NCBI GenBank assembly: GCA_016927935.1
Contig: JAFGLS010000175.1
Location: 1-37,633, forward strand
Source of the DNA: Syntrophaceae bacterium
GTDB lineage: Bacteria > Desulfobacterota > Syntrophia > Syntrophales > Smithellaceae
Direction of reading: 5' to 3'
DNA length: 37,633 bases
How positions within the stretch are numbered: position 1 is the stretch's first letter; every line of letters begins with the position of its first letter. The position numbers and the translations under genes are program-made. A model generated the notes under the pieces. The model was given only the letters and a program-made list of their open reading frames with translations, was not told where the DNA came from and made no database searches. Of this stretch, positions 1 to 37,633 are shown in pieces.

Positions 1-320
<320 letters not shown>

Positions 321-1238
321 CTATGCGCAGGTGTCTTCCAGCCATCGCAGAATATCCGGCATTATTTTGTCGATATGATCCACAATGATGTAATGGGGTA
401 GCCCTTCGTAGATCCGCAGATCCTTTTTGCACGTCAGCCGGGCATAGAGGGATTGAATGTAGTCTGTGGGAAAAATTCCGTCCGCGCCCGCATGCAGGAT
501 CATAACAGGGGTTTTGATTTCCTCCACTGGACAAGGCGGTGGATCGCTCCCCATGGACGCCATTGTTTTCAACCGGATGTATGGAATGAGCAGGGGATCA
601 TGGTCGATGAGATCTTTAGCCGATCCCATGTTGCGCACCGGCTCGGCTTTCAGATTCAGGTAGGCGATCATGGGGATTTTGAGTTCCGGCAGCACCCGTG
701 CCATGCGCATGGCCGCCGGTTTCAGCAATCGTCCCAGGAATGGATAGCGGGTCAGCCGTACGCTGTCCGGATTGCTGAGGTCGGCCGCGTTGTGGCAGAT
801 GGCGCACGCCATGGGAGTGCCCGAAGCCGCCGCGTAAAAAGCGGTAATGCCCCCTTGGCTGGATCCAGCGATCGCCACCGGGTCACCGAAACGCTGGCGG
901 GCGTAGTCCACTGCGGTCAGCATGTCGGTCAGAAGCTCCGGCATGGTGTAGCTGCCGCGCCGACCACCACTGCGACCATGCCCACGGGGATCGAATCCGA
1001 CAATGTTGTAGCCTTCATCGGCCAGGGCGGTCAAGAATTCACCGTACAACATTGCGTAGGCGTTTGTCCCGGGCATAAACACCACAGTGGGACGTCTGGT
1101 ATCCACAGGGATGACATCGAGGTGCAGGCGGATTTCGCCGGACATGACTGCATCCGCCTCGAACCGGTCGTAAAAATCCGCAACGCCCCGCTGTCTGCAA
1201 ATCCATGCGATGGTGGAACGCACATCCTCTTTTTGCAT
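321..1238 (-). CDS. Alpha/beta hydrolase (lysophospholipase-like serine hydrolase)
   Basis: The 305-residue protein has the alpha/beta hydrolase layout: an oxyanion-hole strand at about 51-57 (VVFMPG), FDPRGHGRS at 82-90, and a nucleophile elbow GSSQG at 125-129 with Ser127 as likely nucleophile. An acid (Asp253 in LHAGADG) and His282 (GLPH) probably complete the triad. It resembles the monoacylglycerol lipase/lysophospholipase branch; the substrate cannot be told from sequence. No signal peptide is evident, so a cytoplasmic enzyme is expected. AAGGAG lies about 8 bases before the ATG. It follows the SDR gene by 28 bases and is probably cotranscribed with it. Base composition here is clearly richer in GC than in most of the window. 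Confidence 0.85.
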   Translation of the reverse strand: MQKEDVRSTIAWICRQRGVADFYDRFEADAVMSGEIRLHLDVIPVDTRRPTVVFMPGTNAYAMLYGEFLTALADEGYNIVGFDPRGHGRSGGRRGSYTMPELLTDMLTAVDYARQRFGDPVAIAGSSQGGITAFYAAASGTPMACAICHNAADLSNPDSVRLTRYPFLGRLLKPAAMRMARVLPELKIPMIAYLNLKAEPVRNMGSAKDLIDHDPLLIPYIRLKTMASMGSDPPPCPVEEIKTPVMILHAGADGIFPTDYIQSLYARLTCKKDLRIYEGLPHYIIVDHIDKIMPDILRWLEDTCA

Positions 1239-1266
1239 GCGAGTTGCTCCTTTTCCTGTTTGCCTT

Positions 1267-2079
1267 TCAGGGCGCGATACGGGCCGAGCGCATCTTGCGG
1301 ATATATCGGGTGGCGATCCTTATGGTCATGGACGGGCTCAGACGCTGGAGAGTCCACAGAAACCAGGCGAGTTTCGTAACCACAATCGTTGCGCGGTTCC
1401 GGGCAACACCATTGAGGATAACCTTGGCGCATTCCTCGGCTGTGATGCCCCTGGGCCAGATGGCCAGAACCTTGTCGCGGTCGAAGTTTACGATCCGGCT
1501 GGTTTCGTAAATCGGTGTCTCGATCTTGCCGGGACAGATGACGCTTACCTTCACTCCCAGATCGGCCCCCTCAGCCCGCAAGGCATGGGAAAGGCCGACC
1601 ACGCCGTACTTGCTGGCCGTGTAAGAAATTTCGCCCGCGAAGGGCACCAGTCCCGCCAGTGATGCTGTGTTCACAATGTGGCCGGATTTTTGCCGCACCA
1701 TGACCGGATAGGCGGCGAATACGCCGTTGACGATTCCGTAAAGATTCACGTCGATGACGCTTTTCCAATCCTCGTAGGTAAAATCTCGGGCTTCCCCTCC
1801 CACGCCGATGCCTGCGTTATTGAATATGTAATCCAGCCGTCCGCATTCCGATACAGTGCGGTCCACAACGTGTTTGACTTGTTCCCTGTCAGTGACGTCC
1901 ATAACGCAGACTTTTATCTCTTTTCCCTTGGCGGCGACAGCGGTGGCCAAATCCTTAAGGAGACGGTCATGGATGTCCGTGGCTGTAACTCGCGCTCCCC
2001 GAAGGACGAGCACCTCTGCAAGAGCCCGCCCTATGCCTGAAGCCGCGCCGGTGATTATGACAACTCGATCCTTGAACAT
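1267..2079 (-). CDS. Short-chain dehydrogenase/reductase (SDR)
   Basis: This is a classical SDR of 270 residues. It has a TGAASGIG nucleotide-binding loop at 10-17, Asp35 at the end of beta-2 (which favours NAD(H) over NADP(H)), DV at 61-62, NNAG at 87-90, and the catalytic Ser140, Tyr153 and Lys157 (YTASK). The last 40 residues form a basic, partly hydrophobic tail. The frame is open up to 2157, but ATG at 2079 is chosen because AGGAAAAAGG lies just before it (2081-2090) and a strong promoter sits between 2079 and 2157. The substrate is unknown. Pairing with the hydrolase suggests a small catabolic or lipid-modifying unit (inference). The region is GC-rich and may be horizontally acquired. 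Confidence 0.88.
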   Translation of the reverse strand: MFKDRVVIITGAASGIGRALAEVLVLRGARVTATDIHDRLLKDLATAVAAKGKEIKVCVMDVTDREQVKHVVDRTVSECGRLDYIFNNAGIGVGGEARDFTYEDWKSVIDVNLYGIVNGVFAAYPVMVRQKSGHIVNTASLAGLVPFAGEISYTASKYGVVGLSHALRAEGADLGVKVSVICPGKIETPIYETSRIVNFDRDKVLAIWPRGITAEECAKVILNGVARNRATIVVTKLAWFLWTLQRLSPSMTIRIATRYIRKMRSARIAP

Positions 2080-2113
2080 ACCTTTTTCCTGAAAGCACTT
2101 CCCTTGTCCTGGA

Positions 2114-2142
2114 TTTATAAAAGTGGGGCAGTTATGTGTCAA
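2114..2142 (-). promoter_or_regulatory. Sigma70-type promoter of the SDR-hydrolase pair
   Basis: On the minus strand TTGACA (2137-2142) is followed by 17 bases and TATAAA (2114-2119), nearly a perfect consensus. The predicted transcription start is near 2107, about 28 bases before the SDR start codon. This supports the 2079 start over the longer frame. Confidence 0.6.
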
Positions 2143-2319
2143 GAAGATTTTGGGCATAATATATGGTGTGAATGAAATGAGCGGTTTTTTGAATGTGTCG
2201 CTGGAGCCTACCCTATAGAGTTTTCAATTCGTGCCATGTTTCCGATAAAGGCATTGCGCTCATCGTCTCGATATGTTAAGAAAATCAGCAATGTTTTCCA
2301 ATCCGGAGAGATTTTAAAA

Positions 2320-4896
2320 ATGAAGTATGAACCGCATGTTATTGAAGAGAAATGGCAAAAAAAATGGGAAGATGAAAATACCTTCAAGGTAACCGAAAAT
2401 CCGCAGAAAAAAAAATATTATCTGCTGGAGATGTTTCCTTATCCTTCCGGCAAAATTCATATCGGCCATGTCCGCAATTACACAATCGGCGATGTCGTTG
2501 CCCGTTACAAACGCATGAAGGGTTTTAATGTCCTGCATCCGATGGGCTGGGACGCCTTTGGCCTGCCCGCAGAAAACGCCGCCATCGAACATAAAATTCA
2601 TCCGGCTATCTGGACCAACGAAAATATCAATCACATGAAAAAACAGCTCAAGCGTATGGGTTTCAGCTACGACTGGGACAGGGAAGTTTCCACCTGTGAG
2701 CCGAAATACTACCGCTGGGAGCAGCTCTTTTTTATCTGGATGTACGAAAAGGGACTGGCTTACAAAAAACGCTCGACGGTTAATTTCTGCGCCAAGTGCG
2801 ACACAGTGCTGGCCAACGAACAGGTGGAAGGAGGGCATTGCTGGCGCTGCGGCACGGAAGTGCAGGAGAAGGTATTGGATCAGTGGTTTTTCAAAATCAC
2901 CGCCTATATCGAGGAGCTGTTGGATTACTGCGACAAGCTTTCCGGATGGCCGGAACGCGTTATGACCATGCAAAAAAACTGGATCGGCAAGAGCTATGGC
3001 TGTGAAGTTGATTTCCCGATGGCCGATGGCAACGGCGCGATCAAAGTGTTTACGACCCGTCAGGATACGCTCTTCGGCGCGACCTTCATGCTGATTGCCG
3101 CTGAGCATCCGCTGGTTACGCAACTCACCAAAGGCAAGGCCATTGAAAAAGATGTCGAGCAGTTTGTCGAGAAAGTTAAGAAGCAGGACAAGCTGATGCG
3201 GACTTCCGAATATTACGAAAAGGAAGGTCTGTTTCTGGACTCCTATTGCAAAAATCCTCTGACCGGTTGGGACATGCCGATCTTTGCGGCCAACTTTGTT
3301 CTGGCCGATTACGGCACCGGCTGCGTCATGGCTGTGCCCACACATGATCAGCGTGATTTTGAATTCGCCAAGAAATTCAATCTGCCGCTGGTTGTCGTCA
3401 TTTCACCGAAAGACAGAACGCTTGATGCCGCGACAATGACCGAAGCCTACGTTGACGAAGGAATTCTCGTCAACTCCGGGCAGTTCAACGGAATGGAAAA
3501 CACCAAGGTTCTGGAAGCCATTGCCGATTTTCTGGAGAAGGAAGGGAAGGGTAAACGTACCATCCAGTACCGCTTGCGCGATTGGGGCATTTCCCGCCAG
3601 CGTTACTGGGGCGCGCCGATTCCCATGATTAATTGCGATAAATGCGGCATCGTTCCTGTTGAAGAAAAAGACTTGCCGGTGGTGCTGCCGGAAAATATTA
3701 AATTAAGTTCCGAGGGTGGTTCGCCGTTGGCTGGTCTCAAAGAATTTGTGGAAACGAAATGTCCGAAATGCAAAGGACTGGCTAGGCGCGAGACAGACAC
3801 GATGGATACATTCGTGGAGTCGTCATGGTACTTCGACCGCTTCTGCTGTCCGGACAGCGATACAAAACCGGGACTGGATCGCAAGAAACTGGATTACTGG
3901 ATGCCGGTGGACCAATACATCGGCGGCATCGAGCACGCCATTCTGCATCTCCTTTATGCTCGCTTCTACACCAAGATGCTGCGCGACTTCGGCGTAATCG
4001 GCGTGGATGAACCGTTCACCAATCTGCTGACGCAGGGCATGGTCTGCAAGGAAACGATGAAGTGCAAAGAGCACGGCTATCTTTACCCCGATCAGGTAGA
4101 AGGCGGCAAATGTCACGTCTGTGGGAAAGAAGTAATCATCGGCAAGACCGAAAAGATGTCCAAGTCGCTCAAGAACGTCATTGACCCTGATTATCTGATT
4201 GAAACCTACGGTGCGGATACGGCGCGTATATTCTGTTTGTTTGCTTCGCCGCCGGAGAAAGATTTGGAATGGAGCGATCAGGGAGTGGAAGGCTCTTTCA
4301 GGTTTTTGGGAAGACTGTGGCGAATCGTTGAGGAATATCTTGAAGACATCAAAACCGTTAAACCTCTGTCCGGTATGATTGAACTGGGTGACGATTTAAA
4401 GGCTCTGCGGCGTAAAACCCATCAGACCATTCGCAAGGTGACCGTTGATATCGAAGACCGTTTTCATTTCAATACAGCAATCAGCGCCGTGATGGAACTG
4501 GTGAATGTCGTTTATCAGGTTAATCGTCTTGCAAGTTCCGATAAGCTTGCTCTTTCTGTTGTGCGCGAGGCTCTGGAAGCGGCAATTGTGCTACTTGCCC
4601 CGATTGTTCCCCATATAACAGAAGAACTTTGGCAACTTCTCGGTCACAAAAATATGGTTTCCGATATGCCCTGGCCTCAGTTTGATCCGGCGATTGCCAG
4701 TGAGGAGGAAATGACAATTGTCATTCAGATTAACGGAAAACTTCGCAGCAGAATGACTGTTGCAGTTGATGAAGATGAGGAAAAAATAAGGTCCAAAGCG
4801 CTGGCTGATGAAAAAATCAAAACTATGACCGCGGGAATGAAGATAAAGAAGGTCATTTATGTGTCGAAAAGACTTGTTAATTTTGTTGTCGGTTAA
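2320..4896 (+). CDS. leuS: Leucyl-tRNA synthetase
   Basis: This class I aminoacyl-tRNA synthetase charges tRNA-Leu in the cytoplasm. The 858-residue product has the usual bacterial length. The HIGH motif is at 47-50 within [11 protein letters not shown], and KMSKS falls near residue 612. Between them lies the CP1 editing domain (about 220-410), with a Cys-x2-Cys pair at 157/160 and another at 174/177 forming a zinc ribbon; two more Cys-x2-Cys clusters follow. The anticodon-binding and C-terminal domains close the protein. The frame is open from 2236, but ATG at 2320 is preferred: GGAGAG (2305-2310) sits 9 bases upstream and the protein then begins [12 protein letters not shown] as is typical. 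I see no T-box leader. lptE follows after a 166-base spacer. Confidence 0.97.
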
Positions 4897-4932
4897 TATC
4901 AGAGATTAGAGTGTCCTTTGTTTTATTATTGC

Positions 4933-5040
4933 TTTGTCACTTCGACCGAATGGCTATAGTCCAACTCTGCTGGGGAGAAGTTTGAAATGTAAAGTGCAAG
5001 ATTCCTCATCCCGATTGGTTGGGATTCGGATTGATATAAT
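4933..5040. other. leuS-lptE spacer with degenerate palindromic repeat and possible -10 box
   Basis: The spacer starts with TGTCACTTCGACCG and later has AAGATTCCTC, both reminiscent of the TGTCATTCCGA/AGGAATCTT element at 5761-5853, so it may be an eroded copy. An ATCCC...GGGAT hairpin (about 5008-5025) follows. TATAAT at 5035-5040, 22 bases before the lptE start, could be a -10 box, but no good -35 is present at standard spacing. Confidence 0.3.
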
Positions 5041-5062
5041 ATTTTTGCGAAGGTATGTTGTT

Positions 5063-5599
5063 ATGGTAAAGAAGAATATCCATTTGAAAATTAAAATTAT
5101 AATAATCTGCATTTCTTGTGCTGTTTTATTCGGCTGCAGCTATTCCTTTGGTCTACGAGGGGAGTCTATTGATAAAAATATTCAAAAAGTTTATGTTAAA
5201 TCGTTTGAAAATAAAACTGCACAAGCCCAGATAGAAAATTACGTCCGGACGGCATTTATTAATCAGTTTATTCGAAACAGCCGTTTCAAAATGGCATCAA
5301 ATGCGGAATCCGCAGATGCAATAATCAGAGGAAGGATTGTCAATTTTTATACGTCACCGCTTACGCATCTTAAAAGTATTCTGGCGGCTGAAGAACGGGC
5401 AACAATCATCATGGAAGTGGTTTTTGAGGATAATTCCAATGGTAATGTTATCTGGAGTTCAAAGAATATAACTGATTCGGTTGATTATACGCTGAACGAA
5501 GATATTAATTTACTTCCTGTGACTAAAAATCAAGCCTTGATGAAACTTGCCAATGACATGGCAGAAAAAGCCTTTAACCTAATGATGTCCGGATTCTAG
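5063..5599 (+). CDS. lptE: LPS-assembly lipoprotein LptE
   Basis: LptE is the outer-membrane lipoprotein that plugs the LptD barrel and helps place lipopolysaccharide in the outer leaflet. The 178-residue product starts with a basic N-terminus and a hydrophobic core, then a lipobox LFGC with Cys25 as the lipidated residue. The mature part begins SYSFG and matches the LptE family pattern, with the ENKT and V/I-rich strands followed by a helix. ATG at 5063 is chosen over the upstream open frame (from 4934) because GAAGG (5049-5053) is correctly spaced and only this start puts the signal peptide at the N-terminus. The gene follows leuS, the familiar proteobacterial order; holA, often next, is absent here. 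Confidence 0.88.
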   Translation: MVKKNIHLKIKIIIICISCAVLFGCSYSFGLRGESIDKNIQKVYVKSFENKTAQAQIENYVRTAFINQFIRNSRFKMASNAESADAIIRGRIVNFYTSPLTHLKSILAAEERATIIMEVVFEDNSNGNVIWSSKNITDSVDYTLNEDINLLPVTKNQALMKLANDMAEKAFNLMMSGF

Positions 5600-5600
5600 C

Positions 5601-5692
5601 GACACTCGTTAAGAACGAGGCCCGATTTATCGGGACGAAGTTCGAAACGTTAGTGGAGCTATCCCCGAAGCATAGCGTAGTGGGATAATGAA
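5601..5692. repeat. Dispersed palindromic intergenic repeat, family B
   Basis: The pattern runs GACACTCG, a CCCGAT-TT-ATCGGG hairpin (about 5631-5644), CGAA-CGT-AGTGGA, TATCCC, then GAAGC and GGGAT. The same ordered words recur at 34331-34410 and, reversed, at 16661-16804. No protein is encoded. The repeat lies just after lptE and could act as a transcription or RNA-processing boundary (inference). Confidence 0.55.
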
Positions 5693-5760
5693 CACCTCAT
5701 TATTATCCAGATAGCGGCGAGGGATTTGACACTTGCTGACAGATTAATAGTAACAAAAAA

Positions 5761-5853
5761 TGTCATTCCGAACATCGATGTGTTGGGGTAAGGAATCTTA
5801 AAGCAATTATAAAACAAGACTTCTCATCCGCCACAGGCGTATTCGAAGTGACA
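5761..5853. repeat. Short inverted-repeat element, family A
   Basis: The element begins TGTCATTCCGAA and ends TTCGAAGTGACA, imperfect inverted termini, with AGGAATCTT inside. A second member lies at 34134-34209 with related ends. Such palindromic TGTCATTCCGA units are widespread in intergenic DNA of many bacteria and have no coding capacity. They may be non-autonomous mobile elements. Confidence 0.6.
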
Positions 5854-5863
5854 AATAATTCTT

Positions 5864-5882
5864 CGCGGGAAATGATCCCGCG
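5864..5882 (+). other. GC-rich hairpin before the glycosyltransferase fusion
   Basis: A perfect 7-bp stem, CGCGGGA (5864-5870) and TCCCGCG (5876-5882), with a 5-base loop, ends 14 bases before the ATG at 5897. It is followed by a T-rich but interrupted run. It could be a weak terminator for lptE or a structured leader for the next gene; no clear ribosome-binding site lies between it and the ATG. Confidence 0.4.
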
Positions 5883-5896
5883 TATGTTTATTTAAT

Positions 5897-8326
5897 ATGA
5901 CACCTTCAGCCAGACAATACAGCACGTTTTTTCTTCTTCCTTTCAATAACGCACAGGATGTTCTCAATGTTATTTCCTCAGATACGCGTCATATTAAAGA
6001 GATAAAAAACCTTTCATCCTTTCTTAAAAAAATTTCGACAAAATATCTTTTGACGATTCCCGACAGAGAAAGAATAAGTTGCGATGAAATGTCTTTACGC
6101 CGCTTGCTGAAAGCTTTTGATAATAAGCGAGCCGGTATTGTTTATTCAGATTTTGTGCTGCAGGAAGGAAATAATCTAATTAAATATCCATTGATAGATT
6201 ATCAGCCGGGTAGTATCCGCGACAATTTTAATTTCGGACACCTTTTGCTTTTTTCCTGCGATGTTATGAAAACCGCTATTCAAAAATACGGCTCTCTGCC
6301 ATCCGATGTGGATGCGGCTTTATACGACTTGCGCCTGAAAATTTCAACCGACCATGAACTGGTTCATTTGCCGGATTTTTTATACACGGTATTCATAAAA
6401 AAGAAGAAAAAAGCATCGGGCAGGCAAAAAGAAACTCACTTTGACTATGTTGCGAACGAAAATTTAATTCGTCAGAAAAAACTGGAGAAAATTGCGACTA
6501 ATCACTTAAAGCGCATCGGGGCATACCTGCCGAAACGTACAGAAATTGTAAAGGAGGAGCAGGAAGACTCGCAGTGGAAAACAAGCATCGTCATTCCTGT
6601 TCTTAACCGTAAAAAAACAATTGCCGAAGCGTTGGCCAGTGCTCTGGAACAAAAAACTGATTTTCCATTCAATATTATAGTTGTGGATAATCATTCCACA
6701 GATGGCACAACGGGTATTTTGAAAAGGTTTGCCGCGAAATATCCTCATCTTCACCATATCATCCCTTCGCGACGTGATTTAGGAATCGGCGGCTGCTGGA
6801 ATGAAGCAATTTATTCGCCGCATTGCGGACGCTATGTTGTCCAACTTGATTCCGACGATTTATACAGCTCGCCGCAATCAGTTCAAAAAATCGTGGACAC
6901 GTTGCGCAAAGGTCAATACGCGATGGTTGTCGGTTCTTATTCTCTTGTCAATGAAAAGCTTAAACAAATTCCGCATGGTTTCATCGGTCATCGGGAATGG
7001 ACGCGGGAAAATGGCCACAATAACCTGCTTCGTGTCAACGGCATGGGAGCGCCACGGGCTTTTAATTCCTCGGTTGTCCGTCGGTTTGGTTTTCCCAATG
7101 TCAGTTACGGTGAGGATTATGCAGTAGCATTGAGGATTACCCGTGAATATAAAATAGAAAGAATTTACGAAAATTTGTACATGTGCCGCCGCTGGAGAGG
7201 TAATACAGATGCCGAACTTTCTTGGGAAAAACAAAACCTCAACGACATTTATAAGGATAAACTGCGTACGGAAGAAATTGAAGCCAGGAAATGGGCAACA
7301 AAAGGAGATACTTCTTTCAATAAAGAGAGAATTTATGCTGAATTTTATGGGGAGAAAGATCTTTCTTTACCTGTGCTTTGCCAAAGCCTTTATGATACGC
7401 AAAAGAAAACCTGGCCAAAACTGGTTGAGGCCTGCGGAGATTTGGCGGTTGCTCGCACGAAGATGCTGTCTGGTCAGTATAAAGTTTTTCTGCAATATAA
7501 TCCGGCACGGGCGGTAAGCAGTGGCGCGGTGGTGGATGCTGAGTCAATAAAAAATAGGCCATGTTTTTTATGTGAAGATAACTTGCCGCCACAGCAGAAG
7601 GGTGTTTTATATAGAAATCAATATCTGATTCTCTGCAATCCCGCGCCGATTTTCGAAAAGCATTTTACTATAGTTGAACTGCAGCATAAACCGCAGGAAA
7701 TTGCCTCATCAATAAATTGGCTTTTACAATTGAGCGCCGATATGTCCGGTTATACTGTTTTTTATAATGGTCCTTCCTGCGGTGCTTCCGCTCCTGATCA
7801 TCTGCATTTTCAGATCATTCCCTTCAACGTTCTTCCTTTTTTAAGGGAATTAAAAAAACTGTCACCTGTCAAAGGGAAGTCTTCCCTTATATACAGCCGG
7901 TCCGAGATCTTTGACCGTTCAGCTGTTGCTTTGGAATCAAAAAATGTGGAGGCGTTAACTGAGCAGTTTCTTCACCTATTGAATGCGGTGCAAAAAACAC
8001 TTAAAATTAATGATGAACCGCCTGTTAATGTCTTTTGTACTTATTCCGGTAATAGCTGGAAACTGGTCGTGTTCCTGCGTCAAAAGCATCGTCCGGATGC
8101 TTATTTCGCGAAAGGTGAGAACAGAATTTTTATTTCTCCGGGAGCTATTGATATGGCCGGCTTTGTTATTACACCGCTTCTGGATAATTATAACCGTTTG
8201 GATTATAATGCTATCCGTGGAATTTATCGGGAAGTGTCTTTGCCGGGAAACACAATGGATATAATAGTAAAAGAATTATATAAGAAAACGATATATGAAT
8301 GGTACCGAAGAAGTAATCGTGGATAG
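5897..8326 (+). CDS. GT2 glycosyltransferase fused to DUF4922 (HIT-like) domain
   Basis: The 809-residue protein has three parts. Residues 1-170 look like a degenerate glycosyltransferase-like region. Residues 228-435 form a GT-A family 2 domain: SIVIPVLNR at 230-238, VVDNHSTDG at 262-270, the metal-binding DSDD at 318-321, and the ED pair at 407-408 as likely base. Residues 520-800 match DUF4922: CFLC at 556-559, [14 protein letters not shown], and HLHFQ at 635-639. H-x-H-x-Q is the signature of the GalT/Ap4A phosphorylase side of the HIT superfamily and also occurs in GDP-hexose phosphorylases. The fusion could therefore make or recycle a nucleotide sugar and transfer the sugar, but the chemistry is not established. 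The start has no clear ribosome-binding site. The next gene overlaps its 3' end by 32 bases. Confidence 0.85.
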
Positions 8327-8849
8327 CCTGATGAGTTTTTCCGAGGCAGTTGAAGGAACAACAGCTCCGGAGGAAATCATTCTTACGATGTCGCTCGTTG
8401 ATGTCCTTTATTATTCATTTGATGGCAGAAAGCACCAGGGTCAGATTATTGTCAACAGAGATCTGGAAGATGATGTTTATGAAATATTTAACTTTATCGA
8501 AAAGATTTTATTCCCCATCGGGAAAGTTGTTCCTATAGCCGCTTATCAGTGGGATGATTACACCTCCATGTCCGACAATAACTCCTCTTCTTTCAATTTT
8601 CGTGTAATCGATGGAACAACAAAGCTATCCATGCATTCGCTGGGTAAAGCTCTGGATATCAATCCGGTGCAAAATCCGGTGATTTATCCCAATGGAGTTG
8701 TTGTACCGGAAGGCGCGAAATATCTGCCGCAGGAAAGAGGAACCTTTACGGCAGATCACGCCATAGTTCAGGAATTTCTAAAACGCGGCTGGTACTGGGG
8801 GGGGGATTTTGATCAGCCGAAAGATTATCATCATTTCGAAAAACCCTGA
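8295..8849 (+). CDS. M15-family-like D,D-carboxypeptidase/endopeptidase
   Basis: The 184-residue product resembles the VanY/M15C metallopeptidase group that cleaves peptidoglycan stem peptides. The zinc-site motif [10 protein letters not shown] (about 115-124) gives the first His and the Asp, and DYHHFEK near the C-terminus gives the last metal ligand. Upstream, [26 protein letters not shown] and [12 protein letters not shown] match the family closely. No signal peptide is visible from this start, which is odd for a peptidoglycan enzyme; ATGs at 8331 and 8388 would give shorter forms without helping. It overlaps the fusion gene by 32 bases, so translational coupling is likely, and the pair may act together on the envelope (inference). 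Confidence 0.8.
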
Positions 8850-8862
8850 TAATAATTTATTT

Positions 8863-10287
8863 TCATTGATCTGTTTTTTTATCTTCTCCGCCGCCCAGTG
8901 TTTTGTAAAGTGTAATAAGGTTGCTGTTCTGGGCAAGGTGCAATAAAATCAATCCCTGCTGGGCGCTGTAAAGGGAACGCTGCGCATCCAGAACGGAAAG
9001 ATAGCTGTCCACTCCTTTTTCATAACGGATCTGAGAAAGACGATAGGTTTCCTGCAGTGCATCAACCAGTGACTGCTGCGCTGCCACCCTCTGAATAATC
9101 GTGCCTTTTTCAGCAAGCGCATCGGCTACTTCACGAAAAGCTGTCTGAATTGCCTTTTCATATTCCGCGATAGAAATTTCTTTTTCAATCTGGGTAACAT
9201 CATAAGCGTGCCATGTCCGGGCATCGAATATCGGCATAATAATCTGCGGTGAAAACATCCAGGTGCCTGATCCGGTTTTGAAAAGACCGGATAATTCATC
9301 ACTGGCCGTTCCAGCAGAAGCCGTCAGAGTGATACGCGGAAAGAAAGCCGCGCGGGCCGCTCCGATGTTGGCATTAGCAGCTTTGAGCTGATGTTCCGCA
9401 GCCAGAATGTCCGGCCTTGACAGAAGGATGTTCGACAACAAACCGGCGGAGATTTCCCGTGGAGGAATTACGCTTTTTAAATCTACGGGCAGAAATTCCC
9501 GGGAAACAGGCGAACCAACCAGAAGATTCAGGGCGTTTTCATCCTGCGTGACTCGTTGTGTGTATAGAGCAACATCACCCCTGGCATTATCGACCTGGCT
9601 TTGTGCCCGGCGAAGGTCTAGTTCAGAGGCGATGCCTGCGTCAGCTCTTTTTTTAATCAAATTATAGAGTGATTCCTGCGTGTTCAGCGTGGATGTGACG
9701 AGTTGAAGAACTTCTTTATCCGCGGCAAGAGATAGATAAACCTGAACTGTCGACGATATCATCATAAGCTGCGCACTACGACAAGCCTGATCCGTGGCCA
9801 GGTATTGCTCCAATGCATTGTCTTTCAGACTGCGGATACGGCCGAAGAAATCAATTTCCCAGGAAGCAATGCCGAGATTGACGTCGTGTTTTTCGGCGGT
9901 ATACGGACTACCACTGGATGACAGATCAGCCGGAGTGCGTTCTTTATACATACTCCCGATACCATTGATTGAAGGCAGGAGTTCGGCGCGTTGAATGCCG
10001 TAGTAAGCTCTTGCTCTTTCAACGTTGAGCGCTGCTATCCGGATATCGCGGTTGTTATGGAGAGCTGTTTCAATGACCTTGCGCAGACGCTCATCGGTAA
10101 TAAATTCCCGCCAGGGGAGTTCCGCAGCCGTTTTTGCGGTCGAATCAATTTTTGTTTCCTGATAGGCCGGGCCGGTCGGCCATTCGGAAGGTACCGGAAC
10201 GTCCGGACGCGAATATTGAGGGGCCATGGTGCAGCCGGCCGCAAAAAAAACGATGATGGATAATAAATAAATTATTTTTCTATACAT
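8863..10287 (-). CDS. RND-type outer-membrane efflux channel lipoprotein (OprM/NodT family)
   Basis: This TolC-like outer-membrane factor provides the exit duct of the tripartite pump. The 474-residue protein has a signal peptide ending in AAGC with lipidated Cys19, then YSRPDVPVPSEW, typical of OprM/NodT proteins. Two repeated outer-membrane-efflux domains follow (about 60-250 and 270-460). They include SWEIDFFGRIRSL, RADAGIASELDLRRAQSQVDNA in the first half, and RPDILAAEHQLKAANANIGAARAAFFP in the second. It starts 1 base after the pump gene stop, with AGAGGT upstream. It is the last gene of the operon and ends 13 bases from the convergent M15-like gene. Confidence 0.92.
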   Translation of the reverse strand: MYRKIIYLLSIIVFFAAGCTMAPQYSRPDVPVPSEWPTGPAYQETKIDSTAKTAAELPWREFITDERLRKVIETALHNNRDIRIAALNVERARAYYGIQRAELLPSINGIGSMYKERTPADLSSSGSPYTAEKHDVNLGIASWEIDFFGRIRSLKDNALEQYLATDQACRSAQLMMISSTVQVYLSLAADKEVLQLVTSTLNTQESLYNLIKKRADAGIASELDLRRAQSQVDNARGDVALYTQRVTQDENALNLLVGSPVSREFLPVDLKSVIPPREISAGLLSNILLSRPDILAAEHQLKAANANIGAARAAFFPRITLTASAGTASDELSGLFKTGSGTWMFSPQIIMPIFDARTWHAYDVTQIEKEISIAEYEKAIQTAFREVADALAEKGTIIQRVAAQQSLVDALQETYRLSQIRYEKGVDSYLSVLDAQRSLYSAQQGLILLHLAQNSNLITLYKTLGGGEDKKTDQ

Positions 10288-10288
10288 A

Positions 10289-13200
10289 TTATTGAACCTC
10301 TGATGAATTCGTCTCTTCCGGCTTGATCAAATTCTGCTGCTGTTTTCTGCCGAAAAATTTTTCGATCAGCACATAAAAGAGCGGTGAAAAAATAAGCACC
10401 AGAACGGTTGCCGTGATCATGCCGCCCAGCACACCGGTACCGATGGCATTTTGCGCGCCTGCTCCCGCTCCGGTTGTTAACGCCAGAGGCAGAACGCCGA
10501 AGCCAAAAGCCAGCGATGTCATGACGATGGGACGGAAACGCAGCTTGACCCCTTGAATCGTTGCTTCGATCAGTCCCATTCTTCTTTCAACACCTCCTTT
10601 GGCAAACTGGACAATCAGAATCGCATTCTTGGTGGTGAGTCCCAGTGTTGTTAAAAGACCAATCTGGAAATACACGTCATTGGCCATTCCCCTCATACTG
10701 GAGGAGATAATTCCTCCGATAACGCCGAGAGGTAGAACCAGTAAAATGGAAATCGGTATCGTCCAGCTTTCGTAAAGCGCAGCCAGACAGAGAAAGATGA
10801 CGAAAACAGAAAAGGCATAAAGCAGAGGCGCCTGCGAGCTGGACATCCGTTCCTGATAAGAGAGTCCGGTCCAGTCGAAGCCGAAACCCTTGGGGAGTTT
10901 TTCCACAGCTTCTTCCATGGCCTGCATGGCTTCGCCCGAGCTCTTACCGGGAGCAGGTTCCCCCCAGATATTAATGGAAGGAAATCCGTTGAAGCGATTC
11001 AACTGGGGAGGACCTGATGTCCAGCGGCCGGAGGCGAATGATGAAAAGGGGACCATCCTTCCCTGTATATTACGCACGTATAATTTTTCCAGATCTTTGG
11101 GCAGCATGCGGTAAGCAGCGTCTGCTTGAACAAAGACTCTTTTTACACGGCCTCCCTGCATGAAGTCATTAACATACGCGCTGCCGAAAGCGGCAGAAAG
11201 CGTTCGATGGATGGAGGAAATGGGAACGCCCAGCGCTCCTGCTTTTTCCCAGTCCACATCAATGCGATACTGGGGTACGTCCGCCATGCTGTTGGGACGT
11301 ACAGAAGTAACGCGCGGATCTTTTGATACAATGCCAAGAAGTTGATACTGGACGTTCATCAACGTCTGGTGTCCCAGTCCTCCTCGATCCAGTAGCTCGA
11401 AATCGAATCCTTTGGCCATCCCCAGTTCAGGAACGGCGGGAGGCGGAAAGGTAAAAACCATGGCGTTGCGAATTCCGGAAAGTGCCATCATGGCTCGTCC
11501 CGCAACGGCCTTAGCTTTAAGGTCCTTTCGCTTGCGAAGATCCCAGTCTTTTAATTTGATAAAGACCATACCATTGTTTTGTGCCCTGCCTGAAAAGCTG
11601 ACACCGGCAATGGTGAAAACGGATTCCACCGCCTCTTTTTCTTTTTCCTGAAAATACTTTTCAATGATTTTCTCAACGTCTTTTGTCTGTTCGAGCGTGG
11701 ATCCGGTCGGCATGATGACTTGGGAAAGTAAGATGCCCTGATCTTCATCCGGCAGATAAGCAGTGGGCATACGGAAATACAGCACTCCCATAACCACAAG
11801 AATCACCAGAAAAACGACCAGATAGCGCGTTACCCGGGTTAGAGAATGATCGACGACTTTTACGTATTTATTCCGTATGTTAAAGAACAGGCGATCGAAC
11901 CACAAAAAAAACGGTCTCAGAAGAGTCATTGCGCTCTCCGCAGGTTCATGTCCCGCCGCTACAGGTTTTAAGAGCGATGCGCACAGCACCGGTGTCAGGA
12001 TCAACGCCACGACAACCGACAGCAGCATGGCGGAAATGATCGTTATGGAGAACTGACGGTAAATGACCCCGGTTGAGCCTGGGAAAAATGCCATAGGACC
12101 GAAAACGGCGGCCAGAACAAGACCGATGCCGATGAGCGCGCTGGTAATCTGTTCCATGGACTTGGCAGTCGCTTCCATGGGCGGAAGCCCTTCCTCACTC
12201 ATAATTCGCTCGACGTTTTCCACGACCACGATGGCGTCATCCACCAGAAGGCCGATGGCCAGCACCATGGCAAACATGGTCAACATGTTAATGGAGTAAC
12301 CGAAGAGCCCAAGAATACCGAATGTACCCAGAATAACCACCGGTACGGCAATTGTGGGAATCAGCGTGGCGCGAATGTTTCCCAGAAAAAGTAACATCAC
12401 CAGAAAGACCAGAAAAATCGCTATGAAAAGGGTCTTGATCACTTCATTGATGGACACTTTGATGAAGGGGGTGGTGTCGTGAGGATATACCACTTTAATT
12501 CCCGCTGGGAAAAAGCGGCTCATTTCCTCCAACTTTGTCCTGACAGCTTGAGCAACGTCCAAAGCGTTGGCGCCAGTTGCCTGACGAAGGGCAATACCGG
12601 AGGCCGGTTTCCCTTGATAGGCGACATCGATATCGTAAAATTCGGTACCCAGTTCGGTTCGTCCCACGTCGCTGATGCGTACCACAGAGCCATCTGGATT
12701 CGTACGGATGGGAATGGCGGCAAACTCGTCGGGAGAGGAAAGCATATTCTGAACGATAATGGAGGCGTTCAAACGCTGACCCTCGACAGCGGGGCCGCCT
12801 CCGAATTGTCCGGCGGAAACTTCCACGTTATAGGATTTGAGCGCCATGAGGACATCGTCAATAGTAAGATGATAATCGGTGAGCTTATCAGGGTTGAGCC
12901 AAACACGCATGGCATAACCGCCGCCGAAGATTTCCACCTCGCCCACACCGGGTACCCGTGCCAAAACCTTTTCCAGATTGGACTTGACAAAATCGGTCAA
13001 ATCTTTGTTGTCCATTCTGCCGTCTTCCGAAATCAATCCCACGACCATCAGATAATTTCTCGTGGATTTGCGAACTTCAACTCCCTGGGTTGCCACCACA
13101 TCGGGAAGACTTGTCAAAGCCGCTTGGACTTTGTTTTGCACCTGAGACCAGGCTAGGTCAGGATTGGTTCCCGGGGCAAACGTCAATTCCAGACGCGAGC

Positions 13201-13462
13201 TCCCCGCAGAATCGCTGCTTGCCGAAATATACAGTAGATTGTCCAATCCGGTCATTCGCTGTTCGATGACCTGAGTTACACTGTTTTCCACCGTTTCCGC
13301 TGAAGATCCCGGATACGATGCCGAAACAGAAATTGACGGCGGAGCCATCTGCGGATACTGAGAAATTGGCAGGTTGTAAATGGCTAGAGCGCCCCCTGCC
13401 ATGATGACAATGGCAATGACCCACGCGAATACCGGACGTTTCAGGAAAAATTTCGATAGCAT
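10289..13462 (-). CDS. RND multidrug efflux transporter, HAE1 family (AcrB/MexB-like)
   Basis: This inner-membrane proton-driven pump is the engine of the tripartite system, capturing hydrophobic drugs from the periplasm. At 1057 residues it is of normal AcrB length. It starts with the family's membrane anchor (FFLKRPVFAWVIAI, then LPISQYPQMAPPSISV). The transmembrane proton-relay pair is Asp408-Asp409 in GLLVDDAIVVVENVERIM, followed by the mid-protein membrane block. The second half has a mirrored docking/porter region and the GVLGGMITATVL end. GGAGG lies 6 bases before the ATG, inside the 12-base gap after the adaptor gene. The exact substrate range cannot be read from sequence. Confidence 0.96.
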   Translation of the reverse strand: MLSKFFLKRPVFAWVIAIVIMAGGALAIYNLPISQYPQMAPPSISVSASYPGSSAETVENSVTQVIEQRMTGLDNLLYISASSDSAGSSRLELTFAPGTNPDLAWSQVQNKVQAALTSLPDVVATQGVEVRKSTRNYLMVVGLISEDGRMDNKDLTDFVKSNLEKVLARVPGVGEVEIFGGGYAMRVWLNPDKLTDYHLTIDDVLMALKSYNVEVSAGQFGGGPAVEGQRLNASIIVQNMLSSPDEFAAIPIRTNPDGSVVRISDVGRTELGTEFYDIDVAYQGKPASGIALRQATGANALDVAQAVRTKLEEMSRFFPAGIKVVYPHDTTPFIKVSINEVIKTLFIAIFLVFLVMLLFLGNIRATLIPTIAVPVVILGTFGILGLFGYSINMLTMFAMVLAIGLLVDDAIVVVENVERIMSEEGLPPMEATAKSMEQITSALIGIGLVLAAVFGPMAFFPGSTGVIYRQFSITIISAMLLSVVVALILTPVLCASLLKPVAAGHEPAESAMTLLRPFFLWFDRLFFNIRNKYVKVVDHSLTRVTRYLVVFLVILVVMGVLYFRMPTAYLPDEDQGILLSQVIMPTGSTLEQTKDVEKIIEKYFQEKEKEAVESVFTIAGVSFSGRAQNNGMVFIKLKDWDLRKRKDLKAKAVAGRAMMALSGIRNAMVFTFPPPAVPELGMAKGFDFELLDRGGLGHQTLMNVQYQLLGIVSKDPRVTSVRPNSMADVPQYRIDVDWEKAGALGVPISSIHRTLSAAFGSAYVNDFMQGGRVKRVFVQADAAYRMLPKDLEKLYVRNIQGRMVPFSSFASGRWTSGPPQLNRFNGFPSINIWGEPAPGKSSGEAMQAMEEAVEKLPKGFGFDWTGLSYQERMSSSQAPLLYAFSVFVIFLCLAALYESWTIPISILLVLPLGVIGGIISSSMRGMANDVYFQIGLLTTLGLTTKNAILIVQFAKGGVERRMGLIEATIQGVKLRFRPIVMTSLAFGFGVLPLALTTGAGAGAQNAIGTGVLGGMITATVLVLIFSPLFYVLIEKFFGRKQQQNLIKPEETNSSEVQ

Positions 13463-13474
13463 CGGGAACCTCCG

Positions 13475-14659
13475 TTAATTCGTTTTTACTGGTGGAACCA
13501 TATTCGGGGTTTTTTCTTTGTTTTCGAAAGGAACAGCTTTAACGGGAATACCCGGTTTTATCTTCAGCATGCCTTCGACAATCACCTGTTCTCCCGGTTC
13601 AAGGCCTGCTGAAACCAGCCAGTCCGGACCTATCGCCCGGTCAAGCGTGATTTGCTTTTCCTGAACTTTTCCGTCTTTGCCGACGACTAAAGTCAAGGGG
13701 TTTCCCTTGGGATCGCGAGACACGGCTTGTTGGGGAATAAGTATGGCATTTTTATGAAGGCCTTCCTTTATAACTGTTCGCACAAACATGCCCGGCATTA
13801 GGAATCCCTTCGGATTGGGAAATACAATGCGCAAAATGACCGATCCGGTTGTCGGATCAACTGTGACATCTTGAAATTGAATTTTCCCTTTCAACGAATA
13901 TTCTGAATTATCGTTTAGAAATAATCGAACATCCTGCTGATTTTTGCCGCTTTTTTCCAGTAAGCCTTCCTGCATTTGACTGCGCAATTTGAGGATGTCC
14001 GCAGTGGATTGAGTGACATCCACATACATGGGATCCAATTTTTGGATGGTAGCTAAAGCAAGGGGCTGATGCGCAGTAACCAGAGCACCTTCCGTGACAT
14101 TAGCTCTGCCGATTCGTCCCGATATAGGCGCGGTAATGGTGGTGTATTGCAAGTTGATGCGAGCAGCTTCTACATTGGCCTTCCCATACTGAATATCCGC
14201 CTGAACCTGTTTGAGCAAAGCGGAAGCATCGTCATAATCTTGCCGGCTGACCGCTTTTTGTTCCAGCAGATCTTTGAAACGTTCGACTCTCAATTGAATC
14301 GTTGTCAATTGGGCTTCGGAGCGAGCCAGCGCAGCCTTGGCGTTATCCAAAGCAACTTGATACAGAATGGGATCAATCTGAAAAAGAGGCTGTCCTTCTT
14401 TGACATCAGACCCTTCGGTAAATAAACGTTTCTGAATGATGCCGCCCACCTGAGGGCGTACTTCGGCAACCTGATTGGCGGATGTCCTGCCGGACAATTC
14501 TGTTGTCGTAACGACTGGTTTCGTTTGTATGGTAATCACGGCTACTTCCGGCATCGGTGGCGGGCCGCCCGTTTTTTTCTCGCCGCAACCAGTTAGAATC
14601 AAACTGATAATGAAAATGATCGTAATAATAATGAGTCCTGCTTTTTTGTGACTTTTCAT
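13475..14659 (-). CDS. RND periplasmic adaptor lipoprotein (AcrA/MexA-like)
   Basis: This membrane-fusion protein bridges the RND pump and the outer-membrane channel. The 394-residue product has a lipoprotein signal peptide with LTGC and Cys25. It then has the lipoyl half-motif VRPQVGGIIQKRLFTEGSDVKEGQ..., split by a helical hairpin at about 95-170, with the second half TITAPISGRIGRANVTEG. Beta-barrel and membrane-proximal domains follow. The GAGGT site is well spaced. The gene is 44 bases downstream of tetR and 12 bases upstream of the pump gene. Confidence 0.94.
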   Translation of the reverse strand: MKSHKKAGLIIITIIFIISLILTGCGEKKTGGPPPMPEVAVITIQTKPVVTTTELSGRTSANQVAEVRPQVGGIIQKRLFTEGSDVKEGQPLFQIDPILYQVALDNAKAALARSEAQLTTIQLRVERFKDLLEQKAVSRQDYDDASALLKQVQADIQYGKANVEAARINLQYTTITAPISGRIGRANVTEGALVTAHQPLALATIQKLDPMYVDVTQSTADILKLRSQMQEGLLEKSGKNQQDVRLFLNDNSEYSLKGKIQFQDVTVDPTTGSVILRIVFPNPKGFLMPGMFVRTVIKEGLHKNAILIPQQAVSRDPKGNPLTLVVGKDGKVQEKQITLDRAIGPDWLVSAGLEPGEQVIVEGMLKIKPGIPVKAVPFENKEKTPNMVPPVKTN

Positions 14660-14703
14660 TAGGCACCTCTTTTCTATGGAAGATAAATAGTGAATAGGTT
14701 TTT

Positions 14704-15342
14704 CTATTTTTTCTTCTTAAATTTTGTTTTTTTCTTTTGTTCGGATTGAGGTTCAATGCCGATGACAATGTTTTTTAAATAACTGCGGATTTCATTGCGA
14801 ACGTGCTTCTCATCGGGTTTGTTGCCCATGAGATTTTCCAACATGGCCAACTGAGTGCTTAGCATCCACAGGCATTTGGCGAGTACTGGAGTATCTACAG
14901 CAACTGAAAGGCGCCCCAGTCTTTGTTCCGCCGCCAAATAAACGGCTAACCCTTTAATCGCGTATTGTGGTCCTTTTTCTCTTTTTTCTATAATTTCCTG
15001 CATGCGAATGTGCAAATGTTGGTCGGCAAAGATGGAATAGATTATCGGCGTGATTTCATGGTAAGCGTGGTAAACCGCAAATAGAATATTTTCCAGATTT
15101 TCCAATAGCGTACGTTTGCCGACTTCCAGCGGCAAATTCTGCATGAGGTTTTTAGCTTCTTGCACGCGATTTTGTACCACTTCGAAAATCAACTCGGCCT
15201 TGTCCTTGAAGTGGTGATAGATCAACCCCTCGGCGACTTTTGCCTCTTGTGCTATTTTACTGGTGGTGAGACGGACCAGGCCATGCGTTTGCAGCAATCG
15301 ATTCGTGGCTTTTATGATATTTTGACGGTTGTCGTTAAGCAT
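14704..15342 (-). CDS. TetR/AcrR-family repressor of the RND operon
   Basis: The 212-residue protein has an N-terminal TetR helix-turn-helix (about 20-45, TTSKIAQEAKVAEGLIYHHFKDKAEL) and a variable all-helical ligand-binding domain. The C-terminus ends in a lysine-rich tail. It is the first gene of the four-gene efflux operon and lies right behind a promoter embedded in inverted repeats, so autorepression relieved by a pump substrate is the natural model. The ribosome-binding site is weak. The inducer is unknown. Confidence 0.9.
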   Translation of the reverse strand: MLNDNRQNIIKATNRLLQTHGLVRLTTSKIAQEAKVAEGLIYHHFKDKAELIFEVVQNRVQEAKNLMQNLPLEVGKRTLLENLENILFAVYHAYHEITPIIYSIFADQHLHIRMQEIIEKREKGPQYAIKGLAVYLAAEQRLGRLSVAVDTPVLAKCLWMLSTQLAMLENLMGNKPDEKHVRNEIRSYLKNIVIGIEPQSEQKKKTKFKKKK

Positions 15343-15361
15343 TTCGTCTACTTTGTGTAGA

Positions 15362-15408
15362 TTGAGCGTTTACTCAATAATACTAATTAAGCGCTCAATT
15401 ATTGTCAA
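15362..15408 (-). promoter_or_regulatory. Promoter and probable TetR operator of the efflux operon
   Basis: On the minus strand TTGACA (15403-15408), 17 bases and TAGTAT (15380-15385) make a good sigma70 promoter. Two inverted repeats overlap it: TTGAGCG (15362-15368) paired with CGCTCAA (15392-15398), and the near-palindrome TTGAGCGTTTACTCAA (15362-15377) beside the -10 box. A repressor bound here would block RNA polymerase. Which repeat is the operator needs testing. Confidence 0.6.
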
Positions 15409-15486
15409 GTCATTTATTTATGAATTTTTTAAGGAATAATTCCGTAAAAACATTATCTTAACTGTTTCTAAACGGGTTTGTAGGGT

Positions 15487-16224
15487 TTAATGATAATATG
15501 AAAAACGGGCGACGATAATGCCGGTAAATTTTTTGTTCGATTTCAAATAGTTCGACAGTGTTTTCTTCGAAATTGTCACTTTTCCTTCTTTGCTGGAAGC
15601 GTGAAGCAGGCGCAGGTTTTTTCCCTGCCATAAAGCAAATCCAACGTGCGCCACATCCAATCCTTCATGCTTTGCGGCAAAAGCGATAATATCTCCAGTT
15701 CTTATTTTTTCTTTCAGGAAGTTTATTTTGTTTTTGCCGATTATATGGAAAAATTTGCGGGAAAGATTTTTTTCTACCATATGCATTTTTTTAAGTTGCG
15801 TTTTGTTTCCTAATGCCGGATATAATTTTTTGTGTGTGATCATGAAATTTATTTTTTTGTGTTTAGGTTCTCCTCCAAGTTGGCGGGATAAATCAGTTAA
15901 AAACCCCTTTTTTTCATTGTTGCGCAACCAGTCGATAAAATAATGCAGGCGGGAAGAATAGCCGTCAATTTTCCCATTACGATAACGGATTAATGTGAGA
16001 TTTTTCCGGAATTCATGATGTGAAATTTTTCCTAAAATGGCACACAGGGCGAGGGAAAGAACCGTCTCCACGAATGTCATGCAGTCGAAAGCAGATAAAT
16101 TGACAATCAGGTTTTCTTTATCCGGGCCTTCCAGAGTTCCGTCTTTATAAGGCCTGTTAATAAACAGACACCCTATTTCCGTTATTAAATCGCCGTAAGA
16201 AAATTCGTTGTATCCCTTTCCCAT
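15487..16224 (-). CDS. DUF1460 protein (NlpC/P60-like amidase relative)
   Basis: The 245-residue product matches DUF1460, a family related to cysteine peptidases/amidases that act on peptidoglycan fragments. The likely nucleophile is the Cys in SAFDCMTFVETVLSLAL (about 43-59), with a His in DVAHVGFA (about 195) as partner. RTGDIIAFAAKHEG and LLHASSKEGKV are also family-like. From the ATG at 16224 there is no signal peptide, although relatives are often exported. The upstream frame is open for some way but offers no convincing start, so a cytoplasmic location or an unusual start is possible. AAAGGATT precedes the ATG. Confidence 0.75.
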   Translation of the reverse strand: MGKGYNEFSYGDLITEIGCLFINRPYKDGTLEGPDKENLIVNLSAFDCMTFVETVLSLALCAILGKISHHEFRKNLTLIRYRNGKIDGYSSRLHYFIDWLRNNEKKGFLTDLSRQLGGEPKHKKINFMITHKKLYPALGNKTQLKKMHMVEKNLSRKFFHIIGKNKINFLKEKIRTGDIIAFAAKHEGLDVAHVGFALWQGKNLRLLHASSKEGKVTISKKTLSNYLKSNKKFTGIIVARFSYYH

Positions 16225-16325
16225 AATAAAAATCCTTTTATCGATTTCTAAATTATTATTGATGACAAAGCAAATATAAAAATGAAGATTTTTATAAAAA
16301 TGTTCAAAAGGGAAAGTTTTGATTA

Positions 16326-16361
16326 TAAAAAGAAAGCGGTCAACCTTTTGGCTGACCGCTT
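16326..16361 (-). terminator. Rho-independent terminator of rpsT
   Basis: A perfect 9-bp stem, AAGCGGTCA (16334-16342) and TGACCGCTT (16353-16361), encloses a partly paired loop. On the minus strand it is followed by a T-rich run (16326-16333). It lies 9 bases past the rpsT stop. Confidence 0.85.
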
Positions 16362-16370
16362 GAAAAACTG

Positions 16371-16634
16371 TTATTTTAGAGCATTCACTTTTTGGGTCAG
16401 TCGAGAAATTTTGCGGGAGGCATTCTTCTTATGTATTATACCTTTGGATGCCGCCTTGTTTAGTGCGATAATAACATTCTTTAAGGTTTTTAAGGAAATT
16501 TCTTTATTTTTACTACTTACGCCTGTGAGTACTGATTTAATATTTGTTTTAAGCGCGGACTTGACGACTATATTGCGCTTTCGGTGTCTTTTGTTCTGCC
16601 TGTTGCGTTTTTCTGCTGATTTGTGTGTTGCCAA
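16371..16634 (-). CDS. rpsT: 30S ribosomal protein S20
   Basis: S20 is a small basic protein that binds 16S rRNA in the 30S body. The 87-residue product is the usual length, starts with the family N-terminus MATHKSAEKRNRQNKRHRKRN, and ends in a conserved Ala/Lys-rich helix (LNKAASKGIIHKKNASRKISRL). The start codon is TTG (16632-16634), with GGAGGG about 8 bases upstream. Escherichia coli rpsT also starts with TTG and is autoregulated, so similar control is plausible. It has its own terminator and probably its own promoter. Confidence 0.96.
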   Translation of the reverse strand: MATHKSAEKRNRQNKRHRKRNIVVKSALKTNIKSVLTGVSSKNKEISLKTLKNVIIALNKAASKGIIHKKNASRKISRLTQKVNALK

Positions 16635-16660
16635 AATTCCCTCCTGAATTATTTTAGTCA

Positions 16661-16804
16661 GCGAGTATTAAATCCCCATTCGCTTCCCTGCCGGTTATAC
16701 CGGCGGGATAGTTCAACTTGCGCTTCACTATAGTTCAGCGAGTTTTACTATTGCTTCGTGGATAATTCAACCAGCAAGTGTCAGTACGCTTTGCTTCTGA
16801 AACT
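16661..16804. repeat. Family B palindromic repeat, reverse orientation, in rpsT leader
   Basis: Read on the minus strand the segment gives TGACACTTGCTG, TTGAATTATCC, CGAAGC, then TTGAACTATCCC, a GCCGGT-ATA-ACCGGC hairpin, GGGAAGCG and GGGGAT. This is the same word order as the copies at 5601-5692 and 34331-34410, apparently with one unit duplicated. It lies between the likely rpsT promoter and gene, so it would be part of the mRNA leader. Confidence 0.5.
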
Positions 16805-16824
16805 TGGGTCTCATTAGGTGGGGT

Positions 16825-16853
16825 TATCTAGCCCAATTATTTAAGGCTGTCAA
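16825..16853 (-). promoter_or_regulatory. Candidate rpsT promoter
   Basis: On the minus strand TTGACA (16848-16853), 17 bases, then TAGATA (16825-16830). It would give a leader of roughly 180 bases containing the family B repeat. The -35 is perfect and the -10 mediocre. Confidence 0.4.
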
Positions 16854-16953
16854 GTATAAACTAAGTGATTAAAGCTTTATATACTTGAAGTTCTGCTAAT
16901 GGAAGATACCGGTCCCTTAACAAGAGACAGAAAATACTATTTTAAAATATTTC

Positions 16954-16981
16954 TTGACATAATATATTTTCTTTATATAAA
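16954..16981 (+). promoter_or_regulatory. Candidate promoter of the diguanylate cyclase gene
   Basis: TTGACA (16954-16959), a 16-base spacer and TATAAA (16976-16981) form a near-consensus sigma70 promoter, about 120 bases before the ATG at 17110. Apart from these promoters and the repeat, the 475-base gap 16635-17109 shows no gene or recognisable RNA. Confidence 0.5.
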
Positions 16982-17109
16982 CGAGCGACCTATAACTTCT
17001 AGGAAACACGGGCTTCATCTAATTTCTGTGACGCAATTAAAAATTAATTGGGTTGTTTAGTCATGTTTTAATGTGTTTATTATAATATTTAGACGTGATT
17101 TAAATAAAG

Positions 17110-18429
17110 ATGGCTACGAAACAGAAATCAGTAAAAAAATCCAATAATAAGAAGAAAATCCAACGGGACGCTTTATCTCGTCTGGCAAAAGATATTATCT
17201 CCAATGCCGGGGTTGGAATATATATTGTACAGCATGGTAAATTTGTTTATGTAAGCGATTTATATCAAAAAATTACCGGTTATACGGAAAGTGAGCTTAT
17301 AGGCGCATATTCTCTTCGCAATATTCATCCGGACGATAAGGAAAATGTCCGGGAAAATGCGATAAAATGTTTAAAAGAAAATATCCACAAGCCTTATGAA
17401 TACAGATTTGTTACAAAAAATAATGAGGTAATATGGATTCTGGAGACAGTTTCTTCCATCGTATATAACGGTAAACGGGCTGCGCTAGGAAGTTTTATGA
17501 ATATCACCGAGCGCAAGATCATGGAGAAAGAGCTTCGTCAGAGTGAAGAAAAATATAGGACCATTCTGGAAAATATTCAGGAAGGGTATTTTGAGGTCGA
17601 TCTTGCCGGTAATTTTACATTTTTCAACGATCCCGTCTGCCAGATAATCGGTTATCCCAGAGAAGAATTGATGGGCATGAATGACCGAGTTTACACAAAT
17701 GAGGAAACAGCCAAGAAAGTCTATCAGGCATTCAATAAAGTTTATAAGACAGGAAAACCTACCAAAGAATTCGACTGGCAAATTATAAGAAGAGATGGAG
17801 CTAAAAGATACATTGAGGCTTCTGTGTCTTTGAAAAAGGATTTGGCAGGCCGCCCGATCGGTTTTAAAGGAATTATCCGCGATATTACCGAACGCAAGGA
17901 AATGGATAAGCAACTCAATTACATGGTGACACATGACTCTCTAACCGGTTTGCCCAACAGAATGTTGTTTATGGATCGCCTTCAAGTGGCTCTTGCTCAA
18001 TCCAAACGAAACAAAAAAAAGCTGGCGGTAATGATGCTGGATCTCGATAATTTTAAAGATATCAATGACGCTTTGGGTCACATGGTCGGCGACAAATTGC
18101 TTAAGGATGTTGGTTGCCGCTTAACTGGTATATTGCGTCAGAGCGACACTGTAGCCAGACTGGGCGGTGACGAATTTATGATTTTATTATCGAATCTGGA
18201 GAAAATAGAGTATGCCGCGGGAGTCGCGAAAGTTATTCTAAAATCCTTTCAGAAGCCTTTTCTGCTTGCTAATAACGAAGTAATTTCTAATGCCAGCGTT
18301 GGCATTGCCATCTTTCCCGATGATTGTGACGATGTGGATTCTTTACTCAAGAAATCTGATATGGCAATGTATTCTGTAAAAAAGCACGGGCGTAACAGCT
18401 ATAAATTTTTTTCCGATGTTACTGATTAG
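17110..18429 (+). CDS. PAS-PAS-GGDEF diguanylate cyclase
   Basis: The 439-residue protein starts with a lysine-rich segment, then a PAS domain at about 25-135 (HPDDKENV, ITERKIME), a second PAS/PAC at about 145-265 ending RDITERKEMD, and a GGDEF domain at about 270-437. The active-site motif GGDEF is intact at 352-356, and an RxxD inhibitory site (Arg343-Asp346) lies five residues before it. An active, product-inhibited c-di-GMP synthase is therefore predicted. There are no transmembrane segments, so it should sense an internal signal (redox, oxygen or a small ligand) through PAS. No EAL domain is attached. The ribosome-binding site is weak. It converges on pyrG with one base between stops. 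Confidence 0.92.
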   Translation: MATKQKSVKKSNNKKKIQRDALSRLAKDIISNAGVGIYIVQHGKFVYVSDLYQKITGYTESELIGAYSLRNIHPDDKENVRENAIKCLKENIHKPYEYRFVTKNNEVIWILETVSSIVYNGKRAALGSFMNITERKIMEKELRQSEEKYRTILENIQEGYFEVDLAGNFTFFNDPVCQIIGYPREELMGMNDRVYTNEETAKKVYQAFNKVYKTGKPTKEFDWQIIRRDGAKRYIEASVSLKKDLAGRPIGFKGIIRDITERKEMDKQLNYMVTHDSLTGLPNRMLFMDRLQVALAQSKRNKKKLAVMMLDLDNFKDINDALGHMVGDKLLKDVGCRLTGILRQSDTVARLGGDEFMILLSNLEKIEYAAGVAKVILKSFQKPFLLANNEVISNASVGIAIFPDDCDDVDSLLKKSDMAMYSVKKHGRNSYKFFSDVTD

Positions 18430-18430
18430 C

Positions 18431-20077
<1,647 letters not shown>

Positions 20078-20096
20078 TTATCCCGCTATAATAAGT

Positions 20097-21056
20097 TTAA
20101 GCCATTTTATTTAAAATTATGTCCCTATCTTTAAGTTTCTTGGTATTAGCCAGAAGACCTTCAGCCGCAATGAGGTCGAGAACATAAATTAACTCACCGC
20201 CCTGTTTGGAATATTGCTGACTGTACGATATGGGAATTTCGGGCGTAACATTACCCAAGAGGGAACTGGTAACAGATTCTGCTTTGCGTGCACCATTGGC
20301 CAGAAGAACAACTGTTTTTGCCCGATAAACCAGCTCCGCTCCCATACTTATGGCATATTGCGGCGAGTCCGCCTTGGTGCGGAAATGTCCGTCGGCAACA
20401 GCATTGGCGATTGTGTTGTCATCGAGTTTAACAAGCAGCACTGAACTGCCTTTAAAAGGGATGCCTGATTCGTGAAAGGCCACATGGCCGCGACCCCCCA
20501 CTCCGATAATCTGAAGATCAATTCCTCCTGCCGCTTTTATTTTTCTTACATACCCGTCAAGAATTTCCTTCCGGATCCAGGCAAGATATTTTGATTTTGG
20601 TTTAGCTTTGATTTTAATGGATTTTCCAGCGTCCGTTCCCTCTAATTCCCAGTCTTTTTTGTTTTCCTTCAATTCCTTAATTAAAATTTTCTGGTCAATC
20701 AGCGAACCGTAAGGCACTCGTGTTTCCTGAAACTTTTTATGGAGAAGACTGAAAAGTTCCTGAATCATAAAATAAGCGTAGCTTTCCGGGTGAATGACCC
20801 GCTGTTGAATGTTATCTCCCGGTAAGCCAACATATTCATCAAGGTTGAAACTGCGAATACAGCCGGAATCAAACTTTCCTTCATTGGCTGCCTTGGCAAA
20901 ATGTTTGTAAAGTCCTGTAGGTGAATTTCCAGTAGCCAGTCCCAAAACGGCCTTTTTTTTCCTTTTGAGTATCTCGATTGATTTTTTAATAACAATGTCC
21001 GCCGCGATCTCACTCATGTGCGTAAAATCTCTTGTAACAAAAACGGTTATTCCCAT
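20097..21056 (-). CDS. Divergent glucosamine-6-phosphate deaminase/isomerase (NagB-like)
   Basis: The protein has the NagB fold: LGLATGNSPTGLY at 38-50, SFNLDEYVGL at 69-78 with Asp73 in the general-base position, HPESYAYFM at 89-97, and IGVGGRGHVAFHESG at 184-198. His191 and Glu196 match the catalytic His and Glu. The residue matching Escherichia coli Asp141 is Arg189. It is 319 residues long against about 240-266 for typical NagB, with roughly 35 extra residues around 120-165. NagB interconverts GlcN-6-P with Fru-6-P plus ammonia. Next to glmM and gdhA, a role in amino-sugar synthesis is possible, but a different sugar phosphate substrate cannot be excluded. GGGAGAA precedes the ATG. It lies 20 bases after glmM. 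Confidence 0.78.
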   Translation of the reverse strand: MGITVFVTRDFTHMSEIAADIVIKKSIEILKRKKKAVLGLATGNSPTGLYKHFAKAANEGKFDSGCIRSFNLDEYVGLPGDNIQQRVIHPESYAYFMIQELFSLLHKKFQETRVPYGSLIDQKILIKELKENKKDWELEGTDAGKSIKIKAKPKSKYLAWIRKEILDGYVRKIKAAGGIDLQIIGVGGRGHVAFHESGIPFKGSSVLLVKLDDNTIANAVADGHFRTKADSPQYAISMGAELVYRAKTVVLLANGARKAESVTSSLLGNVTPEIPISYSQQYSKQGGELIYVLDLIAAEGLLANTKKLKDRDIILNKMA

Positions 21057-21076
21057 AAATTTTTTTCTCCCTCAAT

Positions 21077-22426
21077 TTATCCCAGTTCGCTTTTCACAAT
21101 ATCAGCAATCTGTTGGCAGTATTTTGTAGTCAGTACTTCGGAAGGTCCCTCTACCATGACGCGGCACATATTCTGGGTTCCGGAATAACGGACCAAAACA
21201 CGTCCTTCATCGCCAAGTTCTTTTTCTGTCTGTTTTATTGCTTCAGTAAGTTTCGGGACTTTTTCAATAGCCGGTTTGCTTTTTACGTCAACATTGATCA
21301 GTTTTTGCGGGAAAATATCCATCATCCGTGCCAGTTCAGAAAGCGGCTTTCCTTTTTTTACCATAGCAGCTATCAGTTGCATGGCAGCAACAATGCCGTC
21401 ACCAGTGGTATGGTGTCTGAGAAAAATTATGTGTCCCGCTTCTTCACCGCCGATAACGGCTCCCAGGCGCAACATATCTTCCAGAACATAACGGTCTCCA
21501 ACTTTGGAAGCATGATACTTGAAACCGTATTTCTTGCAAGCAACTCTTAAGCCGAGATTACTCATCACGGTACTGACCAGAAGATCGTTCTTCAATTTGC
21601 CTTCTTTTTTCAGGATACTCGCACAAATGATTAGAATCTGATCACCTGTTATATTGTGACCCGTTTCATCCACCGCAATAAGACGATCACCATCTCCGTC
21701 AAAAGCCAAACCTATGGCTGCCCCACTTGTCACCACCCTTTTCCTGAGGTCTTCAGTATGCTGTGAACCACATTTAGCATTTATGTTCATGCCATCCGGA
21801 TTATTGTGAATAACTTCAACTTCAGCACCAAGTTCAACAAAGGAATCGGGCGCTACTTTGTATGTCGCGCCGTTGGCAGTATCCAGAACAATTTTCATCC
21901 CTTCCATGGAGAAATTACGGGGAAATGTATTTTTCAAAAATACAATGTAACGTCCATGAACATCATCTATACGGGAAGCTTTTCCCATTTCACTTGCCGT
22001 AGGCAACAGGTCATTGAGTTTGTTATTAAGGATTAAATCTTCAATAATATTTTCCTGTTCATCTGTCAGTTTGTAGCCGTTACCACCAAAAATTTTCAGC
22101 CCGTTGTCCCGAAAGGGGTTGTGAGAGGCTGAAATTACAATGCCGGCATCGGCACGCATGCTTTGGGTTATGAAGGCAATTCCGGGTGTTGGCAGCACAC
22201 CAACCAAGTAGGGGTATCCCCCCATGGAAGTGATTCCTGCTTCCAGTGAGCTTTCTAGCATATACCCGGAAAGTCTGGTGTCCTTTCCGATGATAACATG
22301 GGCGCGGTGATGATTTTTTTTGAAAAGGTGTGCCACGGCCTGACCAACGCCGAAAGCTATTTCCGCGTTCATCGGGTAGCGATTGGCTTCGCCTCTTATT
22401 CCGTCGGTCCCAAATAATTTACCCAT
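21077..22426 (-). CDS. glmM: Phosphoglucosamine mutase
   Basis: GlmM converts glucosamine-6-phosphate to glucosamine-1-phosphate for UDP-GlcNAc, peptidoglycan and LPS synthesis. The 449-residue product starts MGKLFGTDGIRGEAN as the family does. It has the phosphoserine loop ISASHNP with Ser101, the metal loop DGDGDR, the sugar-binding GEEAGH and the phosphate-binding RYSGTQNMCRV near the C-terminus. AGAGGAGA lies just before the ATG. It sits between the beta-helix protein and the NagB-like gene, a coherent amino-sugar cluster. Confidence 0.94.
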   Translation of the reverse strand: MGKLFGTDGIRGEANRYPMNAEIAFGVGQAVAHLFKKNHHRAHVIIGKDTRLSGYMLESSLEAGITSMGGYPYLVGVLPTPGIAFITQSMRADAGIVISASHNPFRDNGLKIFGGNGYKLTDEQENIIEDLILNNKLNDLLPTASEMGKASRIDDVHGRYIVFLKNTFPRNFSMEGMKIVLDTANGATYKVAPDSFVELGAEVEVIHNNPDGMNINAKCGSQHTEDLRKRVVTSGAAIGLAFDGDGDRLIAVDETGHNITGDQILIICASILKKEGKLKNDLLVSTVMSNLGLRVACKKYGFKYHASKVGDRYVLEDMLRLGAVIGGEEAGHIIFLRHHTTGDGIVAAMQLIAAMVKKGKPLSELARMMDIFPQKLINVDVKSKPAIEKVPKLTEAIKQTEKELGDEGRVLVRYSGTQNMCRVMVEGPSEVLTTKYCQQIADIVKSELG

Positions 22427-22487
22427 CTATTTCTCCTCTTTGATATGTTTTACTGCTTAAAATCAGTTTTTTAAAATATTTTTCAAA

Positions 22488-23744
22488 TTATTTCTTAAAT
22501 AAATTTATGGAAGGCAACTTATCCTTTACCTTCTGGCAAAGAGTATCTACCACCTGATTGAGCCATATACTGCCTTTTGATGAAATTCCGGCAGGCAGGT
22601 TTTGAATTGTTTCAATATAATTTATCCTGTCTTTTCCGGCAACTTTTTCAAAGGCATTAAGAAATATATCTTTTGATTTCTCCGTATTTTTCAGTTCTTT
22701 TAGATCTTTTCCGCTAAAGAGTTCTTCAATATAGGTCATTTTGGGATGAAGCTCATGCCTGGCCGAAATAGAAGTTTTCTTCTGTTTTTTAGGAATTACG
22801 GCAAATGCTTTTTCCGCCATGGCTTTTAATCTTTTCAGTCGTTCCTTTTTGGCTGCGGATAGCTGTTCCATGGCGCCGGAATAAAGAAGAAAGCCCCAAG
22901 GCTGGGTTTCCAGGAAAGGCTTTCGGACATGGGTATACCATGTTTCCAGAGCAACCAGATTGGCCAGATAGATAATGTTGTTTTCCACTATTCTTTTAAA
23001 TCCCGGATAAGCTGCCGGCATATATATCTGCACTCCAACCGCAGGAGGATTCTCGAAGATTAATTGATTGTCCTGAAGATAGTCATGACGCAAAATGGAA
23101 CCAGCTGCCACAACATTGCCGAATCCCAGCCGCATCGGTCCGATAATTCCGCCCTGCCCGCCTAAAAAAATAGGAGGTTGGTTTAACATTACCCCTCGTG
23201 GAACATCGCCAAGCAAAGAAGGCGTTGTTTTATCGGCATCAGGCGTAAAATTAAAATGGATATAAGAACTCCCCACTTCGCTGTGATTAGACCGACTGGT
23301 GCCGCCAGCCATCAGGCAGTCACAAAAGTTAATGAGGCTGCCCAATGTCACGAAGGGAAAAAGAATGGTCTGCTTCAATCCGACACAATGGGCACCGCCC
23401 GCTTCCTCTTCCAGAATGCATCCTTCACGAACGTGCGCGCCCATTCCCATGTTTGACTTGTTCAGAAAAACAGACTTGCTGAAAAAGCCGCCCTTTAGTT
23501 CAACCTTTTCTCCGAGTTGACAGTCTTCAATCGTTACCGGCGCCTCGTAGCCAAGCTGGCAGCCGTCAGAAATGACCATTTTACTCCCATAAATTCTGCA
23601 TCCCGGATAAATTCTGACACCCTTTTTAGAAATATTATTAATATTGACTTCGTTACCAATATCGGTTGTTCCGGGATTGGGAATTTCAACGCCGCACTCG
23701 AGCAGTTGACGTATTTTTTCATTAGCTCTCGGTTTAAAATCCAT
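22488..23744 (-). CDS. Left-handed beta-helix protein, GlmU-acetyltransferase-like
   Basis: The first 240 residues of this 418-residue protein show hexapeptide-type repeats of a left-handed parallel beta-helix (VRIYPGCRIYGSKMVISDG, VTIEDCQLGEKVELKGG, MGMGAHVREGCILEEEAG, LGFGNVVAAGSILRHD). Proteins of this type are usually annotated as UDP-GlcNAc pyrophosphorylase-related. However, no nucleotidyltransferase (LAAGxGTRM) domain is present, so only an acyltransferase or sugar-nucleotide-binding role can be argued. The rest is helical and lysine-rich, with unknown function. GGAGG is 6 bases before the ATG. It lies between gdhA (54-base gap) and glmM (61-base gap), which points to amino-sugar metabolism. 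Confidence 0.75.
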   Translation of the reverse strand: MDFKPRANEKIRQLLECGVEIPNPGTTDIGNEVNINNISKKGVRIYPGCRIYGSKMVISDGCQLGYEAPVTIEDCQLGEKVELKGGFFSKSVFLNKSNMGMGAHVREGCILEEEAGGAHCVGLKQTILFPFVTLGSLINFCDCLMAGGTSRSNHSEVGSSYIHFNFTPDADKTTPSLLGDVPRGVMLNQPPIFLGGQGGIIGPMRLGFGNVVAAGSILRHDYLQDNQLIFENPPAVGVQIYMPAAYPGFKRIVENNIIYLANLVALETWYTHVRKPFLETQPWGFLLYSGAMEQLSAAKKERLKRLKAMAEKAFAVIPKKQKKTSISARHELHPKMTYIEELFSGKDLKELKNTEKSKDIFLNAFEKVAGKDRINYIETIQNLPAGISSKGSIWLNQVVDTLCQKVKDKLPSINLFKK

Positions 23745-23798
23745 ATTGCCTCCATGACAACAGGGGCGAAATGTTTTAAGCTACTTCATTAAAATCAG

Positions 23799-25157
<1,359 letters not shown>

Positions 25158-25224
25158 TTAATCCTCCTGAAAAATTTATTATTTGTTTCATACAATTTTA
25201 TATATGAGTTAATTAAGAAATTTC

Positions 25225-26226
25225 CTATATTTCCTCAATAACAGTAAGATCTTCATATTCCATTACTGTAGACATGGCTTTGTTATCTACATCAAAACCA
25301 TCTTCATAGGCTGCGGCTACAGGATTTAGTCCTCCTACAAGAATCATACCTACTTTGTGAATATCCACGTCAATCTGACAAATAGGAGTTCCAACTGTGC
25401 CGATGGAAATAGCGGCGCTGATGCCAGCTTTATTGAAATCGGTTATTATTTCTTCCGCTAGATTCCGGCTAAGCGATGGTATTTCGCGGAAGTTTGCCAG
25501 AATTTTACCTTCTTCTTTGGAGGCGACTTCTTTTACAGAAGTCATTTTGCCGCGAATAAAAATTTCCGACGGATCAAGCGATGAACCGGAATAATTAATA
25601 AGCTCGACAAATCTTAAAGGCTCACCATTTTGTACCTGAAGTATGCCGCCGAACTTGGAATCAATAGGAATGCCATGTTTTAAAAAAACTCCATTAATTA
25701 AAATGCTACATACCGTGGCCAATCCGATCTTGCCTTCAGGAACAATAACATCTCCCAGGTATTTACCCGCTGAAGCAACGGCAACGCGATTGGAAACAGC
25801 TATTTTCTTTTTAAAAACAGGTTTCATCACTTCCAGTGCTTTTTTAAATTGCTCCTGCGGTAAGAAAGAAATATTAACCGGAACAAGACCGCGCCTCTTT
25901 TTTATGTCAAAAGTTGTTTTAAAAGATAAGGTATCAATTCGAGATATAGAAAGACTGATTTTATCCCGGACTCGGGCATTGTTAATTTCATCAAGTCCAA
26001 GACTGGTGATTATTCTGCCGTCACGGCGACCGACGAGTTTTGTCAGTCCTTTTTCGTCCATTAGTTTTAGATGATAACGGACAGTCCTCTCGCTTAATTG
26101 AACCCCCCGTTCATTCATCTTTCGTGCGATTACACGCGCACCCTGTGATTCTGAATTTTCATTAAGAATCTTTAAGATTAAAAGGACTTTTCTCTCTATA
26201 TCTTCCGGGTTAAAAAGTTGTTTCAT
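25225..26226 (-). CDS. NrpR-type (DUF128) transcriptional regulator
   Basis: The protein has an N-terminal winged helix (about 8-75: ERKVLLILKILNE, ERTVRYHLKLMDEKGL, GRRDGRIITSLG) and one NrpR regulatory domain (about 95-333; SNRVAVASAGKYLG, GLATVCSILINGVFLKHGIPIDSKFGGILQ, SIGTVGTPICQID, MILVGGLNPVAAAYEDG). In methanogens NrpR represses nitrogen assimilation genes and releases DNA when 2-oxoglutarate rises. Here one regulatory domain follows the helix-turn-helix, and gdhA lies directly downstream. The frame opens at ATG 26271, which would add 15 residues. ATG at 26226 is preferred because it begins MKQLFNPEDIERK as relatives do, although neither start has a good ribosome-binding site. Confidence 0.85.
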   Translation of the reverse strand: MKQLFNPEDIERKVLLILKILNENSESQGARVIARKMNERGVQLSERTVRYHLKLMDEKGLTKLVGRRDGRIITSLGLDEINNARVRDKISLSISRIDTLSFKTTFDIKKRRGLVPVNISFLPQEQFKKALEVMKPVFKKKIAVSNRVAVASAGKYLGDVIVPEGKIGLATVCSILINGVFLKHGIPIDSKFGGILQVQNGEPLRFVELINYSGSSLDPSEIFIRGKMTSVKEVASKEEGKILANFREIPSLSRNLAEEIITDFNKAGISAAISIGTVGTPICQIDVDIHKVGMILVGGLNPVAAAYEDGFDVDNKAMSTVMEYEDLTVIEEI

Positions 26227-26234
26227 ATGGCAAT

Positions 26235-26287
26235 CGGCAATCGTTTGCCGTATCCCTACTTTCAAACCCATCTTTTGTCAAACAAAA
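26235..26287. promoter_or_regulatory. Two palindromes at the nrpR start (candidate operators)
   Basis: CGGCAATCGTTTGCCG (26235-26250) has perfect 6-bp arms and a 4-base centre. TTTTGTCAAACAAAA (26273-26287) has perfect 6-bp arms and a 3-base centre. Both lie between the candidate promoter and the preferred start codon. They do not match the GGAA-N6-TTCC operator described for archaeal NrpR, so binding by NrpR is only a hypothesis. The first could also fold in mRNA and cover the start. Confidence 0.45.
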
Positions 26288-26296
26288 TTTTTATTT

Positions 26297-26325
26297 TTTT
26301 ATTTCTTTCAAAAAAACTATGTCAA
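26297..26325 (-). promoter_or_regulatory. Candidate promoter of the nrpR-gdhA operon
   Basis: On the minus strand TTGACA (26320-26325) is followed by 17 bases and ATAAAA, or TAAAAA at 18. It lies in an A/T-rich stretch in the 213-base gap between the Fis-like gene and nrpR. The -35 is perfect and the -10 weak. Confidence 0.35.
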
Positions 26326-26484
26326 AATAATAAGTTAAATGTGCTCTACATTTTCCTGCTGAAGTATTTAAAGGAATGGGAAAATGATTGAAGGATATGC
26401 AGTATCTTTATTTAAATTACAAATTATTTCCTATGGCAATTTAACAGCTTTAGATGATTTTACCGGCAAGTATTTTGAAGGGAG

Positions 26485-26790
26485 CTACTTTTTTTTACCG
26501 CATGTAATACCGAGTTTTGTCATTTTGTCGGTAAAAGTATTGCGGTTAATTCCTAGAAAAATAGCAGCAGAACTTTTCACTCCGTTTGAGCGGCGTAAAG
26601 CTATTTTGAAAAGTCCTTTTTCCACTATATTCAGAACATTTTCATAAAGCCTGCTTTTACGATCTCCGGAAGATGATAAAATCGTCGCAATGTCTTCTAA
26701 TTTTTTTTCTATTATTTCCTCGACAGCCGCGTAAGGGGTTGCCTTAACATTCATAACAATTTCCGATTTACTCTTTTTTTTGGGTCGCAT
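26485..26790 (-). CDS. Small Fis-like helix-turn-helix protein
   Basis: The product is about 101 residues with a basic N-terminus, a helical middle and a C-terminal Fis/NtrC-type helix-turn-helix at about 70-96 (KSSAAIFLGINRNTFTDKMTKLGI). The helix LYENVLNIVEKGLFKIALRRSNG before it corresponds to the Fis dimer helix. It is a stand-alone DNA-binding protein without receiver or AAA+ domains; deltaproteobacterial genomes carry many such orphans. ATG at 26790 is chosen because GGAAGGAG lies upstream, though 13 bases away. A TTG at 26817 is the alternative, without a ribosome-binding site. Targets are unknown. Confidence 0.75.
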   Translation of the reverse strand: MRPKKKSKSEIVMNVKATPYAAVEEIIEKKLEDIATILSSSGDRKSRLYENVLNIVEKGLFKIALRRSNGVKSSAAIFLGINRNTFTDKMTKLGITCGKKK

Positions 26791-26856
26791 TTCTAAAAGG
26801 TTACTCCTTCCCGGCAAGATTTATAAAATATGTTTTTTAAAAATATTGGAATAAAC

Positions 26857-27372
26857 TTAAGCCAGCAGCAATTTTAAGATTATAAAAAAAATAATAACTA
26901 ATACTGTTAACCAACAGATTACTATCAAATAATGCTGATTTTGAGGGTGCTCCAGATAATTTTTGACCTGTATTTCTACTTTTTCAGAATTCACCATATC
27001 CACAATAGAGCGAAGAAGTAAAGCATGATTTTCAAACATATTGGAAAAAAAATAAAACCCCTTGGTGGTTGTTAAGAGGAAGTAGGCCTTTTTGTTCAGG
27101 TCAAGAATCGCTAAATGTGTTACTTCCGGCCAGGTAAAATTCTTCTCTCGGAAAAATTTTTTCATTTTTAAACCGTCTCTGGTTACGATAATTTCTCTCT
27201 CTGCCGCTTCTATTCCAACAATGAGTGTAGCAAAAAAGAAAACAGCCAGAATAATTTGTTCCCATGGCTGGCCTTTAAACAAGCTTAATAATAACAACAA
27301 ACAGAGAAGCATGACCATCGTAATAAAAGGCACAAGAAAAGCCTTCTTTATTTTAAAAATATTCTGTTCCAT
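26857..27372 (-). CDS. PH-like (YcxB-type) membrane protein of unknown function
   Basis: The 171-residue protein has two hydrophobic segments near the N-terminus (about 11-31 and 38-56), a soluble beta-rich middle (IIVTRDGLKMKKFFREKNFTWPEVTHLAI... AYFLLTTTKGFYFF) and a C-terminal transmembrane helix (about 147-170). This arrangement resembles the bacterial PH-like/YcxB membrane proteins. No catalytic motif is seen. It lies 56 bases after moaC on the same strand and may be cotranscribed, but nothing links it to molybdopterin synthesis. The ribosome-binding site is weak. Confidence 0.65.
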   Translation of the reverse strand: MEQNIFKIKKAFLVPFITMVMLLCLLLLLSLFKGQPWEQIILAVFFFATLIVGIEAAEREIIVTRDGLKMKKFFREKNFTWPEVTHLAILDLNKKAYFLLTTTKGFYFFSNMFENHALLLRSIVDMVNSEKVEIQVKNYLEHPQNQHYLIVICWLTVLVIIFFIILKLLLA

Positions 27373-27428
27373 TTTTTTACTTCATTGTTGGATTATTTAC
27401 ATTAAAAGACGTTTTGTTTTTGATGATT

Positions 27429-27911
27429 CTATCTTTTTTCTCTGATAAAAGTTCCACTTTTGCCACCGCTTTTTTCCAGAAGCATGATATCTCCGATAAT
27501 TATTTTCTTATTTACAGCCTTACACATATCATAGATAGTTAAGGCGGCAACGCATACAGCTGTCAGCGCTTCCATTTCCACACCGGTTTTACCCTCGGTT
27601 TGCGCCAGAGATTCTATTACAATTAGAGACTTTTTGTGGTCAATACTCAAAATTAAGTCAATGTCCGTTAATTCCAGAGGATGACAAAGTGGAATAAGCT
27701 CACCCGTTTTTTTCGCAGCCATGATGCCGGCAATTTTTGCAGTGGTCAGAACATTTCCTTTAGTAATTTGTCCTCTCTCGATTAAGTCCAAAGTATGCAC
27801 GTCTGTTTTGACAACGCCACGAGCTTTCGCTTTGCGGATTGTTTTTCCCTTGGTTGTGACATCAACCATTTGAACATTGCCTTCCTTATTCACGTGGGAT
27901 AATTTTTTCAT
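27429..27911 (-). CDS. moaC: Cyclic pyranopterin monophosphate synthase
   Basis: MoaC acts with MoaA to turn GTP into cyclic pyranopterin monophosphate, the first molybdenum cofactor intermediate. The 160-residue protein is of normal length. It has SHVNKEGNVQMVDVTTK, ELIPLCHPLELT with His77, the GKTGVEMEALTAV strand at 107-119, and Asp128/Lys131 in YDMCKAV, the same numbers as in Escherichia coli. No other moa genes are nearby. The sequence just before the ATG is a poor ribosome-binding site. Confidence 0.95.
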   Translation of the reverse strand: MKKLSHVNKEGNVQMVDVTTKGKTIRKAKARGVVKTDVHTLDLIERGQITKGNVLTTAKIAGIMAAKKTGELIPLCHPLELTDIDLILSIDHKKSLIVIESLAQTEGKTGVEMEALTAVCVAALTIYDMCKAVNKKIIIGDIMLLEKSGGKSGTFIREKR

Positions 27912-28027
27912 CGCTTTATTGATTTTTAGAATTTATTTTTTAAGTCGAATGATTTTGGCAATGCTTAGCATAGGCTAAATAATGAGTCAAGGAACGTAAA
28001 AAAATTTTTATTTGCCCCGTTAGAAAG

Positions 28028-28047
28028 CCCCGTTGCTTGCAGCGGGG
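28028..28047. repeat. Hairpin in the moaC-comM divergent gap
   Basis: CCCCGTTG (28028-28035) and CAGCGGGG (28040-28047) pair over 8 bp with one G-T wobble and a 4-base loop. No T-run follows on either strand, so it is not a normal terminator. It resembles the small hairpins inside the intergenic repeats elsewhere in the window. Confidence 0.5.
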
Positions 28048-28102
28048 ATGATGATTCTTTCTTTGTCAGCAAACACTGTGTTTAATATCCCGTGCGAAAG
28101 TG

Positions 28103-28133
28103 CCCGATAGAAAGTCGAAGATTTTCTATCGGG
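28103..28133. repeat. Perfect 11-bp stem-loop in the moaC-comM gap
   Basis: CCCGATAGAAA (28103-28113) and TTTCTATCGGG (28123-28133) are exact complements around a 9-base loop. No T-run follows. Both flanking genes point away, so termination is not needed here. A repeat-element remnant or a protein-binding palindrome is more likely. The rest of the gap 27912-28242 holds only the comM promoter. Confidence 0.6.
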
Positions 28134-28182
28134 GTTTACCCGTTTAATTGGGGAATTTTTATAAATTCTCTAATTAAATATC

Positions 28183-28211
28183 TTGATATAAATATTTCAA
28201 TTAGTTAGTAT
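28183..28211 (+). promoter_or_regulatory. Candidate comM promoter
   Basis: TTGATA (28183-28188), 17 bases, TAGTAT (28206-28211). The predicted start near 28218 fits the ATG at 28243. Confidence 0.45.
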
Positions 28212-28242
28212 CCCAAAAAAAAATTTGTTTAAAGAAGGCGTG

Positions 28243-29772
28243 ATGTTTGTAAAAGTAAACAGCATGAGCATTATTGGCATGGAGTCATATCCTGTATTTG
28301 TGGAAGTGGACACATCACAGGGGTTGCCTCAATTTTCCACCGTTGGTTTGCCTGATGCTTCGGTTAAGGAAAGCAGAGACCGAATTAAAGCTGCTATAAA
28401 AAATTCCGGCTATCGTTTCCCTCGCAGTCATGTAACCATTAATCTTGCTCCTGCCGATATTAAAAAGGAAGGTACGGGTTTCGATCTTCCTATAGCGGTT
28501 GGTATTCTAGCTGCGGAAGAATTAATTAAAGAAGACAATTTAAAAAATTGTTTTTTTATCGGAGAACTATCTCTTGATGGTAGTGTTAAAAGGGTAAACG
28601 GTGTTCTGCCCGCTGCCTTCAAGGCAAAAGAAATAGGAATAAAATCGGTCTTTGTTCCTGAAGAAAACGCCGCAGAGGCGGCTATGGTAGAAGGGATTAA
28701 CGTGATTCCGATAAAAACTTTACCGGATGTTGTAGAATTTTTGGAAGGCAGAAAAAAAATTGACTTACTTTCTATGGATGTGGATAAAATTTTCCAAAAA
28801 ACAAATAAATATGATGTGGATTTTAATGAAATAAAGGGGCAAAAGCAGGCGAAAAGAGCGTTGGAAATTGCCGCCGCCGGCGGTCATAATGTTCTGATGA
28901 TTGGGCCACCAGGTTCCGGAAAGAGTATGCTCGCCAAAAGATTGCCCACTATTTTACCCGACCTTTCATTTGACGAAGCTATTGAGGTAACAAAAGTTTT
29001 TTCTATCGCCGGCTTTCTGAATAAAGATGAAACACTTATGGCGGTTCGTCCATTCCGTTCGCCGCATCATACCATATCCGATGCTGGCTTGGTTGGAGGC
29101 GGACAGACGCCGCGTCCCGGTGAAATAAGTCTTGCTCATTTGGGAGTGCTTTTTTTGGATGAACTGCCTGAATTTAAGAAAAACGTGCTGGAAGCTCTGC
29201 GCCAACCTTTGGAAGACGGCACGATAACAATCGCGCGCTCTTCTGTGTCTGCTTCATTTCCAGCGAAATTTATGCTGGTGGCCGCGATGAACCCATGTCC
29301 CTGCGGTTATCTGGGCGACCGCGTTCATACCTGCCGCTGCAGTCCTCAGCAAATCCGTCAATATCAGTCTAAAATATCCGGTCCGCTTCTGGACAGAATA
29401 GATTTACATATTGAAGTGCCTTCGGTTAAATATAGGGCTTTGTCCGATAAAGAAATTGGTGAATCTTCCATAGCAGTCAAAGAGCGCGTCAATAAGGCTC
29501 GTGATTTGCAGAAAAAGCGCTTTGGTCATAAGGATGTTCTTTGTAACGCCCGGATGACGGAAAAGCAGATTCGGAAATTTTGCCAGATAGATGAAGAAGC
29601 TCATAAACTCATTGAAATGGCTATTGAAAAACTGGGATTAAGTGCTCGGGCGGTAAATAGAGTATTGAAAGTGTCCCGTACAATTGCTGATTTAGAAAGG
29701 GATGAATCAATCAGGTCTTCTTATATCGCCGAGGCAATTCAGTACCGAAATCTTGATAGAAGTATTATTTAA
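28243..29772 (+). CDS. comM: ComM/YifB-family Mg-chelatase-like AAA+ ATPase
   Basis: ComM is a hexameric helicase that promotes branch migration when transformed or other single-stranded DNA is integrated. The 509-residue protein starts MFVKVNSMSIIGMESYPVFVEVD. It has the N-terminal ChlI-like domain (about 20-140), the AAA+ core with Walker A GPPGSGKS at 221-228, Walker B VLFLDELPEF, the sensor region AMNPCPCGYLGD with the Cys-rich CRCSP stretch, and a C-terminal Mg-chelatase helical domain. ATG at 28243 is preferred to the TTG at 28225: AAGAAGG lies just upstream and relatives start here. It probably forms a monocistronic unit. Confidence 0.92.
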   Translation: MFVKVNSMSIIGMESYPVFVEVDTSQGLPQFSTVGLPDASVKESRDRIKAAIKNSGYRFPRSHVTINLAPADIKKEGTGFDLPIAVGILAAEELIKEDNLKNCFFIGELSLDGSVKRVNGVLPAAFKAKEIGIKSVFVPEENAAEAAMVEGINVIPIKTLPDVVEFLEGRKKIDLLSMDVDKIFQKTNKYDVDFNEIKGQKQAKRALEIAAAGGHNVLMIGPPGSGKSMLAKRLPTILPDLSFDEAIEVTKVFSIAGFLNKDETLMAVRPFRSPHHTISDAGLVGGGQTPRPGEISLAHLGVLFLDELPEFKKNVLEALRQPLEDGTITIARSSVSASFPAKFMLVAAMNPCPCGYLGDRVHTCRCSPQQIRQYQSKISGPLLDRIDLHIEVPSVKYRALSDKEIGESSIAVKERVNKARDLQKKRFGHKDVLCNARMTEKQIRKFCQIDEEAHKLIEMAIEKLGLSARAVNRVLKVSRTIADLERDESIRSSYIAEAIQYRNLDRSII

Positions 29773-29859
29773 TGCTATGTCAAAGCAAAAAAATTAATGC
29801 CAGACCAACTTTCGGGTAAAAAAATGTAGACATACAGCATTCTAAGGAAAGAGGTATTT

Positions 29860-30957
29860 ATGAGAATTAAAATCATCAAAGCTTCCCCCAAAAAAATGAA
29901 GACAAAACCAAAAGATGAATCCAAGTTGGGTTTTGGCAAGATATTTACCGACCATTTTTTTAATATGAAATACAAGGATGGTAAAGGCTGGTATGACGCC
30001 GTTATTGAACCATACCGGCCCTTGAAATTAGACCCAACGGCAATGTGTCTTCATTATGCGCAGGAAATATTTGAAGGTCTTAAGGCTTACCGCGGTCCAA
30101 ATGACGAAATTTATCTTTTCCGCCCGACAGAAAATATCAAAAGAATGAATTCGTCCGCCGAAAGACTTTGCATGGCGCAAATTGATGAAGAAATTTTTAT
30201 GGAAGCCCTGAAAAAAATGGTGATTCTGGAAAAAGATTGGATTCCGAGAGGTTCAGGGACATCTCTTTATATTCGTCCGACGTTGATAGCAACAGAAGCG
30301 GCGCTGGGAGTTCATCCATCCAATGAATATCTCTTTTTTATAGTTGTGGGGCCGGTAGGAGCTTATTATCCGCAGGGATTTATGCCGACAAAAATTTATG
30401 TGTCGGAAGAATATGTGCGAGCCGCGAAGGGTGGAACCGGTTTTATAAAAGCAGCGGGTAATTATGCCGCCAGCCTTTACGCCAGCCGCATTGCCACTGG
30501 TATGGGTTATACTCAGGTCCTCTGGTTGGATGCCAAAGAAAACAAATACGTGGAAGAGGTCGGCACGAGCAATATATTTTTCCTTATTAGTGATGAATTA
30601 ATTACTCCACCGCTGACCGGAACAATACTGCCCGGGGTTACCCGTAATTCCGTGGTTAAGTTAGCCAATTATTTAGGTGTGAAAGTTGCGGAAAGATTAT
30701 TGACTATAGATGAAGTTATCTCATCTTTGGAAAAAGGAACTCTGAAAGAATCTTTTGCCTCGGGAACGGCGGCGATAGTTTCTCCCGTTGGACAAATTTA
30801 TTTCCGTAAAAAAGAATATTTAATCAACGGAGGAAAGACCGGTCCGTTGACGGAAAAATTATACAATGAAATTCTACAAATTCAGTATGGATTGAAAGAA
30901 GATCCTTTCGGTTGGCGGGTCAAGATATTGGAAGGGAAAAAGACTAAAAAGAAGTAA
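29860..30957 (+). CDS. ilvE: Branched-chain amino acid aminotransferase
   Basis: This class IV PLP enzyme exchanges the amino group between glutamate and leucine, isoleucine or valine. At 365 residues it belongs to the longer, eukaryote/Gram-positive-like BCAT group. It has FGKIFTDHFFNMKY, ALHYAQEIFEGLKAYRG-type sequence near 64-79, RPTLIATEAALGVHPS, Lys197 (the Schiff-base lysine in FIKAAGNYAASL), EEVGTSNIFF at 232-241 and LPGVTRNSV. GAGGT precedes the ATG. It stands alone, 87 bases after comM; branched-chain biosynthesis genes are not nearby. Confidence 0.93.
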   Translation: MRIKIIKASPKKMKTKPKDESKLGFGKIFTDHFFNMKYKDGKGWYDAVIEPYRPLKLDPTAMCLHYAQEIFEGLKAYRGPNDEIYLFRPTENIKRMNSSAERLCMAQIDEEIFMEALKKMVILEKDWIPRGSGTSLYIRPTLIATEAALGVHPSNEYLFFIVVGPVGAYYPQGFMPTKIYVSEEYVRAAKGGTGFIKAAGNYAASLYASRIATGMGYTQVLWLDAKENKYVEEVGTSNIFFLISDELITPPLTGTILPGVTRNSVVKLANYLGVKVAERLLTIDEVISSLEKGTLKESFASGTAAIVSPVGQIYFRKKEYLINGGKTGPLTEKLYNEILQIQYGLKEDPFGWRVKILEGKKTKKK

Positions 30958-31009
30958 ATCTTAACTTTTCTTCTTTGATACAGGCACTTAGATTTGTATT
31001 CAACAAAAC

Positions 31010-31042
31010 TGTGGATATGGTTGTTGATAACTTTGTTGATAA
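31010..31042. promoter_or_regulatory. Cluster of three DnaA-box-like 9-mers
   Basis: TGTGGATAT (31010-31018), TGTTGATAA (31022-31030) and TGTTGATAA (31034-31042) recur every 12 bases. Each differs from the TGTGGATAA form of the DnaA box by one base. The 241-base gap 30958-31198 is A/T-rich after them. It may be a DnaA-binding site; an origin is not shown. Confidence 0.3.
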
Positions 31043-31198
31043 GCGCTGTAAGTGCGTAATTGTTACGATTTTACACCAAATTGCACAAGGTTTGGGCAAA
31101 TAAAATAGTAAATATAATCAATAGTTTATTGATATTGCCTTTCATCATCATCACCTGTACCGCATGAATAAAGGAAGATATAAACTTCATAGAAAAAA

Positions 31199-31933
31199 AT
31201 GTGCCACAGGAAGCTGATTTTTTATCAAAAAATGACAAAAGTTTTTTTCAAAATAAATAAGCTATTTACACCAGCAGAGATTGTTCTTTTCCTTATTTTA
31301 TCGCTGCTGGCTCTGCCTGCTTGTGTTTTTCCCGAAGAACTTCAATCGGTTGACGATGTCGTGCAGAAGCTTCAGAGCACTTATGAAAAAACAAAAGACC
31401 TGAAAGCTGATTTCATTCAGGAGACAGCCATAAAATCAATCAAGAAAACAGAAAAAGAAGAAGGCATTGTTTTTTTTAAGAATCCAAAGAACATGTCTTG
31501 GAATTACTCAAAACCACAAGGTAAAAAACTGGTGATTAACAGCCGGAAAGCGTGGCTGTATCTTCCGCAGGAAAAAGCGGTCTATGTGCAGAAATCGGAA
31601 AGTATTTTCCAATCGAAGTTTTTAATTAACTTTTTTTCCGGGACAGGGAAGTTACAGAATGATTTCTTAATAAAATACGCCGAATCAGGAGCTTTGGACG
31701 AAGACGGTAATTATATGCTCAAGCTGATACCTAAAGAAAAAACAGTTGCCTGCAATTCAGTCCAGATGACCATTGATAAAAAAAATTTTTATATTTTGCT
31801 GGTAGGCTTTGATGATGCTTTGGGTAATTCCACCACGTTGAAATTTTCCAATATCGATATAAATACAGGACTTACGGAGAAGTTATTTCAATTCAAACCT
31901 CCGAAGGGAGTCCAGGTATTTGAAATGCCGTAA
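31199..31933 (+). CDS. lolA: Outer-membrane lipoprotein carrier LolA
   Basis: LolA carries lipoproteins through the periplasm from LolCDE to the outer membrane. The 244-residue frame has a hydrophobic export signal at about 27-40. The mature LolA pattern follows: VDDVVQKLQSTYEKTKDLKADFIQETAI, EEGIVFFKNPKNMSWNYSKPQGKKLVINSRKAWLYLPQEKAVYVQ, then the second half ending LFQFKPPKGVQVF. LPAC before VFPEE loosely resembles a lipobox, but LolA is normally soluble. The start is uncertain: ATG at 31199 and ATG at 31232 (11 codons later) are both possible and neither has a well-placed ribosome-binding site; the shorter gives a more normal signal peptide. Confidence 0.88.
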   Translation: MCHRKLIFYQKMTKVFFKINKLFTPAEIVLFLILSLLALPACVFPEELQSVDDVVQKLQSTYEKTKDLKADFIQETAIKSIKKTEKEEGIVFFKNPKNMSWNYSKPQGKKLVINSRKAWLYLPQEKAVYVQKSESIFQSKFLINFFSGTGKLQNDFLIKYAESGALDEDGNYMLKLIPKEKTVACNSVQMTIDKKNFYILLVGFDDALGNSTTLKFSNIDINTGLTEKLFQFKPPKGVQVFEMP

Positions 31934-31943
31934 TTATAGACGG

Positions 31944-32861
31944 TTATTTATCAAAGGGATTTTCACTGTCAAAATCCGGTGTCAGTTCATAGTCGTTAAC
32001 CTCCTGAACAAATAAATTATTGAAACCGAGATCAAGAGCATAATCCGTAAGTTGTTTATATTCACTTTTGGTGATTCTGCGTTTCAAGTTCGGGTGGTTG
32101 CGTACCTTGGCAGTCGGCGTGTATTGAGACATCAGGCTTAGGTAAACATTTCGAGAAATTTCTTTTCTGATTAATCTTAAAACCTCTTTGGAATTTTCTA
32201 TTCTGCCGGGTAAAACCAGATGACGAATAATTACGCCTTTTTGAGCCACACCACTTTTTAATTCCAGCTCGTCGCCAACCTGGCGCACCATTTCTTTTAT
32301 CGAATCCAGGGCGAAGCGTGTATATTCCGGTGCCGAGGAAAACATTACTGCATCTTCCTCCAGACCATATTTAAAGTCCGGCAGATATATTTCCACCATG
32401 CCGTCAAGCGATTTAATGATTTCCGGGTCTTCATAACCTCCGCAATTATAAACGAAAGGAATATTCAAGCCTTGCGCGCGTGCCATAAGCAGGGCTTCCA
32501 TAATCAGCGGAGTCTGCGACGTTGGTGTTACCGGTTCAACATTATGGCACTGCCTGTTTTGCAGGTCGAGCATTACCTCGGCCAATTGTCTGGAGCTAAG
32601 CTCTTTACCTTCTGAAGAGTGAGAAATTTGATAATTCTGACAATAGATACAGCCTAAGTTGCAGGAAGAAAGGAAAATAGTGCCGGCACCGTTTTTTCCG
32701 GAGAGTGGTGGCTCTTCACCGTGGTGTACCAGTGCGCAATCCATGATAATTTTTGCGGGGAGGCGGCAAAAGCCCAATTCTCCTTTGATGCGATCGACAT
32801 GACACTTGCGGGGACAAAGAACGCAGTCTTTGTAGAAATCAAGAAGGGTCTGAATAATCAT
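31944..32861 (-). CDS. PflX-like radical SAM protein
   Basis: The 305-residue protein has the radical SAM cluster motif CNLGCIYC (Cys67, Cys71, Cys74) in SSCNLGCIYCQNYQIS. LPDFKYG and the NCGGY stretch are typical of the pyruvate formate-lyase-activase-related PflX group. Before the barrel, a second cysteine set (Cys13, Cys16, Cys20, Cys32; CVLCPRKC...GFC) is also conserved in this group. The substrate is unknown; no glycyl-radical enzyme is nearby. It follows the patatin gene on the same strand with a 106-base gap containing a weak terminator. The ribosome-binding site is weak. It converges on lolA with 10 bases between stops. Confidence 0.85.
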   Translation of the reverse strand: MIIQTLLDFYKDCVLCPRKCHVDRIKGELGFCRLPAKIIMDCALVHHGEEPPLSGKNGAGTIFLSSCNLGCIYCQNYQISHSSEGKELSSRQLAEVMLDLQNRQCHNVEPVTPTSQTPLIMEALLMARAQGLNIPFVYNCGGYEDPEIIKSLDGMVEIYLPDFKYGLEEDAVMFSSAPEYTRFALDSIKEMVRQVGDELELKSGVAQKGVIIRHLVLPGRIENSKEVLRLIRKEISRNVYLSLMSQYTPTAKVRNHPNLKRRITKSEYKQLTDYALDLGFNNLFVQEVNDYELTPDFDSENPFDK

Positions 32862-32904
32862 ATTAAAACCAAAAAGTTTTAAGATTTAAGTAATTAAGTT
32901 TTAA

Positions 32905-32928
32905 GAAAAAAAGGATTGCGCGAAGCGC
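32905..32928 (-). terminator. Weak terminator after the patatin gene
   Basis: A short GCGC-TTC-GCGC hairpin (32918-32928) is followed on the minus strand by a run of about eight Ts (32905-32912). It lies about 40 bases after the patatin stop. The stem is only 4 bp, so confidence is low. Confidence 0.35.
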
Positions 32929-32967
32929 TTCAATTATACTTAACTCTTAACCCTTAAAACTGATTTG

Positions 32968-34035
32968 TTACAGCTTTTCCACTACGTCACGTATCTTTCC
33001 GCTTTCCACCAGTTCCAAAAAATCTTCTCCCAACGGTGCGGATAATTCCACAGCCGTGCGCCAGTTTTGAATCCTTGTCTCTGGGTCATCAATGAAAGTA
33101 ACAAGATCAGTTCGATTGGGAACTTTTCCGAGAGGAAGAGTTTCTATAAAAATTGGCGAAGGAAAAATCATTAAAACATTGCTTAAGGTATTAGCATCTG
33201 GTGTACGGCGTGTTATTTTTTTATCAAGCCAACCCGGAATTATTCTTTCCTGGTGATGAAAAAAAAGAACTATTTCATCTTCTTTGGCGGCAAACTGGTG
33301 AGTAAGATGATAATCAATAAGACCTCCATCGCGATAAACTCCACGGGGAGCGTCGTAAACATCGTGCACCCCTTTAATGACTAAGGGAATGGCTCCGGAG
33401 GCCAGGACGGCGTATCTAAAGTTTATTTCGTTAAGTTGTACACATTTCCCCCGGAACTGCGAATTCAGACAAAAGAACGGCGGTTTTGACGTGTTATAAA
33501 AAACGACCCTTTCCGCGAATTTATAAATATTTTCTCTGCTTAAATAATTAAACAAAAAGCAAGTTATTAAGCCTATTTTTTGTATCAAGGTGTTGTTAAA
33601 AGAGAGAAGTCCACGTGACCGTGATGTAATTACAATCAGCCGGTAATTTTTGTTAGCCATAGCGAAAGGAAGCGCGTCATCTTCCAGGTATTCATTGATG
33701 ATGCCGGTAATTTTTTCGAGTGTCGTTGCCGGTGTATCTTTTTTGGTGTATTGAACGTTTATATAGGTATCCAGCAATTTTTGGTAAGATTTTACCGCTT
33801 CCGGCTGGAGCCAGGCGGCGAAGCGGAAAGCACCTGCTGAGGAACCGACTAAATTAACGGGGTTTGCCCTTCCCAGAAAACTTCCCTGGAGAAGAGTCAA
33901 ATCGAATCCGCTGGCGATAAGCCAGCGAGGTCCCACCGCCGGTCCGAAATAAGTGGATATGGAATCAAAATTAAATCCGCCATCTTTAATGATTTTGTAG
34001 ATATTTTTACCGGCTTTTATTCTTATTCTGTTCAT
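32968..34035 (-). CDS. Patatin-like phospholipase
   Basis: The 355-residue protein has the patatin Ser-Asp dyad: GSSAG at 64-68 with Ser66 as nucleophile, and DGG with Asp236 in GVYRDGGLIDYHL. The oxyanion loop that usually comes before it (GGGxxG) is not obvious; the closest is the glycine-containing stretch around 30-45 (FGPAVGPRW). No signal peptide is visible. Patatins of this sort hydrolyse acyl esters of phospholipids or storage lipids; the actual substrate is unknown. It is transcribed away from proA, ahead of the radical SAM gene. Confidence 0.82.
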   Translation of the reverse strand: MNRIRIKAGKNIYKIIKDGGFNFDSISTYFGPAVGPRWLIASGFDLTLLQGSFLGRANPVNLVGSSAGAFRFAAWLQPEAVKSYQKLLDTYINVQYTKKDTPATTLEKITGIINEYLEDDALPFAMANKNYRLIVITSRSRGLLSFNNTLIQKIGLITCFLFNYLSRENIYKFAERVVFYNTSKPPFFCLNSQFRGKCVQLNEINFRYAVLASGAIPLVIKGVHDVYDAPRGVYRDGGLIDYHLTHQFAAKEDEIVLFFHHQERIIPGWLDKKITRRTPDANTLSNVLMIFPSPIFIETLPLGKVPNRTDLVTFIDDPETRIQNWRTAVELSAPLGEDFLELVESGKIRDVVEKL

Positions 34036-34059
34036 ACTACTTTGGTTTTGGCAAAAACC

Positions 34060-34088
34060 TTGACACGTGAATTTTTGTCTTGTAGATT
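34060..34088 (+). promoter_or_regulatory. Promoter-like sequence upstream of proA
   Basis: TTGACA (34060-34065), 17 bases, TAGATT (34083-34088). It is about 400 bases before proA with two repeat elements in between, so it may not be the main proA promoter. No other clear promoter was found closer. The gap 34036-34492 otherwise contains only the repeats. Confidence 0.3.
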
Positions 34089-34133
34089 GTCATCAGTAAT
34101 TCTTGTTGCTTGGTAGTGTTTCAGTAAAAGGAT

Positions 34134-34209
34134 GTCATATCGACCGTAGGGAGATATCTTTATAATCACCTGTGTTAAATCAGATTTCTCGCTTAGCTCG
34201 AAATGACAA
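34134..34209. repeat. Short inverted-repeat element, family A (second copy)
   Basis: The segment starts TGTCATATCGACCG and ends CTCGAAATGACA, imperfect inverted ends related to those of 5761-5853. Internally GGAGATATCTTT and AGATTTCTCGCTT mirror each other. It has no coding capacity. Confidence 0.55.
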
Positions 34210-34330
34210 TATTGTAAAGCTATTACTATGACACTACACTATCAGCTGAGAACAATAAATATTTTCAGATTATACTCTTTAAACGGGGCAGTTTTTATCA
34301 ATAATAAGTGAAAAAGCAAGTAAATTTTAA

Positions 34331-34410
34331 TGACACTCGCTGAAAGCAAGCTATGCGATGCTCGAAGCGTAAGTGGAATTATCCCAGGAGCGAAGCGACG
34401 CGGGATTAAA
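34331..34410. repeat. Palindromic intergenic repeat, family B (second copy)
   Basis: The segment carries GACACTCGCTG, CTCGAAGCGTAAGTGGA, TTATCCC, then GAAGCGACGCGGGAT, in the same order as the copy after lptE at 5601-5692. It lies about 80 bases before proA. Confidence 0.5.
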
Positions 34411-34492
34411 ACTTATTAAAGTTTATTGTTGAACCGGATTCCCAATCTTGTTTTGGTATTTTAGTAATGATTTTAATTTGAAGGACTCCATT

Positions 34493-35749
34493 ATGACTAT
34501 TAAAAATACTATGCGACAAATTGCTAAAAATGCGGCACTGGCGGCAAAAAAACTTTCCCGCGTGACAGAGGCTGAAAAAAACAAAGCTCTTTCGCGAATG
34601 GCGGAAGAACTCGAAAAAAACTATAAGTTTCTTCTGAATGAAAATTCCAAAGATGTGGTCAAAGCGAAGAAATCAGGCATTTCCAACGCAATGATTGAGC
34701 GCTTGACCCTAAAACAGGCCACAATTGAACAGATGGCCAAAGGAATAAGGGAAGTAGTCGCACTGCCTGATCCGGTTGGAAAAGTAATTTCCATGTGGCG
34801 GAGACCCAACGGGCTTTTAGTTGGCAGGATGCGCATTCCTTTGGGGGTTATCGGCATTATTTATGAATCTCGTCCTAACGTCACGGTTGACGCTTCGGCT
34901 CTCTGTTTGAAAGCGGGCAACGCCGTAATTTTGCGCGGCGGTTCCGAATCAATCAAATCCAATCTGTCAATTGCTTCCATTCTGCAGGGAGTGTTGCGGG
35001 AAACATCAATACCTGTAAACGCAATCCAGGTGATTCCGATTACAGACCGTGAAGCCGTATCGGAAATGCTGAAGATGGAAGAATACATTGACTTAATCAT
35101 TCCCCGCGGCGGAGAGGAATTGATTCGTGCTGTGGTTTCCCAATCGAGAATACCGGTAATCAAGCACTACAAGGGAGTATGTCATATTTTTGTGGACGTC
35201 AGCGCTGATATTGATATGGCCGTCAAAATTTGTCTGAACGCCAAGACTCAGCGTCCGGGTGTCTGCAATGCCATGGAAACTTTACTGGTACATCAAGACA
35301 TAGCCGCCAAATTCCTGCCACAGGCAGTAAATAAATTAAAAAAAGCGGGCGTTGTGATAAGGGGATGTGAAAAAACGAAGGTAATCCTGAAAGGTATTGA
35401 AAAAGCCCGGGAAGATGACTGGTACGCGGAATATCTGGATTTAATCCTCGCGGTAAAGGTCGTGGATAATATTGATGAAGCCATCGCTCATATTGAAAAA
35501 TACGGCTCTTTGCATACAGAATCAATAATTACGAGTGATTACACCAATTCCCAGCGCTTTTTGAACGAAGTAAATTCTTCGACCGTGCTGGTTAATGCTT
35601 CCACGCGTTTCAGCGACGGCTTTGAACTGGGTCTGGGCGCCGAAATCGGTATTTCCACAACAAAGCTTCACGCGTTCGGTCCTATGGGACTGGAAGAACT
35701 AACGACAACGAAATTTATAATTTACGGCAACGGGCAGATTAGAACATGA
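34493..35749 (+). CDS. proA: Gamma-glutamyl phosphate reductase
   Basis: ProA reduces gamma-glutamyl phosphate to glutamate-5-semialdehyde with NADPH in proline synthesis. The 418-residue product has the length of the Escherichia coli enzyme. It shows [60 protein letters not shown] and the catalytic Cys258 in [15 protein letters not shown]. The frame extends to 34448, but ATG at 34493 is preferred: AAGGA (34481-34485) is 7 bases upstream and [14 protein letters not shown] fits the family. proB is not adjacent. Its last codons overlap nadD as ATGA. Confidence 0.95.
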
Positions 35750-36393
35750 AATGGGGAATTTTAGGGGGAACTTTTGATCCGATTCATTTCGGACACCTGC
35801 GCGGCGCGGAAGAGATGCTGGAAATTTTCAATCTGAACCGCATAATTTTTGTGCCGTCATCAAGGCCACCGCATAAGCTGGAAGCTAAAATAACGTCTTT
35901 TAATCACCGCGAACAAATGATTCGTCTGGCGATTGAAGACAATGTCAATTTTTCCTTTTCCGAAGTGGAGAAATTACGCGCCGGCAAGTCTTATTCCGTG
36001 GAAACCGTCGAATACATTCTCAACAAGTATATGGAAGATCTAGATCTGTACTTCATTGTCGGACAGGATGCTTTTCAGGCGATAACAACATGGAAGGATT
36101 GGGAGAGACTTCTGCTTTTATGCAACTTTGCAGTAATGACACGTCCCGGCTATAATGATATGAGGCTTGAAGGAATCCTGCCGAAAAAATTTGCCGCGCA
36201 ATTTATTTATAATAAAAAAATTGACGGGTTTAAAGGTCCGACAGGACATGCTATTTATTTTAGGCATACAACTTTTCTGGATATTTCATCATCGCGGATG
36301 AAAGAAATGATTAAAGCCGGAAAATCAATAAAATATCTTACCCCAGATAAGGTTCGCCAGTACATTATTAAAAACTCTTTGTATAAAAAATAA
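35746..36393 (+). CDS. nadD: Nicotinate-nucleotide adenylyltransferase
   Basis: NadD joins nicotinate mononucleotide and ATP to form deamido-NAD in NAD synthesis. The 215-residue protein is of usual size. It has [11 protein letters not shown] (7-17, with the HFGH nucleotide-binding site at 14-17), VPSSRPPHK, and the C-terminal [28 protein letters not shown]. It overlaps proA by 4 bases (ATGA), so translational coupling is expected. The proA-nadD order is common; rsfS, which often follows, is missing here and a repeat element comes next. Confidence 0.95.
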
Positions 36394-36431
36394 TAGAAAA
36401 AAATTTTACAAACATTAAACGAACAATTTCT

Positions 36432-36639
36432 AATACCATTTCTAAATCAAAGATGATATTGCGGAGGCAGTGAAACTCGAATTACAGCTACGCAAGAAGC
36501 TGGAATTCGTTAGTTGAAGTGTCCCGCTTCAGCGGGGCTAGGCGGAGGCGACGAGGCGTATTATACATACGTTGAGGAAGCCGACAATCCCGATGCATCG
36601 GGACCAACAAAAATAGCGCTTTGAGTTAGAATTGGTATA
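36432..36639. mobile_element. MITE-like element with 21-bp imperfect terminal inverted repeats
   Basis: The left end (36432-36452) and the complement of the right end (36619-36639) agree at 18 of 21 positions by hand alignment; the core is ATACCA-TTCTAA. The 208-base interior contains small hairpins CCCGCTTCAGCGGG and CCCGATGCATCGGG and no open frame of note. The right end stops one base before the AGGAG of the crotonase gene, so the element forms its upstream region. No transposase is present, so any mobility would depend on one encoded elsewhere. Confidence 0.6.
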
Positions 36640-36650
36640 AGGAGAAGTAT

Positions 36651-37451
36651 ATGATTTATAAATTCATTGAACTGGAGATAAAGGATTACATCGCAACAGT
36701 AACCATGTCCAGGGAAAAAAGTCTAAATGCCTTGAGTGTTGAATTTGCAACGGAGATTACCAATGTTTTTAAAGAGCTCGCAGCCATGAGCGATGTGCGG
36801 GCTGTTATCCTCAGGAGCAAGGCCAGAATTTTTTGCGCTGGTTTGGATTTGAAAGATGCCGCCGGCGGTTTTACCGGCACGTCCAGAGGGCCTTTAGACA
36901 TGCTTAAAAGATCGCAACCGTTGTTTGATTGCTGCACTGCCATTGAAGAATGTTCCAAGCCGGTCATTGCCGCAGTACACGGTCAGTGCATCGGAGGAGG
37001 TCTCCATATTGCGGCCGCCTGTGATATCCGCATCTGTACCCAAGACGCAAGTTTCTGCCTTAGGGAACCGAAAATAGGATTATGTGCCGACATGGGCGCA
37101 CTGCAAAGGCTTCCTTTGATAATCGGTGAAGGATTTACCAGAGAGTTGGCATTCACTGTTGGTTTTTATTCCGCGGCGCAGGCTGAGAAAATGGGGCTTG
37201 TCAACAATGTTTATGCCGATCAACCCACGCTTTATGAGGCCGCCTGGCAACTGGCTGCGCAGATAGCTGAAAACGCCCCGCTGGCAATTGAGAGCACCAA
37301 GGAAGTTTTAAATTTCAGCCGCCATACGAGCGTCTGCGAAGGAGTAGCTCTGGCGATGCAAAAAAACATTTTTCTGCTGACAACGGATGACATCAAAGAA
37401 GCTTTCATGGCTTTTATGGAAAAAAGGCAACCGAATTTTAAAGGGAAATGA
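36651..37451 (+). CDS. Enoyl-CoA hydratase/isomerase family protein, dienoyl-CoA isomerase-like
   Basis: The 266-residue crotonase has the oxyanion-hole segments FCAGLDL (about 61-67) and GQCIGGGLHIAAACDIR. The following stretch, FCLREPKIGLCADMGALQRLP, is very close to that of delta3,5-delta2,4-dienoyl-CoA isomerase (ECH1), whose acidic residues there (Glu in REPK, Asp in CADMG) are catalytic. The third ECH1 acid, in GGGxD, is replaced by His (GGGLH). An isomerase or hydratase acting on acyl-CoA in beta-oxidation is likely; the exact reaction is open. AGGAG lies 6 bases before the ATG, right next to the MITE-like element. No other beta-oxidation genes are in the window. Confidence 0.85.
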   Translation: MIYKFIELEIKDYIATVTMSREKSLNALSVEFATEITNVFKELAAMSDVRAVILRSKARIFCAGLDLKDAAGGFTGTSRGPLDMLKRSQPLFDCCTAIEECSKPVIAAVHGQCIGGGLHIAAACDIRICTQDASFCLREPKIGLCADMGALQRLPLIIGEGFTRELAFTVGFYSAAQAEKMGLVNNVYADQPTLYEAAWQLAAQIAENAPLAIESTKEVLNFSRHTSVCEGVALAMQKNIFLLTTDDIKEAFMAFMEKRQPNFKGK

Positions 37452-37566
37452 TGCCAAGAGGGCTTTTATTCGGTTATTTTAATAATTAAGTGTACTGTAC
37501 CCCAAATTACCTTTGACTTTTTAGCTTATTTAGCTTTAAATACGATCCAACCAATTAAAACCAGCT

Positions 37567-37633
37567 TGAAAAAGGCTAACCGCATTGAAAAGGCGGGGTG
37601 CAAAGTTAACAACCTAAGTCTCGGATAAGGGAT
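37567..37633 (+). ncRNA. c-di-GMP-I (GEMM) riboswitch, 3' part cut off by the window
   Basis: The conserved GEMM core is present: AAAAAGGCTAACC, a stem CCGC...GCGG (37580-37583 with 37593-37596) topped by a GAAA tetraloop (37587-37590), then GGGTGCAAAG (to 37605) and CCTAAG (37613-37618). The tetraloop stem has an A bulge at 37584. The G of GGC (37574) aligned with Vc2 G20 is G, not A, which favours c-di-GMP over cyclic AMP-GMP. The remaining P2/P3 strands and the controlled gene lie beyond 37633. Bases 37452-37566 contain no gene that I can see. Confidence 0.78.

Follow-up and report, generated by a model that had tools for sequence, protein, structure and literature searches.

A peptidoglycan-recycling module built of a GT2 glycosyltransferase, a DUF4922 protein, and a leaderless, probably cytosolic SpoIID is widespread among bacteria and undescribed in the literature searched. 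We encountered it through a gene that fuses the first two of these components, located in a 37,633-nucleotide stretch of Syntrophaceae DNA (the window). Profiles, predicted structures, and the gene neighborhoods of relatives make it very probable that this fused gene belongs to such a module.

A gene fusing a glycosyltransferase to DUF4922

The fused ORF (5897-8326, + strand) encodes a single chain of 809 aa, in which an apparently degenerate N-terminal domain is followed by GT2 and then by DUF4922, and it overlaps by 32 bp with an M15-like ORF (8295-8849, + strand). On the 5' side lie leuS and an LptE-like gene, while an efflux-type set and then the gene for an AmiA-like protein follow on the 3' side on the opposite strand. 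The features discussed below are the following:

5897..6541, + strand: N-terminal domain, residues 1-215; has the look of a degenerate GT-A half; mixed alpha/beta model; kept in all GT homologues
6584..6982, + strand: GT2 domain, Pfam match at residues 230-362, fold continuing to about residue 475; PF00535; 2z86 match
6848..6859, + strand: DSDD, residues 318-321, metal/nucleotide-sugar motif; invariant in 53 sequences
7112..7117, + strand: ED motif, residues 406-407; invariant in 53 sequences
7367..8323, + strand: predicted Apa2-like phosphorylase module, comprising DUF4922 and the C-terminal part (residues 491-809); PF16269, AlphaFold2 model, Apa2 match
7562..7573, + strand: CxxC, residues 556-559, with the two Cys unchanged in 55 sequences; could form half of a GalT-like zinc site
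7799..7813, + strand: HLHFQ, residues 635-639, predicted nucleotidyl-His active site; no change of H, H, or Q in 55 sequences
8295..8849, + strand: M15_4 peptidase gene; PF13539; metal-site residues; no signal peptide
15487..16224, - strand: AmiA-like (NlpC/P60-type) amidase/peptidase; PF07313; same module in relatives

An earlier note on this DNA had read a GT2 domain with DSDD and a second domain with HLHFQ in one chain, and both the profiles and the invariance of the motifs agree with that reading. Glycos_transf_2 (PF00535) matched residues 230-362 with an E-value of 2.9e-24, and DUF4922 (PF16269) matched residues 498-640 with an E-value of 2.6e-53, its 180 bits lying well above the gathering cut-off of 23.6. 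No Pfam match was found for residues 1-215. Ap4A_phos_N (PF19327) gave a weak, sub-threshold match to residues 574-647 (E 2.6e-4; 21.0 versus 23.1 bits). As this is below the gathering score, the chain was not accepted as a member of the Ap4A phosphorylase family, and the likeness is kept here as one of how the domain may work. PF16269 also scored above its cut-off in the control genomes of Lactococcus lactis and Synechococcus elongatus, with matches that may be true DUF4922 or relatives of the Apa2 type.

Predicted structures of the two halves

The HxHxQ residues (H145, H147, and Q149 of the aligned segment) were invariant in all 55 DUF4922 homologues aligned, as were the CxxC pair, H99, and H107 of the same segment. 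The AlphaFold2 model of the DUF4922 part (pLDDT 92.6) found its best fold match in Apa2, the yeast Ap4A phosphorylase, with a Z-score of 23.3 and an rmsd of 3.1 over 263 aligned residues at 17% identity. Foldseek likewise matched the model to Apa2 over nearly its whole length (E 1e-11), and a profile search of PDB sequences with the DUF4922 part returned Apa2 again (4i5t, E 5e-6), while DUF4931, ADP-glucose phosphorylase, and GalT followed far behind in the structural comparison (Z 8-10). The predicted model thus combines HxHxQ with a HIT/Apa2-type fold, the two features that define nucleotidyl phosphorylases and transferases of the HIT superfamily. The earlier note had named an unrelated fold, or loss of HxHxQ in most orthologues, as outcomes that would speak against it; instead, a HIT-type fold was predicted and the residues were kept throughout the alignment.

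With Apa2 (PDB 4i5t/4i5v/4i5w), DUF4922 shares the fold of the whole domain and the HxHxQ active site, but its CxxC is invariant, and in recycling operons its gene is joined to that of a GT or lies next to it. GalT and ADP-glucose phosphorylase (1hxq, 2h39) resemble it in their HxHxQ nucleotidyl-His chemistry and in a possible Cys/His zinc site, yet they show a weaker fold match (Z 8-9.4) and lack a partner GT. By analogy with GalT, a zinc-binding role for the CxxC pair is possible. No function has been described for DUF4922; among 5.39 million open papers searched in full text, two mention it, and both deal with plant vitamin C genes.

Across 53 GT homologues, DSDD, ED, and many further residues were invariant. 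When the whole GT part was modeled (AlphaFold2, pLDDT 88.1), the best Foldseek match was K4 chondroitin polymerase, which has two GT-A domains, and the GT2 domain superimposed on this enzyme (2z86) with a Z-score of 25.5 and an rmsd of 3.1 over 257 aligned residues. In the model, residues 1-215 resemble another GT-A half in degenerate form; the 2z86 alignment barely covers this region. Having the PF00535 profile, a GT-A fold, a DxD motif, and an ED motif at the usual place of the catalytic base in GT2 enzymes, the domain qualifies as a member of this family. It shares fold, DxD, and ED with K4 chondroitin polymerase and other GT2 enzymes, but differs in its degenerate first half, the absence of polymer export genes, and its recycling context. 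As the motifs are invariant in the homologues of both parts, GT and DUF4922 are both expected to be active enzymes.

Genomic context across phyla

Relatives (n = 76) were collected from a single genome scan and belong to the Thermodesulfobacteriota, Bacteroidota, Acidobacteriota, Binatota, Planctomycetota, Fibrobacterota, and Ignavibacteriota, with some labeled Pseudomonadota or Myxococcota, all by phylum labels that derive from metagenome bins and may be imprecise. Of 94 loci, 24 had the genes for GT and DUF4922 fused and 68 had them adjacent; the remaining 2 showed another arrangement. In a tree of the GT part, fused forms occupied two separate clades, Smithellaceae and Prevotella, so the fusion arose at least twice; a third change on the tree corresponds to L015, where the ORF breaks off. 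The Prevotella fusions carry SpoIID at the C-terminus of the same chain and are followed by ampG.

Among the 56 loci with enough flanking sequence, 52 had at least one recycling-type neighbor within about 8.5 kb: SpoIID at 42, AmpG at 24, an AmiA-like protein at 12, AmgK-like and MurU-like proteins at 11 each, and M15 at 10. At the other 4, no SpoIID, AmpG, AmiA-like, M15, AmgK-like, or MurU-like neighbor was found. The order in Syntrophales is SpoIID-AmpG-MurU-AmgK-LeuS-LptE-GT/DUF4922-M15-AmiA-like. In the source genome, SpoIID, AmpG, and the MurU-like and AmgK-like genes are grouped on another contig (C216), which is why SpoIID and AmpG cannot be seen from the window. Several of these names are deliberately qualified: measured against NCBIfam equivalog cut-offs, the AmgK homologues reached 60-99 of 550 bits, the MurU homologues 116-118 of 250 bits, and the cluster-linked AmpG about 164-184 of 350 bits, so that all three are best called "-like." The fused gene is thus genomically linked to a muropeptide permease and to sugar-salvage genes, as expected of peptidoglycan recycling.

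The earlier note had also named conservation of the gene pair as a check and suggested that the fusion channels sugar activation or recycling to transfer. The GT–DUF4922 pair is indeed fused or adjacent in 92 of 94 loci, and two separate fusions, with adjacency elsewhere, speak for a functional link; activation of sugars for an envelope glycan fits the neighborhoods less well than recycling does. The pairing with M15 did not extend much beyond Smithellaceae and Syntrophales. M15 was rejected as the general partner because it is limited to Syntrophales loci and L039, L094, and L099; the general partner is SpoIID.

Individual loci departed from the common arrangement. The GT-DUF4922 frame lies in pieces in some Smithella assemblies (L015 3484-5055; L072 4341-6755; L101/L102), by frameshift, decay, or assembly error. 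In L099 (925-2427), a domain resembling a GNAT acetyltransferase precedes DUF4922. Both L195 and L209 have one more ORF (527 aa and 118 aa, respectively) separating GT from DUF4922, as though it had been inserted into the pair. In Binatota-like genomes (cluster c12, L042-L076), a protein of 184-225 aa recurs upstream of AmiA-like-GT-DUF4922-SpoIID; the one example searched (L057) had no Pfam or NCBIfam match.

The associated hydrolases are probably cytosolic

The M15-like ORF encodes 184 aa and matched Peptidase_M15_4 (PF13539) with an E-value of 1.7e-18 (67.4 versus 25 bits); the metal-site residues H114, D121, and H180 were conserved in 26 sequences, as was D177. The AmiA-like protein (15487-16224) matched PF07313 with an E-value of 6.5e-48 and has C48, H193, and H208 conserved in 31 sequences; in relatives, its gene adjoins that of M15 or GT. 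The catalytic Glu of SpoIID was invariant in 54 sequences.

No hydrophobic leader was detected in M15, the AmiA-like protein (close homologues), or the SpoIID proteins of the clusters by a simple hydrophobicity scan, in which no trained predictor was used and two exported controls did show one. The cluster SpoIID proteins start straight at the folded domain (xEPxIxVGI...), and the M15 and AmiA-like proteins among the close homologues likewise start at theirs. In L039, the M15 protein is longer and its N-terminal segment is hydrophobic. Lacking signal peptides, SpoIID, M15, and the AmiA-like protein are probably located in the cytosol. Nucleotide sugars are cytosolic, and the single GT-DUF4922-SpoIID chain of Prevotella therefore argues for a cytosolic SpoIID as well. 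For M15, from which an envelope target had been suggested in the earlier note, the connection to the cell wall holds, but action in the envelope fits poorly with a protein whose close homologues have no leader; trimming of muropeptides after their import into the cytosol is the more likely role.

The SpoIID proteins of Bacillus and Waddlia are alike in family and catalytic Glu but are exported, unlike those of the clusters, which have no signal peptide. Chlamydial (Waddlia) SpoIID can work as a water-using muramidase on denuded glycans (PMC6635528), a precedent for ring opening driven by water.

Relation to known recycling routes

The loci of the Bacteroidales L198 and L200 read GT-DUF4922-SpoIID-AmpG-NamZ-MurT-MurK-MurQ (in L200, profiles identified NamZ, the BadF-type kinase, and MurQ, and a NagX-like membrane protein marks where MurT is expected). 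This order matches the Tannerella forsythia operon Tanf_08345-08385, gtf-gtf-lytB-ampG-ybbC-murT-murK-murQ, in which AmpG is a proven muropeptide permease (PMC5388701). The T. forsythia operon differs in how its genes are named: the pair is annotated as gtf and gtf, SpoIID as a LytB amidase enhancer, and no role has been assigned to them. From the gene order, we infer that the second gtf (Tanf_08355) encodes DUF4922. AmpG of T. forsythia imports GlcNAc-anhMurNAc and GlcNAc-MurNAc, and the organism grows on GlcNAc-anhMurNAc via AmpG but shows only restricted growth on free anhMurNAc; no AnmK is predicted, and how anhMurNAc is then metabolized "remains to be explored," in the words of the authors (PMC7670621). 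The SpoIID, GT, and DUF4922 genes of T. forsythia are concrete candidates for anhMurNAc metabolism without AnmK. If SpoIID needs GlcNAc on its substrate, this would explain the growth on GlcNAc-anhMurNAc and the poor growth on anhMurNAc; poor import would explain it equally well. Beyond the work on Tannerella, no GlcNAc-MurNAc phosphorylase, AmpG-linked amidase enhancer, or cytosolic SpoIID was found in literature titles and abstracts.

The AmpG-NagZ-AnmK and AmgK-MurU routes of E. coli and Pseudomonas are similar in that AmpG-, AmgK-, and MurU-like genes occur in the cluster. They differ in that the cluster genomes mostly lack NagZ and often AnmK, and have GT, DUF4922, and leaderless SpoIID instead. 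The phylum was represented by 197 genomes. GH3, the family searched for NagZ, was present in 4 of the 22 that strongly matched DUF4922, compared with 131 of the 175 other genomes (p 3e-7 by Fisher test). This test ignores shared ancestry (the carriers fall in six families) and covers GH3 alone of the glucosaminidase families GH3, GH20, and GH84. DUF4922 matches with E-values of 1e-5 to 1e-3, mostly short HIT-like frames, were excluded from these statistics. In three of the 4 carriers, GH3 lay within a frame of large size (669-833 aa); the match in the other one was weak. In a survey of 31 genomes of the order, GH3 was found in four, and the two NagZ-like ones came from genomes without DUF4922.

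No credible AnmK was found among these 31 genomes. In the source genome, which is about 91% complete, GH3 was not found, and the lone AnmK match was weak (24 bits over 67 positions in a 1005-aa frame), so the two genes of the canonical NagZ/AnmK route were not recovered from it. For AnmK itself, there was no anti-correlation with DUF4922 among the 197 phylum genomes (2 of 22 versus 14 of 175, p 0.7), and it was present in 8 of 31 carrier genomes of other phyla. SpoIID as a strict substitute for AnmK was rejected, since AnmK is rare at the phylum level without being anti-correlated and persists in some carriers among Binatota-like bacteria and planctomycetes; SpoIID may stand in for AnmK where the latter is missing.

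A proposed recycling scheme and its alternatives

We slightly favor a role in recycling in which the GT is coupled to nucleotidyl chemistry of the HIT type. The fused gene would then be the part of a cytosolic module that splits the glycan. A full scheme of six steps, less likely than not to be correct in every part, would run as follows. AmpG would import GlcNAc-anhMurNAc or GlcNAc-MurNAc, either bare or still carrying peptide, as shown in T. forsythia and suggested here by homology. The peptide would be stripped and trimmed by the cytosolic AmiA-like and M15 proteins, judging from their families and missing signal peptides. Cytosolic SpoIID may then hydrate the 1,6-anhydro ring, reversing the lytic transglycosylase reaction, to give GlcNAc-MurNAc. 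In place of NagZ, the GT2 enzyme could run its reaction backward, with UDP as the most likely NDP, to yield UDP-GlcNAc and MurNAc. The Apa2-like DUF4922 would pull this step by converting UDP-GlcNAc and Pi to GlcNAc-1-P and UDP through a His-nucleotidyl intermediate, and would hand UDP back to the neighboring GT; fold and active site are predicted, and the substrate is our suggestion. Finally, MurNAc would be converted to UDP-MurNAc by the AmgK-like and MurU-like proteins, as their homology suggests, and in Bacteroidales MurK and MurQ can use MurNAc too.

The central idea is a disaccharide split without hydrolase, in which a reverse GT2 with catalytic UDP, a fused phosphorylase, and cytosolic SpoIID replace NagZ plus AnmK in several phyla; it is possible, if doubtful as yet. 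Reverse GT reactions are usually uphill, and by a textbook estimate the coupling to phosphorolysis would bring the sum no further than near neutral. The sum is the conversion of a glycoside with phosphate to a sugar-1-phosphate, and it would conserve the energy of a bond that NagZ would waste. The inverting chemistry of GT2 would fit the beta-1,4 GlcNAc-MurNAc bond. For both GT and DUF4922, reaction direction and substrates as given here are what we deduce from fold and context.

A forward route, close to the reading of the earlier note, is less probable than the favored one but the most probable of the alternatives. Here, DUF4922 would make or exchange a nucleotide sugar, for instance by moving UMP from UDP-GlcNAc to MurNAc-1-P as GalT does, and GT would glycosylate a muropeptide under recycling or some other acceptor. 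Enzymes with a GT-A fold normally work in the forward direction, the catalytic motifs of the GT are fully retained, and HxHxQ with the invariant CxxC resembles GalT as well as Apa2. However, the nearest fold is Apa2 (Z 23), with GalT far behind (Z 8), the Syntrophales cluster already has a MurU-like uridylyltransferase, and no conserved flippase, lipid-carrier, or polymerase gene was recognized nearby, the neighbors being salvage genes.

Signaling or storage seems improbable: GT or the pair would make a cytosolic derivative of imported muropeptides that reports wall damage, to be turned over by DUF4922. The parts do appear cytosolic, and AmpG-linked muropeptides signal beta-lactamase induction in other bacteria, but no recurrent regulator was seen in the neighborhoods except in Prevotella's own flanks, and linkage to NamZ and MurTKQ suggests nutrition. 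Least probable of all is a plain Ap4A (dinucleoside polyphosphate) phosphorylase with incidental linkage to GT since, despite Apa2 being the best match in both structure and profile, adjacency to one GT is near-universal across phyla, two fusions exist, and the invariant CxxC has no counterpart in the aligned stretch of Apa2, which covers part of that protein.

Since the recycling module occurs in Prevotella, other Bacteroidales, and several more phyla, it may be one of the main ways in which bacteria other than the model proteobacteria recycle their cell walls. If confirmed, it could also offer a drug target.

Other features of the window

Between the M15 and AmiA-like genes (8863-15342, - strand) lies an ordinary-looking efflux operon, encoding an outer-membrane factor of 474 aa (OEP, by profile), an RND-pump-like protein of 1057 aa, a lipoprotein-like protein of 394 aa, and a TetR-like protein of 212 aa. 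Near the module, a phosphomannomutase/phosphoglucomutase (PF02878-80) is encoded beside a protein with a glucosamine-6-phosphate isomerase domain (20097-22426, - strand), and a CTP synthase gene (18431-20071) adjoins these sugar-phosphate genes. Three ORFs on the - strand, 22488-23744, 26857-27372, and 32968-34035 (418, 171, and 355 aa), had no Pfam match at an E-value of 1e-5. The NrpR family (PF01995) is best known from archaea; an NrpR-like nitrogen regulator of this family is encoded at 25225-26271 (- strand), directly upstream, by orientation, of a glutamate dehydrogenase gene (23799-25154).
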